DNA of 64,000 nucleotides. Source: Lacinutrix sp. WUR7. Lineage in GTDB: Bacteria > Bacteroidota > Bacteroidia > Flavobacteriales > Flavobacteriaceae. Shown in pieces: positions 1 through 64,000 of the stretch. The stretch spans positions 3,048,001 through 3,112,000 of the forward strand of contig NZ_CP045067.1 of NCBI RefSeq assembly GCF_016864015.1, written 5' to 3'. The notes below the pieces were generated by a model. That model ran no database searches. It worked only from the letters and a program-made list of their open reading frames with translations, and was not told the DNA's origin. The first letter of the stretch is position 1. Each line of letters starts with the position of its first letter. Both the position numbers and the translations under genes were made by a program.

Positions 1-1662
1 TTTCTCTAAGAAACCTTCCGGAAATTCCTCTTTAAAAGCTTCTTTTAAAATATGTTTTTTACTAAAACCTTTTAGTAAATAGTCTTCTGGTAAGCTATTG
101 GCAAATTCCCAAAGCGTCTTGTTTAAAAAAGGCGCTCTGCATTCTAAAGAATTTAGCATACTTGTTCTATCTACTTTTACCAACATATCTCCTTCTAAAC
201 TTATATGTCTGTCTATCTCGCGATATTCATGTACCGTTTTTGGTTGTTTTATATTGGTTTTTTCTTTGTAGTAACTAAATAGATTAGGTTGAATGTTTTC
301 GGTTTTTAAAAGCTTTTCGGTATCGTTAGAAAAACCTAATGAAATGATATTCCAATAGTGCTCATCGTTATAGTTTATTGCGTTTACAGCTTTTTTTAGC
401 TTAAACCGTTTTCCTCTATTATCGTCTTTTGTTGTAAATAATTTGTTTAGAATACTTTTTGAAGCATTATGCAGAAATTCTGGAACTACACTTGTATATT
501 TCCTATTTAGTTTTCCAATATAGTATTTGTTGTAACCACCAAAAACTTCGTCGCCACCATCTCCTGTTAACGCCACCTTTACAAAATCTCTAGTTTTGTT
601 AGCTACCAAATAAGTTGGTAAGGCAGAGGAATCGGCAAAAGGTTCATCGAAATTTATAAGAATTTCATGAATGTTCTTTTCAATGTCTTTTTCTGAAATA
701 ATAAACTCATGGTGATTACTATTAATCATTTTAGCAACCAGTTTCGATTTGTCGGTTTCATCAAAGGAAGCTTTATCAAATCCGATAGAAAAGGTATCGA
801 TTTTTTGGTTGTTCATTTGTGACAACCCTAAACTAACAATCGAAGAATCTACACCTCCAGAAAGAAATGTGCCAAGCGGAACATCACTAATAGAACGACT
901 CTCAATACTTTGAAGCATTCTGGTTTTTAATTCCTTTTTTGCTTCCGCGAAAGCGATATCCTGCTTTTCGTTTTTTACAGTACTTATTGGATGTATTTCA
1001 AAACTATCTGCTTCTAGATCATAATCGATATAATGATTGGCTTCTAATTTAAAAATGTGCTCATAAATGGTAAAAGGAGCAGGAGTATAGGTGAGTCTAA
1101 AATATAAGTTTAGCCCTTCTTTAGAAATTTTAGGTTTTGTATCTAGATTATTAATAATCGATTTCAACTCCGAAGCCCAAAAGAAGTTTTCTTCGTCTTG
1201 GTAATAATACAAGGGTTTTTCACCAAAAAAGTCGCGAGTAATAAATACTTTATTTCGGTTTTTATCATAAATACTAAAGGCAAACATACCGTCAAGTTCG
1301 GCAAAACTACTTTCTCCTTTAGCTTCGTAGAGTTTTAAAATAACTTCTGTATCGCTTTTGGTTTTAAAGGTAACCCCTTGACTTTCTAATTGCTGTTTTA
1401 ATTTTAGGTAGTTGTAAATTTCGCCATTAAATACAATTACAATACTTTGGTCGTCATTATATATTGGTTGCTTCCCTGTGCTTAAGTCAATAATAGATAG
1501 CCTTCGCATTGCCATAGCAACCGTTGTTGTACCTTGGTTTTCAATACAGAAACCATCATCATCTGGACCACGATGATAGATGAGCTGATTCATTTTGTTC
1601 AATGTATTGCTTACATCGTCAAGGCTTCTATTTTTACTGATTAAGCCATTTATTCCGCACAT
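1..1662 (-). CDS. asnB: Asparagine synthase (glutamine-hydrolysing)-like amidotransferase, 3' end outside window
   Basis: The reverse-strand reading from ATG at 1662 begins MCGI, so Cys2 is exposed as the class II glutamine amidotransferase nucleophile. The GATase domain carries RGPDDDG and FNGEIYN. The synthetase half has the ATP-pyrophosphatase loop SGGVDSS and the motif DEPFADSS. About 554 codons are present. The C-terminal few dozen residues lie beyond base 1, compared with about 610 residues in the second copy at 6228-8072. The start overlaps the end of the upstream glycosyltransferase gene by 13 bases, so it is the distal visible gene of the polysaccharide operon. In such clusters AsnB homologues may amidate a sugar acid rather than make free asparagine; that is inference. 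It is open at the window edge, not broken. Confidence 0.93.
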   Translation of the reverse strand, partial: MCGINGLISKNRSLDDVSNTLNKMNQLIYHRGPDDDGFCIENQGTTTVAMAMRRLSIIDLSTGKQPIYNDDQSIVIVFNGEIYNYLKLKQQLESQGVTFKTKSDTEVILKLYEAKGESSFAELDGMFAFSIYDKNRNKVFITRDFFGEKPLYYYQDEENFFWASELKSIINNLDTKPKISKEGLNLYFRLTYTPAPFTIYEHIFKLEANHYIDYDLEADSFEIHPISTVKNEKQDIAFAEAKKELKTRMLQSIESRSISDVPLGTFLSGGVDSSIVSLGLSQMNNQKIDTFSIGFDKASFDETDKSKLVAKMINSNHHEFIISEKDIEKNIHEILINFDEPFADSSALPTYLVANKTRDFVKVALTGDGGDEVFGGYNKYYIGKLNRKYTSVVPEFLHNASKSILNKLFTTKDDNRGKRFKLKKAVNAINYNDEHYWNIISLGFSNDTEKLLKTENIQPNLFSYYKEKTNIKQPKTVHEYREIDRHISLEGDMLVKVDRTSMLNSLECRAPFLNKTLWEFANSLPEDYLLKGFSKKHILKEAFKEEFPEGFLEK

Positions 1663-2801
1663 AAATACATATCTATTAAATTTTTTGTTTGCTTTCCTAT
1701 TTCAGAAATATCGTATTGTTTTGCTTTTTCAAAACTCAAAGCGCTATACTTTTTACGCGCTTCTTCATTGTTTTGATAATAGGTAATTGCTTTGGCTAAT
1801 CCTTTGTTGTCATCTACATTTACTAATAGTCCGTATTTTGCTTTAGAAAAGCTTCCTTCTTCTATTTGTATTTCTTGGTTGTCATTTAGAAGTTCTAAAG
1901 GACCAGATAAGCAATTGGTTGCAATTACAGGAACTCCAAGTGACATGGCTTCCAAAATAACGTTTGGAAATCCTTCAGAAAGAGAAGTTAATACCAAACA
2001 ATGGTGTTTTAGTATTTCTTGATCTATTTCGCTGCTGTTTCCTTTAAAAGTAACGGTTTCATTAAGGTTTAAAGTAGTTGAAAGGGATTTTAATTCTTCT
2101 TCTAACACACCTGCGCCATATATATTTAAATGTACAGCATTTTTTATAAGCGGTATACTTTCCATTAAACTCTTATAGTTTTTAACAGGGTTTAATCTTC
2201 CTACAGCAACAATTTTAAAAGGTTTATTTTCTTCTGGATTTTTAAGGAAATCAGGTTTTTCTTCTAGTGTGTAAATAGGATTGTAAAGTACGTGAGCTGG
2301 TATCTTTACACCAAAATTATCCTGTAAATCTTTATTTATATGAATAGAATTGGAGAATAAAGCATTGTTTTTATTGTAAAAATAGTTCACCAATTTTTCA
2401 CCAAAGGCACCATAGGTTTTAGAGGGGAAACAACGTTCACTAACCATGGTGGTAAGTTTGGGGTTTCTTATTTTAGTAAAACCATTTATTATATTTTGTT
2501 TAATTAAAAATGAAATACTAATATCTATATTATTTTCTTTTATAATTTTTGAATATTTAAAACCACTATATAAAAAAGTACTTAATTTAGACCATGAAGA
2601 ATTATTATAATGCTGACTTTTTTTAGAGATGCAAATAACATTAACGTCTTTATGTATAGGTAAGTCAACAGTATCAAACATAAGTATTAATGTTACTTCG
2701 TAATACTTTACTAGTTCATTTACAAGCCTGCAAACCACACGTTCTGTACCGCTAAAACCAATAAATGCAGCAAATAATGCTATGTGTTTTTTATTCGTCA
2801 T
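1650..2801 (-). CDS. Glycosyltransferase family 4 protein
   Basis: 383 residues with a GT-B fold pattern. The N-terminus has the acceptor-domain Rossmann strand and a GxxGTERVV turn. The donor domain has VGRLNPVKN and the family-4 motif EGFPNVILEAMSLGVPVIAT. It should transfer a nucleotide-activated sugar to a growing lipid-linked surface glycan at the cytoplasmic face of the inner membrane. Sugar and linkage cannot be read from sequence. It overlaps the genes on both sides by 11-13 bases, which implies translational coupling in the polysaccharide operon. Confidence 0.93.
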   Translation of the reverse strand: MTNKKHIALFAAFIGFSGTERVVCRLVNELVKYYEVTLILMFDTVDLPIHKDVNVICISKKSQHYNNSSWSKLSTFLYSGFKYSKIIKENNIDISISFLIKQNIINGFTKIRNPKLTTMVSERCFPSKTYGAFGEKLVNYFYNKNNALFSNSIHINKDLQDNFGVKIPAHVLYNPIYTLEEKPDFLKNPEENKPFKIVAVGRLNPVKNYKSLMESIPLIKNAVHLNIYGAGVLEEELKSLSTTLNLNETVTFKGNSSEIDQEILKHHCLVLTSLSEGFPNVILEAMSLGVPVIATNCLSGPLELLNDNQEIQIEEGSFSKAKYGLLVNVDDNKGLAKAITYYQNNEEARKKYSALSFEKAKQYDISEIGKQTKNLIDMYLCAE

Positions 2802-3729
2802 ATATAATTAAATCTTTACTTAATGCTTCCGAGAAAGCTTCTGCTCCGGTGTTAGACATGTGTGCTAAATCTACCCAGTAATCTAAATGCTTATCGTCTT
2901 TAAAAAAATTGGTATAATCATGATATTCAATATTTAATTCCTCTAATATTTTTTTTAATGCCATATTATCTTCAGGGCATTTGTCAATAAAAATAGGAGA
3001 AGTAAGAGTAATTAGCTTTTTATTGTTAGCACTACAAAACGCTTCTATTTCTTTTAAATAGCTCTTAAATAACGGATTGATTTTTAAGTTTGTTTTGCAG
3101 ACAATAGTATCATTACGTTCTAGTATGTTTTTAAATATTTCTTTTTGCGTGCTATGTACTTCCATAGGATCATAACCATAATATGTTTCCAGATCATATT
3201 TTGGGAAAATGGCGTTTTTAAGAATTCCTAAAGCTAAGCCGTTATAATCGATACACCAATAAAATTTCTGAAAAGGAGTTGTTAATTCTGCTCTGTCCAG
3301 TTCTTCTTTTATTATAGTATTGGAATGATATTTAACCATTAAAGTTTTTGTTTCTTGTCTATTGTAAACTTCTCTGTAAGCGACATTTGGATCTATTTGA
3401 AGAATAATTGTTTGTTTAAAATCTTTTGGAAGGAGTTTTATAAGTGTGGCACTATATGCTATAAATTTGCCATCCACTCCCATATTAAAACTGGAAGCAT
3501 CTAATTTTTTTACATCTATATGATGATTTGCTCTAGAGCTACCAAATACAATTAACTTGGTTGTGTCTTTTATGGATAAGTAGTGGTTTAACTTTCCAAT
3601 TGCTTGACCAGAGTAAACCGTGTCGCTAATTTTGGTTATAGAATAATATACGATTTTATCTACAACATAGGATAGTACAACTATGAAAGCTATAAGTTTT
3701 AATGATTTTATGAGTTGTTTTTTATTCAT
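2791..3729 (-). CDS. Membrane-anchored SGNH-hydrolase-like protein, probable partner of the MBOAT acyltransferase
   Basis: 312 residues. One N-terminal membrane segment (about residues 9-30) is followed by a soluble domain. The strand LIVFGSSR at 59-66 resembles SGNH block I (Ser nucleophile), and DLAH at 287-290 resembles block V with the Asp-x-x-His pair. The gene lies 5 bases downstream of the MBOAT gene. In alginate-type acetylation systems an MBOAT channel protein works with SGNH-like AlgJ/AlgX proteins, so a role in O-acetylating the exported glycan is inferred. The similarity is motif-level only; family assignment is moderate. Confidence 0.65.
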   Translation of the reverse strand: MNKKQLIKSLKLIAFIVVLSYVVDKIVYYSITKISDTVYSGQAIGKLNHYLSIKDTTKLIVFGSSRANHHIDVKKLDASSFNMGVDGKFIAYSATLIKLLPKDFKQTIILQIDPNVAYREVYNRQETKTLMVKYHSNTIIKEELDRAELTTPFQKFYWCIDYNGLALGILKNAIFPKYDLETYYGYDPMEVHSTQKEIFKNILERNDTIVCKTNLKINPLFKSYLKEIEAFCSANNKKLITLTSPIFIDKCPEDNMALKKILEELNIEYHDYTNFFKDDKHLDYWVDLAHMSNTGAEAFSEALSKDLIIYDE

Positions 3730-3734
3730 AACCT

Positions 3735-5144
3735 TTAAAATTGAAAATAAATAAAATTGTTAGACGTGGAATAAAACAAACTAGCAAGAAGAATTATAGC
3801 AGAAACGATAACACCTAGTTTTAATGGACTAAATGTACGTCCTAAAGTTTCTAAATCTTTATCTGTTTTAAATAAGTACAAGTCAAAAGACATACCAATA
3901 ATAAGCATGGATAATCCAGTTACGATAGCATTAATATCTCCAACAAAAGGAATTCTAAATTCGAAGAAAACTAATTTTTTTATTATTAGAATAGCGGTAT
4001 CAAAATCTTGTGCTCTAAAAAACACCCAAGAAAGTAGTACTACACAAAAAGGGTAGATGTAACCAATCCAACCAGCATTTTTGATTTTTAGAGTTAAAAA
4101 GATTATTTTTTCTCCAACAAGTAACAAACCATGAATGGCTCCCCAAATCGCGAAATTCCATGTGTTACCATGCCAAAGTCCGCCAATTATCATTGTGATC
4201 ATTAGGTTTCTAAAGGTAAAAAGGGCTGAGCCACGACTTCCTCCTAAAGAATAGTATAAATAATCGCGTAACCATGAAGATAGCGATATGTGCCAACGTT
4301 GCCATATATCTGCTATGGAGTTTGAAAAGTATGGCAGTTTAAAGTTTTGATTAAATTTAAAACCTAAAAGTTTTGCACTACCAATGGCAATGTCTGAATA
4401 TCCAGCAAAATCAAAATAAATTTGATACGCATAAAATACAGTAGCAAGGAGCAATGTGGAAGAATTATGAACATCTGGACTAGCATATATGGAATCTACA
4501 TAGATACCCAAATTATCTGCAATAACTACTTTTCGAAATAAACCAACCGATATCTGAAAAATACCATCCTGAAACCATTTTTGTTTAAACTTTCGCGTTT
4601 TTTCAATTTGTGGTAAAAGGTTGGAGGCTCTTTCTATTGGTCCAGCTACTAATTGCGGAAACAAACTAACAAATGTAAAAAAGGCTACAATATCTTTTGT
4701 AGGTTTAAAGTTGCCTCTATAAATATCTATGGTGTAACTTAAGGTTTGAAACGTGTAAAAACTGATACCAACTGGAAGTATTATATTTAATGTTATAGCA
4801 TCTACTTCCCAACCAAAAAGCAACATCAATTCGGCAAAACTTTCTGTAAAAAAGTTGAAATATTTAAATGCAGCTAAAAGCCCTAAATTTGACACTAAAC
4901 TTAGTCGTAACCAATTCTTTTTGGCTTTTACCGAATTCGTTTCGTAAATTTTAATTCCGATATAATAATCTATAAATGAACTATATATGATTAAGGATAA
5001 GAAAGTCCAATCCCAATAAGCATAAAAGAAATAACTAGCAACTAACAATAATAAGTTTTGCTTTTTTAGATCTTTATTTAATAGCCAATACAGAATGAAA
5101 ACTGTAGGGAAAAAGATTAAATATTCTATCGAGTTAAATAGCAT
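3735..5144 (-). CDS. MBOAT family O-acyltransferase (AlgI-like)
   Basis: 469 residues, polytopic throughout. The AlgI/DltB-type MBOAT signatures are present: a segment around 279-297 containing WQRWHISLSSWLRDYLYYS, then GGLWHGNTWNFAIWGAIHG from 321, with the conserved His residues at 285, 325 and 338. The family moves acyl groups, usually acetyl from a cytoplasmic donor, across the inner membrane for transfer to exported polysaccharide. It sits between a GT4 gene (11-base overlap upstream) and the SGNH-like gene, the usual arrangement for glycan O-acetylation. Confidence 0.92.
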   Translation of the reverse strand: MLFNSIEYLIFFPTVFILYWLLNKDLKKQNLLLLVASYFFYAYWDWTFLSLIIYSSFIDYYIGIKIYETNSVKAKKNWLRLSLVSNLGLLAAFKYFNFFTESFAELMLLFGWEVDAITLNIILPVGISFYTFQTLSYTIDIYRGNFKPTKDIVAFFTFVSLFPQLVAGPIERASNLLPQIEKTRKFKQKWFQDGIFQISVGLFRKVVIADNLGIYVDSIYASPDVHNSSTLLLATVFYAYQIYFDFAGYSDIAIGSAKLLGFKFNQNFKLPYFSNSIADIWQRWHISLSSWLRDYLYYSLGGSRGSALFTFRNLMITMIIGGLWHGNTWNFAIWGAIHGLLLVGEKIIFLTLKIKNAGWIGYIYPFCVVLLSWVFFRAQDFDTAILIIKKLVFFEFRIPFVGDINAIVTGLSMLIIGMSFDLYLFKTDKDLETLGRTFSPLKLGVIVSAIILLASLFYSTSNNFIYFQF

Positions 5145-6228
5145 GGTTTGGGGTTAGTTTAATAAACAATTCTTCGTATTGATTAATAATTTTTTTACTG
5201 TTAAATTTACTAATCACCACATGGTTTACTGTATTAGGTGAAAAAGAAAAATTGTTGTTAAGTTTTGTTAACTCTGTAACACATTCAGTAACGGTATTAA
5301 CAATAAAACCATTTTTTCCTTCTTCAATAATTTCATTAATTCCTCCAGGTGCATTAAAAGCAACAACAGGTGTTCCAACAACACAGCTTTCTATTAATGC
5401 ATTAGGAAAACCTTCTGAATAAGAACCGAGTAAAAAGATATCACTTTTTCTTAAAAAATCTTCAACATTTTTTGTGTAATTTATCTGAGTTACTTGGTTT
5501 TCAATTCCTTTACTTCGAATTAATTTTAAGATATTTTCCTTTTCATTTCCATCTCCAATCATAAAATAATGAAAAGGAAACGTTAACTGAGATAAAACTT
5601 CTATTATTCTATCGTGTCCTTTTTCTTTACTTAACCTACCAACAGTAATAATTTGTAAAGGTTTATTAGTATCTCTAGTTTCCGTTTTTGGAGAAGTATT
5701 ATTGGTTATTGGATTATTTATTAGTGCTGTTTTGTTTATGGATACTCCATAATTTGTCATCATATCCTGCTGCATATCTTTAGATTGACAAATAACACAG
5801 TCTACCAATGTATACGCTTTTACTATTAGTCTTTTTAAAAGTGTTAACCTGCTGCTTTTATCATGCTTTGCTAATACACTTAAAACATTAGCCTCTCTAG
5901 CAGCAAATTTTATTTTTGGAAAACAAATAGAAAGGTAAGCAATCATAGTATTTAAATGAAAAATGGAGCTAACTACAATTTGCGGTTTTTTGGTTCTAAA
6001 ATGTTGAGCAATAGCAAATACAGATTTTAATACTCTAGTTTTATTTAAATAAATTACATCTAGATTGCTTACATCGTATACAGTGTCTTTTTTAAAACCA
6101 ACCACTAAGAGTGTAGAATGAAACTTGTTTTTGTCTATGTTTTGTGCGACAAATGACAAAATACGTTCTGCTCCACCAGCTGCAAGTGAAGGGATGACAA
6201 ATGTGATATGTATTTTTTTATTTTCCAT
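5134..6228 (-). CDS. Glycosyltransferase family 4 protein
   Basis: 364 residues. The N-terminus has FVIPSLAAGGAERI, the glycine-rich acceptor-side loop. The C-terminal domain has VGRLSKEKGHDRI and EGFPNALIESCVVGTPVVAF, the E-x7-E motif of GT4 retaining enzymes. It is a cytoplasmic or peripheral-membrane sugar transferase for the surface polysaccharide. Its ATG overlaps the stop of the asnB gene by one base and its end overlaps the MBOAT gene, so all three are probably one transcript. Donor and acceptor are unknown. Confidence 0.93.
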   Translation of the reverse strand: MENKKIHITFVIPSLAAGGAERILSFVAQNIDKNKFHSTLLVVGFKKDTVYDVSNLDVIYLNKTRVLKSVFAIAQHFRTKKPQIVVSSIFHLNTMIAYLSICFPKIKFAAREANVLSVLAKHDKSSRLTLLKRLIVKAYTLVDCVICQSKDMQQDMMTNYGVSINKTALINNPITNNTSPKTETRDTNKPLQIITVGRLSKEKGHDRIIEVLSQLTFPFHYFMIGDGNEKENILKLIRSKGIENQVTQINYTKNVEDFLRKSDIFLLGSYSEGFPNALIESCVVGTPVVAFNAPGGINEIIEEGKNGFIVNTVTECVTELTKLNNNFSFSPNTVNHVVISKFNSKKIINQYEELFIKLTPNHAI

Positions 6229-8072
6229 TAACGAATACTATATTGTTTTCCGTTTGTATTTAACCACTGTTTTAATACTAGCAATTTCCATATTAAAGGA
6301 TATCTATTCCAGGATCCATTCATGTGTTGTTTTATTCTAAAACTCACTTCTTTTGCATTAATATTAGGAATGTCTTTTAGGCTTTCTTCATTTAGTTCAG
6401 AAAGCACATAATCTTTTAGTTCTTTTTTAAACCACTCTGAAAACGGCATTGTAAACCCAGCTTTAGGTCTGTTGAAAATATGCTTTGGTACGTGTTGGTA
6501 TAACACATCTTTTAAAATACGTTTTTGATTATTAGCTTGAAATTTAAAGTTAGTAGGTAGTGACCTTGCAAATTCTACAACTCTATAATCCATTAAGGGA
6601 GCACGAGCTTCTAAAGAGTATGCCATTGTGGCTCTATCTACTTTTGTGTTTATATCCCAATTTAGGTATGTTTTTAAATCGAAATCTGAAATTCTTTCCT
6701 GCAGGTTTTTGTGGTTATGTTTTAAGTACTTCATTTCCTCAAAATCTAAATAATCATATTTACTATCTAGCCAGCTAGTATCTACTCCTGTCATTGCAGC
6801 TAAATATACATCTTCAATATTGTTGTATTTTAAACCTTGCGCAATCATTTTAAGTTTATAATAGGGCATCATTCCTATTGCATTTGCAGATATATTTCTA
6901 ATAAATCCTGGAATCTTATACATGATTCCTACTTGCTTCATCCAATTATAGCGCTGATAACCAATAAAACTTTCATCACCGGCATCACCAGATAAAGCCA
7001 CAGTTACATGTTTTCTGGTATGCTTAGCAAGCAGCATAGATGGTATAGCAGAAGAATCTGCAAATGGTTCATCATAATAATGGCTAAAATTTTCTATTAA
7101 ATCCAAACCTTCACTATAATTACAATTAATAATATGATGATCGGTTTTTAAGTGGTCGGCAACTTGTTGTGCGTATTTACTTTCATCAAAGCCTTTTTCA
7201 TCAAATTTTACGGAAAATGTTTTTATTTTACTTGAAGTTGTTTGTGTTGCTAAAGCAGCAATGACAGAAGAATCTACACCTCCAGATAGAAATACACCCA
7301 CAGGTACATCTGCAAAGAGTCTGACTTTTACTGCGTCTTTTAGTAAATCGTTTAGTATTCCTTTTGCGTCGTTATAAGTACCTTCAAATTTGTTATTACC
7401 ATGAATATCAATATCCCAATATTGTTTTTTTATAAATTCTTTACTGTTTAAATCTAAAGAAAAAGTGTATCCAGCTTTTAATTTATTTATTTCATTAAAA
7501 ATAGAGTAGGGATCAGGTACTGCTCCCCAAGCAAGATAATAAGATATAGATTTACTAGATATACTTAAATTGTTATTGTGTAATTGAATAGAAGAAATTT
7601 GGCTAGCAAACTCAAAATCTTTTCCGTTAAAAAAATAATAAAAGGGTTTTTGCCCTAGTCTATCTCTGGCTCCAAAAAGGCGTTGTTTTTTTTCGTCATA
7701 AATCACAAAAGCAAACATACCATTGAGTTTGCTTACAAAATCATCGCCATATTCTAAATATGCTGCACAAATTACCTCTGTATCACTTGTTGTTTTAAAT
7801 TCATGGCCTTTTTTATTTAGCTCTTTTTTAATTTCTAAGAAATTATAAATTTCTCCGTTAAAAACGATATGAATATGTTGGTAGGTAAGCGGTTGATTAG
7901 ATCTAGCGTCTATGTCTATAATTGCAAGTCTGTTATGTCCTAAAATGATATCCTTATCTTTTCCTAGATATTTATAGTCTAATTTATCTGGACCTCTAAA
8001 AGAAGTTCGCATTAGTTTTTGTTGCACTTGTTCCTTAGAATACGCTATTGTTGAGCCGTAAATACCACACAT
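6228..8072 (-). CDS. asnB: Asparagine synthase (glutamine-hydrolysing)
   Basis: 614 residues, full family length. Cys2 (MCGIYG) is the glutaminase nucleophile. RGPD at 26-29 and FNGEIYNFLEIKKEL from 71 belong to the GATase domain. The ATP-PPi loop SGGVDSS lies at 263-269, with DEPFADSSAIPS further on. It transfers ammonia from glutamine to an adenylated carboxylate. It is the second such gene in the operon; two copies among glycosyltransferases suggest amidation of uronic-acid sugars or a sugar-linked amino acid, although free asparagine synthesis is not excluded. Confidence 0.92.
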   Translation of the reverse strand: MCGIYGSTIAYSKEQVQQKLMRTSFRGPDKLDYKYLGKDKDIILGHNRLAIIDIDARSNQPLTYQHIHIVFNGEIYNFLEIKKELNKKGHEFKTTSDTEVICAAYLEYGDDFVSKLNGMFAFVIYDEKKQRLFGARDRLGQKPFYYFFNGKDFEFASQISSIQLHNNNLSISSKSISYYLAWGAVPDPYSIFNEINKLKAGYTFSLDLNSKEFIKKQYWDIDIHGNNKFEGTYNDAKGILNDLLKDAVKVRLFADVPVGVFLSGGVDSSVIAALATQTTSSKIKTFSVKFDEKGFDESKYAQQVADHLKTDHHIINCNYSEGLDLIENFSHYYDEPFADSSAIPSMLLAKHTRKHVTVALSGDAGDESFIGYQRYNWMKQVGIMYKIPGFIRNISANAIGMMPYYKLKMIAQGLKYNNIEDVYLAAMTGVDTSWLDSKYDYLDFEEMKYLKHNHKNLQERISDFDLKTYLNWDINTKVDRATMAYSLEARAPLMDYRVVEFARSLPTNFKFQANNQKRILKDVLYQHVPKHIFNRPKAGFTMPFSEWFKKELKDYVLSELNEESLKDIPNINAKEVSFRIKQHMNGSWNRYPLIWKLLVLKQWLNTNGKQYSIR

Positions 8073-8075
8073 ATT

Positions 8076-9188
8076 TTATTCGTTTTCAAGATTATTATTG
8101 TCTAAATTTATGCTCACTTTTGTATATAACCATATAGTAAAAAATAGAATTATATAATTGTAAAAATAATTATGCGAAACCAACAAATAGGTTGCTATTA
8201 TTAGTGATAAGTAAGTATATTCTGGGTTGGTTGTGAACCTTTTAATACTTTTTACAACAAGACTAATATAAAAAATAACCAAAAGTAAGAATGGGATTAC
8301 TCCAGCTTCACCAATTACCATTAAATATGTATTGTGAACACCTACTTTAATACCAACTGTATCGGCTTGTTGTCCTTGCATAGAACCGTAGCCATTACCT
8401 ATTAGGGCATTATTTAAAACAACATCTGTATAAAGTGCCCACGTTTCTTGTCTAGATTCTCTAGTTATAGTCGTGGTTTTTACCTCTCCTTCTGTAAAGA
8501 AGCTTTCAAGTGCATCAAATCTATCTTTATTTAGCTCAAAAGCAGGAGTGTTAATTATTATTATAATACCTAAGGCACCAACAATTAACCCAATAATATT
8601 TTTTCTATTCGCAAAAAGCGACGTTATATTTATTAGCAATAATAGTAGTAAGAAATAACGAGATAAAGTTGCTATTCCAGCTAGAGTGAAAATTAATTGC
8701 GCAATTATTTTATACTTTTTACTTGCTAATCTATATGTAAAAGCAAAACCTAAAATACAAACCAATCCTGCACGATTAGGATTTATATAAAAACCTGCAT
8801 ATCTTCCATATTCATCAGAAAACATTAATGCATTTATTATAATACTAGATGCGCCAATTAATAAATAAAAACAAGCTTCTGCATTTGTGGTATTTTTGGC
8901 AACTTCTGTAATGGATATTATGAATAAAAAATATCTAAAAATATCTTTAATGAATACCATGAGATCTCCTGAGAAATTAAATCCGGAAATAGAATAGTAG
9001 AGTATTCCTAATAATAATAATGGAAGTATTGGTTTGCTTTTTTTTATAAAAAAATAGTATAAAACTAAGGAAACTAAGGATAATGCAGATGCAAGCGAGC
9101 CTAAAGCAGGATTAAAGGATACTAAACCAAATGTTGGTAGGTTTAAAATAGTTAATGCAAGAATAATATGTTTTAGTATTTCTTTCAT
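8076..9188 (-). CDS. O-antigen polymerase / ligase-like membrane protein (Wzy_C family)
   Basis: 370 residues with about ten hydrophobic segments and a large central extracytoplasmic loop. That loop contains the TRESRQETW region and GNGYGSM, followed by VGVHNTYLMVIGEAGVIP, which matches the H-N-x-Y/F-L motif of O-antigen ligase and polymerase loops. In this setting a Wzy-type polymerase joining undecaprenyl-linked repeat units is likelier than a WaaL ligase, but sequence alone cannot separate them. Four bases of overlap with the flippase gene upstream support joint expression. Confidence 0.82.
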   Translation of the reverse strand: MKEILKHIILALTILNLPTFGLVSFNPALGSLASALSLVSLVLYYFFIKKSKPILPLLLLGILYYSISGFNFSGDLMVFIKDIFRYFLFIISITEVAKNTTNAEACFYLLIGASSIIINALMFSDEYGRYAGFYINPNRAGLVCILGFAFTYRLASKKYKIIAQLIFTLAGIATLSRYFLLLLLLINITSLFANRKNIIGLIVGALGIIIIINTPAFELNKDRFDALESFFTEGEVKTTTITRESRQETWALYTDVVLNNALIGNGYGSMQGQQADTVGIKVGVHNTYLMVIGEAGVIPFLLLVIFYISLVVKSIKRFTTNPEYTYLSLIIATYLLVSHNYFYNYIILFFTIWLYTKVSINLDNNNLENE

Positions 9189-10522
9189 GTAGCTAAAACT
9201 TTTTGTTGTTTGGTTGTGTATTTTAAATACACTAAACTTCTAAACATTTGTAAAAAGGCAGTACATAAGGCAATGCCAAATACGCCAAAGTATTTCATTA
9301 AAATAATATCAAAAATTATATTTAAGATAACGGATGCAAATGAAATATAAGCCATAAAGGCATTTTTATTTATGCTAGTCAAAAATCGAACTATTATGTT
9401 TCCGCATATTGTAAATGGTAAACCTATTAAAAACATGCGTTGAATGTTAGCTACTGTTTTTGTGTCATTAGATGAAAATTCGTTTCGTTCAAAAAATAAT
9501 TGCACTATAAAATCCGAAAGAAAAATAAGTATAACACTTACTACTATTAAACCTAGAAATAGGCGTTTTAAAATATAGTATAAGGTTTTAAAAGCTTCTT
9601 CTTTATTGGTTAAAGCGAGTTTTGAAAAATAGGGAAGAAGTACGTTACCCAAAGCCATAACAATAATTGCTGTAAAAAAAGCAGGAATGCGTAAACCATA
9701 ATTTAATGCTGCTATAGAGCCAATAATTAGTTGTGCTGCAAAATACTGATCTGTAACAGAAATTAGTCCTGTTAAAAATCCAGAAGATATTTTTGCAGGG
9801 ACTTGTTTAAACATGGTTTGTGCGTGATAACCATAAAAATCTGGTGGTGCTATTTTTATTATTTTTTTCTTAATTGTTATAAACAGTAAAAATATAAATT
9901 GCAGAATACTACCAATAAGCATTCCTACAGCTAAAACTTTTTCTTGTAATTGTTCTTTAAAAAATAAAAGGCAAACTAACATTGCTATAGAAGTAAATAT
10001 AGGGTAGATGGATGCGTATTTAAAGTCATCATAAATATTTAGTAGGCCACTTAATAAAGATGCAAAACCCCAAAAAAGTATACAAGGTAACAAGTAGTAT
10101 AATTGTGTTTTTATTAAATGGTAGTATTCCGCTGTATGTCCTTTAAAAAAAGTTTCTAAAAAAACATCCGTAAATAAATAGGAAATGATAATAAATAATA
10201 TCGAAATAACTAAGGTTATAATAAAGCTAGTAGATTGAAAAGCACCAATGCGATTGGATGATTTTTTTTCAGCAATATAGTTAGGAATAAAAACCAATTT
10301 AAACGCAGTTAAAAAAACTTCATTAATAAACCCAGGGAGTAGGGCAGCTATAAAAAAAGTATCTAATAACTCCGATAGACCAAAAGAGCCAGCAACAATA
10401 ATTTCTTTATAAAAACCTAAACCTTTTACAAGAATGCTAATAATCGCTACAGTAATGACATTTATTATTGTAGGATTTTTTAATGCTTTTTTTATGTTCT
10501 CTATGTAGTTTGTTATTTTCAA
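9185..10522 (-). CDS. MurJ/Wzx-like polysaccharide flippase (MOP superfamily)
   Basis: 445 residues, about 12-14 hydrophobic segments. The N-terminal third has the MurJ/MviN-like pattern with GSFGLSELLDTFFIAALLPG. Transporters of this superfamily move lipid-linked precursors (lipid II or undecaprenyl-PP oligosaccharide) across the inner membrane. Its place beside a Wzy-like gene and glycosyltransferases argues for Wzx function on the surface polysaccharide rather than cell-wall synthesis, but MurJ function cannot be excluded. Confidence 0.82.
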   Translation of the reverse strand: MKITNYIENIKKALKNPTIINVITVAIISILVKGLGFYKEIIVAGSFGLSELLDTFFIAALLPGFINEVFLTAFKLVFIPNYIAEKKSSNRIGAFQSTSFIITLVISILFIIISYLFTDVFLETFFKGHTAEYYHLIKTQLYYLLPCILFWGFASLLSGLLNIYDDFKYASIYPIFTSIAMLVCLLFFKEQLQEKVLAVGMLIGSILQFIFLLFITIKKKIIKIAPPDFYGYHAQTMFKQVPAKISSGFLTGLISVTDQYFAAQLIIGSIAALNYGLRIPAFFTAIIVMALGNVLLPYFSKLALTNKEEAFKTLYYILKRLFLGLIVVSVILIFLSDFIVQLFFERNEFSSNDTKTVANIQRMFLIGLPFTICGNIIVRFLTSINKNAFMAYISFASVILNIIFDIILMKYFGVFGIALCTAFLQMFRSLVYLKYTTKQQKVLAT

Positions 10523-10528
10523 AAGGTT

Positions 10529-11476
10529 TTATAGTAGTTTTTTAAGGGGCCAAGCTATTGTAAAGCAAATGGATAATGTTTTGCTTTTAATTGCCTTTTG
10601 GTAATCTTTTAAATTAAATTCTAAATATCGCGAAGCTCTTGATAACGTGTAAACACGCTTAATAAAGAGTTTTGGGTTTTTTAAAAGATAGTCTTGGTAG
10701 AACCAGTTTAATACACTTAAAGAATATATGGCCATACCAAATGCATCCTTTTCGTGATTTTGAATGGAAATTGCATTTTTAGTATCTAAATAATAGGTTC
10801 TGAGTTTTTGGTTTATATATTTTGTTTTAAATCCTTGCTTGGCTATAAATTCCCAAATAATTCCTTCTGGAATATAACCACGAGAAAAAATAGCATTATT
10901 TAATTGAATATTTTTTAAAATTTCTGTTTTTACAAACCCCCATTTTTCTAATGATTTTGGGTGTTCCATTTGCTGTTGAAATGTATTACTATAAAGTGGA
11001 GATGATTTAAAGGGCTCACCAACTAAATTGCCAAATTGGTCATTACATAAACAGGTGACACCACTTATGGTTTTTTGTTTTTCTAAAGGTATAGAATCGT
11101 ATTCTTGCTTAAAAACTTGTAGTGCGTCTGCGGTACATTCATCATCTGAATCAAAAGGTAAAATGAATCTACCTTTTGCAACTTGTATCACTTGCATAAA
11201 ACAAGCCATTTTATGTTTATTTGTTTTGTTGTTTATATAGTTTACCGGAAACGTAGCCGTTTTTATTAGTTCTAATGCAACTTCATGTGAATTGTCTTTA
11301 GAGCCATCATTTATTAAAACCAACTCAAAATCTTTAAAAGTTTGTTCGTTTAAAGATTTAAAAACGCGTTCAAGAGTATCTGCTCTATTATAAACAGGAG
11401 TAAATACTGTAAAAGTATAACCAAAATTTGCGGTTTCTTGTTCTTTATATGTAGGTAATAAATTAACTAATTTCAT
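10529..11476 (-). CDS. Glycosyltransferase family 2 protein
   Basis: 315 residues. The GT-A nucleotide-binding domain begins FTVFTPVYNRADTLERVF, continues with LVLINDGSKDNS, and has the metal-binding acidic motif FDSDDE near residue 114. It is an inverting glycosyltransferase, probably for one residue of the polysaccharide repeat. It is separated from the flanking operon genes by only 1-6 bases. Confidence 0.92.
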   Translation of the reverse strand: MKLVNLLPTYKEQETANFGYTFTVFTPVYNRADTLERVFKSLNEQTFKDFELVLINDGSKDNSHEVALELIKTATFPVNYINNKTNKHKMACFMQVIQVAKGRFILPFDSDDECTADALQVFKQEYDSIPLEKQKTISGVTCLCNDQFGNLVGEPFKSSPLYSNTFQQQMEHPKSLEKWGFVKTEILKNIQLNNAIFSRGYIPEGIIWEFIAKQGFKTKYINQKLRTYYLDTKNAISIQNHEKDAFGMAIYSLSVLNWFYQDYLLKNPKLFIKRVYTLSRASRYLEFNLKDYQKAIKSKTLSICFTIAWPLKKLL

Positions 11477-11477
11477 T

Positions 11478-12611
11478 TTATTGTGAAAATTTATAAATTA
11501 ACTCTCTCCATTTATTTGCTATAAATTCGGCTTCAAATATTGTTGTGCTTTCTATTGCTTTATCTTTAAATTGAATTTGTAAATCGGTATTATGTATTAA
11601 TAAGGATAGTTTTTTTTCTAAAAGTAATTGATCTTTTACAGGAATTAAAAAACCATTTTCCCCATGATTAATTATCTCTGATGGTCCAGAAGGGCAATTA
11701 GTTGCTATACAAGATAAACCATAATACATCGCCTCAATTAATGCATTTGGAAACCCTTCGTAATTGGAAGGTAGCACAAATATTTTTGCACTGTTGTAGT
11801 ACTTAGAAATATCTTTTACATTTCCAATAAAAATAACACTTTCGTTTAAGTCTAAAGTATTTACAAGTTTTTTGTAAAAATTATGCTTATCGCCTGCACC
11901 TATTAATAAAAGTTTCCATTTACCTCTTTCTATGTTGGCAAAAGCACGAATTAATAATTCTTGATTTTTTTGTTCATCCAATCGGCCAACACAAATTATT
12001 TGGTTTTTTTTGGTGGTTTGTAAATTTCTTTGTTCTACTAATTCTTCAGCTAAAGGGTTATTAATTATTTTGATTTTATCCTCTTTAATAAATTTAGTGA
12101 AATAATTTTTTATGTCTAAGGTTTGTATCACTAACACATCGGTTTGAGGGTAAATAATTCGTCTTATTTTTATCCAAAAGTTGCTAATATCACTAAATTG
12201 TGGATGAATACGTTCACTAATAATAGAAGGTATTCTAAGCAACTTGGCTATTATAACACTATAAATATTTGCTATTGTTGTAAAGCCAATAACAACATCT
12301 ATATTTTCTTTTAAGATTACTTTTTTACTCCTGCCAAATAAAGTAAAGTGATTTGTTATAGACTGAAAAAAAGAAGGATTACTAGTGTATATGTCTTTAC
12401 AGAACACTACTTGTATTTTAGGATTTAAGGTATAAAATGGTTTGCATTTGTATAAAACCACAATAAGTACATCAAATTCTTTAATTAATTGATTAGATAG
12501 TGTAGTAACTACACGCTCTGCACCTCCAGCCTTAAGACTAGGTATTATAAAAGCAATTTTCTTTCTTTTCAAGAAATTCTTGATTGTAGTATTAGGTGTA
12601 TAAAAAAACAC
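11478..12611 (-). CDS. Glycosyltransferase family 4 protein, first visible gene of the polysaccharide operon
   Basis: 377 residues. After about 16 leader residues comes IAFIIPSLKAGGAERVVTTL, then VGRLDEQKNQELLIRAF and EGFPNALIEAMYYGLSCIAT, all GT4 hallmarks. The chosen ATG at 12611 is the only one upstream of the first beta strand. It is the first gene of the minus-strand run; a 384-base gene-free region lies upstream and should carry the operon promoter, though no strong TANNTTTG match was found on this strand. Confidence 0.92.
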   Translation of the reverse strand: MFFYTPNTTIKNFLKRKKIAFIIPSLKAGGAERVVTTLSNQLIKEFDVLIVVLYKCKPFYTLNPKIQVVFCKDIYTSNPSFFQSITNHFTLFGRSKKVILKENIDVVIGFTTIANIYSVIIAKLLRIPSIISERIHPQFSDISNFWIKIRRIIYPQTDVLVIQTLDIKNYFTKFIKEDKIKIINNPLAEELVEQRNLQTTKKNQIICVGRLDEQKNQELLIRAFANIERGKWKLLLIGAGDKHNFYKKLVNTLDLNESVIFIGNVKDISKYYNSAKIFVLPSNYEGFPNALIEAMYYGLSCIATNCPSGPSEIINHGENGFLIPVKDQLLLEKKLSLLIHNTDLQIQFKDKAIESTTIFEAEFIANKWRELIYKFSQ

Positions 12612-12995
12612 CTAATTCATGATTAATAGCTCAATAAAAATAGTGTTTTTTTTAGATTCACGGACTAATACTAGACATATATTAGATGAAATACCTCTTT
12701 TGCATTTAAAGTGTATAGTTCTATTTTGTATATGTAGATAATCCATTTATTAAGTTTTTTTTCTTTTAAAAAATCCAATCCGCTATTTGATGCGTATATA
12801 CAATAATTTGCATTTCAAAAAGGTACTGTAACCAATTGATTTAGTATTGGTTAAGAGTAAATAAACGCCTACAAATCATCAATTTTGTAGCTTAAAGACT
12901 ACAAAAAATATGTATTTCATCGAATAAATTGGAAGTTTGACTGATAAAAGAAATGAAATTATAAATTAGCAACAGATTAATAGCAAAACCCTAAA
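12612..12995. other. Gene-free divergent intergenic region
   Basis: 384 bases between the polysaccharide operon (minus) and the T9SS cargo gene (plus). Very AT-rich. The only ORF of note is a 40-codon plus-strand reading from 12619, rich in unrelated hydrophobic and basic codons and lacking a plausible product. It should hold two divergent promoters. I found only a weak -7-like GAAGTTTG at 12932-12939 for the plus-strand gene. Confidence 0.5.
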
Positions 12996-14513
12996 ATGAA
13001 GAAAAATCGATTTAAAAAGTTTCTGCATAGCAGAAATTTAGCCAAAGCATCATTGTTTACTTTTTTAGCATTTAATACAAATGTAAACTCTCAAAATTAT
13101 CCAAATCAAGTTTTACTTTCTACTGTAAATTATCAATCGTACGAAGCACCTACTGGAGAATTTCCTGAATATTTAGAACCTTTTACCGAGAATTTATCCG
13201 GAAGTAAGATTACTAGAATTAGTGATAAAAACGTTTTTGGTACAACCTCACAAAGAATAAGGCATAATTACGCAAAAGATCAAACATGGAACTCTAACGG
13301 ATCATTAATTAAGTTAGCTGGTTATCCTGCCGCTATACTAGATGGAGAGACTTTTGATTTTTTGTATTGGAGAGATATTCCATCTTATGGAAGATGGGCA
13401 AATACAGAACCTAATTATATGTATGGAACTCCTGGAAATCAATTTGTTAAATTTAATGTGCTTGATAATACAAGAGTAACTTTAAAAACTTTTAGTGAAT
13501 ATTCTAGTCTGGATTTTGGTTATGGAGAAGGAAATCAATCTAACGATGATAAATACGTTGGTTTAATTGGTCAGAACGGAAGTGATAAAACATTAATTGT
13601 TTATAATATAGAAACAGATCAAATTGTTGGAACAAAAAATATTGGTACTACAGGAGATTTAGATTGGTTTTCTGTTTCGCAATTAGGTGGATATGCGGTA
13701 GCAATGTGGAAACCAAACGGATCTGGAGCTACGGAAGGGATTAAAACTTATAATCTTGACTTTACAAACGAAAAACATATTCATGATCATACCGAACATG
13801 CGGATTTAGGCATAGATGCAGATGGAAATGAAGTTTTAGTATCTTATAATGGTCCTGATGGATGGAATCAAGGGTCTTATATTTATTCTGCACGTTTAGA
13901 TGGAGGAGGAGTTAGACAATTATATCAATATAGTGGCGGAATCTGGGGAGGACATATTAGTTGTAGAAATACAGATAGACCAGGTTGGGCTTATATAAGT
14001 GAACAGTGTTGTACGGATCATGATGTGGCTTCTAGAGAAATATTTGCAATAAAATTAGATGATTCGGGGATTATTGAACGCTATACAAAACACAATAACG
14101 ATGTTTCTCCTGGAAATGGACATTCAACTATGGCTGTTCCAAATAGAGATGGTACAAAAATACTTTTTGCTAGTAATTGGGATGATAGTAATATTATGTC
14201 AGATCCTAATCCTCCAGCTTGGATTTTAGAATATCCACAAGAAAATTTAAGTGTTGATGACAATGTACTTGTAAATGCCTTGAATATATATCCAAATCCA
14301 ACAAGTGATATTATTAATATTAAGGTTTCTGGACAAAATAATCTTATTTCTGAATTGCAATTGAATGACAGTCTTGGAAGAGTTTTATTAAACCAAGCAG
14401 TTGATAATAAAAGTTCATTTGTGTTAGATGTATCTTCATATCCTAGTGGGATGTATTTCCTATCTGTAATGGTGGATGGAAAAAAACAAATAAAAAAAAT
14501 TATTAGGGAATAA
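12996..14513 (+). CDS. Secreted T9SS cargo protein, beta-propeller-like, function unknown
   Basis: 505 residues. A basic N-terminus and hydrophobic stretch (about 17-33) ending in NVNSQN gives a signal peptide. The C-terminal 75 residues contain LNIYPNPTSDIINI, the start of the type A sorting domain recognised by the T9SS, ending KKIIRE. The middle has repeated Trp/Gly/Asp-rich strands and AVPNRDGTKILFASNWDD, which resembles a PD40/TolB-type propeller blade. Two adjacent Cys (EQCCTDHD) lie mid-protein. No catalytic motif was recognised; an oligogalacturonate-lyase-like propeller is one possibility. It stands alone, with a terminator 60 bases downstream. Confidence 0.88.
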   Translation: MKKNRFKKFLHSRNLAKASLFTFLAFNTNVNSQNYPNQVLLSTVNYQSYEAPTGEFPEYLEPFTENLSGSKITRISDKNVFGTTSQRIRHNYAKDQTWNSNGSLIKLAGYPAAILDGETFDFLYWRDIPSYGRWANTEPNYMYGTPGNQFVKFNVLDNTRVTLKTFSEYSSLDFGYGEGNQSNDDKYVGLIGQNGSDKTLIVYNIETDQIVGTKNIGTTGDLDWFSVSQLGGYAVAMWKPNGSGATEGIKTYNLDFTNEKHIHDHTEHADLGIDADGNEVLVSYNGPDGWNQGSYIYSARLDGGGVRQLYQYSGGIWGGHISCRNTDRPGWAYISEQCCTDHDVASREIFAIKLDDSGIIERYTKHNNDVSPGNGHSTMAVPNRDGTKILFASNWDDSNIMSDPNPPAWILEYPQENLSVDDNVLVNALNIYPNPTSDIINIKVSGQNNLISELQLNDSLGRVLLNQAVDNKSSFVLDVSSYPSGMYFLSVMVDGKKQIKKIIRE

Positions 14514-14572
14514 AACAAAAACACTGGTTAAGGCAGTATAATTGAGATAGATTATACTAGGATTAAAACAAT

Positions 14573-14608
14573 AAAACCTGAACAATAATATTATTGTTCA
14601 GGTTTTTT
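14573..14608. terminator. Bidirectional intrinsic terminator
   Basis: Perfect stem: AACCTGAACAATAA pairs with TTATTGTTCAGGTT around a two-base centre, with a T run on the plus strand and an A run at the 5' side. It lies between convergent genes (T9SS cargo, plus; methyltransferase, minus) and can serve both. Confidence 0.88.
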
Positions 14609-14636
14609 GTTGTTAAAACAAAACTTTAGTTATTTA

Positions 14637-15371
14637 TTATTTTCTAACTATATATAAATAAGTAGCAGATAATTTTAAAGAATTACCAGCCTTAATAATA
14701 GGTATAAAACGATTTCCGTGACCAACATAAAAAGGTAATCCAACAACATCTGCAACTTTTAAGTCCAACGATTTAATTAAGTTTACCCATGATTTAAATC
14801 CGAAAGCTTTAAATTCTTGCCATTGGTTAGTGCTAACTCCATGAATATCTAAGGGCTTAAGACTTGCGATATTTAAAAAGGATTGAAAGAATTTCCAATA
14901 CCGGCTTGGCATGGTATGTAACATAACACCATCCTCTTTTAAAACACGTTTGCATTCTCTTAAACATTGACGAACATCTGGAATGTGTTCCAGCATATTA
15001 CTTGAAAAAATGAGATCAAAAGTATTGTCATCAAATTGTGACAAATCTTGAGCATCACAAATTTTATATTCAACGTTATCCGTATTTTGTCTGTCAAGAA
15101 TTGCCATATCTAGCCAATCATAACTTTTTTCATCTAAATCGGTACAGATTAATTTTTCACAATGTTTTAATACGTGAATACTTTGTCCTCCATTTCCAGC
15201 ACCTAACTCTAATGCTAGTTTAAATTTATTTTCAGGAAATAAGGAAAAAATAATTTCACTTTCTTTTCGACGAACAAAGTTATGCCAATCTTTAGGATCT
15301 GATTTGTATTTATTAATTTCATCAGAGCTAAACATAAAAGCTTTACTAGGTTTCATGGTATTTTGCGACAT
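14637..15371 (-). CDS. Class I SAM-dependent methyltransferase
   Basis: 244 residues. Motif I LALELGAGNGGQSIHVL near 52-68, an acidic turn LICTDLDE after it, the post-I segment CDAQDLSQFDDNTFDLIFSSNMLEHI, and GVMLHTMPSRYWKF make a Methyltransf_11/25-type fold. The substrate is unknown. The gene is solitary and close to the polysaccharide locus; methylation of a glycan or small molecule would fit but is inference. A -7-like element lies 34 bases upstream. Confidence 0.85.
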   Translation of the reverse strand: MSQNTMKPSKAFMFSSDEINKYKSDPKDWHNFVRRKESEIIFSLFPENKFKLALELGAGNGGQSIHVLKHCEKLICTDLDEKSYDWLDMAILDRQNTDNVEYKICDAQDLSQFDDNTFDLIFSSNMLEHIPDVRQCLRECKRVLKEDGVMLHTMPSRYWKFFQSFLNIASLKPLDIHGVSTNQWQEFKAFGFKSWVNLIKSLDLKVADVVGLPFYVGHGNRFIPIIKAGNSLKLSATYLYIVRK

Positions 15372-15716
15372 TTTTTCATTAAGATTTAAAGATTAATAGC
15401 TAAACAAATATAAGTATAAAAAATGTATTTGTTGTTTACAAAAATTATCGTTAATCTTTGATTTAATAGAGTTTAACAGCACATAAATCATGTTTTATCG
15501 CAAGGACTAGAAGTGATAAATTCCTTACAGATAGAAGTGAAAGAAACAGGAGTTATAATCTATAATTTAAAGAAAAGTAGTAAAATTAATCTTTGAATTC
15601 GTCCACATTAAACAAGTATAGAATAAGAAAACACATGTTTTTTTGATGGAGTTTATTATGAAAACTTAAGCAGTATTTTAAATTTATTAATAAACGGTTT
15701 ATTTATTTTTAATGCC
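15372..15716. other. Gene-free intergenic region
   Basis: 345 bases upstream of the methyltransferase and downstream of the 122-residue minus-strand gene. AT-rich, no ORF of credible length, no tRNA-like arms. Apart from the -7 candidate at 15405-15412, nothing recognisable is seen. Confidence 0.5.
15405..15412 (-). promoter_or_regulatory. Candidate -7 element (TATATTTG on minus strand)
   Basis: The plus-strand bases CAAATATA are the exact complement of the Bacteroidota consensus TANNTTTG, 34 bases upstream of the methyltransferase start at 15371. No TTG was found at the expected -33 spacing, so this is tentative. Confidence 0.35.
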
Positions 15717-16085
15717 TTACCATTTGATATTTTGAAGCGTAGCAATACTATCACAATTTTCTACTGTAAGTATTACTTCTTTATCGTCAATATAGCTTTC
15801 AATAGTATAAATACCACAAGGTTTTTGTCTGGTGTTACTCATGCTAAAATCTACATCTCCTTTTAAAAGCGCATTTTTAATCGTTGCGCTATCTACTTTT
15901 CTATCCGAAATAAGTAAATCCACGGTATCGCTATACAGTAGCGTCTTTGTGTTTATGTTTTTTATCACTCTAGCCTCGGGACCATAGGCACAAGAAGCCT
16001 TTTTTCCGTTTAAAAAGAAAGCTAGAATTACTAAACCTATAGAGAAACCTCCAAGGTAAAAGCCAATACGTTGTATTAATTTCAC
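15717..16085 (-). CDS. Small membrane-anchored protein, possibly DUF4258
   Basis: 122 residues. One N-terminal membrane segment (about 8-25) precedes a small domain containing ISDRKVDSATIKNALLKGDV, a pattern resembling DUF4258, and two Cys (residues 32 and 90, approximately). It is three bases downstream of alanine dehydrogenase on the same strand and probably co-transcribed. Function unknown; the DUF assignment is a tentative recognition. Confidence 0.7.
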   Translation of the reverse strand: MKLIQRIGFYLGGFSIGLVILAFFLNGKKASCAYGPEARVIKNINTKTLLYSDTVDLLISDRKVDSATIKNALLKGDVDFSMSNTRQKPCGIYTIESYIDDKEVILTVENCDSIATLQNIKW

Positions 16086-16088
16086 AAT

Positions 16089-17288
16089 TTAAAAAATAAG
16101 TAAGTTGATATCGCTGTGTTTTAAATCGAACCATTCACCAACAGATTTGTTAGTTAATATTCCGTGGTAAAAGTACAACCCATTTTTTAAACCTTTGTCA
16201 AATCTTAAAGAATTTTCTAAACCACCATCTTCGGCAATTTTTAAAAGATAAGGGGTAAACATATTGCTTATAGAAATAGAGGCTGTTCTAGCAAATCGAG
16301 CAGGAATATTAGGAACACAATAATGTATTACACCATGTTTAATAAAAGTGGGGTGTTTATGCGAAGTAACCTCACTGCTTTCTATACATCCTCCCATATC
16401 TATACTAACATCTATAATAACAGCACCAGATTTCATGTTTCCAACCATAGCATCTGTAACAATAATTGGGGCTCTATTTTTTCCTCTAACTGCACCAATA
16501 GCAACATCACACCTTTTTAAAGCTTTTGCTAAGTTTTTTGGTTGTAGCGTAGAAGTATAAATAGTCATTCCTAAGTTGGTTTGCATTCTACGTAATTTGG
16601 TAATAGAATTATCAAACACTTTTACGTTTGCACCTAGTCCGATAGCACTTCTAGCAGCAAATTCACCAACAGTTCCAGCACCAATAATAACCACTTCTAT
16701 TGGAGGAACACCACTAATATTACCAAACATTAATCCGTTACCTTCATTAACATTGCTTAGTAATTCGGAAGCAATAAGCACCGCTGAAGTTCCTGCAATT
16801 TCACTTAAAGATCGAACGGCAGGATAAGAACCATCTTCATCTCTAATAAATTCGAAAGCAAGCGCAGTAATACGTTTACTAGCTAAGGTTTCAAAATACT
16901 TTTTGTTTTGTGTTTTTAATTGTAGCGCAGAGATTAATATGCTTTGCGGATTTATTAAATTTATTTGATCTAGAGTAGGAGGCTCTACTTTTAAAACTAT
17001 TGGGCAACCATACACTTTTGCGGTATCGTTAGTGATTTTAGCACCAGCTTCACTATAATTTTTATCGCTAAATTTTGCACCTTCACCAGCTCCAGTTTCC
17101 ATTAAAACGCGATGACCATTACTAACAAGAGCAGAAACGGCATCTGGAGTTAAGCAAACACGCTTTTCTTGAAAAGCAGTTTCTTTTGGTATACCTATAA
17201 AAAGGTTTCCTTTTTGTTTGAAAATCTCAAGTGTTTCCTCTTGTGGAAGTAATTGTTGCTTAGTAAAAGGAGATAGTGGTTTAGACAT
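16089..17288 (-). CDS. ald: Alanine dehydrogenase
   Basis: 399 residues of the AlaDh/PNT superfamily. The N-terminal domain has GIPKETAFQEKRVCLTPDAV, and the NAD-binding Rossmann motif is VVIIGAGTVGEFAARSAIGLGANVKVFD. The central IIVTDAMVGNMKSGAVIIDVS and C-terminal VPNIPARFARTAS match alanine dehydrogenase rather than a split transhydrogenase alpha subunit. It catalyses reversible NAD-dependent deamination of L-alanine to pyruvate. The first 25 residues are a flavobacterial N-terminal extension. Confidence 0.9.
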   Translation of the reverse strand: MSKPLSPFTKQQLLPQEETLEIFKQKGNLFIGIPKETAFQEKRVCLTPDAVSALVSNGHRVLMETGAGEGAKFSDKNYSEAGAKITNDTAKVYGCPIVLKVEPPTLDQINLINPQSILISALQLKTQNKKYFETLASKRITALAFEFIRDEDGSYPAVRSLSEIAGTSAVLIASELLSNVNEGNGLMFGNISGVPPIEVVIIGAGTVGEFAARSAIGLGANVKVFDNSITKLRRMQTNLGMTIYTSTLQPKNLAKALKRCDVAIGAVRGKNRAPIIVTDAMVGNMKSGAVIIDVSIDMGGCIESSEVTSHKHPTFIKHGVIHYCVPNIPARFARTASISISNMFTPYLLKIAEDGGLENSLRFDKGLKNGLYFYHGILTNKSVGEWFDLKHSDINLLIF

Positions 17289-17405
17289 ATATGGACCAAT
17301 TTATTGGTAAGTCAAATTACGAATAATTTTAATTTATATAAAAATTAAAAATTAAAAGATTTATGTAGAAAATTTCCTCTATTTTTTGTATTATTATATG
17401 TAGAT

Positions 17406-18029
17406 ATGAAAAACCTTTTAAAAAATATAAAAGAACTAAAAACCAAAGATGTAGTTATTGCTTTGGTGATTTTGGCTTTGCCGTTTTTGTTTTATATATA
17501 TAAACTTGCTCCAGATACTACGGTATGGGATACTGGTTGGTTTGTTTTAGATTCAAATGGTTTTGGTAATGTTAGAGTTTATTTTTGGTTATTAAATACT
17601 AAGTTGATGTTGATTATTAGTTTATCTATTTGGTTTATAACAAATAAACACTGGTGGAGAAATGCCATTTTGGTTCCGTTGGTAATTGAAATTAATAAAA
17701 TAATAAGTATTATTAATCCCGATATATATAGTGTTGATGTTTGGGAGTTTTATAAAAGCCTTCCAATTATATTTCCGGTCGTATTATTTTTGATTTATTT
17801 TTTGATTAAAGTTAAATATTATTCTAATTCTGAAATACTTTTAACAGATGTTGATGAAGAAATAGATGATTTAATAAATAAAGAATATTTATTAAAAAAA
17901 GAGAAATTAGATGTTGTTAAAAATCATTTTTTTAAGATTAAAAACAACAAAAAAGAGTTAAGTAAAAAGGATTATTTGCAGTCGTTAGTTAACTTGAAAA
18001 AAGAATTCTTAAATATTAAAGATGATTAA
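17406..18029 (+). CDS. Four-TM membrane protein of unknown family (paralogue 1 of 3)
   Basis: 207 residues, about four hydrophobic segments (near 17-33, 62-80, 88-104, 118-134), then a Lys/Glu-rich cytoplasmic-type tail. It shares a clear signature with the next gene and with 19214-19765: a Trp-containing extracytoplasmic loop (VWDTGWFVLDS), K-x-x-L...SIWFIT, a Trp pair and ILVP. Its tail motif KKDYLQSLVNLKKEF recurs as KKEYLIQLIKLRDDY in paralogue 2. The end overlaps the next start by 8 bases. No known family was recognised. Confidence 0.82.
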   Translation: MKNLLKNIKELKTKDVVIALVILALPFLFYIYKLAPDTTVWDTGWFVLDSNGFGNVRVYFWLLNTKLMLIISLSIWFITNKHWWRNAILVPLVIEINKIISIINPDIYSVDVWEFYKSLPIIFPVVLFLIYFLIKVKYYSNSEILLTDVDEEIDDLINKEYLLKKEKLDVVKNHFFKIKNNKKELSKKDYLQSLVNLKKEFLNIKDD

Positions 18030-18630
18030 TAAAACTGTAAATTTTAAAAGAGATTTAGTTATAGTGTTTTTAATTGTGTTTATTCCAATTTTATTTTTTA
18101 CTTATGCCTTAATTCCAGAAAAAAGTAATATAACTATTTTAGGTTTTAATATTGATGCTGGATACTTTGAAGATATAACCGCTTTTTTTTGGAGTTTCTT
18201 TTGTCAAATATTATTAGTAAGCTTATTTAGTATATGGTTTATTACTTGTAAGTATTTGTGGAGATATACTTTATTAATACCAATTATTCTATACATTAAT
18301 AATTCAATTAAAGTCTTGTATGATAGAGTGAATGTTGATGTGAATTATTTAGTAGTTGGAATTGTAGCTTTATTCTTTTTAATCTTTGTTTTTTATATTT
18401 CAAATAAAACAAACTACTACGCAACATCTTTAAGTCTTAATAAACAAATTGATGAAGAAATTAATTTGCTAATGAAACAGGTTTCAACGTATAAAAAGGA
18501 AGATTATAAAGAGTTTAAAAAAAAGCTAATCACATTAAGAAAGCAAAAAGGGAATTTGGATAAAAAAGAGTATTTAATTCAGTTGATTAAATTACGAGAT
18601 GATTATACATTAGGTAAGCAAAAGGAATAA
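18022..18630 (+). CDS. Four-TM membrane protein of unknown family (paralogue 2 of 3)
   Basis: 202 residues. Same layout as the upstream gene: four hydrophobic segments, the core SIWFITCKYLWRYTLLIPII, and a charged C-terminal helix ending in a KK-x-YL-x-x-LIKLR motif. The 8-base overlap with the upstream gene implies coupled translation. It ends three bases from the convergent HTH gene. The paralogues are quite diverged, so the duplication is not recent. Function unknown. Confidence 0.82.
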   Translation: MINKTVNFKRDLVIVFLIVFIPILFFTYALIPEKSNITILGFNIDAGYFEDITAFFWSFFCQILLVSLFSIWFITCKYLWRYTLLIPIILYINNSIKVLYDRVNVDVNYLVVGIVALFFLIFVFYISNKTNYYATSLSLNKQIDEEINLLMKQVSTYKKEDYKEFKKKLITLRKQKGNLDKKEYLIQLIKLRDDYTLGKQKE

Positions 18631-18633
18631 CTT

Positions 18634-18993
18634 TTATTTTTTGTCAATACTTTTAAGTTCCTTTAAAATTTCATCTAAGAGCTGTTTTTTTTCAGCACTC
18701 CATTTTTCACTCAACCTTTCGTTTATATATTGCTCGATCTCATGGTTCGTTTTACTAGTTTCTTTTTTAGAATTTTCTAGCAACATATCCCCTTGTCCAG
18801 TAATTAGCCAAACTAAATTTATTTGTGGATATAACTCTACAATTCGCTCAATAACATCACTACCAACAGATGCATTATTTTTTTGCATACGCAGAATATA
18901 ACCATTAGCAGTGCCAATAGAAATATCAAATTGTCTTGCACTAATACCTAAATGCTTAATAACCAGCATTATTCTATGAATTGTTTTACTCAT
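18634..18993 (-). CDS. Phage-repressor-like helix-turn-helix regulator
   Basis: 119 residues. The N-terminal domain (about 1-70) reads IMLVIKHLGISARQFDISIGTANGYILRM, then VIERIVELYPQINLVWLITGQGDML. This is the pattern of Bacteroidota XRE/CI-like regulators, in which the NxxWLxTGxGxML segment closes the DNA-binding domain. The remaining 45 residues are charged and helical, probably for oligomerisation. It has no peptidase domain. It lies between the paralogous membrane-protein genes; local regulation is inferred. Confidence 0.85.
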   Translation of the reverse strand: MSKTIHRIMLVIKHLGISARQFDISIGTANGYILRMQKNNASVGSDVIERIVELYPQINLVWLITGQGDMLLENSKKETSKTNHEIEQYINERLSEKWSAEKKQLLDEILKELKSIDKK

Positions 18994-19213
18994 TTCTCTT
19001 ATAGTATATTTTTTATTGAAGAAAATATTCTATAAATATACAAATAAAGATATAAATGTAAGACGGGTGATGTTAAATATAGAAAGCCCATACTTCAAAA
19101 TAAAGTATAGAATAGGAGGTTAGTATTATCTAAACCAAGTAATAAAACACTTCAAGTCTTTGACTATAAGTATTTTGGTTTTATACTAATTAAGTACATT
19201 GAATAAATAAAAT

Positions 19214-19765
19214 TTAAAAATACTGTCTTACTTTTCCCCAAAGGGTTTTAGGTCTTACTGTAAATTCTTCTTCTAATTCTTCTAATGTTTTATTTGCAGT
19301 ATTTAATTTGTCAAACATTTTAGCTCTAATCAAATAAATAGAAGGAATTATTATAGCCATTACAGGAACTAAATAGATCAATTGAAATTCATCAAAATAA
19401 ATTAAATCATCATTTAATAATATTATGATTTGGTAAATATACATTATAATTGGTACTAACAAGGCGTGGTACCACCAATGCCTACAAGTGAAAAACCAAA
19501 TAAGTAGAAAAAGTAAAGGGATGGTTTTTCCTGTTAAAATCCACATGGATAGGTTTGCGTCTCCCCATGATTTACTGTCATAAGTAAATAAAAAAGTGTT
19601 CCACACTTGTTCTTGTGGAACACTTTCATACAAATAAAATAAATATGGTGATAGTGCTATAAAAGTAGCAATAATACTACCAATTATTAATGATTTGTTA
19701 CTTTTGTTATCCTCCAGTAGGAACTCTAAATTTTTTCTTTTCAATTTTTGTTGTGGATGTTCCAT
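19214..19765 (-). CDS. Four-TM membrane protein of unknown family (paralogue 3 of 3)
   Basis: 183 residues, four hydrophobic segments. It carries the same core as the two plus-strand paralogues: PYLFYLYESVP, VWNTFLFTYDSKSWGDANL, LLIWFFTCRHWWYHALLVPII. It lacks their long charged tail and ends in a short acidic/basic segment. The ATG at 19765 lies 59 bases inside the end of a 47-codon ORF read in another frame; a TTG at 19744 is an alternative start. Either way the two readings overlap, suggesting translational coupling. Function unknown. Confidence 0.78.
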   Translation of the reverse strand: MEHPQQKLKRKNLEFLLEDNKSNKSLIIGSIIATFIALSPYLFYLYESVPQEQVWNTFLFTYDSKSWGDANLSMWILTGKTIPLLFLLIWFFTCRHWWYHALLVPIIMYIYQIIILLNDDLIYFDEFQLIYLVPVMAIIIPSIYLIRAKMFDKLNTANKTLEELEEEFTVRPKTLWGKVRQYF

Positions 19766-19850
19766 CGATATTTAAAAGATTTGATGCTTGAGCTGTAAAC
19801 AATACTCCTCCAAAAATAGCGATTGCCATTAAATACTTTTTAGTTTTCAT
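19707..19850 (-). CDS. Small signal-peptide-bearing ORF, 47 residues
   Basis: The reverse strand from ATG at 19850 encodes 47 residues ending at TAA 19709-19707. The first 22 residues (MKTKKYLMAIAIFGGVLFTA, then QA) are a textbook secretion signal. The mature part would be about 25 residues, rich in Thr and Lys, and ends FRVPTGG. The last 59 bases overlap the start of the membrane-protein gene in a different frame. No family was recognised. A signal sequence this good over 22 codons is unlikely by chance, but expression is unproven. Confidence 0.6.
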   Translation of the reverse strand: MKTKKYLMAIAIFGGVLFTAQASNLLNIDGTSTTKIEKKKFRVPTGG

Positions 19851-19959
19851 AATTATAAGGGATTAGTTAATTAATACCTCGAAATTATATAAACACAACT
19901 TTTCTATTTTGGGTAAAATGTTAAAATTATGTTAAAAGTATGATTTTTTACTTTTTCTC

Positions 19960-19976
19960 TTACGGTTATACCGTAA
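19960..19976. promoter_or_regulatory. Perfect 7-3-7 inverted repeat, candidate operator
   Basis: TTACGGT-TAT-ACCGTAA stands 110 bases upstream of the small signal-peptide ORF (minus) and 70 bases from the end of tsaE, in a region where GC pairs are rare. The size fits a dimeric regulator half-site pair. The binder is unknown; the HTH protein at 18634-18993 is one candidate. It has no adjacent T run, so it is not an intrinsic terminator. Confidence 0.4.
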
Positions 19977-20045
19977 AAATTGTCTTTGTTGTAAAAATCA
20001 TGTAGGATTTTACTTACTTTCTCATGTTTTGTTTTTAAATTCAGG

Positions 20046-20450
20046 TTAATTTATGGTAATCTTTCTGCTTTCGTTTTCATTTATTTCTAGAAATACATTT
20101 GTTGCATTTTTAGGAATAAATTCTATTGCTAATTCTGGCCATTCTATAAAAACCCAATGGTTTTCTTGTAAATATTCTTCAAAGCCAAAATTATAAAGTT
20201 CATCAATCTCATTTACTCGGTATAAATCAAAATGAAAAATACGAGATAAATTTGCTTGATACTCGTTAACTAAAGAATAGGTCGGACTTTGCACTTCATC
20301 AGTGCTACCAATGGCTTTTACTAAAGCTTTAATGAGTGTTGTTTTTCCAACTCCCATGGTACCATGAAATAAAATAATTTTACTATCACTATTACTTAAT
20401 AGTGTGCTAACAACCTTGTCTAGATCATTGATGGTGTAATTTAATTCCAA
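20046..20450 (-). CDS. tsaE: tRNA threonylcarbamoyladenosine biosynthesis ATPase TsaE
   Basis: 134 residues. The P-loop FHGTMGVGKTTLIKAL lies around 28-43, followed by the family motif SPTYSLVNEY and the Walker-B-like IFHFDLYRVN. TsaE binds the TsaB-TsaD complex and powers t6A37 modification of ANN-decoding tRNAs. It is downstream of porX on the same strand with about 95 bases between. Confidence 0.93.
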   Translation of the reverse strand: MELNYTINDLDKVVSTLLSNSDSKIILFHGTMGVGKTTLIKALVKAIGSTDEVQSPTYSLVNEYQANLSRIFHFDLYRVNEIDELYNFGFEEYLQENHWVFIEWPELAIEFIPKNATNVFLEINENESRKITIN

Positions 20451-20545
20451 ATCTATCTTAAATTAATAATACAATAATACATAAATAATACAATAAAATC
20501 TAATTTTTATGCATTTCATCGGTGTTTAACGCTTTACGTCTATCG

Positions 20546-22099
20546 TTACTTTGGGTTTAAAACCACAAAGGGAATGATCATTTCTTCCAAAGAAACACCT
20601 CCGTGTTGGTACGTATTTCTAAAATAACTAACATAATGGTTATAGTTATTAGGGTACGCAAAAAACAAATCACTTTTTGCAAAGATAAATGTACTACTCA
20701 TAGAAAGAGAAGGTAAAAGAATGCTTTTTGGATCTTTCGCAACTAAAACATCTTTGTCTTCATACGTTAAACTTCTACCAGTTTTATACCTTAAATTTAA
20801 ACTAGTGTCTCTATCTCCAACAACTCGTGAAGGATTTTTTACGTTAATAGTACCATGATCTGTAGTTAATATTAATTTAAAGCCCATTTGTTGTGCTTGT
20901 TGTATCATCTCTAATAAAGGAGAGTTTTTAAACCAACTTTGGGTTAATGATCTATATGCTTTATCGTTAGATGCTAACTCTTTCACCACATCCATTTCTG
21001 TTTTAGAGTGTGAAAGCATATCTACAAAATTATATACCACAACAGTAAGGTCATTATCTTTAAGTCCTTTAAAATTATCTACCAGTTTTTTACCATTCTT
21101 TAAATTGGTAATCTTATAATATTCGTGCTTAAGGTGAGATAAGCCTAAGCGTTTTAATTGTTCTCTTAAAAAATCTGCTTCGTGTAAGTTCTTACCGCCT
21201 TCATCTGTATCATTTTTCCAATAATTAGGATATAGCTTTTCCATATCACTTGGCATTAACCCAGAAAATATGGCATTTCGAGCATATTGCGTTGCTGTTG
21301 GTAAAATGCTGTAGAAAGGTAATTCTTTTTCTTTTTTGTAATAATTGTTTACAATAGGTTCAAAAGATTTCCATTGGTCTAAACGTAAATTATCAATTAC
21401 TACTAAAAGAGTTGGTTGCTCTTTACTTATTTCTGGAGCAATTTTTTCTTTAAATAAAGTATGCGACATAATAGGTGCATCTGTATTTGCTTCAAACCAA
21501 GTCGGATAATTTTTATCTATAAACTTTCCAAACTGCGTATTGGCTTCGTTTTTTTGCGATTCTAGAATTTCAAACATTCCTATGTCTTCAATATCTTCTA
21601 GTTGAATTTCCCAATAAACCAGTTTTTGGTATAAAGCGGCCCATTCTTCAAAAGTATTTACCATAGATAAATCCATAGCAATTTTTCTAAACTCTTGTTG
21701 GTAGTTAGAGGTTGTTTTTTCAGAAATTAACCTAGAATGATCTAAATTCTTTTTTAAACTTAATAATATCTGGTTCGGATTTACTGGTTTAATTAAGTAA
21801 TCTGCTATTTTATTTCCAATAGCTTCTTCCATGATATATTCCTCCTCACTTTTGGTAATCATTACCACAGGAAGCGTATCTCTTTTTTCTTTAATTTCAT
21901 TTAAAGTCTCTAACCCCGTAAGTCCAGGCATGTTTTCGTCTAAAAAAACAATATCAAAATTAGTATCGTCTAAAATTTCAAGTGCTTCTGTACCACTTTT
22001 GCATGTCGTTACCTTGTAGTTTTTTTGTTCTAAAAAGATAATATGAGGTTTTAATAAATCGATTTCGTCGTCAACCCAAAGAATATTTATATTGTTCAT
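20546..22099 (-). CDS. porX: PorX: response regulator with PglZ effector domain
   Basis: 517 residues. The receiver domain (1-120) has the acidic pocket VDDE at 9-12, phosphoacceptor Asp54 in VFLDENMPG and the KP pair in DYLIKPVNP. The C-terminal two thirds is a PglZ/alkaline-phosphatase-like domain with LLVVIDNLRLDQWK and LTTDHGTINVKNPSRVVGDRDTS. PorX is the T9SS-associated regulator first described in Porphyromonas gingivalis, where it works with the kinase PorY and sigma factor SigP. Its presence matches the two T9SS cargo genes in this window. Confidence 0.92.
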   Translation of the reverse strand: MNNINILWVDDEIDLLKPHIIFLEQKNYKVTTCKSGTEALEILDDTNFDIVFLDENMPGLTGLETLNEIKEKRDTLPVVMITKSEEEYIMEEAIGNKIADYLIKPVNPNQILLSLKKNLDHSRLISEKTTSNYQQEFRKIAMDLSMVNTFEEWAALYQKLVYWEIQLEDIEDIGMFEILESQKNEANTQFGKFIDKNYPTWFEANTDAPIMSHTLFKEKIAPEISKEQPTLLVVIDNLRLDQWKSFEPIVNNYYKKEKELPFYSILPTATQYARNAIFSGLMPSDMEKLYPNYWKNDTDEGGKNLHEADFLREQLKRLGLSHLKHEYYKITNLKNGKKLVDNFKGLKDNDLTVVVYNFVDMLSHSKTEMDVVKELASNDKAYRSLTQSWFKNSPLLEMIQQAQQMGFKLILTTDHGTINVKNPSRVVGDRDTSLNLRYKTGRSLTYEDKDVLVAKDPKSILLPSLSMSSTFIFAKSDLFFAYPNNYNHYVSYFRNTYQHGGVSLEEMIIPFVVLNPK

Positions 22100-22134
22100 G
22101 TATATTTGTTTATAAAATTGTAAAAAATTAAAGC

Positions 22135-23364
22135 TTGCATACTAAAAACAAACTCAAAATATTAAACGACCCAATTTACGGATTTATTACTATACCGAAT
22201 TCGTTAATCTTCGATTTAATTGAACATAAATATTTTCAGAGGCTACGTAGAATTACACAAATGGGCATGTCTTATTTGGTGTATCCTGGAGCTCATCATA
22301 CTCGTTTTCAGCACGCTATTGGTTGCATGCATTTAATGCAAAAGGCAGTTCAAGTGCTTCGTTTTAAAGGGGTTGAAATATCTACCGAAGAAGAAAATGC
22401 GTTGCTTATTGCTATTTTATTGCACGATATTGGTCATGGTCCATTCTCTCATGCCATGGAACATAGTATTGTAAATAATGTATCTCATGAGGAAATTTCG
22501 CTACTTTTCATGGAAACTTTAAATAAAGAGTTTAACGGAAGTTTAACTTTAGCCATTAATATATTTAAAGGAGAATATCCCAGAAAGTTCATGTGTCAGC
22601 TAATATCTAGTCAAATAGATATGGATAGAGCAGATTATTTAAAGCGAGATAGTTTTTATACAGGGGTTGCAGAAGGTAATATAAATAGTGAACGCTTGAT
22701 TACGATGCTTAATGTTGTTGACGATGCGCTTGTAGTAGAAAGTAAGGGGATATATAGTATCGAAAAATTTTTAGTAGCGAGACGTTTAATGTATTGGCAA
22801 GTATATTTACACAAAACAAGTTTAGCTGCAGAGCAATTATTAATTAGAGTTTTAAAAAGAGCAAAAGAATTAACCTTTAAGGGTGAGAAATTAGATGCTA
22901 GTAAACCTTTACAATACTTTTTAGAAAATGAGATTTCTTTAAATGATTTTAATAAAGAAACATTAGACACCTTTGCTATGTTAGATGATTATGATATTGT
23001 TTCTGCAATGAAAGCTTGGCAATTTCATGAGGATTTTGTGTTGCGCAATTTATGCGAAATGATCATTAATAGGGATTTATTAAAGGTGAAGTTGAAAAAG
23101 AAAAAAATCAAACCCGAAATTTTAAAAGAATATACACAAAAACTGATAGATACCCACAACATAACAGAGGCAGAAGCAGCTTATTTTGTGTTCACTGGAG
23201 AGATATCAAACCAAGCATACCAACAAAAGAAGCAAAAAATTAATATTTTATATAAAAACGGAAAGATTGAAGATATAGTAAAAGCTTCCGACCAATTAAA
23301 CTTAAAAGCGCTCTCAAAACCAGTCACTAAATATTATATATGCTATCCAAAGCAAAAACTTTAG
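22135..23364 (+). CDS. HD-domain phosphohydrolase (dNTPase/SAMHD1-like), TTG start
   Basis: 409 residues. The HD metal site is visible: His60 in RFQHAIG, HD at 97-98 in LLHDIGHGPFSHAMEH, and a later Asp in QIDMDRADYLKRDSFYTG. Such proteins hydrolyse dNTPs or other phosphoesters; the substrate here is not known. The start is TTG at 22135. An in-frame stop lies two codons upstream and the next ATG would delete the conserved LKILNDPIYGFI segment. It is divergent from porX with 35 bases between the two starts. Confidence 0.88.
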   Translation: MHTKNKLKILNDPIYGFITIPNSLIFDLIEHKYFQRLRRITQMGMSYLVYPGAHHTRFQHAIGCMHLMQKAVQVLRFKGVEISTEEENALLIAILLHDIGHGPFSHAMEHSIVNNVSHEEISLLFMETLNKEFNGSLTLAINIFKGEYPRKFMCQLISSQIDMDRADYLKRDSFYTGVAEGNINSERLITMLNVVDDALVVESKGIYSIEKFLVARRLMYWQVYLHKTSLAAEQLLIRVLKRAKELTFKGEKLDASKPLQYFLENEISLNDFNKETLDTFAMLDDYDIVSAMKAWQFHEDFVLRNLCEMIINRDLLKVKLKKKKIKPEILKEYTQKLIDTHNITEAEAAYFVFTGEISNQAYQQKKQKINILYKNGKIEDIVKASDQLNLKALSKPVTKYYICYPKQKL

Positions 23365-23375
23365 CACATTTTTCC

Positions 23376-23383
23376 TATTTTTG
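23376..23383 (+). promoter_or_regulatory. Candidate -7 element for lpxD (TATTTTTG)
   Basis: Exact match to TANNTTTG, ending 30 bases upstream of the TTG start chosen for lpxD. It overlaps the earlier in-frame TTG at 23381, which argues against that earlier start. No good -33 TTG at the ideal spacing. Confidence 0.4.
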
Positions 23384-23413
23384 CTAGAATTACAAAAAAC
23401 TAAACAAAAAAGT

Positions 23414-24442
23414 TTGAAATTCACAGCGCAACAAATTGCAGGGATTTTAGAAGGAGACATTGTTGGTAATCCAGATGTTGAAGTTTCTAAACTATCAAAA
23501 ATAGAGGAAGGAACAGAAGGATCGCTTACGTTTCTTGCTAACCCTAAATATAAACCATATATATATTCTACTAAGGCATCTATAACCATAGTTAATAAAA
23601 CTTTCGAACCAGAAAATGTTATTAAAACGACTTTAATTAAAGTGGAAGATGCATATAAATCTTTTTCAAAGTTGCTGGAATATTACAACGAAGTAAAAAA
23701 TAATAAAGTAGGAATTGAAAACCCAAGTTTTGTTTCAGATACCGCTACTTATGGAGTAAACGTATATTTAGGCGCTTTCTCTTATTTAGGAGAAAATGTG
23801 AAACTTGGCGATAACGTAAAAATTTATCCGCAAGCATATATTGGAGATAATGTTACTGTTGGTGATAATACTATCATTTTTGCAGGAGCAAAGTTATATT
23901 CTGAAACCCAAGTAGGAAAGAATTGTGTCATTAATAGTGGTGCCATATTAGGAGCAGATGGCTTTGGATTTGCACCAGACGAAAACGGGGAATTTCAAAA
24001 AGTACCACAAATAGGAAATGTTATCATTGAAGATAATGTAGATATTGGTTCTGCAACTACAATAGATAGAGCAACTCTTGGTTCAACGATTATTAGAAAA
24101 GGGGTTAAGCTAGATAATCAAATACAAATTGCACATAATGTAGAAATCGATGAAAACACTGTAATTGCAGCGCAAACAGGTGTTGCGGGTTCTACAAAAA
24201 TTGGAAAATATTGCATGATTGGCGGACAAGTAGGTATCGCAGGGCATTTAACCATAGGTGATAATGTAAAAGTACAAGCGCAAACAGGAATTGGTCATCG
24301 TGTAAAAGATGGCGAAAAACTGTATGGATCACCTGCTATAGATTATGGAAACTATGTAAAATCCTATGTGCATTTTAAAAACTTACCAGCAATAGTTAAA
24401 ACTATAAATAAACTAGAAAAAAAATTAGATGGCAATAGTTAA
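23414..24442 (+). CDS. lpxD: UDP-3-O-acylglucosamine N-acyltransferase LpxD
   Basis: 342 residues from TTG at 23414 (MKFTAQQIAGILEGDIVGN), the usual start of flavobacterial LpxD; 11 further upstream codons are open but run into the promoter. The N-terminal domain (1-100) includes GSLTFLANPKY. A left-handed beta helix of hexapeptide repeats follows, with the catalytic-region signature IQIAHNVEIDENTVIAAQTGVAGSTKIG. It adds the second 3-hydroxyacyl chain in lipid A synthesis. The end overlaps lpxC/fabZ by 14 bases. Confidence 0.93.
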   Translation: MKFTAQQIAGILEGDIVGNPDVEVSKLSKIEEGTEGSLTFLANPKYKPYIYSTKASITIVNKTFEPENVIKTTLIKVEDAYKSFSKLLEYYNEVKNNKVGIENPSFVSDTATYGVNVYLGAFSYLGENVKLGDNVKIYPQAYIGDNVTVGDNTIIFAGAKLYSETQVGKNCVINSGAILGADGFGFAPDENGEFQKVPQIGNVIIEDNVDIGSATTIDRATLGSTIIRKGVKLDNQIQIAHNVEIDENTVIAAQTGVAGSTKIGKYCMIGGQVGIAGHLTIGDNVKVQAQTGIGHRVKDGEKLYGSPAIDYGNYVKSYVHFKNLPAIVKTINKLEKKLDGNS

Positions 24443-25835
24443 TACTCAAATTAAGCAAAAGACTATAAAAAGCGAAACGTCATTAAATGGAGTTGGCTTA
24501 CATACAGGAGAAAATGTAAAGTTGACATTTAAGCCAGCTATAGAGAATTCTGGATTTAAGTTTAAACGTGTCGATTTAGAAGGAGAACCAGTAATTGATG
24601 CAGATGCTAACTACGTTACAAACACGCAACGTGGTACATGCATGGAGAAAAACGGCGTAACCATACAAACTTGCGAGCATGTACTTGCTGCATTGGTTGG
24701 TTTAGATATCGATAACGTGCTAATCGAATTAGATGCTTCAGAGCCACCAATTATGGATGGTTCTTCAAAATTCTTTATTGAGTCTTTAGAAAAAGCAGGA
24801 ATTGTAGAACAAGAAGCTACAAGACAAGAATATGTAGTAACAGATGTTATTACCTATACCGATGAAGAATCTGGTAGCGAAATTCTTGTAATGCCTTCCA
24901 AAGAATATCAAGTGACTACCATGGTAGATTTTGGTACTAAAGTTTTAGGTACACAAAATGCTACGCTTAATCATATATCAGACTTTAAAGATCAAATCGC
25001 TAACGCTAGAACTTTTAGTTTTTTACATGAAATAGAAATGCTTTTAGAGCATGGATTAATTAAAGGTGGAGATTTAAACAATGCCATAGTTTATGTAGAT
25101 AAAGAATTGTCTCCAGAAACGATGGAAAAACTTAAAGTTGCTTTTAATAAAGAAAGCATTGCCGTTAAAACGAATGGCATTTTAGATAATCTTACGTTGC
25201 ATCATCCAAACGAAGCTGCAAGACATAAGTTGTTAGATGTTATTGGTGATTTAGCTTTAGTTGGAACAAGAATTAGAGGAAAAATTATAGCAAATAAACC
25301 AGGGCATTTTATAAATACACAATTTGCCAAAAAGCTTTCTAAAATTATAAAACATGAAAAACGTAATTACGTTCCTGATGTTGATTTAAACCAAGAACCA
25401 TTAATGGATGTCAATCAAATAATGGATATGTTGCCACATAGACAACCATTTTTATTAATTGACAAAATTTTCGAATTAAGTGACTCTCATGTGCTTGGTA
25501 TGAAAAATGTCACCATGAACGAAGAGTTTTTTAAAGGTCATTTTCCTGGAGCTCCAGTAATGCCAGGTGTTTTAATTGTTGAAGCAATGGCACAAACAGG
25601 AGGTATTTTAGTATTAAGTACCGTTCCAGATCCTGAAAATTATCTAACTTTTTTCATGAAAATTGATAAAGTGAAATTTAAAAAGAAAGTGGTTCCTGGA
25701 GATACACTTATTTTTAAGTGCGATTTAATAACACCTATTAGAAGAGGTATTTGTCACATGCAAGGTTATGCTTATGCAAACGGAAAATTATGCGCTGAAG
25801 CAGAATTGATGGCACAAATATCTAAAGTAAAATAA
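24429..25835 (+). CDS. lpxC-fabZ: Bifunctional LpxC deacetylase / FabZ dehydratase
   Basis: 468 residues, the Bacteroidota-type fusion. Residues 1-310 are LpxC: GVGLHTGENVKLTFKPA, the zinc-ligand region TCEHVLAALVGLDIDN, and LHHPNEAARHKLLDVIGDLAL with further His/Asp ligands. Residues 320-468 are the hotdog FabZ domain with MLPHRQPFLLIDKI and the catalytic GHFPGAPVMPGVLIVEAMAQ. It makes the committed deacetylation in lipid A synthesis and dehydrates 3-hydroxyacyl-ACP, placing both enzymes competing for the same acyl-ACP pool on one polypeptide. Confidence 0.96.
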   Translation: MAIVNTQIKQKTIKSETSLNGVGLHTGENVKLTFKPAIENSGFKFKRVDLEGEPVIDADANYVTNTQRGTCMEKNGVTIQTCEHVLAALVGLDIDNVLIELDASEPPIMDGSSKFFIESLEKAGIVEQEATRQEYVVTDVITYTDEESGSEILVMPSKEYQVTTMVDFGTKVLGTQNATLNHISDFKDQIANARTFSFLHEIEMLLEHGLIKGGDLNNAIVYVDKELSPETMEKLKVAFNKESIAVKTNGILDNLTLHHPNEAARHKLLDVIGDLALVGTRIRGKIIANKPGHFINTQFAKKLSKIIKHEKRNYVPDVDLNQEPLMDVNQIMDMLPHRQPFLLIDKIFELSDSHVLGMKNVTMNEEFFKGHFPGAPVMPGVLIVEAMAQTGGILVLSTVPDPENYLTFFMKIDKVKFKKKVVPGDTLIFKCDLITPIRRGICHMQGYAYANGKLCAEAELMAQISKVK

Positions 25836-25936
25836 TAAAACATACAGATGATTCGAGCAATATCTCGATTTTGTTTGTGTAGAAAAACACTAAATTGCGA
25901 ACACATTTTTCCCGATTAAAAAAATAATATTAAAAA

Positions 25937-26722
25937 ATGAATCAACCATTAGCTTACGTACATCCTGGAGCAAAAATCGCTAAGAATGTTGTTATAGATC
26001 CTTTTACAACCATTCATAATAATGTAATAATTGGAGAAGGAACCTGGATTGGTAGTAATGTTACTATCATGGAAGGTGCCAGAATAGGTAAGAATTGCAA
26101 TATTTTTCCAGGAGCAGTAATTTCTGGTGTTCCTCAAGATTTAAAATATAAAGACGAAGATACATTAACCGTTATTGGAGATAATGTTACCATTAGAGAA
26201 TGTGTAACCATTAATCGCGGTACTACAGATAAAATGAAAACCGTAATTGGAGATAATTGTTTAATAATGGCATATTGCCATATAGCACATGATTGTGTGG
26301 TTGGTAATAATTGTATTTTTTCTAATAACAGTACATTAGCGGGACATATTACTGTTGGTGATTATGTGGTACTAGCAGGAATGACTGCAGTACACCAATT
26401 TTGTTCTATTGGTAATCATGCTTTTGTAACTGGTGGATCTCTAGTAAGAAAAGATGTTCCTCCTTTTGTGAAAGCTGGTCGAGAACCTTTATCTTATGTC
26501 GGAATTAATTCTGTAGGATTAAGAAGAAGAGGTTTTACAACTGAAAAAATTAGAGAAATACAAGATATATACAGAATGTTATATCAGAAAAATTATAACA
26601 ATACACAGGCTGCAGATTTAATTGAAGCAGAAATGGAAGCAACGCATGAACGTGATGAAATTCTGCAATTTATTAAGAATTCGCATCGTGGTATTATGAA
26701 AGGATACTTCAAATCAAATTAA
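25937..26722 (+). CDS. lpxA: UDP-N-acetylglucosamine acyltransferase LpxA
   Basis: 261 residues, full length. The hexapeptide beta helix begins VHPGAKIAKNVVIDPFTTI. The catalytic His lies in YCHIAHDCVVGNN, and the C-terminal helical domain has GINSVGLRRRGFT. It catalyses the first acylation of lipid A precursor, from 3-hydroxyacyl-ACP to UDP-GlcNAc. It follows lpxC/fabZ by 101 bases on the same strand. Confidence 0.95.
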   Translation: MNQPLAYVHPGAKIAKNVVIDPFTTIHNNVIIGEGTWIGSNVTIMEGARIGKNCNIFPGAVISGVPQDLKYKDEDTLTVIGDNVTIRECVTINRGTTDKMKTVIGDNCLIMAYCHIAHDCVVGNNCIFSNNSTLAGHITVGDYVVLAGMTAVHQFCSIGNHAFVTGGSLVRKDVPPFVKAGREPLSYVGINSVGLRRRGFTTEKIREIQDIYRMLYQKNYNNTQAADLIEAEMEATHERDEILQFIKNSHRGIMKGYFKSN

Positions 26723-26743
26723 AATTTATTAATTAAAAATATA

Positions 26744-26757
26744 CTCACTTTCGTGGG
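26744..26757 (+). repeat. Short start-proximal stem-loop CTCAC-TTTC-GTGGG
   Basis: The arms CTCAC and GTGGG pair, with one G-U, around TTTC, 15 bases before the efp ATG. The same plan (C-N-C, TTT, C/T, G-N-G, then GGAAA) recurs before hisB and hisA. Possibly a repeated element or a translation-affecting hairpin. Confidence 0.4.
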
Positions 26758-26772
26758 AAATACTATAATACT

Positions 26773-27339
26773 ATGGCAACAACTTCAGATATTAGAAACG
26801 GACTTTGTTTAAAATATAACAATGATATTTATAAAATCATTGAATTTTTACACGTGAAACCGGGTAAAGGTCCTGCCTTTGTAAGAACCAAAATGAAAAG
26901 TGTAACCAGTGGGAAAGTATTAGATAATACCTTTTCTGCCGGGCATAAATTAGAAGATGTACGAGTAGAAACACATAAATTTCAATATTTATATAACGAT
27001 GGTGAGTTTTATCACTTCATGAACGAAGCAGATTATACGCAAATTCGTTTATTAGAAGCTGCTTTAGATAAACCAGAATTAATGAAAGAAGGAGAAATTG
27101 TAACTGTTCTTATTAATACAGAAGACAACATGCCTCTTTCTGTAGATCTACCTGCAAGTGTTATACTTGAAGTTACAGCTACAGAGCCTGGAATTAAAGG
27201 AAATACAGCAACTAATGCTACAAAACCTGCAACTATGGAAACAGGAGCAACGGTGAATGTGCCTTTATTTATAAACGAAGGAGACAAGATAAAAGTAGAA
27301 ACAGAAAAAGGTACGTATAAAGAACGTGTAAAAGAATAA
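26773..27339 (+). CDS. efp: Elongation factor P
   Basis: 188 residues, three beta-barrel domains. The domain I loop is KPGKGPAFVR with Lys32 at the tip, where EF-P proteins carry a modification that reaches the ribosomal peptidyl-transferase centre. EF-P relieves stalling at polyproline. It sits inside the lpx gene run, a frequent flavobacterial arrangement. A stem-loop (26744-26757) lies 15 bases before the ATG. Confidence 0.95.
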   Translation: MATTSDIRNGLCLKYNNDIYKIIEFLHVKPGKGPAFVRTKMKSVTSGKVLDNTFSAGHKLEDVRVETHKFQYLYNDGEFYHFMNEADYTQIRLLEAALDKPELMKEGEIVTVLINTEDNMPLSVDLPASVILEVTATEPGIKGNTATNATKPATMETGATVNVPLFINEGDKIKVETEKGTYKERVKE

Positions 27340-27340
27340 A

Positions 27341-27410
27341 AATTCAGTGTACAGTCTCAGTATGCAGTTGGCAAGACTGAAAACTGGGACTGAAAACTGT
27401 AAACTGAATA
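27341..27410. repeat. Imperfect inverted repeat filling the efp-lpxD2 gap
   Basis: The left part, ATTCAGTGTACAGTCTCAGT, is an imperfect inverse complement of the right end, where ACTGTAAACTGAAT closes the element. Inside, GACTGAAAACTG occurs twice in tandem, three bases apart. The whole 72-base gap is this structure. It resembles the CAGT-rich short intergenic repeats I know from flavobacterial genomes. Confidence 0.55.
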
Positions 27411-27411
27411 T

Positions 27412-28347
27412 ATGAAATTCCCAAAACCTCATACCCTTAAACACATTGCAGACTTAATTGATTGTAAATACGTTGGAGATGCTAATTTTCAAGTTTTAGG
27501 TATTAATGAAATTCATGTAGTTGAAAGTGGAGATGTTGTATTTGTAGATCATCCAAAATACTACGATAAAGCATTAATGTCTGCTGCAACTATTGTGTTA
27601 ATCAACAAAGAAGTAGATTGCCCTAAAGGAAAAGCATTACTTGTAAGTGATGATCCTTTTAGAGATTTTAATAAAATAACGCAGCATTTTAAACCTTTTA
27701 TAGCTTCTAATGTAGCAATTGCTTCTTCCGCAAAAATTGGTGTAAATACTATAATTCAACCCAACTGTTTTATTGGAAACAATGTAACTATCGGTGATAA
27801 TTGCATTATTCATTCTAACGTAAGTATTTATGATGATACGGTAATTGGAAATAATGTTACCATTCATGCAGGAACCATTTTAGGTGCTTCTGCATTTTAT
27901 TATAAAAAACGACCAGAAGGATTTGATCCGTTAATTTCTGGAGGTAGAGTAGTAATTAAAGATAATGTAGATATTGGTGCACTTTGTACTATTGATAAAG
28001 GAGTTACAGGAGATACAACTATTGGTGAAGGTTCTAAATTAGACAATCAAATTCAAGTTGGACACGATACTATTATTGGTAAAAAGTGTTTAATTGCTTC
28101 ACAAACCGGAATTGCTGGTTGTTGTATTATTGAAGATGAAGTTACCATTTGGGGACAAGTTGGTACTAATAGTGGTATTACCATTGGAGAAAAAGCAATA
28201 ATTCTTGGTCAAACAGGTGTTACTAAATCTGTAGCTGGTGGTAAGTCTTATTTTGGAACTCCAGTAGAAGAAGCTAGAGTTAAATTAAAAGAATTAGCTT
28301 ATATCAAGAAAATTCCTGAAATTGTTCAACAATTAAAAAATAAATAG
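27412..28347 (+). CDS. Second LpxD-like N-acyltransferase
   Basis: 311 residues. An N-terminal LpxD-type domain (SGDVVFVDHPKYYDKAL) is followed by a hexapeptide beta helix with IQVGHDTIIGKKCLIASQTGIAGC, where the catalytic-type His is kept. It is shorter than lpxD at 23414 and clearly diverged. It may acylate another nucleotide sugar or be a second lipid A enzyme; which is unknown. It directly abuts the next ATG. Confidence 0.88.
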   Translation: MKFPKPHTLKHIADLIDCKYVGDANFQVLGINEIHVVESGDVVFVDHPKYYDKALMSAATIVLINKEVDCPKGKALLVSDDPFRDFNKITQHFKPFIASNVAIASSAKIGVNTIIQPNCFIGNNVTIGDNCIIHSNVSIYDDTVIGNNVTIHAGTILGASAFYYKKRPEGFDPLISGGRVVIKDNVDIGALCTIDKGVTGDTTIGEGSKLDNQIQVGHDTIIGKKCLIASQTGIAGCCIIEDEVTIWGQVGTNSGITIGEKAIILGQTGVTKSVAGGKSYFGTPVEEARVKLKELAYIKKIPEIVQQLKNK

Positions 28348-28740
28348 ATGTCACCTAAAGAAGTTGTTCAAAAATTTTACAATTCAGATTTAGCAAATAA
28401 TTCAGAAGCTGTAGATCTTTGTTTTTATAAAGATTGCAGTCTAAGTTGGCATAGTAGCAAAGGGTTTAACGTTTTAGACTTTGATGCTTTAAAATTAGTT
28501 TTTGAAGAAGTTAGAAAAATGTACGATACACTACGTTTTGAAACTAGTCATTTATTAGCCGAGGGAAACATGGTGACCATACGTTACACTTCGTTTTTTA
28601 CAACCGTCGAAAACCCAAACGAGGAGATGCCTTTAGCGCATTTTTCAACTATTTGGGAAGTGAAAGGCGATAAAATTATCAAAGGATTTCAAATGAGTCA
28701 GCTAGCAGATAGTAGCTCTGAAAGTTTAAATTCTTTTTAA
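28348..28740 (+). CDS. NTF2/SnoaL-like domain protein
   Basis: 130 residues, one cone-shaped alpha+beta domain: an N-terminal helix (EVVQKFYNSDLAN), then strands including MVTIRYTSFFTTV and ISTIWEVKGDKI-like closing strands. The ATG follows the lpxD-like stop codon without a gap, so the two are co-translated. Many SnoaL-like proteins are small-molecule binders or isomerases; no catalytic residue assignment is possible here. Confidence 0.8.
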   Translation: MSPKEVVQKFYNSDLANNSEAVDLCFYKDCSLSWHSSKGFNVLDFDALKLVFEEVRKMYDTLRFETSHLLAEGNMVTIRYTSFFTTVENPNEEMPLAHFSTIWEVKGDKIIKGFQMSQLADSSSESLNSF

Positions 28741-28783
28741 GAAATAAAAACACAAATCACTTTATAAATTCTTTTCAAAAACT

Positions 28784-28791
28784 TACTTTTG
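28784..28791 (+). promoter_or_regulatory. Candidate -7 element for sucD (TACTTTTG)
   Basis: Exact TANNTTTG match 69 bases before the sucD ATG, in the 119-base gap after the NTF2-like gene. The -33 position has only TTT-like sequence. Confidence 0.45.
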
Positions 28792-28859
28792 TACTTAGAA
28801 TTCTAAATTTTAGTACAGGAGTTCTAATTATATATTAAACAATTTTAATCTAAACAAAA

Positions 28860-29732
28860 ATGAGCGTTTTAGTAAATAAAGATTCAAAAATAATAGTTCA
28901 AGGATTTACTGGTAGTGAAGGTACTTTTCACGCTGGACAAATGATTGAATACGGAACAAATGTTGTTGGTGGAGTTACTCCTGGTAAAGGTGGTCAAACA
29001 CATTTAGATAGACCAGTTTTTAATACAGTTTCAGAAGCTGTAGAAAAAGTAGGAGCAGACACAACCATTATTTTTGTACCACCAGCTTTTGCTGCGGATG
29101 CTATTATGGAAGCTGCAGATGCAGGAATTAAAGTAATTATTACTATTACTGAAGGAATTCCAGTTGCAGATATGATTAAGACTGCTGCTTATATTAAAGA
29201 TAGAGATTGTAGATTAATTGGACCTAACTGTCCAGGAGTTATTACTCCAGGCGAAGCAAAAGTTGGTATTATGCCAGGTTTCGTTTTCAAAAAAGGTAAA
29301 GTAGGTATTGTATCTAAATCAGGTACATTAACTTATGAAGCTGCAGACCAAGTTGTAAAACAAGGTTTAGGTATTACAACAGCAATTGGTATTGGTGGAG
29401 ATCCTATTATTGGAACTACAACTAAAGAAGCTGTAGAGTTATTAATTAACGATCCAGAAACAGAAGCAGTTGTAATGATTGGTGAAATTGGTGGACAATT
29501 AGAAGCAGATGCTGCTAATTGGTATAAAGCTAGTGGAAGCAAGAAACCAGTAATTGGTTTTATCGCAGGAGAAACTGCACCTGCTGGACGTACAATGGGA
29601 CATGCTGGAGCAATTGTTGGTGGTAGTGATGATACTGCACAAGCAAAAAAGAAAATCATGAGAGAATGTGGTATTCACGTTGTGGATTCACCAGCTGAGA
29701 TTGGTAAAAAAGTTGCTGAAGTTTTAGGCTAA
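28860..29732 (+). CDS. sucD: Succinate-CoA ligase (ADP/GDP-forming) subunit alpha
   Basis: 290 residues, full length. The CoA-binding fold begins [19 protein letters not shown]. The active-site His248 lies in [11 protein letters not shown] and is phosphorylated during succinyl-CoA to succinate conversion with substrate-level NTP formation in the TCA cycle. The beta subunit gene is not in the window. It has its own promoter-like element and a strong terminator 20 bases after the stop. Confidence 0.96.
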
Positions 29733-29752
29733 GCACAATCATATATATGTTA

Positions 29753-29785
29753 AAAACCTCACATTATTTTGTGAGGTTTTTTTAT
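29753..29785 (+). terminator. Intrinsic terminator after sucD
   Basis: The stem AAACCTCACA / TGTGAGGTTT with a short loop and a run of T follows the sucD stop by about 20 bases. Confidence 0.9.
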
Positions 29786-29813
29786 TTGATGCAATTTGTA
29801 TTTATTATATTTG
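29786..29813 (+). promoter_or_regulatory. Bacteroidota-type promoter for fabG-like gene
   Basis: TTG at 29786-29788, exactly 17 bases, then TATATTTG at 29806-29813. This fits TTG-N17-TANNTTTG in full, directly downstream of the sucD terminator. The leader to the ATG at 29909 would be about 90 bases. Confidence 0.7.
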
Positions 29814-29827
29814 AATAGAATAAAGAG

Positions 29828-29849
29828 ACTTTAATAAAATTATTAAAGT
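29828..29849. promoter_or_regulatory. Perfect 9-4-9 inverted repeat near the fabG transcription start
   Basis: ACTTTAATA-AAAT-TATTAAAGT begins 15 bases after the -7 element, so it covers the first part of the leader. It could be a repressor operator or a 5'-end RNA hairpin. Confidence 0.45.
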
Positions 29850-29861
29850 TTAAATAAAAAT

Positions 29862-29886
29862 CGTCATTCCTGAAATTACAGGAATC
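29862..29886. repeat. Short intergenic repeat (CGTCATTCCTG...CAGGAAT hairpin)
   Basis: ATTCCTG pairs with CAGGAAT around six bases, preceded by CGTC and followed by CTAA. It resembles the widespread CGTCATTCC-type extragenic repeats of Bacteroidota. It lies in the fabG leader. Confidence 0.5.
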
Positions 29887-29908
29887 TAATTAATAGTAGT
29901 TACTATAT

Positions 29909-30655
29909 ATGAAATTATTAGAAGGAAAAACAGCCATTATTACTGGAGCAAGTAGAGGAATAGGAAAAGGAATCGCTCAAGTATTTGCGCAACAAGGTGC
30001 TAATGTAGCATTTACATATAGCTCTTCTGTCGAAGCTGCTAACGAACTAGAAAAAGAATTAACAGCTTTAGGAGTTAAGGCTAAAGGATATCAAAGTAAT
30101 GCTGCAGATTTTAATCAATCTCAAAAATTAGCTGAAGATGTTGTTGCCGAATTTGGAAGTATAGATATACTAATCAATAATGCAGGAATAACCAAAGACA
30201 ATCTTTTAATGCGTATGAGCGAAGAAGATTTTGATAAAGTTATTGAGGTAAATTTAAAGTCGGTTTTCAACATGACCAAAGCCGTACAACGTACTATGCT
30301 TAAACAACGTAAAGGATCGATCATTAATATGAGTTCTGTTGTTGGTGTAAAAGGTAATGCAGGACAAACCAACTATGCTGCTTCTAAAGCAGGAATTATA
30401 GGGTTCTCTAAATCGGTAGCCTTAGAACTTGGTTCTAGAAATATTAGAAGTAATGTGATTGCTCCTGGTTTTATTGAAACAGAAATGACAGCAAAACTAG
30501 ACGAAGAAACGGTTAAAGGTTGGCGAAATGCTATTCCTTTAAAACGTGGTGGTACGCCTGAAGATATTGCTAACGTTTGTGTTTTTCTAGCAAGCGACAT
30601 GTCTGCTTACGTTACAGGACAAACCATTAACGTAGATGGCGGAATGCTAACTTAA
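29909..30655 (+). CDS. fabG: 3-oxoacyl-ACP reductase FabG-type SDR
   Basis: 248 residues, classical SDR. The cofactor loop is TGASRGIGKG at 13-22 and NNAG follows mid-protein. Catalytic Ser is in INMSSVVGVKGNAGQTN, and Tyr/Lys are in YAASKAG. The closing segment YVTGQTINVDGGM is typical of FabG. It reduces 3-oxoacyl-ACP with NADPH in fatty-acid elongation. Transcribed from its own promoter and followed 33 bases later by a secreted-protein gene. Confidence 0.92.
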   Translation: MKLLEGKTAIITGASRGIGKGIAQVFAQQGANVAFTYSSSVEAANELEKELTALGVKAKGYQSNAADFNQSQKLAEDVVAEFGSIDILINNAGITKDNLLMRMSEEDFDKVIEVNLKSVFNMTKAVQRTMLKQRKGSIINMSSVVGVKGNAGQTNYAASKAGIIGFSKSVALELGSRNIRSNVIAPGFIETEMTAKLDEETVKGWRNAIPLKRGGTPEDIANVCVFLASDMSAYVTGQTINVDGGMLT

Positions 30656-30688
30656 TATTGCTAACCAATCTGAAAAACCAAACTGTTC

Positions 30689-31234
30689 ATGAAAAAAGTA
30701 TTATTTGTAATCACGCTATTTATAGTAGCAACCGTAAATGTAAATGCACAAGATTGGATAGATTATAAATCGGAAGATTTAGCTTTTATTGCTAAATTTC
30801 CCGCAGAACCTACAAGAACGGTACAAGATGTAGAATCGGAGATAGGAATGCTTAAAATGTATATGCTAAATTATACTCCTCCTGCAGATGAAGGTGATGA
30901 GAATCAATTATATGGCGTAATTAGGACTGATTATCCCAAATCTCATTTTGAAGATGCAGATGAAGCATATAATAACAATGTCTTAGATGGAGCTATAGAA
31001 GGTGCTGTATCTAATATAAAGGGAAAATTAGTTTTTGATAACAAAATTAAGCTTAATGGTTTTCCTGGTCGAAGTGTTAAAATAGATATTGAGATAGGTT
31101 CTATTTATATGAAAACGTTTTTAATAGAAAATAAAATGTTCATAACTCAAGTTATTTGCTTAACAGATAAGGATAATAATGATAGTATTAATCGCTTTCT
31201 AAACTCTTTTGATATTTTAAAAGTAAAAGAATAA
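30689..31234 (+). CDS. Small secreted protein of unknown function
   Basis: 181 residues with a signal peptide (MKKVLFVITLFIVATVNVNA, cleavage before QDW). The mature part starts WIDYKSEDLAFIAKFPAEP, a pattern seen in periplasmic proteins that bind with an alpha-beta sandwich fold, but no named family is recognised. Its stop codon abuts the TTG start of the VWA gene, so the two are coupled. Confidence 0.78.
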   Translation: MKKVLFVITLFIVATVNVNAQDWIDYKSEDLAFIAKFPAEPTRTVQDVESEIGMLKMYMLNYTPPADEGDENQLYGVIRTDYPKSHFEDADEAYNNNVLDGAIEGAVSNIKGKLVFDNKIKLNGFPGRSVKIDIEIGSIYMKTFLIENKMFITQVICLTDKDNNDSINRFLNSFDILKVKE

Positions 31235-33268
31235 TTGACGACACAAACCATTTTTTACATCATACTTGCTGGAATCATAGCGCTATCACTAGCGCTATTT
31301 CAGTATAGTTTAAAAAAGAAGAACAGAACATCTAAAAGTGTTCTTTTTGCATTTTTAAGGTTTATATCTATTTTTTCACTTCTATTGTTGCTTATCAATC
31401 CTAAATTTGAAAAAATTAGCTACTATACCGAAAAACCTAATTTAGTGGTTGCTGTAGATAATTCAAGTTCAGTAACGCATTTAAATCAGAAAGAAAATGT
31501 ACTTCAATTAGTAGCTTCCATTAAGAATAATAAAGAGTTATCCGAAAAATTCAATCTGGACTTTTTCACCTTTGGAAACTATATAGAAACATCCGATTCT
31601 TTAACTTTTTTAGACAAACAGACCAATATTGATAAGGCTTTTAGTGATTTCTCACAGATTTATAAAAATACAACTTCCCCAATCCTTTTAGTAACAGACG
31701 GAAACCAAACTTATGGTAGCGACTATGTTTTTTCTGCTGAAAAAGTAAAACAGCCCATATTTCCTGTTATTCTTGGAGATACTATTACCTACACAGATCT
31801 AAAATTACAGCAGCTTAATGTAAACAAGTATGCTTTTTTAAAAAATAAGTTTCCTGTAGAAGCCATTGTAACTTATAATGGGAACAATATTGTAAAATCA
31901 AGATTTGTGGTTACTTCCGGTAATGTTACAGTATATTCCGAAAACGTAAGTTTCAGTGCTACCAACAATTCGAAAATTTTAAACTTCACCTTGCCTGCAA
32001 ATCGAGTAGGAGTACAAGCGTATAAAGCACAAATTCTTCCTATAGAAAGTGAAAAAAACACGATTAATAATTACAAAAACTTTGCCGTAGAAGTTATAGA
32101 TCAGAAAACAAATGTTGCTATAATTAGCGATTTTATGCATCCGGATTTGGGTGCTTTTAAAAAGAGCATTGAAAGTAATGAGCAACGTGAAGTTTCTATT
32201 ATCACTCCAAATAAATATTTATCACAAAAAGATAATTTTCAATTAGTTATATTATACCAGCCAAACAATAGGTTTAAGCCTATTTTTGAAAGTTTAAAGA
32301 AAAGTAACGCGAATAAATTTCTGATTTTAGGTACTAAAACGGACTATGCTTTTGTGAATAAAATGACTTCCGATTTCAAACTAGACATTACCAATCAGAC
32401 CGAAGATTATCAAGCAAGTCTTAATACAAACTATAATACCTTTATTGTTGACGATTTAGATTTTGAATCTTTTCCGCCCTTAAAATCATCTTTTGGTAAT
32501 GCTACTTTTTCCATTCCAGTAGAAACCATTTTAAACAAAAAAGTTGGAAGTGTAGAAACACAAAACCCGTTGCTAGTAACTTTTGAAACTAGTAGCAGGA
32601 GAGAAGCGGTACTTTTTGGTGAGAATATTTGGAAATGGAGAGCGCAAAGCTATTTAAATACAAAGTCTTTTAATAATTTCGATAACTTCATTGGTAAGTT
32701 GGTACAGTACTTGGCTTCCAATACACGGAGAAGTAGATTGAATGTGGATTACGAATCTTTTTACCAAGGCAATACCAATGTTATTGTTAAAGCACAATTC
32801 TTCAATAAAAACTATGAGTTTGACGTAAAGGAAACACTAAAAATTACGGTTAAAAATAAAACTACATTGGAAACCAATACTTTTCCTTTAATTTTAAAAG
32901 GAAATAATTACCAAGTAGATTTAAGTAATTTACCTGCAGGAGGTTATGATTTTACGGTAAAAGCAACAAACGAAAACATTTCAAAATCAGGATCCTTTCA
33001 AATACTAGAATATAATATAGAACAACAATTTTTAAATGCTAATGTAACAAAGCTACAGCAAGTTGCTACTTATACAAATGGAAGTAGTTATTTTATTGCG
33101 AATACAAATACACTGATTAATGATTTATTAAAGGACGAACGCTTTGCAACTATACAGAAAAGCAGTAAAAATGTTGTACCTTTAATCGATTTCAAATACT
33201 TACTAGTCTTGCTAATATTAAGTTTAGCTATCGAGTGGTTTTTAAGAAAATATAACGGATTAATATAA
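31235..33268 (+). CDS. VWA-domain membrane protein, TTG start
   Basis: 677 residues. Two N-terminal membrane segments (about 5-23 and 37-56), then a von Willebrand A-like domain with the MIDAS-type DNSSS in VVAVDNSSSVTHL. A long extracytoplasmic region of Ig-like strands follows, and a final membrane segment (LLVLLILSLAIEWFL). BatA-type proteins share this plan, but the role is unknown. The start is TTG immediately after the upstream stop; no ATG occurs for hundreds of codons. Confidence 0.82.
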   Translation: MTTQTIFYIILAGIIALSLALFQYSLKKKNRTSKSVLFAFLRFISIFSLLLLLINPKFEKISYYTEKPNLVVAVDNSSSVTHLNQKENVLQLVASIKNNKELSEKFNLDFFTFGNYIETSDSLTFLDKQTNIDKAFSDFSQIYKNTTSPILLVTDGNQTYGSDYVFSAEKVKQPIFPVILGDTITYTDLKLQQLNVNKYAFLKNKFPVEAIVTYNGNNIVKSRFVVTSGNVTVYSENVSFSATNNSKILNFTLPANRVGVQAYKAQILPIESEKNTINNYKNFAVEVIDQKTNVAIISDFMHPDLGAFKKSIESNEQREVSIITPNKYLSQKDNFQLVILYQPNNRFKPIFESLKKSNANKFLILGTKTDYAFVNKMTSDFKLDITNQTEDYQASLNTNYNTFIVDDLDFESFPPLKSSFGNATFSIPVETILNKKVGSVETQNPLLVTFETSSRREAVLFGENIWKWRAQSYLNTKSFNNFDNFIGKLVQYLASNTRRSRLNVDYESFYQGNTNVIVKAQFFNKNYEFDVKETLKITVKNKTTLETNTFPLILKGNNYQVDLSNLPAGGYDFTVKATNENISKSGSFQILEYNIEQQFLNANVTKLQQVATYTNGSSYFIANTNTLINDLLKDERFATIQKSSKNVVPLIDFKYLLVLLILSLAIEWFLRKYNGLI

Positions 33269-33277
33269 ATAATAAAC

Positions 33278-34090
33278 ATGGATAAATTACCTAAAATTGC
33301 AGTGCCTTTTATAGTCGGACTTGTGTTCTTAATCATTTTAATTTCTAAATCCGCAGTGACGATTGGTCCAGGAGAAGGTGGTGTTTTATTTGAACGTTTT
33401 GGAGATGGTATTAATACCGAACACACGTATGGTGAAGGTTTTCATATTGTTGCACCTTGGAATGATATGTTAGTGCAAACGGTACGTCAGCAATCGGTTT
33501 CCGATGAAATGAATGTGCTTTCCGTTAATGGATTAGAAGTAAAGGTATTCGGAACTATATGGTACGAACCAGAATTTTCTAACCTTGGAAAATTAATTAA
33601 AACCAAAGGAGCAGATTACGAAAGAGAATTATTAGATCCTGCAATTAATGCTGCAGCAAGAAGTGTTGTTGGTAGATATACGCCAGAACAATTATATTCT
33701 AGTAAAAGAGATGTTATTGAACAAGAAATTTTAGAAGAAGTAACAACGCTTTTAGACGGACAGTTTTTAACAGTAAAAAGAGTTTTAGTAGAGGATGTAA
33801 AATTACCAGCAACTATTAAAGATGCTATTGAACGTAAACTAAAGCAAGAACAAGAGTCTTTAGAATATGAGTTTAGACTAGTTACAGCTTCAAAAGAAGC
33901 AGAGAAAGTAATTATTGATGCGAAAGGTAAAGCAGAGTCAAACCGTATTTTAAGTGCATCATTAACAGACAAAATTTTACAAGATAAAGGTATTGAAGCA
34001 ACGGTTAAGTTGTCGGAATCACCTAACAGTAAAGTAATTATTATTGGTTCTGGAGATTCTGGAATGCCTATTATATTAGGAAATCAATAA
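33278..34090 (+). CDS. Prohibitin-like SPFH/band 7 membrane protein
   Basis: 270 residues. One N-terminal membrane anchor (about 8-27) is followed by the SPFH domain starting VTIGPGEGGVLFERFG, with AARSVVGRYTPEQLYS, and a coiled-coil-prone region (IERKLKQEQESLEYEF). Such proteins form ring assemblies on the inner membrane that organise proteases and lipid domains. Ten bases separate it from the VWA gene upstream, so they probably share a transcript. Confidence 0.9.
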   Translation: MDKLPKIAVPFIVGLVFLIILISKSAVTIGPGEGGVLFERFGDGINTEHTYGEGFHIVAPWNDMLVQTVRQQSVSDEMNVLSVNGLEVKVFGTIWYEPEFSNLGKLIKTKGADYERELLDPAINAAARSVVGRYTPEQLYSSKRDVIEQEILEEVTTLLDGQFLTVKRVLVEDVKLPATIKDAIERKLKQEQESLEYEFRLVTASKEAEKVIIDAKGKAESNRILSASLTDKILQDKGIEATVKLSESPNSKVIIIGSGDSGMPIILGNQ

Positions 34091-34169
34091 ATTATATATT
34101 TATTTTTAAGAATTTCATAAAAATGAAATTTTATTTTCAATAAATTAGGATATAAAAACTAATTTTTAC

Positions 34170-34177
34170 AATATTTG
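34170..34177 (+). promoter_or_regulatory. his: Candidate -7 element of the his operon (AATATTTG)
   Basis: 7 of 8 bases match TANNTTTG, placed 18 bases before the leader-peptide ATG, which would give a very short untranslated lead. There is no clear -33 TTG. Confidence 0.35.
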
Positions 34178-34194
34178 CATATATAAAAACAGAA

Positions 34195-34251
34195 ATGAAC
34201 TTTATTCAATCACATCATCATCATTTTACTACTGGCAATCAAGCGAGCTAA
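34195..34251 (+). CDS. hisL: Histidine operon leader peptide, four consecutive His codons
   Basis: ATG at 34195 to TAA at 34249-34251 encodes MNFIQSHHHHFTTGNQAS. Four His codons (all CAT) in a row, directly ahead of an intrinsic terminator and then hisG, form a classical ribosome-mediated attenuator. When charged His-tRNA is scarce the ribosome stalls on the His run and the downstream RNA folds into an antiterminator. The short ORF is not similar in sequence to enterobacterial hisL; the name is by function. Confidence 0.88.
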   Translation: MNFIQSHHHHFTTGNQAS

Positions 34252-34293
34252 AAGTGTATTGAATAAAACCAACATATTTTAAAAACCGTTTGA
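34239..34293 (+). promoter_or_regulatory. Candidate antiterminator pairing in the his leader
   Basis: TCAAGCG at 34239-34245, covering the last sense codons of the leader peptide, can pair over seven positions (one G-U) with CGTTTGA at 34287-34293, the left arm of the terminator. A ribosome that stops at the His codons leaves this segment free; one that reaches the stop codon covers it. The pairing is found by eye, and a stronger alternative may exist. Confidence 0.5.
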
Positions 34294-34314
34294 GCATCTC
34301 AAACGGTTTTTTTT
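34282..34314 (+). terminator. Attenuator terminator of the his operon
   Basis: The perfect 13-base stem AAAACCGTTTGAG / CTCAAACGGTTTT around CAT is followed by four more T. It lies 31 bases after the leader-peptide stop and 38 bases before hisG. Confidence 0.93.
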
Positions 34315-34351
34315 ATACCTATAGATTTACTCAAACACATTAAAAATTAAA

Positions 34352-35209
34352 ATGAGTAAATTAAAAATTGCAATTCAAAAATCAGGAAGACTTAACGAAG
34401 ATTCTCTTAAACTCCTTAAAGACATTGGTGTTTCTATTGATAATGGAAAAGATCAATTAAAAGCTTCTGCTAGAAATTTCCCATTAGAAGTATTTTATTT
34501 AAGAAATGGAGATATTCCACAATACCTAAAAGATGGTATTGTAGATGCTGCAATCATTGGAGAAAATGTACTTATTGAAAAAGGAGAAGGTATTCCTGTT
34601 GTAGAAAAACTAGGGTTTTCTACTTGTAAAGTGTCTATAGCCATACCAAAATCAGCATCTTACAAATCGATTCAAGATTTACAAGGAAAACGCATTGCAA
34701 CCTCTTATCCAAATACTGTTAATCAATTTTTAAAGAAAAATAATGTAGATGCACAATTGCATATCATTAATGGTTCTGTAGAAATAGCACCAAATATTGG
34801 CTTAGCCGATGCTATTGTAGATATTGTTTCTAGCGGAAGTACGTTGTTTAAAAACGGTTTGAAAGAAGTAGAAGTGCTACTAAAATCGGAAGCAGTTCTT
34901 GCTGTTTCTCCTAAAATTTCAGAGGAAAATAAAAGCATTTTAAATAAGATTCAGTTTCGATTACAATCGGTTTTAAAAGGAAGACAAAACAAATATGTGT
35001 TGCTTAATGCACCCAATGATAAGATAAAAGAAATCATTAATATCCTTCCAGGAATGAATAGTCCATCCGTTTTACCACTAGCACGAACAGGTTGGAGTTC
35101 CATTCACTCAGTAATTAATAAAAATGAATTTTGGGAAGTAATTGATGAGCTGAAAGAAAATGGAGCCGAAGGTATTTTAGTTTGCCCAATTGAAAACATG
35201 GTGATTTAA
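34352..35209 (+). CDS. hisG: ATP phosphoribosyltransferase, long form
   Basis: 285 residues, the long HisG form. The catalytic bilobed domain begins KLKIAIQKSGRLNEDSL and has the PRPP loop VDIVSSGSTLFKNGL. The last 70 residues form the ACT-like histidine-feedback domain (MNSPSVLPLARTGWSSIHSVI). Because this form is self-sufficient, no hisZ is expected and none is in the operon. It makes the first step of histidine synthesis and is first behind the attenuator. Confidence 0.96.
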   Translation: MSKLKIAIQKSGRLNEDSLKLLKDIGVSIDNGKDQLKASARNFPLEVFYLRNGDIPQYLKDGIVDAAIIGENVLIEKGEGIPVVEKLGFSTCKVSIAIPKSASYKSIQDLQGKRIATSYPNTVNQFLKKNNVDAQLHIINGSVEIAPNIGLADAIVDIVSSGSTLFKNGLKEVEVLLKSEAVLAVSPKISEENKSILNKIQFRLQSVLKGRQNKYVLLNAPNDKIKEIINILPGMNSPSVLPLARTGWSSIHSVINKNEFWEVIDELKENGAEGILVCPIENMVI

Positions 35210-35245
35210 TTACTGGTTAATACAAAGACTTTAAGATAAATAGAA

Positions 35246-36532
35246 ATGAAAACAATTGAAAATCCTAGTAAGCAAGATTGGCAAGCTATTATAGAAAGAC
35301 CAACGCAAAAGGTTAGCGATATAGAGGCTACAGTTACTAAAATATTTACCGAAATATCTCAAGAAGGCGATAAGGTTATTGCAAAATACACCGAGAAATT
35401 TGATAATGTGGTACTAGATACTATGCAGGTTTCTGCTTTAGAAATTAAAGAAGCAGCTATTAAAGTGTCTGATAATTTAAAGGTAGCCATTGGTAAAGCA
35501 AAAGCAAATATTGAAAAATTTCATGCAGCTCAAAAAACCAATAAAGTAGAAGTAGAAACTACCAATGGTGTGCTTTGTTGGCAAGAAAAGCGTGCGATTC
35601 AAAAAATAGGATTATACATTCCTGGCGGAACAGCGCCTTTGTTTTCAACCGTTTTAATGTTAGCAGTTCCTGCCCAAATAGCAGGTTGTAAAGAAATTGT
35701 TTTATGTACACCTCCAAATAAAGAAGGTAAGATTGCAAATGAAATTTTATACGCAGCACAACTTTGTGGTGTTACTAAAATATGTAAAGTAGGAGGTATT
35801 CAAGCCATTGCTGGTTTAACTTTTGGAACTGAAAGTATTCCTAAAGTTTCTAAGATTTTCGGACCAGGAAATCAATACGTAACCGTTGCAAAACAATTGG
35901 CAACAAAGCATGGTATAGCAATTGATATGCCTGCAGGACCAAGTGAATTGTTAGTAATGGCAGATGCATCGGCAAATGCCGCTTATGTGGCTTCCGATTT
36001 GTTAAGTCAAGCAGAACATGGCGCAGATAGCCAAGTAATTTTAGTTTCGGATGCTAAAGATTTTATTTCAAATGTTTCCAATGAAATAGAAAAACAATTG
36101 CTAGAGTTACCAAGAAAAGAAATTGCTACCCAAGCATTACAAAATGCAAAAGCGATTTTAATTGAAAATGCAGATGAAGCATTAGATTTTGTTAATGAAT
36201 ATGCAGCAGAGCACCTTATTATTGCAACTAGAAATAACGATTTTTTCATCGATAATATTGCCAATGCAGGTTCTGTTTTTATAGGTAATTACACACCAGA
36301 AAGCGCAGGAGATTATGCTTCCGGAACCAACCATACTTTACCTACTAACGGATTTAGTAAAGCGTATTCCGGTGTGAATTTAGATAGCTTTTTAAAGAGT
36401 ATCACCTTTCAAAAAATTAGTGAAAAAGGATTGCTAAATATTGGAAACACCATCGAGTTAATGGCAGAAGCCGAAGGTTTACAAGCACATAAAAATGCAG
36501 TTTCTATCCGATTAAAAGATTTAAAAAAATAG
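35246..36532 (+). CDS. hisD: Histidinol dehydrogenase
   Basis: 428 residues. Typical segments are GLYIPGGTAPLFSTVLMLAVPA, KIFGPGNQYVTVAKQ, DMPAGPSELLV and the zinc-site region LLSQAEHGADSQ. The C-terminal YASGTNHTLPTNG is well kept. It oxidises L-histidinol to L-histidine in two NAD steps with Zn. 36 bases follow hisG. Confidence 0.96.
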   Translation: MKTIENPSKQDWQAIIERPTQKVSDIEATVTKIFTEISQEGDKVIAKYTEKFDNVVLDTMQVSALEIKEAAIKVSDNLKVAIGKAKANIEKFHAAQKTNKVEVETTNGVLCWQEKRAIQKIGLYIPGGTAPLFSTVLMLAVPAQIAGCKEIVLCTPPNKEGKIANEILYAAQLCGVTKICKVGGIQAIAGLTFGTESIPKVSKIFGPGNQYVTVAKQLATKHGIAIDMPAGPSELLVMADASANAAYVASDLLSQAEHGADSQVILVSDAKDFISNVSNEIEKQLLELPRKEIATQALQNAKAILIENADEALDFVNEYAAEHLIIATRNNDFFIDNIANAGSVFIGNYTPESAGDYASGTNHTLPTNGFSKAYSGVNLDSFLKSITFQKISEKGLLNIGNTIELMAEAEGLQAHKNAVSIRLKDLKK

Positions 36533-36572
36533 TATCGTCATGCAGCGCGAAGCGAAGAATCGACTAAGAATA
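36533..36572. repeat. Short intergenic repeat between hisD and hisC
   Basis: The 45-base gap contains CGTCATGCAGCGCGAAGCGA followed by AGAATCGAC, GC-rich for this genome. It resembles the CGTCAT...AATC class of dispersed extragenic repeats common in Bacteroidota. Confidence 0.45.
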
Positions 36573-36577
36573 AAGAA

Positions 36578-37615
36578 ATGAAAAATAGTTTGAATATAAA
36601 TAACCTGGTTAGGGAAAACATAAAAGCATTAAAAGCCTATTCGTCTGCAAGAGATGAATTTAAAGGTACTGCAGATGTGTTTTTAGATGCAAACGAGAAT
36701 CCGTTTGGAGACTTAAATAGGTATCCAGACCCGCAACAAAAAGAGATTAAGCAAAAGTTGTCTACCATCAAAAAGGTAGAAGAAAATCAAATTTTTGTTG
36801 GTAATGGTAGTGACGAAGTTATTGATCTAGCGTTTCGTATTTTCTGTGAACCAGGAAAAGATAAGGTATTAACCTTTTCGCCAACGTACGGAATGTACGA
36901 TGTGTCTGCAAATATTAATAATATCGAAGTTATAGAACAACCGCTAATTAACGATTTTCAAATTAGCCTTAATCAATTACAACCGTATTTAGATTTTGAA
37001 GAGCTGAAAATTATTTTTATTTGCTCTCCTAATAATCCAACAGGAAATAGTATTAATCCAGAGGATATAGAATATATTTTAGAAAATTTCAACGGTATAG
37101 TAATTGTTGATGAAGCCTATATCGATTTTAGTTCGCAAGCATCCTTCATTAAAAACATAGACAAATACAATAATCTAATTGTTAGTCAGACCTTTAGTAA
37201 AGCTTGGGGTTTAGCAGGTGTTAGAGTAGGAGTTGCCTATGCAAATGAAGCTATTATTAAACTTTATAATCGTGTAAAACCACCTTATAATGTGAGTACT
37301 TTAAATCAAGATGCAGTTTTAAAAAGCTTAAATAATGTAGAGGAAGTTCATCAAAATATTGATACCATTCTTTTAGAAAGAACAAAGTTAAAAGACGCCT
37401 TAAGTGCGCTTTCTATTGTGAAAAAAGTATATCCTACAGATGCCAATTTTTTGTTGGTAGAAGTGGATAATGCTAATAAAACGTATCAATATTTAATAGA
37501 AAAAAAAGTAATTATTAGAAATAGAAATACACAAGTCGAAAATTGTATTCGTATTACCGTTGGTACGAAGGAAGAGAATGAGAAGTTAATTAGCGCATTA
37601 AAGGATATTAATTAA
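36578..37615 (+). CDS. hisC: Histidinol-phosphate aminotransferase
   Basis: 345 residues, fold-type I PLP enzyme. The segment [33 protein letters not shown] and CSPNNPTGN bind substrate and cofactor; VDEAYIDFS precedes the PLP lysine in [16 protein letters not shown]. It transfers the amino group to imidazole-acetol phosphate. Confidence 0.96.
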
Positions 37616-37622
37616 AAGATTA

Positions 37623-37634
37623 CCGCTTTCGCGG
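37623..37634 (+). repeat. Start-proximal stem-loop CCGC-TTTC-GCGG before hisB
   Basis: A perfect 4-base GC stem with TTTC loop, ending 9 bases before the hisB ATG and followed by AAACT. It shares its plan with the hairpins before efp and hisA. Confidence 0.45.
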
Positions 37635-37643
37635 AAACTAAAG

Positions 37644-38783
37644 ATGAAAAAAGTATTATTTATAGATAGAGACGGAACATTGGTATTAGAACCACCAGTA
37701 GATTATCAATTAGATAGTTTAGAGAAGTTAGAATTCTACCCAAAAGTATTTCAATATATGGCTAAAATAGCTTCAGAATTGGATTATGAATTGGTTATGG
37801 TAACCAATCAAGACGGATTAGGGACAGATTCTTTTCCAGAAGATACCTTTTGGCCTGCGCAAAACAAAGTAATAACTGCTTTTGAAAAGGAAGGTGTGCT
37901 TTTTTCTGAAATATGTATCGATAGAACTTTTTCACATGAAAATGCCGAAACTCGTAAGCCAAGAACGGGTTTACTAACCAAATATTTGGATAAAGAAAAT
38001 TATGATTTAGAAAAATCTTTTGTGTTAGGAGACCGAATTACAGATATGGAATTGGCTAAAAACCTAGGTGCTAAAGGTATTTATTTGTCCGAAAATCCGA
38101 AATTAGGAGCAGATGAAATAGAAAGTTCCAAACAAGACATTTTAGATGCTATCGCTTTAACAAGTACCGATTGGAAAGAAATATATGAGTTTCTAAAATT
38201 GGAAGATCGTGTTCAAGAGATTACTAGAAATACAAACGAAACTAAAATTTACATTAAGCTAAATTTAGATGGCTCTGGTAAAAACGATATCGATACTGGT
38301 TTATCCTTTTTCGATCATATGTTAGATCAAATTGGTCGGCATGGCGCAATGGATTTAACTATTAAAGTGGATGGTGATTTAAATGTAGATGAACACCATA
38401 CTATTGAAGATACTATGATTGCTTTGGGTGAATTATTTAATAAAGCATTAGGTAATAAATTGGGAATAGAACGTTATGGTTTTTGTTTGCCAATGGACGA
38501 CTGTTTAGCACAGGTTGCTGTTGACTTTGGAGGTAGAAACTGGTTAGAATGGGAAGCAGATTTTAAACGTGAAAAAATAGGAGATATGCCAACCGAGATG
38601 TTTTTCCACTTGTTTAAATCGTTTACAGACGGTGCTAAATGTAACTTAAATATTAAAGCGGAAGGAACCAACGAACACCATAAAATTGAAGGTATTTTTA
38701 AAGCATTTGCGAAAGCGATGAAAATGGCAGTAAAACGCGATTCTAATAAAATGTTTTTACCATCTACAAAAGGAATGTTGTAA
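37644..38783 (+). CDS. hisB: Bifunctional histidinol-phosphatase / imidazoleglycerol-phosphate dehydratase
   Basis: 379 residues. Residues 1-165 are a HAD phosphatase with DRDGTL at 8-13 and [12 protein letters not shown]. Residues 190-379 are IGP dehydratase with the metal-site repeats DEHHTIEDT and [17 protein letters not shown]. The fused form does steps 6 and 8 of histidine synthesis. Confidence 0.96.
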
Positions 38784-38790
38784 AATAACT

Positions 38791-38838
38791 TTTAGCCTTT
38801 AGATGTTAGCTATTCACTAACTTCTAAAAGCCGAAAGC
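38791..38838. repeat. Stem-loop in the hisB-hisH gap
   Basis: TTTTAG and GTTAG on the left face CTAAC and CTAAAA on the right around CTATTCA. The element fills most of the 67-base gap and has no T run for termination. Likely a short dispersed repeat. Confidence 0.4.
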
Positions 38839-38850
38839 AAAAGCCAAATA

Positions 38851-39432
38851 ATGAAAATAGTTATTATAGATTACGGAGCAGGAAATATCAAAAGCATTCA
38901 GTTTGCTTTTAACCGATTGGGATTTGATGCGGTTCTATCGAATAATCCAGAAGAGATAAAAGCTGCAGATAAAATCATTTTTCCAGGAGTAGGAGAAGCG
39001 AGTAGTGCCATGAAAATGCTTGAAGAAAGTAAGTTAGATGTATTAATTCCGACATTAAAACAACCTGTTTTAGGAATTTGTTTAGGCATGCAATTACTTT
39101 GTAAATCCACTGAAGAAGGAAACACAAAAGGATTAGGGGTTTTTGATGTAGATGTAAAACGTTTTAATTCTAGTGTAAAAGTGCCACAAATGGGTTGGAA
39201 TACGATACGTAATTTAAAATCTGATTTGTTTAAAAACATAAATGATAAAAGCTATATGTATCTTGTACATAGTTTTTATGCAGAAAATTGTAAAGAAAGT
39301 ATTGCAACAACAGACTATGATGTAGTATATGCTTCCGCATTACAAAAAGATAATTTTTATGGTGTGCAATTTCACCCAGAAAAAAGTAGTGATGCAGGAG
39401 AACAATTATTAAAGAATTTTATAGCACTTTAA
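38851..39432 (+). CDS. hisH: Imidazole glycerol phosphate synthase subunit HisH
   Basis: 193 residues, class I glutamine amidotransferase. Nucleophile Cys77 lies in [10 protein letters not shown], and the His/Glu pair is in [11 protein letters not shown]. It supplies ammonia to HisF. The start [12 protein letters not shown] is canonical. Confidence 0.96.
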
Positions 39433-39491
39433 TGTGTTTTATCCTGTTAGGTTTAAAAACCGGACAGGTATTTATATTAATTAAAAAGAGA

Positions 39492-39509
39492 TTTCCACTT
39501 TTGTGGAAA
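39492..39509 (+). repeat. Start-proximal stem-loop before hisA
   Basis: TTTCCAC-TTTT-GTGGAAA, seven perfect pairs, ending six bases before the hisA ATG at 39516. A hairpin this close to the start could limit ribosome access; it shares its plan with those before efp and hisB. Confidence 0.5.
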
Positions 39510-39515
39510 ATGCAT

Positions 39516-40244
39516 ATGAGAATAATACCAGCAATAGATATTATAGACGGAAAATGTGTTCGACTTACTAAAGGCGATTACAACACCAAAAAAATATACA
39601 ATGAAAACCCTTTAGAGGTTGCCAAACAGTTTGAAGCAGCAGGAATTCAATATTTACATTTAGTAGATTTGGATGGCGCAAAAGCGAAACACATTGTAAA
39701 CTATAAAGTATTAGAGCAAATAGCTTCTAAAACCAAATTAAAAATTGATTTTGGAGGTGGATTAAAAACAGATGAGGATTTACATATTGCTTTCAATTCT
39801 GGCGCAAAACAAATTACTGGCGGCAGTATTGCTGTGCAAGACACGAATACTTTTGACAACTGGATTTCTAAATATGGAGCACAAAAAATAATACTTGGTG
39901 CAGATTGTAGAAATGAAAAAATAGCCATTAGTGGCTGGATGGAAGAAAGCAATTTAGAAGTGATTCCTTTTATTCAAGGCTACCAGAAAAAGAACATTCA
40001 ATATGTTATTTGTACAGATATTGCCAAAGATGGTATGCTAGAAGGTCCTTCTATAGAACTGTATAAAAAGATGCTTGAAAGCTGTTCTGCTAATAATCAA
40101 ACTATTAAACTAATAGCATCAGGTGGTGTTACTACTATTGATGATATTAACTTGTTAGAAAAAATAGGGTGTGAGGCAGTTATAATTGGTAAAGCTTTAT
40201 ACGAAGGAAATATACGTTTAACCGATTTAGAAACGATCTACTAA
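39516..40244 (+). CDS. hisA: Phosphoribosylformimino-5-aminoimidazole carboxamide ribotide isomerase
   Basis: 242 residues from the ATG at 39516 ([17 protein letters not shown]), the canonical start; the frame is open back to 39432 but those 28 residues match nothing in the family. It is a TIM barrel with Asp8 as first catalytic acid and [12 protein letters not shown] in the second half. It isomerises ProFAR to PRFAR. Confidence 0.95.
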
Positions 40245-40245
40245 A

Positions 40246-41001
40246 ATGCTAGCAAAAAGAATCATTCCTTGTTTGGATATTAAAAACGGACGTACCGTAA
40301 AAGGTATTAATTTTGTTGGTTTACGAGATGCCGGAGATCCTGTTTTGCTTGCTAAAAAGTATGCGCTTCTTGGTGCAGATGAGTTGGTTTTATTAGACAT
40401 TTCAGCAACATTAGAAGGTAGAAAAACGATGCTTGATTTGGTGCTAAAAGTAGCTGAACAAGTGAATATTCCGTTTACCGTTGGAGGTGGAATTTCTTCT
40501 ATTGAAGATGTAGATGCACTTTTAAAATCTGGAGCAGATAAGGTTTCTATAAATTCTTCGGCAATTAAACGTCCAGAATTAATAAATGAATTGGCAAACA
40601 AATTCGGAAACCAATGTATTACCGTTGCAATTGATGCAAAACAGGTAGATGGAAATTGGATTGTGCATGTTGCTGGGGGAAGTATTCCTACGGAATTAGA
40701 TTTATTTTCTTGGGCTAAAGAAGCGGAAGATCGTGGCGCCGGAGAAATACTTTTTACATCCATGAATAATGATGGAACTAAAAATGGCTTTGCTAACGAA
40801 GCATTGGCTACACTTTCTACAGAACTAAATATTCCTATAATCGCTTCTGGTGGCGCTGGAAATATGGCGCATTTTGTAGATGCTTTTCATATTGGAAAAG
40901 CAGATGCGGCTTTAGCAGCTAGTGTTTTTCATTTTTCTGAAATTGAAATAAAAGATTTAAAACAAGAATTAAAGAATAATAACATAGAAGTAAGATTATA
41001 A
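40246..41001 (+). CDS. hisF: Imidazole glycerol phosphate synthase subunit HisF
   Basis: 251 residues, TIM barrel. The start [20 protein letters not shown] contains Asp11; the second catalytic Asp is in [12 protein letters not shown]. Phosphate loops VGGGISS and ASGGAGN are intact. With HisH it forms IGP and AICAR. One base separates it from hisA. Confidence 0.97.
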
Positions 41002-41014
41002 ACTTGCTGTTACT

Positions 41015-41068
41015 TCGAGCGTAGTCGGGAGGTTTTGAGTAAAACATTAAGGTCTCGACTGCGCTCGA
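41015..41068. repeat. GC-rich intergenic inverted repeat (TCGAGCG...CGCTCGA)
   Basis: TCGAGCGTAGTCGGGA at 41015-41030 is an inverse complement, with two mismatches, of TCTCGACTGCGCTCGA at 41053-41068. Its base composition stands out strongly from the surrounding AT-rich DNA. This sequence type is a familiar dispersed extragenic repeat in Flavobacteriaceae. It fills the hisF-hisIE gap. Confidence 0.65.
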
Positions 41069-41086
41069 CCAGACAAAAATTGAATT

Positions 41087-41686
41087 ATGAATATAGATTT
41101 CAATAAAAATAACGACGGATTAGTACCTGCAATCATTCAAGATGCAACCACCAATAAAGTATTGATGTTAGGGTATATGAATGCGGAAGCCTTCAGTAAA
41201 ACAAAAGATACAAAAAAGGTTACTTTTTTTAGCAGAACAAAAAAACGACTTTGGACCAAAGGAGAAGAAAGTGGTAATTTTCTAAACCTAGTAGATTATA
41301 AATTAGATTGTGATAATGACACTTTACTAATTCAAGTAAACCCAGTTGGACCAACCTGTCATAAAGGAACAGATACCTGTTGGAGTGAAGAGAATAAAGA
41401 AAGCTACGGTTTTATTTCTAAATTAGAAAACACTATTGAAAGCAGAGTGCAAGCTGGAGATTCTGAAAAATCGTATGTAGCTTCCTTATTTGCTTCAGGT
41501 ATTAATAAAGTGGCTCAAAAAGTAGGAGAGGAAGCTGTAGAAGTGGTTATTGAAGCTATGGATAACAACGACGATTTATTTTTAAGTGAAAGTGCCGATT
41601 TACTATTTCATTATTTAATGTTGCTGCAAGCGAAAGGTTATAAATTAGAAGATGTAGTTTCGGTTTTAAAAACTAGAGAAAAATAA
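41087..41686 (+). CDS. hisIE: Bifunctional phosphoribosyl-AMP cyclohydrolase / phosphoribosyl-ATP pyrophosphatase
   Basis: 199 residues. HisI part (1-105): VLMLGYMNAEAF, FFSRTKKRLWTKGEESGN and the metal/Cys segment GPTCHKGTDTCW. HisE part (110-199): SYVASLFASGINKVAQKVGEEAVEVVIEA. Steps 2 and 3 of the pathway; last gene of the operon. No strong terminator is visible downstream. Confidence 0.96.
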   Translation: MNIDFNKNNDGLVPAIIQDATTNKVLMLGYMNAEAFSKTKDTKKVTFFSRTKKRLWTKGEESGNFLNLVDYKLDCDNDTLLIQVNPVGPTCHKGTDTCWSEENKESYGFISKLENTIESRVQAGDSEKSYVASLFASGINKVAQKVGEEAVEVVIEAMDNNDDLFLSESADLLFHYLMLLQAKGYKLEDVVSVLKTREK

Positions 41687-41807
41687 TTCCATTAAAAAAG
41701 CCTCTGCTTTAAAGATTGGTGCGTTTCTATAAATATCATATCCTTTATAAAATTTTGTTAGATGTAATAAAATAGGTTACTTGCCGGCTTAAAGAGATTC
41801 TTAAAAT

Positions 41808-42590
41808 ATGTTTAACAAACGTTACTATTATCTAGTCAAAGTACAATATCTAGGCTATCGTTTTCATGGTTGGCAAAAACAGCCAAAATTGAAAACAGTG
41901 CATTTAATGATTGACAGAACTTTTAATTACATTTTAGAAGGCAAGCGTTTTAAAACCTTAGCTTCTGGTAGAACAGATGCTATGGTGTCTGCTAATGCTT
42001 CGGCTTTTGAGCTTTTTTTATATGAACCTATTGAAGATCAAGAAGCTTTTCTAGCACTCTTTAACCATAACTTACCTCAAGATATTCGCGCATTATCTAT
42101 AGAAGAAGTTGATGCGGAATTCAATATTATTCAGCATTCTAAAACAAAAGAATATTTATACCTTTTTACATACGGAGAAAAATGCCATCCTTTTTGTGCG
42201 CCAATTTTAACTACTATTTTAGAGGATTTAGATATTGCAGCAATGGAAGAAGGAGCAACCCTATTTCAGGGCACGCATAACTTTAAAACCTACTGTTATA
42301 AAGCGACAAACGAAGGTTTATACACTAGAGAAGTTAGTACTTGTGAGTTGGTTGAGAATACCGTTTTTAGTGCGAATTTCTTCCCAGAAAAAACATACAT
42401 GCTTCGTGTAAAAGGAAAAGGATTTGGTAGAAATCAAATTAGATTAATGATGGGAGCACTTATAAAATTAGGAAGAGGAGAAATTACTTTAGATTATATT
42501 AGGGCAACATTACTACCAGAAAGTACAGAAGTGATGGACTATATTGCTCCAGCTTCGGGATTAGTATTAAATAACATAGAATTTGAATAA
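41808..42590 (+). CDS. TruA-like pseudouridine synthase with altered active-site motif
   Basis: 260 residues of the TruA family. The catalytic Asp is in ASGRTDAMVSA (Asp57), where canonical TruA has GAGRTDxGVHA; the Gly after Asp-x is Met and the His is Ser. The C-terminal GFGRNQIRLMMGALIKLGRGE (the RxQxR-type element) is recognisable. TruA modifies U38-40 of tRNA; this diverged copy may have another substrate. A canonical truA elsewhere in the genome is expected. Confidence 0.82.
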   Translation: MFNKRYYYLVKVQYLGYRFHGWQKQPKLKTVHLMIDRTFNYILEGKRFKTLASGRTDAMVSANASAFELFLYEPIEDQEAFLALFNHNLPQDIRALSIEEVDAEFNIIQHSKTKEYLYLFTYGEKCHPFCAPILTTILEDLDIAAMEEGATLFQGTHNFKTYCYKATNEGLYTREVSTCELVENTVFSANFFPEKTYMLRVKGKGFGRNQIRLMMGALIKLGRGEITLDYIRATLLPESTEVMDYIAPASGLVLNNIEFE

Positions 42591-42622
42591 ACTTTAGTAT
42601 TTTTATAGTAATTAAAAACTAC

Positions 42623-43708
42623 ATGGCTCAAAAAAACCGCAAAACAACTAAGCGTAAAAAAACGTATAAAACGGTAAATTCAGTTCCTGGAACTGTTTCT
42701 TACGTAGGTGAAAAACAATCTATTGAAACTAAAATTGATATTGTAAATTATAATAAAGATGCTTGTGACTTTAGAATTTCTAATAATGTAGAAGATGCTT
42801 TTCATTTTAAAGGGCAGGAACATGTTACTTGGATTAATATTAATGGTTTAAACAATACTGCCGAAATTGAAAAATTAGGTCAGCATTATAATCTACATCC
42901 TTTAGTTCTTGAAGATATTGTGACTACAAACCAAAGAGCTAAATTAGAAGAGTATGAAGGTTACCTTTTTATTGTTTTTAAAATGCTACACTTTAAAACC
43001 GAAGATGAAATAGTTTACGAGCACATGAGTATGGTTATTGGAGAAAACTATGTACTTACTTTTCAAGAAGCAGATGGTGATGTGTTTGATGATTTAAGAG
43101 ATAGAATTAGAAATGCCAAAGGAAGAGTACGAAATGCCAAAGCTGATTATTTAATGTACACCATTTTAGATGCTGTGGTAGATAATTACTTTACGGTTAT
43201 TGAAGCCGAAGGGGATAAGATTGAAGATTTAGAAGAAACCCTTTTTATTCAAGAATCTAGCTCTAATACAACCACTACAAGCATTCAAAACCAAAAGCGT
43301 GAAATACTAAAAATACGAAGAACCGTTTTTCCGTTTCGTGAAGTAGTAAACAAATTGGAAAAATCGGAAATCGATTTTATAGAAGATAAAACCAAAAACT
43401 ATCTTCGTAATTTATATGATCACATGATACAAGTAAACGAAAGTATCGACTTGTATCGTGAAATGATTTGGGGACTTATGGATCTCTACATGACCAACAT
43501 TAGTAATAAGATGAACGAGGTCATGAAAGTGCTAACTATTATAGCAACTATATTTATTCCGCTAACATTTATTGCAGGAATTTATGGCATGAATTTTACC
43601 AATATGCCAGAGCTTTCTAATCCGTATGGCTATTATATAGTTTGGGCAGTAATGATTGTTATACTCATAATTATGTTAATTTATTTTAGAAAAAAGAAGT
43701 GGCTTTAA
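42623..43708 (+). CDS. corA: Magnesium/cobalt transporter CorA
   Basis: 361 residues. A long cytoplasmic alpha/beta and helical domain is followed by two C-terminal membrane helices; the first ends in IYGMNFTNMPEL with the signature GMN. The extreme C-terminus is basic (RKKKWL). It imports Mg2+ as a pentamer. The first 30 residues are Lys-rich and family-untypical. Confidence 0.93.
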   Translation: MAQKNRKTTKRKKTYKTVNSVPGTVSYVGEKQSIETKIDIVNYNKDACDFRISNNVEDAFHFKGQEHVTWININGLNNTAEIEKLGQHYNLHPLVLEDIVTTNQRAKLEEYEGYLFIVFKMLHFKTEDEIVYEHMSMVIGENYVLTFQEADGDVFDDLRDRIRNAKGRVRNAKADYLMYTILDAVVDNYFTVIEAEGDKIEDLEETLFIQESSSNTTTTSIQNQKREILKIRRTVFPFREVVNKLEKSEIDFIEDKTKNYLRNLYDHMIQVNESIDLYREMIWGLMDLYMTNISNKMNEVMKVLTIIATIFIPLTFIAGIYGMNFTNMPELSNPYGYYIVWAVMIVILIIMLIYFRKKKWL

Positions 43709-43758
43709 CATAATTTATGTTAAAAAAATCTTAAAACAGTTAAAACCTGTTAAAGGAC

Positions 43759-43788
43759 TTGACAAAAGTGAGATTTCGCATAGTTTAT
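43759..43788 (+). promoter_or_regulatory. Candidate promoter for dps
   Basis: TTGACA at 43759-43764, then TAGTTTAT at 43781-43788 with 19 bases between TTG and the -7-like box, about 50 bases before the dps ATG. The -7 box matches TANNTTTG at 6 of 8 positions. Confidence 0.35.
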
Positions 43789-43840
43789 ATAGTGTTCGAA
43801 CAAAACAAACTGTTTAAAACATTAAAATCAAAATATAATT

Positions 43841-44341
43841 ATGAGTTATTTGAATATGCAAGATGAGAAATTATTACCTGTAGTTGTAGAACTAAATACA
43901 CTACTTGCAGATTACCACATTTATTACCAAAAACTAAGAAATTTTCACTGGAATATTTTAGGAGAAAACTTCTTTGATCTTCACAATAAATTTGAAGAAC
44001 TATACAAAGATGCACAACTAAAGATTGATGAAATAGCAGAACGTATTCTTACGTTAAGATTTCATCCAATGAGTAAATACAGCAATTATTTGAAAATTTC
44101 AGCTGTTGAAGAAGCTAAATCCTTAAAATCGGATACCTATATGGTTTCCGAAATTATTAAAGATCATAAAATAATACTAGCGCAAATGTCTAAAGTTATT
44201 CATAAAGCAGAAGAAGCTTCAGACGAAGGTACCATAGATCTTATTGGTGCTTACATACGAGATTTAGAAAAAGCAAGCTGGATGTTAGATGCTTGGACCA
44301 AAAAGACTTCCGATAAGTTACAGAGTGTTACCGTTGATTAA
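43841..44341 (+). CDS. dps: Dps family DNA-protecting ferritin
   Basis: 166 residues, four-helix ferritin fold. The ferroxidase-site residues of Dps are visible in KLRNFHWNILGENFFDLHNKFEELYKDAQLKIDEIAERI (given here as positions 31-69 in outline: His near 36, then Asp/His and Asp/Glu pairs). It oxidises and stores iron using H2O2 and shields DNA in stress or starvation. Confidence 0.93.
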   Translation: MSYLNMQDEKLLPVVVELNTLLADYHIYYQKLRNFHWNILGENFFDLHNKFEELYKDAQLKIDEIAERILTLRFHPMSKYSNYLKISAVEEAKSLKSDTYMVSEIIKDHKIILAQMSKVIHKAEEASDEGTIDLIGAYIRDLEKASWMLDAWTKKTSDKLQSVTVD

Positions 44342-44400
44342 GTTTTTAGTAGTTACTAAAACAAAATCAATGTATAGAAACACTTAAAACTTATTGAAAA

Positions 44401-45306
44401 ATGAAAACACAATTAGAAACCGCTTTTAATTTACTAACAGAAAAATTACAAGGTTGGCTAAATGCTTTTATCGAAATTTTACCAAATTTAGCAATTGCAA
44501 TTACCGTACTTTTTGCATCGTATTTTACCGCAAAATATGTGAATAAGCTAGTGATAAAACTAGTATCCAAAAAAGTAGAACAAAAATCTATCACAAACAT
44601 AGTTGCTAGAATTGCAACAGTAATAGTGGTGTCTACAGGAATATTTGTAGCCTTAGGCATTTTAAATTTAAGTAAAACATTAACTACGCTAATTACTGGA
44701 GCAGGAGTAATAGGTCTTGTTGTTGGTTTAGCTTTACAAGGCACATTATCTAACACTATTGCAGGTATTATCTTATCCTTTAGAAAAAAAATACAGATAG
44801 GAAACTGGGTAGAAACCAATGGTTTTTCTGGGGAAGTAATGGATATTAACCTAAAAGGATTTGTTATAAAGGAAGCAGATAACAATTTAGTTATTATTCC
44901 TAATAAAGACATATTAGAAAAACCTTTAAAAAATTATTCGCTGACTACCAGAATGCGTGTCATGTTGGAGTGTGGTGTTGGTTATGAGTCTGATTTAGAT
45001 TTAGTAGAATCGCTTACCAAACAAACCATTGCCAATACGTTTAGCCAGGTAAAGGAAGCTAATGAAGTAGAATTTTATTACACAGAATTTGGCGGAAGTT
45101 CTATTAACTATCTATGTAGATTCTGGATAGACTCTGAAAATGCATTAGAAAGACTTAAATCTAAAAGTAAAGCCATTATAGAAATCAGAAAGGCTTACGA
45201 TAAAGAAAACATCAATATTCCTTTTCCTATTAGAACATTGCAATTTGACAATAAATTAGCATTGCAGAAATCAGGAACACTTCAGGAAGAATTCTCTAAT
45301 AACTAG
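44401..45306 (+). CDS. Small-conductance mechanosensitive channel (MscS family)
   Basis: 301 residues. Three N-terminal membrane helices are followed by the pore helix with the Gly/Ala pattern GAGVIGLVVGLALQGTLSN, and then the beta domain with GNWVETNGFSGEV and IPNKDILEKPLKNYS. It releases solutes upon hypo-osmotic shock. It follows dps by 60 bases and precedes three small envelope genes on the same strand. Confidence 0.94.
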   Translation: MKTQLETAFNLLTEKLQGWLNAFIEILPNLAIAITVLFASYFTAKYVNKLVIKLVSKKVEQKSITNIVARIATVIVVSTGIFVALGILNLSKTLTTLITGAGVIGLVVGLALQGTLSNTIAGIILSFRKKIQIGNWVETNGFSGEVMDINLKGFVIKEADNNLVIIPNKDILEKPLKNYSLTTRMRVMLECGVGYESDLDLVESLTKQTIANTFSQVKEANEVEFYYTEFGGSSINYLCRFWIDSENALERLKSKSKAIIEIRKAYDKENINIPFPIRTLQFDNKLALQKSGTLQEEFSNN

Positions 45307-45372
45307 AGTTGGAGTATACTTAGAATACACAAAGTATAGTCTATTACATTAAAATTTTAAAACCTTAAAGAT

Positions 45373-45537
45373 ATGTTACGTTGGACAATCACATTCATAA
45401 TAATTGCATTTATTGCTGGAGTATTAGGCTTTAGCGGTATTGCAGGAGCTTCTGCTGGAATAGCCAAAATACTATTCTTTGTATTTATAGTATTATTTAT
45501 TCTATCTCTTATTAGAGATGTAATAAGAAAAGTATAA
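45373..45537 (+). CDS. DUF1328 (YtjA-like) two-TM membrane protein
   Basis: 54 residues from ATG 45373 to TAA 45535-45537. [20 protein letters not shown], then [18 protein letters not shown], matches DUF1328: two short membrane helices linked by a Gly/Ala-rich turn. Function unknown; these genes are often general-stress induced. It lies between mscS and a small lipoprotein gene. Confidence 0.85.
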
Positions 45538-45572
45538 AAACCAAAATTAATAACTATCAAAACCATAAAATC

Positions 45573-45773
45573 ATGAAAAAAATAATAATAGTATTGGTAC
45601 TTTTATTTTCCATTTCAACAGTATTTACAAGCTGTAGAGAAGAAAAGAAAACGCCAACAGAAAAAATAGAAGAAGCTGTAGAAAATACAGGTGATGCCAT
45701 TGAAGATGCTGCAGATGATGTAGGTGATGAAATGGAAGATATTAAAGAGGAAATAGAAGATAAAGTGGAGTAA
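45573..45773 (+). CDS. Small acidic lipoprotein
   Basis: 66 residues. A lipoprotein signal ends at VFTSCREE (Cys about 21). The mature 45 residues are almost all Glu/Asp/Ala/Val/Lys in a heptad-like pattern and should be one amphipathic helix, as in YtxH- or CsbD-like stress proteins. Same strand as mscS and DUF1328, 35 bases after the latter. Confidence 0.82.
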   Translation: MKKIIIVLVLLFSISTVFTSCREEKKTPTEKIEEAVENTGDAIEDAADDVGDEMEDIKEEIEDKVE

Positions 45774-45825
45774 TATTTCTGAAGAATATCCAATAAAGTT
45801 TAACCATTAAAATTTAAAAATAAAA

Positions 45826-46374
45826 ATGAAAAATTTAATATATATATTTAGTTTATTAATGTGTACAGGTATTTATGCGCAAAACAATCCGGTTGATGTT
45901 TTAGATGAAACTACTGTAAAAACAGTAAAAGTCAAAGAAGATGGAAAACTTATTGAAAAGAAAGTAAAAGTAAATACAGTACAAAAGCAAGAGGTGAAAA
46001 TCGATCCAAAAGATAGATATAAACTTAACGGATATCGAATCGACACACCAGTAAAAGTAACAAAAACGGTAATGGTCGATAATGATAAAGATCCGCAATA
46101 TGATACCAAAACAAAAGTTACTTACTACAAATTTAATGACGTGGACTATGCGTTTATTCCAGATGAAAAAGGATTTATTGTTTCTGTAAAAAATGGCGAT
46201 AAAAAAACACCTTTTGGTAATGCTAGATATTCCGATAGAAATAGGAGTTATATTGTTACTACAGAGGAATACACAGGAGTTGGATACTTTGATAAAGACA
46301 AAACTTTTGTTATCGAATATTATGATGGTGAAAGTGATGGATTGATTACCCAGGAGTTTAAAATTACGAAGTAG
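45826..46374 (+). CDS. Secreted protein of unknown function
   Basis: 182 residues with signal peptide (MKNLIYIFSLLMCTGIYAQ). The mature part is Lys/Val/Asp-rich with beta-strand pattern, no Cys. No family recognised. Last gene of the mscS group, followed by an intrinsic terminator. Confidence 0.75.
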   Translation: MKNLIYIFSLLMCTGIYAQNNPVDVLDETTVKTVKVKEDGKLIEKKVKVNTVQKQEVKIDPKDRYKLNGYRIDTPVKVTKTVMVDNDKDPQYDTKTKVTYYKFNDVDYAFIPDEKGFIVSVKNGDKKTPFGNARYSDRNRSYIVTTEEYTGVGYFDKDKTFVIEYYDGESDGLITQEFKITK

Positions 46375-46430
46375 ATTTTACGTTAGGCGATAGTTATTTT
46401 TAATTAAACCGACTATAGATTAATAGCATA

Positions 46431-46456
46431 AAAGCCTCGATTTTTTCGAGGCTTTT
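46431..46456 (+). terminator. Intrinsic terminator
   Basis: AAAGCCTCGA-TTTTT-TCGAGGCTTT with T run, 57 bases after the secreted-protein gene; it ends the corA/mscS region transcripts. Confidence 0.9.
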
Positions 46457-46483
46457 TGTATTTTTAAGCTTATTTAATATTTG
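46456..46483 (+). promoter_or_regulatory. Promoter for the DUF2461 gene, start-adjacent
   Basis: TTG at 46456-46458, 17 bases, then AATATTTG at 46476-46483 (7 of 8 to TANNTTTG). The ATG at 46488 is only four bases after the -7 box, so the mRNA would be leaderless or nearly so. It shares bases with the terminator tail. Confidence 0.5.
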
Positions 46484-46487
46484 TATT

Positions 46488-47165
46488 ATGAATGAAACAA
46501 TACCAAGAGAAACCTTCGACTTTTTTAAACGATTAGAAAAAAATAACAATCGAGAATGGTTTAACGAAAACAAGAAAGAATTTAAAGAAATAGAAGCAGA
46601 GGTAAAGCAAGTTTATAATCAGTTATTTAACATGCTTAATACACATGATGAAATGGATAAAATGAAGATGTTTCGTATTTATCGTGACGTGCGTTTTTCT
46701 AAAAACAAACTACCTTATAAAACTCATTTTGGAGGTTCTTTTAGTAGAGTAAAGCCACATTTAAGAGGAGGTTATTATTTACACATTCAGCCAAATAATG
46801 AAAGTTTTATTGCTACCGGATTCTGGGAACCAAACAAAGAAGATTTATTGCGAATTAGAAAAGAATTTGAACAAGACGATTCCGAAATCAGAGAAATAAT
46901 AAACAATAAAAATTTTAAAGAAATTTGGGGAGAACTTGTTGGAGATGAAGTAAAAACAGCACCGCGAAACTTTGATAAAGAGCACAAAGCCATCGATTTA
47001 ATCAAGAAAAAACAATTTATTTTTACCAAAAAATATACGGATAAAGAAGTGACTTCTCCAGACTTTTTAAACGATGTGGATAAAGCATTTACAGCCATTA
47101 GACCATATTTTGACTATATGAGTGATGTGTTGACTACAGATTTAAATGGCGTGTCGTTAATATAG
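46488..47165 (+). CDS. DUF2461 family protein
   Basis: 225 residues. TFDFFKRLEKNNNREWFNENK at the start (shown here in part), FRIYRDVRFSKNKLPYKTHFG and GGYYLHIQPNNESFIATGFW are the DUF2461 (TIGR02453) hallmarks. Cytosolic, function unknown. Single gene, convergent with the MBL hydrolase gene. Confidence 0.9.
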   Translation: MNETIPRETFDFFKRLEKNNNREWFNENKKEFKEIEAEVKQVYNQLFNMLNTHDEMDKMKMFRIYRDVRFSKNKLPYKTHFGGSFSRVKPHLRGGYYLHIQPNNESFIATGFWEPNKEDLLRIRKEFEQDDSEIREIINNKNFKEIWGELVGDEVKTAPRNFDKEHKAIDLIKKKQFIFTKKYTDKEVTSPDFLNDVDKAFTAIRPYFDYMSDVLTTDLNGVSLI

Positions 47166-47187
47166 GGATTGGGCTTGGTTGTTTTGT

Positions 47188-48321
47188 TTAATAATTGTCC
47201 CACCAATTGGTGTAATTATTTATAGTGTCTTTGACTTTAATTACTTCTCCAATTTCGGGAGTAATAACTTCTAGGTTTAGTGTCGCAGCTTTGTTTTTTA
47301 AACGTTCAATAGGATCTGTCCAATCGTGCAAAGCCAATTTAAAACCAGCCCAATGAATAGCCATGATTTTTTTAGCTTTCACATCTATTCCTGCTTGCGC
47401 AGTTTCTTCCGGCATCATGTGTATATCTGGCCACATTTCATTGTATTGTCCACATTCCATTAAAGCAAGATCAAAAGGACCATATTTTTTACCAATTTGG
47501 GTGAAATGAGGTGCATAACCACTATCGCCACTAAAGTAAATGTTTTCTGTTTCAGATTGTATCACCCAAGAACTCCATAAGGTACTTTGTGAATTATTAA
47601 ATTTTCTTCCCGAAAAATGCTGTGCTGGAGTACAAACAAAAGTTAATGCATCTAATTTTGTTTCTTCCCACCAATCTAATTCGGTAATGATCTCTGGGGA
47701 AACATGCCATGCTTTTAAATGTGCACCAACTCCTAATGGCACATAAAAGCGTTGCGTTTTGTCTTTTATTTTTAATATGGTTTCATAATCCAAATGATCG
47801 TAATGGTCATGCGAAAATAGTACAGCATCAATTTGTGGCAGTTTTTCAATATCTAAAGGGAATTCTTCATTAAATCGATTGCCACCAAGTAGGGTATGCG
47901 GAGCAGCCACTTTTCCAAACATGGGATCTAATAAAATATTTTTACCATCTATTTGTAATAAAAAAGACGAATGTCCAAACCAAATCATTCTAGCTTCTCC
48001 TTTATAATCGGCCACATTAATAGAATCTATTTTATTCGCTTTTAAATTTTCTTTAGGTCTTCCGTTTGGAACTTTGGTGGTGAAAAAAGTATAGGCTAAT
48101 TGAATCGTTTCCGAAAAACTTAAGTCTTTTGGTACCGCTTTGGTATTGACGAATTTTCCGTTATTAAACTGTTCCGATTTTTTATAAACGAGTTGTTGTT
48201 TTTTAGTAATGTCTCCTCCAAAACTAGGGTAGTACGTAGTAAATAAGAAATAGATTATTACTAAAAGACCAATAATACTAAGGATGGTTATTAACATGCG
48301 CTTTACAATTTTTTTAAGCAT
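47188..48321 (-). CDS. MBL-fold metal-dependent hydrolase (UlaG/NAPE-PLD-like)
   Basis: 377 residues. One N-terminal membrane helix (about 10-29) precedes the metallo-beta-lactamase domain. Metal ligands appear in LFSHDHYDHLDYETI (HxHxDH), in the later TPAQHFSGR and in YFSGDSGYAPHF, and the closing MAIHWAGFKL holds the last His. NAPE-PLD-like members cleave phosphodiester lipids; substrate here unknown. Probably anchored with the domain in the periplasm. Confidence 0.88.
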   Translation of the reverse strand: MLKKIVKRMLITILSIIGLLVIIYFLFTTYYPSFGGDITKKQQLVYKKSEQFNNGKFVNTKAVPKDLSFSETIQLAYTFFTTKVPNGRPKENLKANKIDSINVADYKGEARMIWFGHSSFLLQIDGKNILLDPMFGKVAAPHTLLGGNRFNEEFPLDIEKLPQIDAVLFSHDHYDHLDYETILKIKDKTQRFYVPLGVGAHLKAWHVSPEIITELDWWEETKLDALTFVCTPAQHFSGRKFNNSQSTLWSSWVIQSETENIYFSGDSGYAPHFTQIGKKYGPFDLALMECGQYNEMWPDIHMMPEETAQAGIDVKAKKIMAIHWAGFKLALHDWTDPIERLKNKAATLNLEVITPEIGEVIKVKDTINNYTNWWDNY

Positions 48322-48463
48322 TTTATTTAAATTTACTAATGAGGAGTTTGGCGCATCAAACCATGCACACTGTAATTAAATTTAAAATTTAATTACAGCG
48401 CAAAATTAGTCTAATTATTAAGTTTAATAGAATTTAAAAGATAGATAATTATAGCATTTATGC

Positions 48464-48880
48464 TTAGACAGCAGCGAGTAATTCTGCTTTGTCTAGAAGT
48501 TGAATATTACCAATTAATTGGGCTTTTACAATAGACATCATACGTTTGTTTAAAGCGGAAGAGTTTTTTATATAAATAAGATATTCTTCTGTAGTGAATA
48601 AACCAATCATCATTCCTTTTAAAGCGTTTCTAAGCTTCATATCTTTTTGTAACGCATTTTCAATATAACAGATGCGTTTTTCAATAGATAACTCGTAAAA
48701 AACGTTCTTATGCTTTTTAGCATAATTTTTAAAAACTTCAATAAATAAAGGAACTTGTAATTTTGCTATTGGTCTAAGTACAAGATTTTGAAAACGTTCG
48801 TCGGTAGTCATATCATCCCTAATAATTATGGAAGCAATTTCTGGACGTGCTTGCTTTAAATTTAAGTCTCTAGTATTCAT
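48464..48880 (-). CDS. Hypothetical protein, all-helical
   Basis: 138 residues, predicted almost wholly helical, with no signal peptide and no Cys other than one in KRICYIENAL. Conserved-looking stretches are FQNLVLRPIAKLQVPLFIEV and GMMIGLFTTEEYLIYI. I recall similar short proteins in other Flavobacteriaceae, but no function. Normal codon pattern. Confidence 0.75.
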   Translation of the reverse strand: MNTRDLNLKQARPEIASIIIRDDMTTDERFQNLVLRPIAKLQVPLFIEVFKNYAKKHKNVFYELSIEKRICYIENALQKDMKLRNALKGMMIGLFTTEEYLIYIKNSSALNKRMMSIVKAQLIGNIQLLDKAELLAAV

Positions 48881-49250
48881 GTCTATAAGTTTTTATTAAA
48901 ATTAGAGATTTTATAATCCCTAAAATAACATCGTATTTTTACTTGTTAACTAGTTTATTAACAAGCTATATTTTGGTATCTTTACCTAAAGTTTTTCAAT
49001 AAAAACAGTACTTTTTTATACTATATTGGTGTTTATCATAAATAGTAGTATACTGGAATAGATGATTAGATTGAAAGATTAAAAATAAGGAACGACCAAG
49101 GTGCAAAAGAATTTTATTTTTTTATTCATCAAAATATTGAAATAGTATCTGCTTTGCTTGCTAAATATTTTATTAAAAAATGAAACAATTAATTTAATGG
49201 CAATCTTAAAAAAAACAAATCAAGATTTGCAATAAAAACGGTTATAATAT
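48881..49250. other. Gene-free divergent intergenic region
   Basis: 370 bases between the helical hypothetical (minus) and the thioesterase (plus). A perfect CTTGTTAA / TTAACAAG stem lies at about 48941-48963, followed by TATATTTTGG, a near match to a -7 box. Nothing else recognisable; no ORF of credible coding content. Confidence 0.5.
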
Positions 49251-49640
49251 ATGAGATTTCATACAAGAAAATGGATAAAACCAGAAGATTTAAACCCAAA
49301 CGGAACCTTGTTTGGTGGTAGACTTTTAGAATGGATAGATGAAGAGGCTGCACTTTATGCAGTGGTGCAATTAGAAAACCAACAAATTGTCACCAAATTT
49401 ATTACAGAGATAGACTTTAAAAGCTCTGCTAGACAAGGGGATATTATTGAAATAGGGATAGATGCAGTAAAGTTTGGAAGATCTTCATTAACAGTGCGTT
49501 GCGAAGTTCGAAATATGATGACAAGAGAAACTATTATTACTATAGAAAAAATAGTAATGGTAAATTTAGATAAAAATGGAAATGCATTGCCACATAATAA
49601 AACAAAAGTGGAATTTGTAGGAGATAGGTTAAGTGATTAG
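49251..49640 (+). CDS. Acyl-CoA thioesterase, hotdog fold
   Basis: 129 residues. DLNPNGTLFGGRLLEWIDEE is the YciA/BACH-type active-site segment (Asn and Asp/Glu), and VTKFITEIDFKSSARQGDII forms the next strand pair. It hydrolyses acyl-CoA to free acid and CoA. Confidence 0.9.
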   Translation: MRFHTRKWIKPEDLNPNGTLFGGRLLEWIDEEAALYAVVQLENQQIVTKFITEIDFKSSARQGDIIEIGIDAVKFGRSSLTVRCEVRNMMTRETIITIEKIVMVNLDKNGNALPHNKTKVEFVGDRLSD

Positions 49641-49757
49641 TAATTAAACGAGTAAAGAAACAGAATAACGATAATAAGAGGAAGTTTCAGTTTTAGTTAC
49701 CATATTGCGCTTAATAATTGTTAGTGCAACACTATCAATACGTTAAGAAAGAAAGAT

Positions 49758-51119
49758 ATGCTATTAATCACTTTTCGCAATGTAGTGTTTTCCTATTTTT
49801 TTAATTTAAAGCTCCATTTGTTTTTTGCGTTTATTTTATTAAATAGTACAAACCTACATTCTCAGACAACTTCAATTCCTGACTCAACTTTTGAGCAGGC
49901 TCTTATTTCATTAAATATAGATACCAACGGTTTAAATGGTAATATATTAAATAGTGATGCTGCATCTGTAGCTACTTTGTTTATAGGTAATATAGGTGTG
50001 CATGACCTTTCTGGAATAGAAGCTTTTAAAAATTTAAAATATTTGTTTGTTAATAATAATCATTTAACAACATTAGATTTATGTTTTAATCCATATTTAG
50101 AGGTATTAGATGCAGATAACAATAATTTAACGACATTAAATCTAGCTTCAAATCAAGCTTTAAGAGGTGTTTATATTAGTAATAATAATTTAAACACTTT
50201 AGATGTTAGCAATAATTCTCAATTAGAAAACCTGTATTGCAGTCTTAATAATATTAGTGTTTTAGACGTATCTGCAAATGGTAATTTAAAAGACTTAAGA
50301 TGTTACTTTAATAATCTTTCTAGTATAAATCTTACAAGTAATTTAAATTTGGAGGATTTATTTATTTCAGAAAACAACTTAAATACATTAGATGTTTCAG
50401 CAAATACAGCTTTAAAAACCTTATCCTGTGATAATAATAGCTTAAGTGTTATTGATGTTTCCAGTAATGCTTCTTTACGTTATTTAAGTTGTTCTAATAA
50501 CAATTTAAATGCTTTAGATTTAAGTGATAACAATGATTTAAAGCGCATACTTTGTAATAATAACAATATTACTAGTATCGAGTTAACTAATATTGAAGAT
50601 TTGTTTTTACTGTATGTACAAAATAATCAAATTCAAAGTTTAGATATTTCTAATAATCCTGATGTGAAATATATTAATGCAGCGAATAACGTACTAAATA
50701 ATATTGATATTAGAAATGGAAATAACCATCGTATAAGTCAGTTTTTAGTAACAGACAACCCAAGTTTAACTTGTATTTTTGTAGACGATACTTCTGCTAG
50801 TTATTTAAACAATTGGGAAGTAGGAAGCTCTTGTAATTTTGTTGCAGATGAGGGAGAATGTCAAACTTTATCTTCACAAGAAGTTATTGATGTAGATTTT
50901 AGAATGTATCCTAATCCTGCTACAACAGTAGTCAATGTTAGTTTAAATGTTCCTACTGCAAAATTAGTTTTATATAACGTTCGTGGTCAGTTTCTATTTG
51001 AAAAAGAAATTACGCTTGGCGAAAACAGTTTAAATGTATCTAGTTTAAGTTCGGGTTTATATATAGCAACTATTATAACAGAAGGAAATACAATTACTAA
51101 AAAATTAGTAATACAATAG
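49758..51119 (+). CDS. Secreted leucine-rich-repeat protein with T9SS sorting domain
   Basis: 453 residues. Signal peptide (about 1-36, ending LHSQ). Residues 60-345 hold about a dozen leucine-rich repeats with a strict 21-residue period, each of the form L-x-x-L-D-(V/L)-S-x-N-x-x-L-x-x-L-x-x-x-x-N-N. The C-terminal 75 residues, FRMYPNPATTVVNVSL onward, are a type A sorting domain, ending KKLVIQ. It is exported by the T9SS and probably held on the cell surface; binding partner unknown. Confidence 0.92.
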   Translation: MLLITFRNVVFSYFFNLKLHLFFAFILLNSTNLHSQTTSIPDSTFEQALISLNIDTNGLNGNILNSDAASVATLFIGNIGVHDLSGIEAFKNLKYLFVNNNHLTTLDLCFNPYLEVLDADNNNLTTLNLASNQALRGVYISNNNLNTLDVSNNSQLENLYCSLNNISVLDVSANGNLKDLRCYFNNLSSINLTSNLNLEDLFISENNLNTLDVSANTALKTLSCDNNSLSVIDVSSNASLRYLSCSNNNLNALDLSDNNDLKRILCNNNNITSIELTNIEDLFLLYVQNNQIQSLDISNNPDVKYINAANNVLNNIDIRNGNNHRISQFLVTDNPSLTCIFVDDTSASYLNNWEVGSSCNFVADEGECQTLSSQEVIDVDFRMYPNPATTVVNVSLNVPTAKLVLYNVRGQFLFEKEITLGENSLNVSSLSSGLYIATIITEGNTITKKLVIQ

Positions 51120-51121
51120 GT

Positions 51122-52294
51122 TTATTCCGTAAGTAATTCTTTTATTCTGTTTTCTAAAGTGATACCAGAGATTTTACCACTTGCAATCCTTCCTTGTTTA
51201 TCTACAAGCATTTTATGAGGTATCGATGAAACACCATATCTAAAAGCTATCGTTTTATTATTATCTAAAATATGTGTATTCCAAGTTAAGTTATCTGCTT
51301 GAATTGCACCTAACCATTCTGGTTCGCCTTTATCTTCACTGACACTTAAAATTACTAAGCCTTTATCTTTGTATTTATTGTGCAATCGCACTAGATTTGG
51401 ATTTGTAGTTCTGCAAGGAGCACACCAACTAGCCCAAAAATCGACAAGAACAACTTTTCCTTTTAACGATGCTAAAGATATCGTTTGTCCGTTTGTATTT
51501 GGACCACTTAACGTATACGCCATAGGTCTATATTCGGTGTTTTTTATACTTTGTTGCGCTTCTTTTTCTTCAAGACTAACAATATCATTATGTATTAACT
51601 TAATCGATGGTAGGTTTTTAATAGCATTTGTTAATGTATCGTGAAGTTTTCTTAAATTTTCTGTAGAAAAGCTATGGTAATTTTCTTGCAATACAAAAGG
51701 AGTAAATTGCGAGTTGTTATTCGCTTCGATAAATTGCATAACAAAAGTTATTTTTTCGATTTGCAAATTTTCTAAATCAGTATTTAAAATCGAAGTTCTC
51801 TTGCTAGCGGTTTGCGGAGATTTATACTTTAAAAATAATTCACGCTCTTTATAATCGAAAGCATCCATTTTAGATTTATAATCCGAATACACCTTTTGTG
51901 TCTCCGAGTTAGAAGAAGTGGAAGAAAGAAATAAGTTTGTATTTAAAAACATATTTATTTCCGAAGCATCGACTAAAAATTTATACATAACATCACTTTC
52001 GTCTACCTTAATGGCATAAAATTCAGGTTGATTGGATGTGCCTTTAAAAGTAAAAGCCTTTTCTTTAATAGAAATAGTATCCATTAAAGTAAGTGTATCG
52101 CTTTCTATTTTATAAATATAAGCCGTATTTAAATTGGTGTTAAAAGTGGTTCCTCTAACAATAAATTCGTTTTCTAATAGGGCTTGAGGCGCTTTGTTGC
52201 TTTCATTAATCTTTATAGATTCTTCCTTTTTGCAACTAGACATAACTAGCAATACAAAGGTGATAGCAAGAAAACGAGGGAGTTCTTTTAGCAT
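51122..52294 (-). CDS. TlpA-like thiol-disulfide lipoprotein with DUF4369 domain
   Basis: 390 residues. Lipobox near LLVMSSCKK. The N-terminal part resembles DUF4369 (strands with FTFKGTSNQPEFYAI). The C-terminal 140 residues are thioredoxin-like with VLVDFWASWCAPCRTTNP (CxxC) and cis-Pro in GVSSIPHKMLVDKQGRI. It probably reduces envelope disulfides. Convergent with the LRR gene. Confidence 0.9.
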   Translation of the reverse strand: MLKELPRFLAITFVLLVMSSCKKEESIKINESNKAPQALLENEFIVRGTTFNTNLNTAYIYKIESDTLTLMDTISIKEKAFTFKGTSNQPEFYAIKVDESDVMYKFLVDASEINMFLNTNLFLSSTSSNSETQKVYSDYKSKMDAFDYKERELFLKYKSPQTASKRTSILNTDLENLQIEKITFVMQFIEANNNSQFTPFVLQENYHSFSTENLRKLHDTLTNAIKNLPSIKLIHNDIVSLEEKEAQQSIKNTEYRPMAYTLSGPNTNGQTISLASLKGKVVLVDFWASWCAPCRTTNPNLVRLHNKYKDKGLVILSVSEDKGEPEWLGAIQADNLTWNTHILDNNKTIAFRYGVSSIPHKMLVDKQGRIASGKISGITLENRIKELLTE

Positions 52295-52322
52295 TTTAAA
52301 GTATATTTAATATGCTATATTA

Positions 52323-52610
52323 CTAAATATTTTTTAGATATTTCTCTTCGACATAAAAAGTAGCAAAAGGTAGAATAGATGCAATGAGCACAATAAACAT
52401 GGTTTTCTTATTCCATTTGTGTTCCATTCCAAACAAAATTGCTAGAACAATATAAGCCACAAATAGCAAACCATGAGGCATTCCTAATAGCTTAACAAAG
52501 TAATCATTACCATTTGGCATGCGTTTATATATTGCAGCAGCCATTAATAATAAGTAAGAAACACCTTCAAGTAAAGCGACTAAACGAAAAATATTTTTTA
52601 AGGAAAACAT
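52323..52610 (-). CDS. DUF3817 membrane protein
   Basis: 95 residues, three membrane segments. FRLVALLEGVSYLLLM and LGMPHGLLFVAYIVLA are the DUF3817 signatures (an integral membrane domain also found fused to MFS permeases). Function unknown. Confidence 0.88.
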   Translation of the reverse strand: MFSLKNIFRLVALLEGVSYLLLMAAAIYKRMPNGNDYFVKLLGMPHGLLFVAYIVLAILFGMEHKWNKKTMFIVLIASILPFATFYVEEKYLKNI

Positions 52611-52629
52611 AGATTCTATTTTAAGTCTG

Positions 52630-52637
52630 CAAAGATA
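52630..52637 (-). promoter_or_regulatory. Candidate -7 element for the DUF3817 gene (TATCTTTG on minus)
   Basis: CAAAGATA on the plus strand is the exact complement of TANNTTTG, 19 bases upstream of the minus-strand ATG at 52610. No -33 partner was found. Confidence 0.4.
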
Positions 52638-52707
52638 TTAATTGTTTTAACGTATCTTTAAAAATCAAGTTATTAAATTTAAAGGCTATTAATCAAACCA
52701 ATTAAAA

Positions 52708-55575
52708 ATGAAATCATCTTCACTAACCCTAGTGCTGTTTGCACTTATAAGTATTTCTTGTAAAAAAGAACCAGAACCAATTTCTCAAACGACAGCTGAA
52801 TTTAAAATAGATTATGAAAAATTTGTTTTAGATAATGGTCTAGAAGTTATCCTTCACGAAGATCATAGTGATCCTATAGTTGCAGTAGCCACGATGATGC
52901 ATGTTGGATCTAATCGTGAAAAACCAGGAAAAACCGGATTCGCTCACTTTTTTGAACACATGAGTTTTAATGATTCGGAAAATGTTCCTGTTGGAGCAAA
53001 CCGAAAAATGATTCCAGAATGGGGTGGAAGCAGAAATGGTGGAACTTGGAGTGATGGTACCGTGTACTATGAAGTAGTACCGAAAGATGCTTTTGAAAAA
53101 ATTCTGTGGATTGATTCCGATCGTTTTGGTTACATGATTAATACCGTAACCAAAGAAGCATTAGAACGTGAAAAACAAGTAGTGAAAAACGAAAAACGCC
53201 AACGTGTTGATAACGCGGCTTATGGCTATACCGATGAAATTATTAGAAAAAACTTGTATCCAGAAGGACACCCATATAGTTGGACGGTTATTGGTGCTTT
53301 ACCCGATTTACAAGCAGCAACCATAGACGATGTGAAAGCCTTTTACCATCAGTATTACGGTGCAAGTAATGCTTCTTTAGTGATTGCTGGAGATATTAAT
53401 ATTGAAGAAACGAAAGCACTTGTAGAAAAATGGTTTGGTGAAATACCTAGCGGACCAGAAGTACCGCAATTACAAGCAGAACCTGTTGTATTAGAAGAAA
53501 TAAAATCTTTGTATTTTGAAGATAACTTTGCGAAGCTTCCAGAATTGCGAATGGTCATTCCAACAGTGGAAGAATATCACCAAGACGTTTACGCATTAGA
53601 AATTCTTGGACAACTTCTTAGCGGAAGTAAAAGTGCTCCATTGTATAATGTAATAGTAGAAGAACAAAAACTAGCACCAAATATTGGTACCTACCAAGCG
53701 AGTAATGAAATCGCAGGAGAATTTATTTTTAGAGTTCGCGCAAATGCAGGAACAGATTTAGATGATGTAAAAACCGCAATTGAAGAAGGTTTAACCAAAT
53801 TTGAAACGAATGGCGTTAATGAAAATGATTTAAAACGAATTAAAGCAGAATTGGAAACCAATTTATACCAAGGGGTAAGTACTGTTTTAAACAAAGCATT
53901 TCAATTAGTACAAGACAATGAGTTTAAAGGAGATCCAGGATTTATTGTAGAAAGTGCGAAATTAACGGAAGCGGTAACCGCTGAAGATGTTATGCGTGTT
54001 TACAATGAATACATTAAAGACAAAAACTATATAATGACCAGCGTGGTACCAAAAGGACAATTAGACCTAGCGGTAACAGATGCAAAAATAGCAACCGTTT
54101 GGCTAGAACGAGTACGATATAATGTAGCTAATGAAGAAGTTGGTCAAGGTGCCGAAGCGGTTTATGAAAAAACAGAAACAAAACAAGATAGAAGTGAGCC
54201 TGAATTTGGTGAGTTACCATTGTTTAAAGCGCCAACCATTTGGACAAGCAGCCTTGAAAACGGATTAAGTTTATACGGAATAGAAAATAACGAAGTACCT
54301 CTAGTACAGTTTGATATTACTATTCCTGGCGGACAGTTACTAGATCCAATTGGAAAAGAAGGTGTATCAAGTTTGTTAAGCGATTTAATGAAGGAAGGCA
54401 CAGCGACAAAAACTCCTGCAGAATTAGAAGAAGCTATTGGTTTATTAGGAGCTTCTATAAATATGTATAGCGGAAAAGAAGATTTTCATATCACAGGTTC
54501 TTGTTTGACTAAGAATTTTGAAGGCACCATGGCTTTGGTAAAAGAAATGATATTGGAACCACGTTGGGATGAAAAAGAATTTGAGCGTTTAAAATTAGCT
54601 TTAGAAACTAGTTTAAAAGGACGGGAGGCCAATCCAAACGCTATTGCATCTAATATTTTTAACAAATTAATTTATGGTCATAATCATCGTTTTGGTACAC
54701 TAGGTGCTGGAACGCTAGAAAGCACGCAAGGGATTACTATGAAAGATTTAAAATCCTATTATAATAACCTTTCGCCTAAAGAGGCTAATTTTCATATTGC
54801 AGGAGCATTAACCAAAGAACAAACAGAAGGTGTAGTTAGTGTGTTAAATACCTGGAGTGGCTATAAAATAGCAGTTCCGCATTATAATTTACCAATTAAT
54901 AATAACAAAGGAAATATCTACTTTATTGATGTTCCCGATGCAAAACAATCGGTGTTACAAATAGGTAAGTTGGCTATTTCTGCAAAAGATAAAAATGCGA
55001 ATAAGTTAGAATTTGCAAACGAAATTTTAGGAGGTGGTTCTAGTGGTAGATTATTTCAAACCTTACGAATAGAAAAAGGATATACCTATGGCGCATACTC
55101 TGGTTTTTCAAAAAGTAATGAAGTAGCACCTTTTACAGTTCGATCTAGTGTTAGAGCAAATGCAACCTTAAAATCTTTAGAAATTATTAAAGAGATGCTA
55201 ACCAATTACCAAGCAAGTTTTACAGATAATGAAGTAGCATTAACTAAAAATAAAATTCTAAAAGGAAATACTAGAGCTTTTGAGAGTTTGGGAGCGCAAT
55301 TATCTGTTTTAAGAAACATAAGTAAATACAATAAACCAAGTACCTATGTTGTAGACGAACAAGAGGAATTGGTAAACATGACTTTAGACGATTATAAAAT
55401 CACTATTAGAAATTATTTAAACGAAGAAGAAATGATTTACGTAATTGTAGGAGATAGGAAAACACAAATACGGGAGATTGAAAAATTAGGGAAACCAATT
55501 ATTGAACTAGATATTTATGGAAATGTTGTAACATTTGATAGGTATGGAAACCTTATAGAAGCACCTGTTTTATAA
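52708..55575 (+). CDS. M16 zinc peptidase, two-domain insulinase/pitrilysin-like lipoprotein
   Basis: 955 residues. Lipobox at LISISCKK (Cys18). The N-terminal M16 half has the inverted zinc motif HFFEH at 80-84 with a downstream Glu in REKQVVKNEKR. The C-terminal half (from about 500) is a second M16 unit lacking the motif, with GGGSSGRLFQTLRIEKGYTYGAYS. It degrades peptides in the envelope; such enzymes form a clam shell. Confidence 0.94.
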   Translation: MKSSSLTLVLFALISISCKKEPEPISQTTAEFKIDYEKFVLDNGLEVILHEDHSDPIVAVATMMHVGSNREKPGKTGFAHFFEHMSFNDSENVPVGANRKMIPEWGGSRNGGTWSDGTVYYEVVPKDAFEKILWIDSDRFGYMINTVTKEALEREKQVVKNEKRQRVDNAAYGYTDEIIRKNLYPEGHPYSWTVIGALPDLQAATIDDVKAFYHQYYGASNASLVIAGDINIEETKALVEKWFGEIPSGPEVPQLQAEPVVLEEIKSLYFEDNFAKLPELRMVIPTVEEYHQDVYALEILGQLLSGSKSAPLYNVIVEEQKLAPNIGTYQASNEIAGEFIFRVRANAGTDLDDVKTAIEEGLTKFETNGVNENDLKRIKAELETNLYQGVSTVLNKAFQLVQDNEFKGDPGFIVESAKLTEAVTAEDVMRVYNEYIKDKNYIMTSVVPKGQLDLAVTDAKIATVWLERVRYNVANEEVGQGAEAVYEKTETKQDRSEPEFGELPLFKAPTIWTSSLENGLSLYGIENNEVPLVQFDITIPGGQLLDPIGKEGVSSLLSDLMKEGTATKTPAELEEAIGLLGASINMYSGKEDFHITGSCLTKNFEGTMALVKEMILEPRWDEKEFERLKLALETSLKGREANPNAIASNIFNKLIYGHNHRFGTLGAGTLESTQGITMKDLKSYYNNLSPKEANFHIAGALTKEQTEGVVSVLNTWSGYKIAVPHYNLPINNNKGNIYFIDVPDAKQSVLQIGKLAISAKDKNANKLEFANEILGGGSSGRLFQTLRIEKGYTYGAYSGFSKSNEVAPFTVRSSVRANATLKSLEIIKEMLTNYQASFTDNEVALTKNKILKGNTRAFESLGAQLSVLRNISKYNKPSTYVVDEQEELVNMTLDDYKITIRNYLNEEEMIYVIVGDRKTQIREIEKLGKPIIELDIYGNVVTFDRYGNLIEAPVL

Positions 55576-55597
55576 ATAATTAACAAACAGATACACA

Positions 55598-55632
55598 AAA
55601 AAACGCAACCTAAAAGGATGCGTTTTTTTTTA
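55598..55632. terminator. Bidirectional intrinsic terminator
   Basis: AAAACGCAACC-TAAAA-GGATGCGTTTT with an internal A-A mismatch, flanked by A and T runs. It serves both the M16 gene (plus) and the OmpA gene (minus). Confidence 0.8.
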
Positions 55633-55652
55633 TTTATAAAATGGTATTCTGT

Positions 55653-56507
55653 TTAATTATCTTCAGACATTAAAGCAAAAAACTTATCAATATTTGGTAA
55701 AATAATTATTCTTGTTCTTCTGTTTCTAGCTCTATCTTCTCTAGTGTCATTTCCTACTAAAGGTTGGTAGCTGCTGCGTCCTGAAGCAATTAATTTTTCT
55801 GGAGCTACGTTATATTGTTGTTGTAATTTTCTAACAACAGACGTTGCACGTAACACACTTAAATCCCAATTGTCTTGTAATTTATCTGTATTTATACTTC
55901 TAGCATCTGTATGGCCTTCTACCATAACATCTATACTAGATTCTGAGTTTACCACATCTGCTATTTTTTGTAAAATATCATTTGCTTTATTGCTAACTCT
56001 ATAGCTTCCAGAATTAAATAACATTTTATCTGAAATAGAAATCATAACCACAGTTTCATCAATACTAATTGCAATATCATCACTTTCATCAAAAGAAGTT
56101 GTATTCATTCTTTTCTTCAAGTTATAAGAAACAGCCAAGTCCATAGAATCTTTTAAAGTTTTTGCCTGACTGACTAAATTAGGGTCCACTTTCGTTAAAG
56201 TTTCACGCATCTTTGTTTTTGTGTTGTTAGACATTACTGCAACACCAGCAACATTTTCCATTTTAGAATCATTCTCTTCGCTTAAAGAACTATTTAAAGA
56301 AGCTAATGTGTTAATTTTAGTATTGTATTGATCTACGCGTTCTTGTATAGCAGCAAACTTACCTTCAAGATCCTCCTTTGCTACTTTCGTTTTAGTTAAT
56401 TCACTTTTAATTTGTCCGTTTTCGTTTTCTAAAGCAAGAAATTTCTTTTTAGAAACACATGAGGTTAAAACTATTGCAACAAGTAGTAATATGGATGTTT
56501 TTTTCAT
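55653..56507 (-). CDS. OmpA-family peptidoglycan-binding lipoprotein
   Basis: 284 residues from ATG 56507 (MKKTSILLLVAIVLTSC), chosen because it opens a lipoprotein signal with Cys17; the frame is open 23 codons further up. A coiled-coil region (about 30-85) precedes the OmpA-like domain with MVEGHTDARSINTD, DLSVLRATSVVRKLQQQYNV and the closing RARNRRTRIIILP. It links the outer membrane to peptidoglycan. Confidence 0.92.
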   Translation of the reverse strand: MKKTSILLLVAIVLTSCVSKKKFLALENENGQIKSELTKTKVAKEDLEGKFAAIQERVDQYNTKINTLASLNSSLSEENDSKMENVAGVAVMSNNTKTKMRETLTKVDPNLVSQAKTLKDSMDLAVSYNLKKRMNTTSFDESDDIAISIDETVVMISISDKMLFNSGSYRVSNKANDILQKIADVVNSESSIDVMVEGHTDARSINTDKLQDNWDLSVLRATSVVRKLQQQYNVAPEKLIASGRSSYQPLVGNDTREDRARNRRTRIIILPNIDKFFALMSEDN

Positions 56508-56587
56508 AATAAATGTATAGTTATTGTTTTCTTTATGTACGCAGAAAATCTTAATATGGTTTATCTGCATCTTCATTTTTTATTTAT

Positions 56588-56622
56588 ATAAAAAAACACA
56601 GCCTAATAAAAGGCTGTGTTTT
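56588..56622 (-). terminator. Intrinsic terminator for the 100-residue secreted protein
   Basis: AAAACACAGCCT / AGGCTGTGTTTT around AATAA; reading on the minus strand the stem is followed by seven T. It sits 20 bases beyond the stop at 56642. Confidence 0.88.
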
Positions 56623-56641
56623 AGATGTCTGTGTGAAATAT

Positions 56642-56944
56642 TTATTCCGAAAGAATTTCTAAATCTTCAATGGTTAGAACTTCCATTTTGTTTTCCATTT
56701 CATCCAAAATGGTTTCTGTAGAGTAAGTGATCTTAAAGTTTTGTCCAATAAACTTTTCATTTTTCAAATCAAATTTCTTGCTTGTTTCATCAGTAATAGC
56801 ATCAAAAACATGTGCTGTATCTGCATTATCACTAAAATAATAGGCTTCATTTTCTATTCCATCAAATGTAGCGGTAATCGTTTTTTTGTCTTGAATACTA
56901 GTAAAAGACACAAGTGTAAAAAAGGCAATTAAAAGAGTTTTCAT
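56642..56944 (-). CDS. Small secreted protein of unknown function
   Basis: 100 residues, signal peptide (MKTLLIAFFTLVSFTSIQ). The mature 80 residues are beta-rich with many acidic and aromatic positions and no Cys. No family recognised. Single gene with its own terminator. Confidence 0.75.
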   Translation of the reverse strand: MKTLLIAFFTLVSFTSIQDKKTITATFDGIENEAYYFSDNADTAHVFDAITDETSKKFDLKNEKFIGQNFKITYSTETILDEMENKMEVLTIEDLEILSE

Positions 56945-57077
56945 GTTTTATGTTTTTTAAAATTATATGGTATATACGTCGTAGCAGAATCTTTAGACTT
57001 GGATAAAATTATATTTAACACATTTAACAATTTTTAATCTATTACAAATTACTGCTAATCACTAGCTGCATATTTCA

Positions 57078-57085
57078 TACTTTTG
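57078..57085 (+). promoter_or_regulatory. Candidate -7 element for the rlmI-like gene (TACTTTTG)
   Basis: Exact TANNTTTG match 13 bases before the ATG at 57099; leader would be very short. No -33 TTG at ideal spacing. Confidence 0.45.
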
Positions 57086-57098
57086 CAAAAATATTTTT

Positions 57099-58325
57099 AT
57101 GCATTTTACAAGAACTTTTTCTACTACAAATACTAGTCAACGTATTGCTGTTAAACTTAACGCAAATGGAGAGAGATCTGTAATGCAAAAACATCCTTGG
57201 GTTTTTTCAGATAGTATTATAAAAACGAATAAAGATCCGCAAACAGGAGATTTAGCAATTATTTTCGGAAAGAATAAAAACAAAATTATTGGTTTTGGAT
57301 TATTCGATTTAGCGTCACCTATTCGAATAAAAATGATTCATCATGGTGATCCAATTGCTATAGATGCTACTTTTTTTAATCAGAAAATAGCGGAAGCTTT
57401 TAGCAAAAGAAGTTCTTTACTAAAAACAAACACCAATAGTTATCGATTGCTTTTTGGCGAGAATGATGGTTTTCCTGGTTTAATTGCAGATGTATATGCG
57501 ACGGTTTTAGTGGTGAAAATATATTCCGAAATATGGCTAAACTATTTACAAAACATATTAGAATCCTTAATAAGCACCAGCAATTGTAAAACTGTTGTTA
57601 TACGATTAAGTAGAAGTTTAGAGCAAAGTAAAGCACATGATTTAAAGGATGGAGAAGTGGTTTATGGTGTTTTAGAAAAGGAAGTGGTACAGTTTGTGGA
57701 GCATGGTGTGCAATTTTCGGCCAATGTAATTCACGGACATAAAACAGGATATTTTTTAGACCATAGATTAAACCGAAAGCAAGTAGGAGCATGGAGTCGT
57801 GGTAAAACGGTGCTAGATGTTTTTAGTTATGCTGGCGGATTTTCGGTACATGCATTAGCAAATCAAGCAAAAGAGGTTACCAGTTTAGATATTAGTAAAC
57901 AAGCACTAGAAATGGCGGTTGCTAACGGAAAATTAAATACCTATTCCGGAAAACATAAAACCATTGCTGGAGATGCTTTTGCTGCAATGAAACAATTAAT
58001 AAAAGATAAAACTACTTTTGATGTGGTAGTTATAGATCCACCAAGTTTTGCAAAACAGCAAAGCGAAATAGATTTAGCAAAAAAGAAATATGCACAATTG
58101 GCGACTTTAGGTTTAGAACTTACTGCACCAAACGGTTTACTTGTTTTGGCCTCTTGTTCTAGTAGAATTCTTGCACAAACGTTTTTCGATATTAATGCTC
58201 AAGTACTACGAGAGTCTAACAGGAATTATAAGGTTATTTTAAAAACAGAACACGATACAGATCATCCAGTTGGTTTCCCAGAAGGCGCATATTTAAAGTG
58301 TGGTTATTATAGAATAGAAAAATAG
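57099..58325 (+). CDS. rlmI: RlmI-type 23S rRNA (cytosine-C5) methyltransferase
   Basis: 408 residues. N-terminal PUA domain (RIAVKLNANGERSVMQKHPWVFSDS, given as positions 15-40 in outline), central EEHD-like domain, then the SAM-binding domain with VLDVFSYAGGFSVHALANQ, LDISKQALEMA and the catalytic-site region VVIDPPSFAK with a later SCSSR. It probably methylates C1962 of 23S rRNA. Confidence 0.9.
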   Translation: MHFTRTFSTTNTSQRIAVKLNANGERSVMQKHPWVFSDSIIKTNKDPQTGDLAIIFGKNKNKIIGFGLFDLASPIRIKMIHHGDPIAIDATFFNQKIAEAFSKRSSLLKTNTNSYRLLFGENDGFPGLIADVYATVLVVKIYSEIWLNYLQNILESLISTSNCKTVVIRLSRSLEQSKAHDLKDGEVVYGVLEKEVVQFVEHGVQFSANVIHGHKTGYFLDHRLNRKQVGAWSRGKTVLDVFSYAGGFSVHALANQAKEVTSLDISKQALEMAVANGKLNTYSGKHKTIAGDAFAAMKQLIKDKTTFDVVVIDPPSFAKQQSEIDLAKKKYAQLATLGLELTAPNGLLVLASCSSRILAQTFFDINAQVLRESNRNYKVILKTEHDTDHPVGFPEGAYLKCGYYRIEK

Positions 58326-58338
58326 TTTTACTAAGGAA

Positions 58339-58875
58339 ATGAAAATTATTTATTTATTCTTAATTTTGAGTATGGTATATCCAGATAGTACATCCAATAT
58401 TTTTGATTTTAAATCAAAAGAGGATACCAATAATTGGTATGTTATTAATGATGGTGTCATGGGAGGATTTTCTTCAAGTTCCTTAGAAATTAAACCAGAT
58501 GGAAAAGCGCTATTTAAAGGTCATGTGACTACAGAAAACAATGGTGGTTTTGCTTCCGTTCGATATACTTTTACTAAAAAAGAAGTTTCCAAGTTTACCT
58601 ATATAGTACTCCGAATTAAAGGAGATGGTAAAGACTATCAATTCCGAATTAAAGAAGAACAAGAACAGCGTCATTCTTATATAGCTCCTTTTTCTACTTC
58701 TGGAAAGTGGGAGGTCATTAAAATTCCGTTATCAAAATTTTATCCTAGTTTTAGAGGAAACACATTAGATATTCCAAATTTTTCTGGAAAGTCCATGGAA
58801 GAAATTGCATTTCTAATTGCTAATAAAACAAAAGAATTTTTTCAACTAGAAATAGAGTCTATTTCACTGGAATAA
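58339..58875 (+). CDS. CIA30-family carbohydrate-binding-like protein
   Basis: 178 residues, short N-terminal hydrophobic segment. WYVINDGVMGGFSSSSLEI and FRIKEEQEQRHSYIAPFSTSGKWE match the CIA30 (complex I intermediate-associated protein 30) family, a jelly-roll fold related to carbohydrate-binding modules. Its bacterial role is unknown. 13 bases behind rlmI, so probably co-transcribed. Confidence 0.87.
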   Translation: MKIIYLFLILSMVYPDSTSNIFDFKSKEDTNNWYVINDGVMGGFSSSSLEIKPDGKALFKGHVTTENNGGFASVRYTFTKKEVSKFTYIVLRIKGDGKDYQFRIKEEQEQRHSYIAPFSTSGKWEVIKIPLSKFYPSFRGNTLDIPNFSGKSMEEIAFLIANKTKEFFQLEIESISLE

Positions 58876-59145
58876 AAGAAAAAAAATGGCTCAGAAATAA
58901 GTAAGAATGTACACAAATATAAATTTACGCTTTTTTCCTTTTGTTTGCTTTATAGTCCAAAACTGGATACAATAAACTAGGTATAATGGCATCGTTTAAT
59001 CCAAATACTCGAAATTTGGTGTTCCTTTCATCGTATTTTTTTGAATAAAAATTCTTTTCATCGTGTATTTTTATAGTTCATAAGATTTTTTGTGTGCTAT
59101 TGCGCTGAATATTATAGTTTTAACCTGTTGAAACTGTCAAATATT
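58876..59145. other. Intergenic region with a short direct repeat
   Basis: 270 bases. TTTCATCGTATTTTT near 59027 and TTTCATCGTGTATTTTT near 59057 form an imperfect direct repeat about 30 bases apart. An open frame runs into the downstream gene from 59092, but a signal peptide begins only at 59146. Nothing else recognised. Confidence 0.4.
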
Positions 59146-59778
59146 ATGAAAAGCTTAGTTACTATTTTTTGTTGTACCCTTTTTTTTGGAGCCTGTCAAA
59201 CGTTACATGCACAAGATTCTGTAGATAATTCTATAGCACTTGCCATTAATTTTCAAGAAAATTATTCGGATGCTAATTCGGAAATAAAGGAATTTAATAA
59301 AAATACAGATAGTGTTCCTGATTTTCAGTTAAAAGAGGAAAAAATTAAAATCGTAGGAACCATTTTTAAATCCGACGGAATAACGCCTGCCAATAATGTA
59401 ACGCTTTCTATATCACAACCAGATGAAGATGGTTATTACAGTATTAAAAAAGATAAGGATAAACGACAAATATATCATAGTGCTTCTATAACTACAGATG
59501 TAGATGGAAAGTATGCTTTTTACACTTTTATTCCAGGAACCGTGCATAGAAGTGGCCATGTAAAATCTATTCGTCCTGTTATAAAAGAAGAAGGTAAGGA
59601 AGCTTATGAACTAAACGCTTTTTATTTTGATAATGATCCTTTGTTAACGAAATATAGAATTAAACGGTTGACGAAAAAAGGACTAGATAAAAGCATTCTA
59701 AAATTAGAAAAAAAAGAAGATATGTTTGTTGCACATAGAAATATTATTCTTGGTAAAGATATTTTAGATTGTAAATAA
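59146..59778 (+). CDS. Secreted intradiol-dioxygenase-like (transthyretin-fold) protein, probable metal-site loss
   Basis: 210 residues from ATG 59146 (MKSLVTIFCCTLFFGACQTL, a signal with Cys near 17 and a possible AQ cleavage site). Residues 80-190 resemble the intradiol dioxygenase beta sandwich: KIVGTIFKSDGITPANNVTL, DEDGYYS, TTDVDGKYAFYTFIPG and FYFDNDPLL. The iron-binding HxH seen in active enzymes is here RSGHVKS, so catalysis is doubtful. A structural or binding role is possible. Confidence 0.7.
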   Translation: MKSLVTIFCCTLFFGACQTLHAQDSVDNSIALAINFQENYSDANSEIKEFNKNTDSVPDFQLKEEKIKIVGTIFKSDGITPANNVTLSISQPDEDGYYSIKKDKDKRQIYHSASITTDVDGKYAFYTFIPGTVHRSGHVKSIRPVIKEEGKEAYELNAFYFDNDPLLTKYRIKRLTKKGLDKSILKLEKKEDMFVAHRNIILGKDILDCK

Positions 59779-59807
59779 AAAGACTACTTCATAAACTGTA
59801 ATACATA

Positions 59808-59841
59808 GAAAACATCTTGAATCAAACACAAGATGTTTTTT
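59808..59841 (+). terminator. Intrinsic terminator
   Basis: AAAACATCTTG / CAAGATGTTTT with a nine-base loop and T run, 30 bases after the dioxygenase-like gene. Confidence 0.85.
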
Positions 59842-59992
59842 GCTTTAGTGTCCTTTTTCAGGAGCTAGAAATCCTAAAAAGTTGAATTTTGTTTTTCGTC
59901 TAAATAATATTAAAACGTGTAGTAGAAAGAATATTCAGATTATATTCGTTTTATTTGTGTACAATTAATAGTAAAATAGATTAGAACCCATT

Positions 59993-61111
59993 ATGGCATC
60001 ATTTTCAGAATTAGGTATTCATAAAAACTACGTGAAATCCTTAAAAGAATTAGGGATTAAAGCACCTACGGAAATTCAAGAACAAGCAATTCCTATTTTA
60101 ATACAATCTAAAACAGATTTAGTAGGTTTAGCCCAAACAGGTACAGGGAAAACTGCTGCCTATGGTTTGCCAGTTTTACATCGTATTAATCCTAAAAAAG
60201 CAGAAATACAAGCTTTAATATTATCGCCAACTAGAGAGTTGGTACAGCAAATTAAAAAGCAACTTTTTAAATTCACCAAGTATAACGATACTAAAATATT
60301 TTGTGAAGGTGTTTATGGAGGCGAAAAAATAGATATTCAAATAAAAAATCTGAAACGTACTACTCATATTATTGTAGCAACTCCAGGACGTTTGGTAGAT
60401 CTTATTAATAGAGAAGTTATTGACTTACAAAATGTAGAAACTTTAGTCTTAGACGAAGCAGATGAAATGCTAAGTATGGGTTTTAAAGACGATTTAACTA
60501 CTATTTTAAAAACGACTAAAGCTTCTAAAAACACATGGCTATTCTCTGCAACTATGCCAGAAAGTTTAAAAGACATCGTAAAAAGATATATTAAACCAGA
60601 TGCAGTTCGATTAGAAATAAACCGAAATAGTCTAGTAAATGCTAATATTTCCCATTCTTTTATTGAAACGACTATTCAAAATAAAATAAATATATTAGTA
60701 TCTGTTTTAGAAGAAAGAACGGAAGAACGAGGAATAATTTTTTGTAAAACAAAAGCAGGAACACAAGCATTAACGCATCAGTTGCAGCAAGAAGGATTTA
60801 ATGTAGGAGCTTTAGAAGGGGATATGCAACAAAGAGATCGTGAAAAAGTTATGCGTGCTTTTAAAAACACTAGCGTGCAAATATTAATATCTACAGATGT
60901 TTCGGCAAGAGGAATAGATGTAAATAATCTAGGTTTCGTAATTCATTACCAATTACCAGAACATTTAGAATATTACACACATAGATCTGGTAGAACAGCA
61001 AGAGCAGGGAAAAAAGGAGAATCGATAGCCTTAGTATTATCTAACGAAGTTTCAAGAATTCAAGAAATTGAAAAAGCACTTGGTATTAAAATAAAGCAAA
61101 AAACAGTATAA
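59993..61111 (+). CDS. DEAD-box RNA helicase (RhlE/DbpA-size)
   Basis: 372 residues. The Q motif FSELGIHKNYVKSLKELGI is followed by motif I AQTGTGKTAA, Ia PTRELVQQI, DEAD in VLDEADEMLSMGF, SAT in LFSATMP, and VI HRSGRTARAGKKG. It unwinds structured RNA in ribosome assembly or decay. It lacks a long C-terminal tail. Confidence 0.94.
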   Translation: MASFSELGIHKNYVKSLKELGIKAPTEIQEQAIPILIQSKTDLVGLAQTGTGKTAAYGLPVLHRINPKKAEIQALILSPTRELVQQIKKQLFKFTKYNDTKIFCEGVYGGEKIDIQIKNLKRTTHIIVATPGRLVDLINREVIDLQNVETLVLDEADEMLSMGFKDDLTTILKTTKASKNTWLFSATMPESLKDIVKRYIKPDAVRLEINRNSLVNANISHSFIETTIQNKINILVSVLEERTEERGIIFCKTKAGTQALTHQLQQEGFNVGALEGDMQQRDREKVMRAFKNTSVQILISTDVSARGIDVNNLGFVIHYQLPEHLEYYTHRSGRTARAGKKGESIALVLSNEVSRIQEIEKALGIKIKQKTV

Positions 61112-61146
61112 ATTATTTTATAATTTACCAGGGTTAAATAACATAT

Positions 61147-61725
61147 TTGGAAGAACAAGATTTTATTAATGATTTAAGAGAAGGAAAGCAATTTGCTTAC
61201 GGAAAGCTTTTGGATCTTTTTCAGCAAAAAGTATTTGCTACTTGTATTTCTTTTGTGCCTAACAAAGAAGATGCGGAAGATATTGCACAAGATGTTTTTG
61301 TAGAGGTTTTTAATGCTATTCATAAATTTCAAGGAAATTCTAAATTATCTACTTGGATTTATAGAATTACAACCAATAAATGTCTAGAGTTTATTAGAAA
61401 AAAGAACACAAAAAAACGTTTTGCTTTCTTGCAATCTTTAACAGGAAATGATATTGCAATAGATAAAACAAATTATTTTACAGAGATAAATCATCCCGGA
61501 ATTGTTCTAGAACAAAAGGAAACGAGTGAAACCCTATTTTACGCTATCAATCAATTACCAGAAGCACAAAGAATAGTATTTACTTTAAATAAAATAGACG
61601 ATAAAAGTTATAAGGAAATAAGCGAGATTACAGATAAAAGCATCAGTTCTATTGAGTCTCTATTGTTTAGAGCTAAAAAGAATTTACAAGTGTCTCTAGA
61701 ACATTTTTATAAAAATGAAAAATAA
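61147..61725 (+). CDS. ECF-type RNA polymerase sigma factor, TTG start
   Basis: 192 residues. Region 2 is VPNKEDAEDIAQDVFVEVF with WIYRITTNKCLEFIRKK; region 4 is LPEAQRIVFTLNKIDDKSYKE and the helix-turn-helix SISSIESLLFRAKKNL. TTG at 61147 is the only plausible start; no Met codon occurs in the protein before region 4. Next to a one-TM protein and a Spy-like protein, so an envelope-stress or metal-responsive sigma is inferred. Confidence 0.9.
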   Translation: MEEQDFINDLREGKQFAYGKLLDLFQQKVFATCISFVPNKEDAEDIAQDVFVEVFNAIHKFQGNSKLSTWIYRITTNKCLEFIRKKNTKKRFAFLQSLTGNDIAIDKTNYFTEINHPGIVLEQKETSETLFYAINQLPEAQRIVFTLNKIDDKSYKEISEITDKSISSIESLLFRAKKNLQVSLEHFYKNEK

Positions 61726-61761
61726 GCGCAAGTTTTTACAAATTTATGCATCTAAATAAAT

Positions 61762-62073
61762 ATGAAAACAAATAATAACATTCAAGAAAAAATAGACAAT
61801 ACCTTTAAAGCTTTTGATGCTATAGAAGAGGTTACTATTTCGCCTTTTTTTAAAGATAAAACCATGCAGCGTTTGTTTTCTCAGCAAGAAGAAGAAAAAG
61901 TTGCTTGGTCTTGGTTCTCACCTAAATTACAACTAGCTACTTTGATATGTATTGTTGCTTTAAACGTACTAGCCTTCTCAAAGTTTCAAGAAACAAAATA
62001 TGAAGAGAATGTTAATCTATTTGCAGAAACTTATGGTTTATCTACAAGTACAGAAACATTGCTATTAAATTAA
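61762..62073 (+). CDS. Single-TM anti-sigma-like protein
   Basis: 103 residues. A cytoplasmic N-terminus of about 55 residues is followed by one membrane helix (LQLATLICIVALNVLAF) and a periplasmic tail of about 30 residues. No zinc motif HxxxCxxC. By position and topology it would be the anti-sigma partner of the upstream gene, like CnrY; there is no sequence proof. 36 bases after the sigma gene, 4 before the next. Confidence 0.72.
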   Translation: MKTNNNIQEKIDNTFKAFDAIEEVTISPFFKDKTMQRLFSQQEEEKVAWSWFSPKLQLATLICIVALNVLAFSKFQETKYEENVNLFAETYGLSTSTETLLLN

Positions 62074-62077
62074 GAAT

Positions 62078-62599
62078 ATGAAAAAGAATACTGTTTTATA
62101 TATTTTACTTGTTTTTTTAATTGTTGTAAATGGTTTTTTTGTGTTTAACTACGTGGGGAAATCTAATGATAATAAAGCTGAAGGACGTAAAGATCCCATG
62201 AGCTTTTTAAGAAAAGAATTAAAGTTTAATGATGCGCAACAGGAAAAGTTACAAACTATAAATGTTGCACATCATGAAAATATGATGCATAGCAATAACG
62301 CGTTAAGAGATTTAAAAGATGCATTATTAAATAATATTTCTAATGCTTCGGTAGATGAAAAAACGATAGACTCTATTACAAGTTTAATAGGAAAAGAACA
62401 AGCAAATCTAGAAAAGGAAGTTTATTATCACTTTAATAGTATTCATGATATATGTGATGAAAAACAAAAAGAAAAATTTAAGAAAATAATAAAGGATGCA
62501 CTTCGTAGAGGTGGTGATGAAGGAGGAAGACCTCCAAGATCCCAAAGACCAGAAAGACCAGAAGGTCATAGACCTCCTCCGCCTCCAAACGATTTCTAA
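62078..62599 (+). CDS. Spy/CnrX-like periplasmic sensor with Pro-rich tail
   Basis: 173 residues. An N-terminal membrane anchor (about 5-24) precedes a helical periplasmic domain with MSFLRKELKFNDAQQEKLQ and a second long helix typical of Spy/CpxP/CnrX proteins. His residues are in NVAHHENMMHSNN, a possible metal site. The last 30 residues are Gly/Arg/Pro-rich and end PPPPPNDF. It probably senses metals or misfolded protein and controls the sigma factor through the membrane protein. Followed by a terminator. Confidence 0.85.
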   Translation: MKKNTVLYILLVFLIVVNGFFVFNYVGKSNDNKAEGRKDPMSFLRKELKFNDAQQEKLQTINVAHHENMMHSNNALRDLKDALLNNISNASVDEKTIDSITSLIGKEQANLEKEVYYHFNSIHDICDEKQKEKFKKIIKDALRRGGDEGGRPPRSQRPERPEGHRPPPPPNDF

Positions 62600-62612
62600 T
62601 AGAATATTATCT

Positions 62613-62644
62613 AAAAGCGCTTCATAAATGAAGCGCTTTTTTTT
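62613..62644 (+). terminator. Intrinsic terminator after the sigma/Spy genes
   Basis: AAAAGCGCTTCA / TGAAGCGCTTTT around TAAA, with a run of T after it. Confidence 0.92.
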
Positions 62645-62724
62645 TGGCTTTTATTTAACAATATGTAGCACAAGGAATTAAATATGTTGGCATCTAAAAG
62701 AACATAACAATAAATATTTTAGAT

Positions 62725-63009
62725 ATGAAAAGTAGCACAATTAAAAAAACAGTTTTAGCATTTGGTATAGTAGTATTAATATCTAATAGCGCTTTTGCAC
62801 AGTCGCAAAACCGACAAGAAAAAACACCACCGTCTTTTAGTGAACTAATAAAAAAGATGGATGCAAACGAAGATGGTAAACTTTCTAAAGATGAAATTAA
62901 AGGGCCTTTAAAAGAAAACTTTTCTAAAATTGATACCGATGAAGATGGTTTTATTTCAGAAGAAGAATTTAAAAATGCGCCAAAGCCTAAAGGAAGAGGA
63001 AAGAAATAA
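62725..63009 (+). CDS. Secreted EF-hand protein
   Basis: 94 residues. Signal peptide (about 1-27, ending AFAQ). Two EF hands with canonical loops: DANEDGKLSKDE near 47-58 and DTDEDGFISEEE near 72-83. The tail KPKGRGKK is basic. It would bind calcium in the periplasm or outside; some flavobacteria place such genes near sigma/Spy modules, but partnership is inference. Confidence 0.9.
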   Translation: MKSSTIKKTVLAFGIVVLISNSAFAQSQNRQEKTPPSFSELIKKMDANEDGKLSKDEIKGPLKENFSKIDTDEDGFISEEEFKNAPKPKGRGKK

Positions 63010-63047
63010 AGAATAGTTTTTTGAGTGATTAGTTGATTGAAATTAAA

Positions 63048-63074
63048 GCTTCGTGTGATTGCGAAGCTTTTTTT
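63048..63074 (+). terminator. Intrinsic terminator after the EF-hand gene
   Basis: AAGCTTCG / CGAAGCTT with an eight-base loop and seven T. It lies between the EF-hand stop and the CotH-like ATG, which rules out the earlier open frame from 63033 as coding. Confidence 0.85.
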
Positions 63075-63095
63075 ACAATTAGAAAAATAATAAAT

Positions 63096-63809
63096 ATGAA
63101 GAAAATGAAAAAATTAAAAAGAAGCATCCATTTTCTTTTAGTGTCTTTAACCTGTAGTAGTTTCCTTTTAACTTTCCAAGCGTGTAGTACAGATGATGAT
63201 ATAGAGGCTACAACAGAAGAGTTTGATGATAGCAATTTTGAAACAATAGATTGGACCACAACAACACATAGCAGTGAAGTAGATCCGAATATGGATGAAG
63301 TTTTTGATAACAATACCGTGAAGAAATTAGAAATTGTTATTACAGAATCACGTTGGCAAAGTATGTTGGATAATATGACAGAAACGTATGGGGCGTTTGG
63401 GGTAGGAGTAAATTCCGAATCTGCAGATACAGAGGAAGGTTCCATTTTTGTTCCTTCAGAAGTGTTTTATAATGGTTTGGAGTGGTATAGAGTTGGCGTG
63501 AGTTTTAATGGAAACTCCAGTTTACAAAGTAGTTGGCAAAATGGTATTTTAAAGCTGTCCTTTAAATTGGATTTCGACTTTTTTGGAGAGGAGTATCCAC
63601 AAATTGATAAGCAACGCTTTTATGGTTTTAAAAATTTAAACCTTAAAAATAATTTTGATAACAAATCGATATTACAGGAAAACGGAAATACAGATACGTA
63701 TTCTAATTCTGTACACGTAGCTTTTTATAAAGTGTATATAGACCATGGAGATGGAGCGGAATATTTTGGTTTATATACTTTGGTGCAAGAATTAGATGAG
63801 AATGTTTAA
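63096..63809 (+). CDS. CotH-like lipoprotein, apparently truncated at the C-terminus
   Basis: 237 residues from ATG 63096, the first with a lipoprotein signal (LLTFQACSTDDD). The sequence KKLEIVITESRWQSML, YRVGVSFNGNSSL and the CotH-type FYGFKNLNLKNNFDN lead to YFGLYTLVQELDENV, where it stops. CotH kinase-like proteins normally continue well beyond this point with catalytic-type residues. The stop therefore removes the end of the domain. The frame after the stop shows no continuation of the family. Whether the short form is functional is unknown. Confidence 0.78.
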   Translation: MKKMKKLKRSIHFLLVSLTCSSFLLTFQACSTDDDIEATTEEFDDSNFETIDWTTTTHSSEVDPNMDEVFDNNTVKKLEIVITESRWQSMLDNMTETYGAFGVGVNSESADTEEGSIFVPSEVFYNGLEWYRVGVSFNGNSSLQSSWQNGILKLSFKLDFDFFGEEYPQIDKQRFYGFKNLNLKNNFDNKSILQENGNTDTYSNSVHVAFYKVYIDHGDGAEYFGLYTLVQELDENV

Positions 63810-63822
63810 TACTAAGGATATA

Positions 63823-63961
63823 AAGACAATTATTGGAATTAATTTTCTGTAGATCCATAGTTCTTTGCATAGAAGGACCTCACCAAGTAAAAGTAATAAT
63901 GCTTTTTAACAACAATGAATTTAATCAAAAGTATAAAATAGGAAACTATGAAGATTTTTAG
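63823..63961 (+). pseudogene. Possible C-terminal gene remnant
   Basis: An open frame without a start, about 44 codons, ends at TAG 63959-63961 with GPHQVKVIMLFNNNEFNQKY then KIGNYEDF, which reads like a real protein end. It overlaps the start of the next gene in another frame. It may be debris of a gene lost between CotH and the next gene; it could also be chance. Confidence 0.3.
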
Positions 63962-64000
63962 AAAAATTAGAAGAACATTAGTCGCTTCAGGTAAAACTAA
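63948..64000 (+). CDS. Start of a probable DUF6090 family protein, cut by window end
   Basis: From ATG 63948 the frame reads MKIFRKIRRTLVASGKT and stays open to the end. DUF6090 proteins begin in this way (basic FRKIRR segment, then a membrane helix). Only 17 full codons are visible, so this is a pattern call. Confidence 0.45.
   Translation, partial: MKIFRKIRRTLVASGKT

Follow-up and report, generated by a model that had tools for sequence, protein, structure and literature searches.

A histidine-rich leader and a terminator before hisG suggest ribosome-mediated attenuation of the his operon in Flavobacteriales, with a possible further pairing partner near the hisG start

Introduction

What controls the his operon in Bacteroidota, where translation starts mostly without Shine-Dalgarno pairing? 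The question is raised by the 182 nt immediately upstream of hisG in a 64-kb window (the window being the whole stretch of DNA that was analysed), in which a short ORF with a run of histidine codons is followed by a hairpin. We read it as a transcription attenuator that works through a stalled ribosome and controls the his operon, and assign this reading a probability of roughly 0.88. This figure covers the attenuator and not strand G, an additional element between the terminator and hisG.

The leader region and the his operon of the window

All features described here lie on the plus strand. The leader ORF (MNFIQSHHHHFTTGNQAS and its stop, 34195–34251) comprises 18 codons, from the ATG at 34195–34197 to 34248, and ends with TAA at 34249–34251. 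Its four CAT histidine codons (34213–34224) form the single occurrence of CAYx4 in the window, for which shuffles gave an expectation of 0.04. Direct reading confirmed the coordinates that the first-pass annotation had given for this four-CAT, 18-codon ORF and its stop.

The ORF is followed by an intrinsic terminator, recognised from the sequence and from relatives. Its 5' arm is strand E (AAAAACCGTTTGAG, 34281–34294), its loop is CAT (34295–34297), and strand F (34298–34314) combines the 3' arm (CTCAAACGGTTTTT, 34298–34311) with a T run (34307–34314). In many relatives the loop has 4–6 nt and matches strand G. The stem, the T run and the hisG gene just behind them had all been noted at first pass and are present; two of the numbers changed, since the stem as read from the sequence has 14 pairs, counted into the T run, rather than 13, and the last T is separated from the hisG ATG at 34352 by 37 nt rather than 38. 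The minimum free energy of the 182-nt leader region was -30.6 kcal/mol (z = -4.1), and 0/200 shuffles were equally stable. A generic terminator scan of the window did not list the hairpin at 34281–34311, we think because the scan counts the stem into the T run.

The his operon consists of eight ORFs from 34352 to 41686. The first, hisG (34352–35209), matched TIGR00070 with E = 4.3e-55, and hisD, hisC, hisB (bifunctional), hisH, hisA, hisF, and hisIE (35246–41686) each gave an NCBIfam match above the cut-off. The longest hisA ORF (39432–40244) starts 28 codons ahead of a usual-looking MRIIPAID start, and the true hisA start is therefore probably internal. HisG of the window shares 99% identity with its Lacinutrix himadriensis counterpart, in agreement with the earlier assignment to a Flavobacteriaceae-type genome.

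Conservation of the leader and the terminator

We compared the regions upstream of hisG in 40 relatives, 80 named loci, loci of an order-wide sample, and 50 further regions of that sample that were hand-picked among the matches listed. Pooling yielded 183 hisG loci, of which 179 were distinct; only identical upstream regions were merged, and the loci are related. The first-pass annotation had made conservation of the His codons and the stem in relatives the touchstone of its reading, and both are kept. hisG was found in 27 of the 40 relatives, and a His-rich short ORF and a terminator stood upstream in 27/27. Across the distinct flavobacterial loci, a His-rich ATG leader and a terminator preceded hisG in 178/179, a count of loci passing a terminator finder that demands a T run and a leader finder that demands a His pattern. 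The sole locus missed by the finders (L122) has, by eye, a one-His leader, but the terminator and strands D and G are present.

The 178 leaders have 14–20 codons, all start with ATG, and carry 2–6 histidines in a row, encoded by 739 CAT and 45 CAC codons in total. The peptides are alike within the order and end in QAS or QAR in most cases, a C-terminus that appears to be largely dictated by strand D, which is formed by the same bases. A covariance model of the leader gave one strong match (E < 1e-5) per genome among the matches listed, situated just before hisG wherever the place was known, except in the genome G367. The weaker matches that were read corresponded to a plain terminator (L341) and to the hisG locus of the genome G684 (L342), which is discussed below. 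At the 17 ilvD loci viewed, we saw no similar leader by eye.

In G367, where the order-wide hisG search found no hisG, the his leader, the terminator and the first hisG codons remain on the minus strand of L340 (~1990–2225) and are followed by other sequence. By eye, this remnant stands just before a gene resembling the window gene at 42623–43708. L340 is the scar of a lost his operon.

Upstream of the leader ORF, a candidate Bacteroidota -7 element (AATATTTG, 34170–34177) differs by one mismatch from TAnnTTTG, which we take to be the -7 motif of this phylum. Transcription would start at ~34182–34186, leaving a predicted 5' UTR of roughly 10 nt. The motif is exact in 65/178 loci and has one mismatch in 113/178; it was exact in 4.4% of shuffled windows, a control that applies to exact matches only. 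The gap between the exact motif and the leader ATG has a median of 18 nt and measures 6–8 nt in 12 of the 65 loci. The predicted leader 5' UTRs are thus very short, and some leaders are perhaps leaderless.

Strand D and the A:B helix

The first-pass annotation had proposed TCAAGCG as an antiterminator half and suggested examining its co-variation with CGTTTGA. This strand, D (34239–34245), can form seven pairs, one of them G-U, with CGTTTGA at 34287–34293 of strand E. In the window alone, the pairing does not rise above the shuffle level (p = 0.21); the support for the putative D:E helix is comparative. D starts 20–29 nt past the first His codon in 174/178 loci, and ribosome geometry places such a strand just outside a ribosome that holds one of the His codons in its A site. 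In most leaders, TCAAGCG recurs as the coding stretch for the QAS or QAR at the C-terminus. Where the terminator arm is different, D often differs to match, as with CAGGCG and GTCTGA, with AGACGG in the family f5, where D spans the leader stop codon, and with CACCACGGC and GCTGTGGTG at L026.

We scored this matching at 23 loci with a variant E, using 154 standard loci as the foreign reference and leaving out L046. The locus's own D region paired better than the median foreign one in 21/23 cases (7/23 at p ≤ 0.05), which supports the proposed antiterminator half and its co-variation; the exceptions, L021 and L169, pair no better with their own D. Tested against shuffles locus by locus, D stood out in 119 of the 178 flavobacterial loci and did not in the remaining 59.

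A further helix can form between strand A (TTTATTCAAT, 34201–34210) and strand B (ATTGAATAAA, 34258–34267), over 10 bp. We set aside a major role for A:B in favour of a minor one: the helix is convincing in the window (p = 0.033) but weakly supported across loci, reaching p ≤ 0.05 in only 42/178.

Strand G before hisG

Strand G (TTTACTCAAAC, 34326–34336) lies 15 nt from the hisG start, and its pairing has p = 0.033 in the window. In many Flavobacteriales, G is complementary to the terminator 5' arm and loop jointly, and at L019, L154, and L177 it pairs over 11 bp. In the window, only CTCAAAC (34330–34336) pairs with GTTTGAG (34288–34294) of strand E, over 7 bp, because the CAT loop has drifted; the window genome is for this reason a weak place to see an effect of G. 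Since the loop takes no part in the stem of the terminator, its match to G provides independent evidence. Loops GTAAA, GACAA, and GTACA occur with TTTACTCAAAC, TTGTTTCAAAC, and TGTACTCAAAC, respectively, and longer matches of arm plus loop are formed by GCCTTGAGTTT with AAACTCAAGGC and by TGCCGAAGTGT with ACACTTAGGCA.

We quantified the loop match in two ways. With G located by its six-base core and the next five bases scored against the loop (five of the 178 loci dropped, their E core being off pattern), the match was 3.48 of 5 over 82 distinct pairs, compared with 2.62 in permuted pairs, and 0/20,000 permutations were as high. With G located by a position prior, which was drawn from the same data, it was 3.56 compared with 2.59 over 77 pairs, again with 0/20,000 as high; here four of the 178 loci were dropped for an E core off pattern and the stem of L046 was set by hand. 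The E core is paired at 6/6 positions in 144/174 loci, of which 114 also match at 4 or 5 of the 5 loop positions.

Relatedness was taken into account with tree-disjoint pairs drawn from a HisG tree of 123 loci. Under the position prior, pairs with loops differing by at least 2 bases gave 11 for, 0 against, and 7 ties (p = 0.001), and pairs with any loop difference gave 11 for, 1 against, and 13 ties (p = 0.006). The core-only anchor, which ignores position, gave 9 for, 3 against, and 13 ties (p = 0.15), a weaker figure in part because anchors are misplaced, for example at L005. At the variant-E loci, the own G region beat the median standard one in 22/23 cases (10 at p ≤ 0.05). The proposed pairing of E and loop with G is therefore supported by covariation.

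Against shuffles, G was significant in 133/177 flavobacterial loci and not in 44/177, one more of the 178 being untestable. By eye, it was seen in 3/6 further loci with a hisG start in the family f7. Outside the order, G exceeded shuffles in 0/21 testable loci; L208, which is filed in another family but has a flavobacterial-type leader, does carry G (stem set by hand). In the 115 loci with strong pairing, the distance from the end of G to the hisG start has a median of 16 nt (MAD 2; 91/115 within 12–22), whereas the spacing from terminator to G is looser (median 27, MAD 5). The spacer is shorter than 38 nt in nine loci, eight of which are without significant G, one of these being untestable. 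As in dual transcription/translation attenuators, a strand near the start codon is thus able to pair with the sensor-controlled strand.

Nine loci (L006, L030, L031, L034, L044, L047, L048, L054, and L056) have an extra small hairpin between G and the hisG start, such as CCCAC..GTGGG. In these loci, G ends 34–47 nt from the start codon.

The genome G684 (family f13; L342, identical to L346, on contig C21) still has the leader, the strands D, E, and F, and a G of 11 bp, but its hairpin lacks a U run behind it. The terminator looks inactive and G intact; the transcriptional half may have been lost and the putative translational half kept. This would separate the two layers of control, in a single genome that is incomplete (83%). 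The only other f13 genome examined gave no hisG match.

Leaders in other families

At the class and phylum level, we inspected 40 loci from 15 families, hand-picked among the matches listed, with families such as f31 and f37 left out. By pattern match alone, a short ORF containing three or more His lies within the 450 nt before hisG in 35/40 loci, representing 12/15 families; some of these leaders are doubtful, for example that of L226. The shuffle test was applied to the 23 of the 40 loci with both leader and terminator (one of them untestable for G). D was above shuffles in 19/23, mostly with other strand sequences, and the terminator often reads GGCTTACC. The family f17 (L240, L241, L242, and L243) has a His-rich leader, and no terminator was found between leader and hisG; control there may be translational or Rho-dependent.

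No His-rich leader was present in the five hisG loci read from the family f16, which has 0.6-Mb genomes. In four of them (L354, L356, L360, and L361), a TATATTTG-like element is followed within a few bases by ATG-CAT-TAA, encoding Met-His-stop, and then by a hairpin and hisG; in L363 the ATG is missing. The Met-His-stop is possibly a two-codon leader remnant.

The Bacteroid-trp family (RF01692) scored above threshold at 4/4 trpE loci (L273, L275, and L283 in relatives, and L279 in the window's own genome). These matches, together with the His-rich leaders of 12/15 families, make amino-acid attenuation look widespread among the sampled families.

Proposed mechanism and alternative explanations

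The sequence features expected of a ribosome-mediated attenuator were found here: a His-rich ORF before the operon, an intrinsic terminator between this ORF and the first gene and, from the comparison, an antiterminator strand that is exclusive with the terminator and lies just ahead of the stalled ribosome. From this anatomy, its conservation and its covariation, we infer stalling, read-through and the action of G. When charged His-tRNA is scarce, a ribosome would stall on the CAT run with its front edge just short of D. D, left free, would pair during the synthesis of E with the half of E next to the loop; this would keep the terminator hairpin from nucleating, and the polymerase would read on into hisG. 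With ample His-tRNA, the ribosome would reach the stop codon next to D and cover D, E:F would pair, and transcription would end in the U run. Pairing of A with B without a ribosome would also favour termination. On transcripts that slip past the terminator, G would block hisG translation unless D:E pairing prevented the block. Since D:E would prevent both the terminator and the block by G, one stall would set transcription and translation together.

Neither the D state nor the G state appeared in equilibrium folding in which the regions covered by a ribosome were masked, and such folding was rejected as a basis for the mechanism. E:F had a mean probability of 0.88–0.98 in every state; the mean for E:D did not exceed 0.02, a stalled ribosome included, and that for E:G was 0.06–0.07. 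Because the terminator wins at equilibrium, any action of D or G would have to be kinetic or to involve a pseudoknot, which the folding model cannot fold. The choice of structure would then fall during transcription, as in other attenuators. The E+loop:G duplex has a mean energy of -10.8 kcal/mol; set against the part of the hairpin that is opened, the mean net energy is +0.9 kcal/mol, and it falls below zero in 23% of the 115 loci. With energies about balanced, a loop-initiated invasion or a pseudoknot near the hisG start is possible, not forced.

For the action of G, we prefer translational control in cis, added to attenuation by a block of hisG translation, over pairing in trans and over the absence of a function; we hold this preference tentatively, at somewhat under even odds. 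If the terminated leader RNA instead targeted G in trans, it would block or destabilise surviving hisG mRNA in histidine-rich cells. The covariation of loop and G fits this as well as it fits pairing in cis, the loop is the very part left open in the terminated RNA, and there is a precedent in an excerpt of PMC7298713, where S. meliloti rnTrpL destabilises trpDC mRNA in trans. We nevertheless regard it as unlikely: with G in the same leader, the local concentration in cis should be far higher, and G684 keeps G though its hairpin should yield no terminated RNA. Similarly improbable to us is that G has no regulatory role and is either an inverted repeat drifting along with the terminator or a side effect of some other constraint acting on the hisG 5' UTR. 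Such a reading would account for the quarter or so of loci without significant G (45/178, including the untestable one), for the mere 7 bp in the window and for the many tree-disjoint ties (7/18 under the position prior, 13/25 with the core-only anchor), but the match of loop to G is far above permutation and the distance to the hisG start is steadier than that to the terminator.

Two further readings have very little to recommend them. G might be a DNA signal, an internal promoter or operator, with part of the operon transcribed from after the stem: TAGATTTA at 34322–34329 is one mismatch from TAnnTTTG, and a sigma-70 scan gave a 9/12 site from 34326, with total sites no more than in shuffles. 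We consider this highly improbable, as the promoter-like letters change with the loop (TTTAC, TTGTT, TGTAC, and AAAAC). Equally hard to credit is a constitutive leader and terminator, in which the terminator would serve just to stop stray transcripts and the His run would be there by chance. The dominance of the terminator in every state at equilibrium would suit it; against it stand the His codons and terminator at 178/179 loci, the spacing of D at 174/178, and the D-like pairing that other families achieve with different sequences. The first two of these observations also support the layout of ribosome-mediated his attenuation that had been recognised at first pass. 

Returning to the action of G in cis, the full scheme for Flavobacteriales, in which E and the loop would form one sensing strand with three exclusive partners (D, F, and G), a stall would set operon transcription and hisG translation, and G684 would have lost the transcriptional half, seems to us slightly less probable than the block by G taken singly. 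Should G act as we propose, the hairpin of the terminator would be the sensing half of a second, translational switch rather than a disposable stop, and the lineage without a U run would offer the two halves apart. The attenuator itself extends amino-acid attenuation of the his operon to a large phylum. Since Bacteroidota mostly dispense with Shine-Dalgarno pairing, ribosome-polymerase coupling becomes directly testable there with a natural reporter.

Comparison with known systems

The attenuator is of a known kind in a new phylum; G is the variant. No his attenuator of Bacteroidota was found in the open literature, though work by Lyubetsky and colleagues, cited in PMC4833913, may list some. 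In PMC8305728, which treats his genes of Bacteroidota, "attenuat" appears once, with reference to S. enterica and E. coli. The 2010 survey PMC2965389, in excerpt, names no leader-peptide system outside Proteobacteria and Actinobacteria except ermC. Attenuators of his operons are described in Firmicutes (Bacillus cereus group, Peptostreptococcaceae, and Erysipelotrichales), with 3–5 His in a row, a terminator and an antiterminator, in passages of PMC9413887, the main text of which lacks the word start "bacteroid". They share the plan of leader, terminator and antiterminator and belong to another phylum.

The enterobacterial his attenuator has in common with the present one a leader peptide with a His run, alternative antiterminator and terminator, and a place upstream of the his operon. 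It differs in its leader peptide and strand sequences, whereas the window has the extra strand G, a short predicted 5' UTR and no obvious Shine-Dalgarno sequence. Its Rfam family is RF00514. At the gathering score, no Rfam family matched the window, nor was the his leader among its five weak matches (E up to 5); 0/11 tested hisG loci matched any family, Bacteroid-trp included.

Bacteroid-trp, a table entry in PMC2864571, is a counterpart within the phylum. The logic is shared, its leader with a Trp run (NTWWWN) and its terminator preceding trpE; the amino acid and the sequence are other than those of the his leader. By eye, no G-like strand was seen at the Bacteroid-trp loci.

In S. meliloti, trpL is a leader ORF at the 5' end, and rnTrpL regulates mRNA in trans after transcription (PMC7298713, in part). 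The target of rnTrpL is the mRNA of another operon, whereas the third strand of the his system is part of the leader itself.

Some known leaders combine transcription and translation attenuation. The trp leader of B. subtilis with TRAP reportedly does so, and a tylosin resistance leader of B. subtilis is said to act at both layers, apparently via a stalled ribosome. Both layers, apparently again through a stalled ribosome, are also attributed to vmlR in the title of a reference in PMC12121999. Our literature search found no amino-acid attenuator with a three-partner design of D, F, and G. The sensor of the known dual-layer leaders is a protein or an antibiotic-stalled ribosome, whereas here it would be an amino-acid-starved ribosome, under which a single strand appears to take D, F, or G as its partner.
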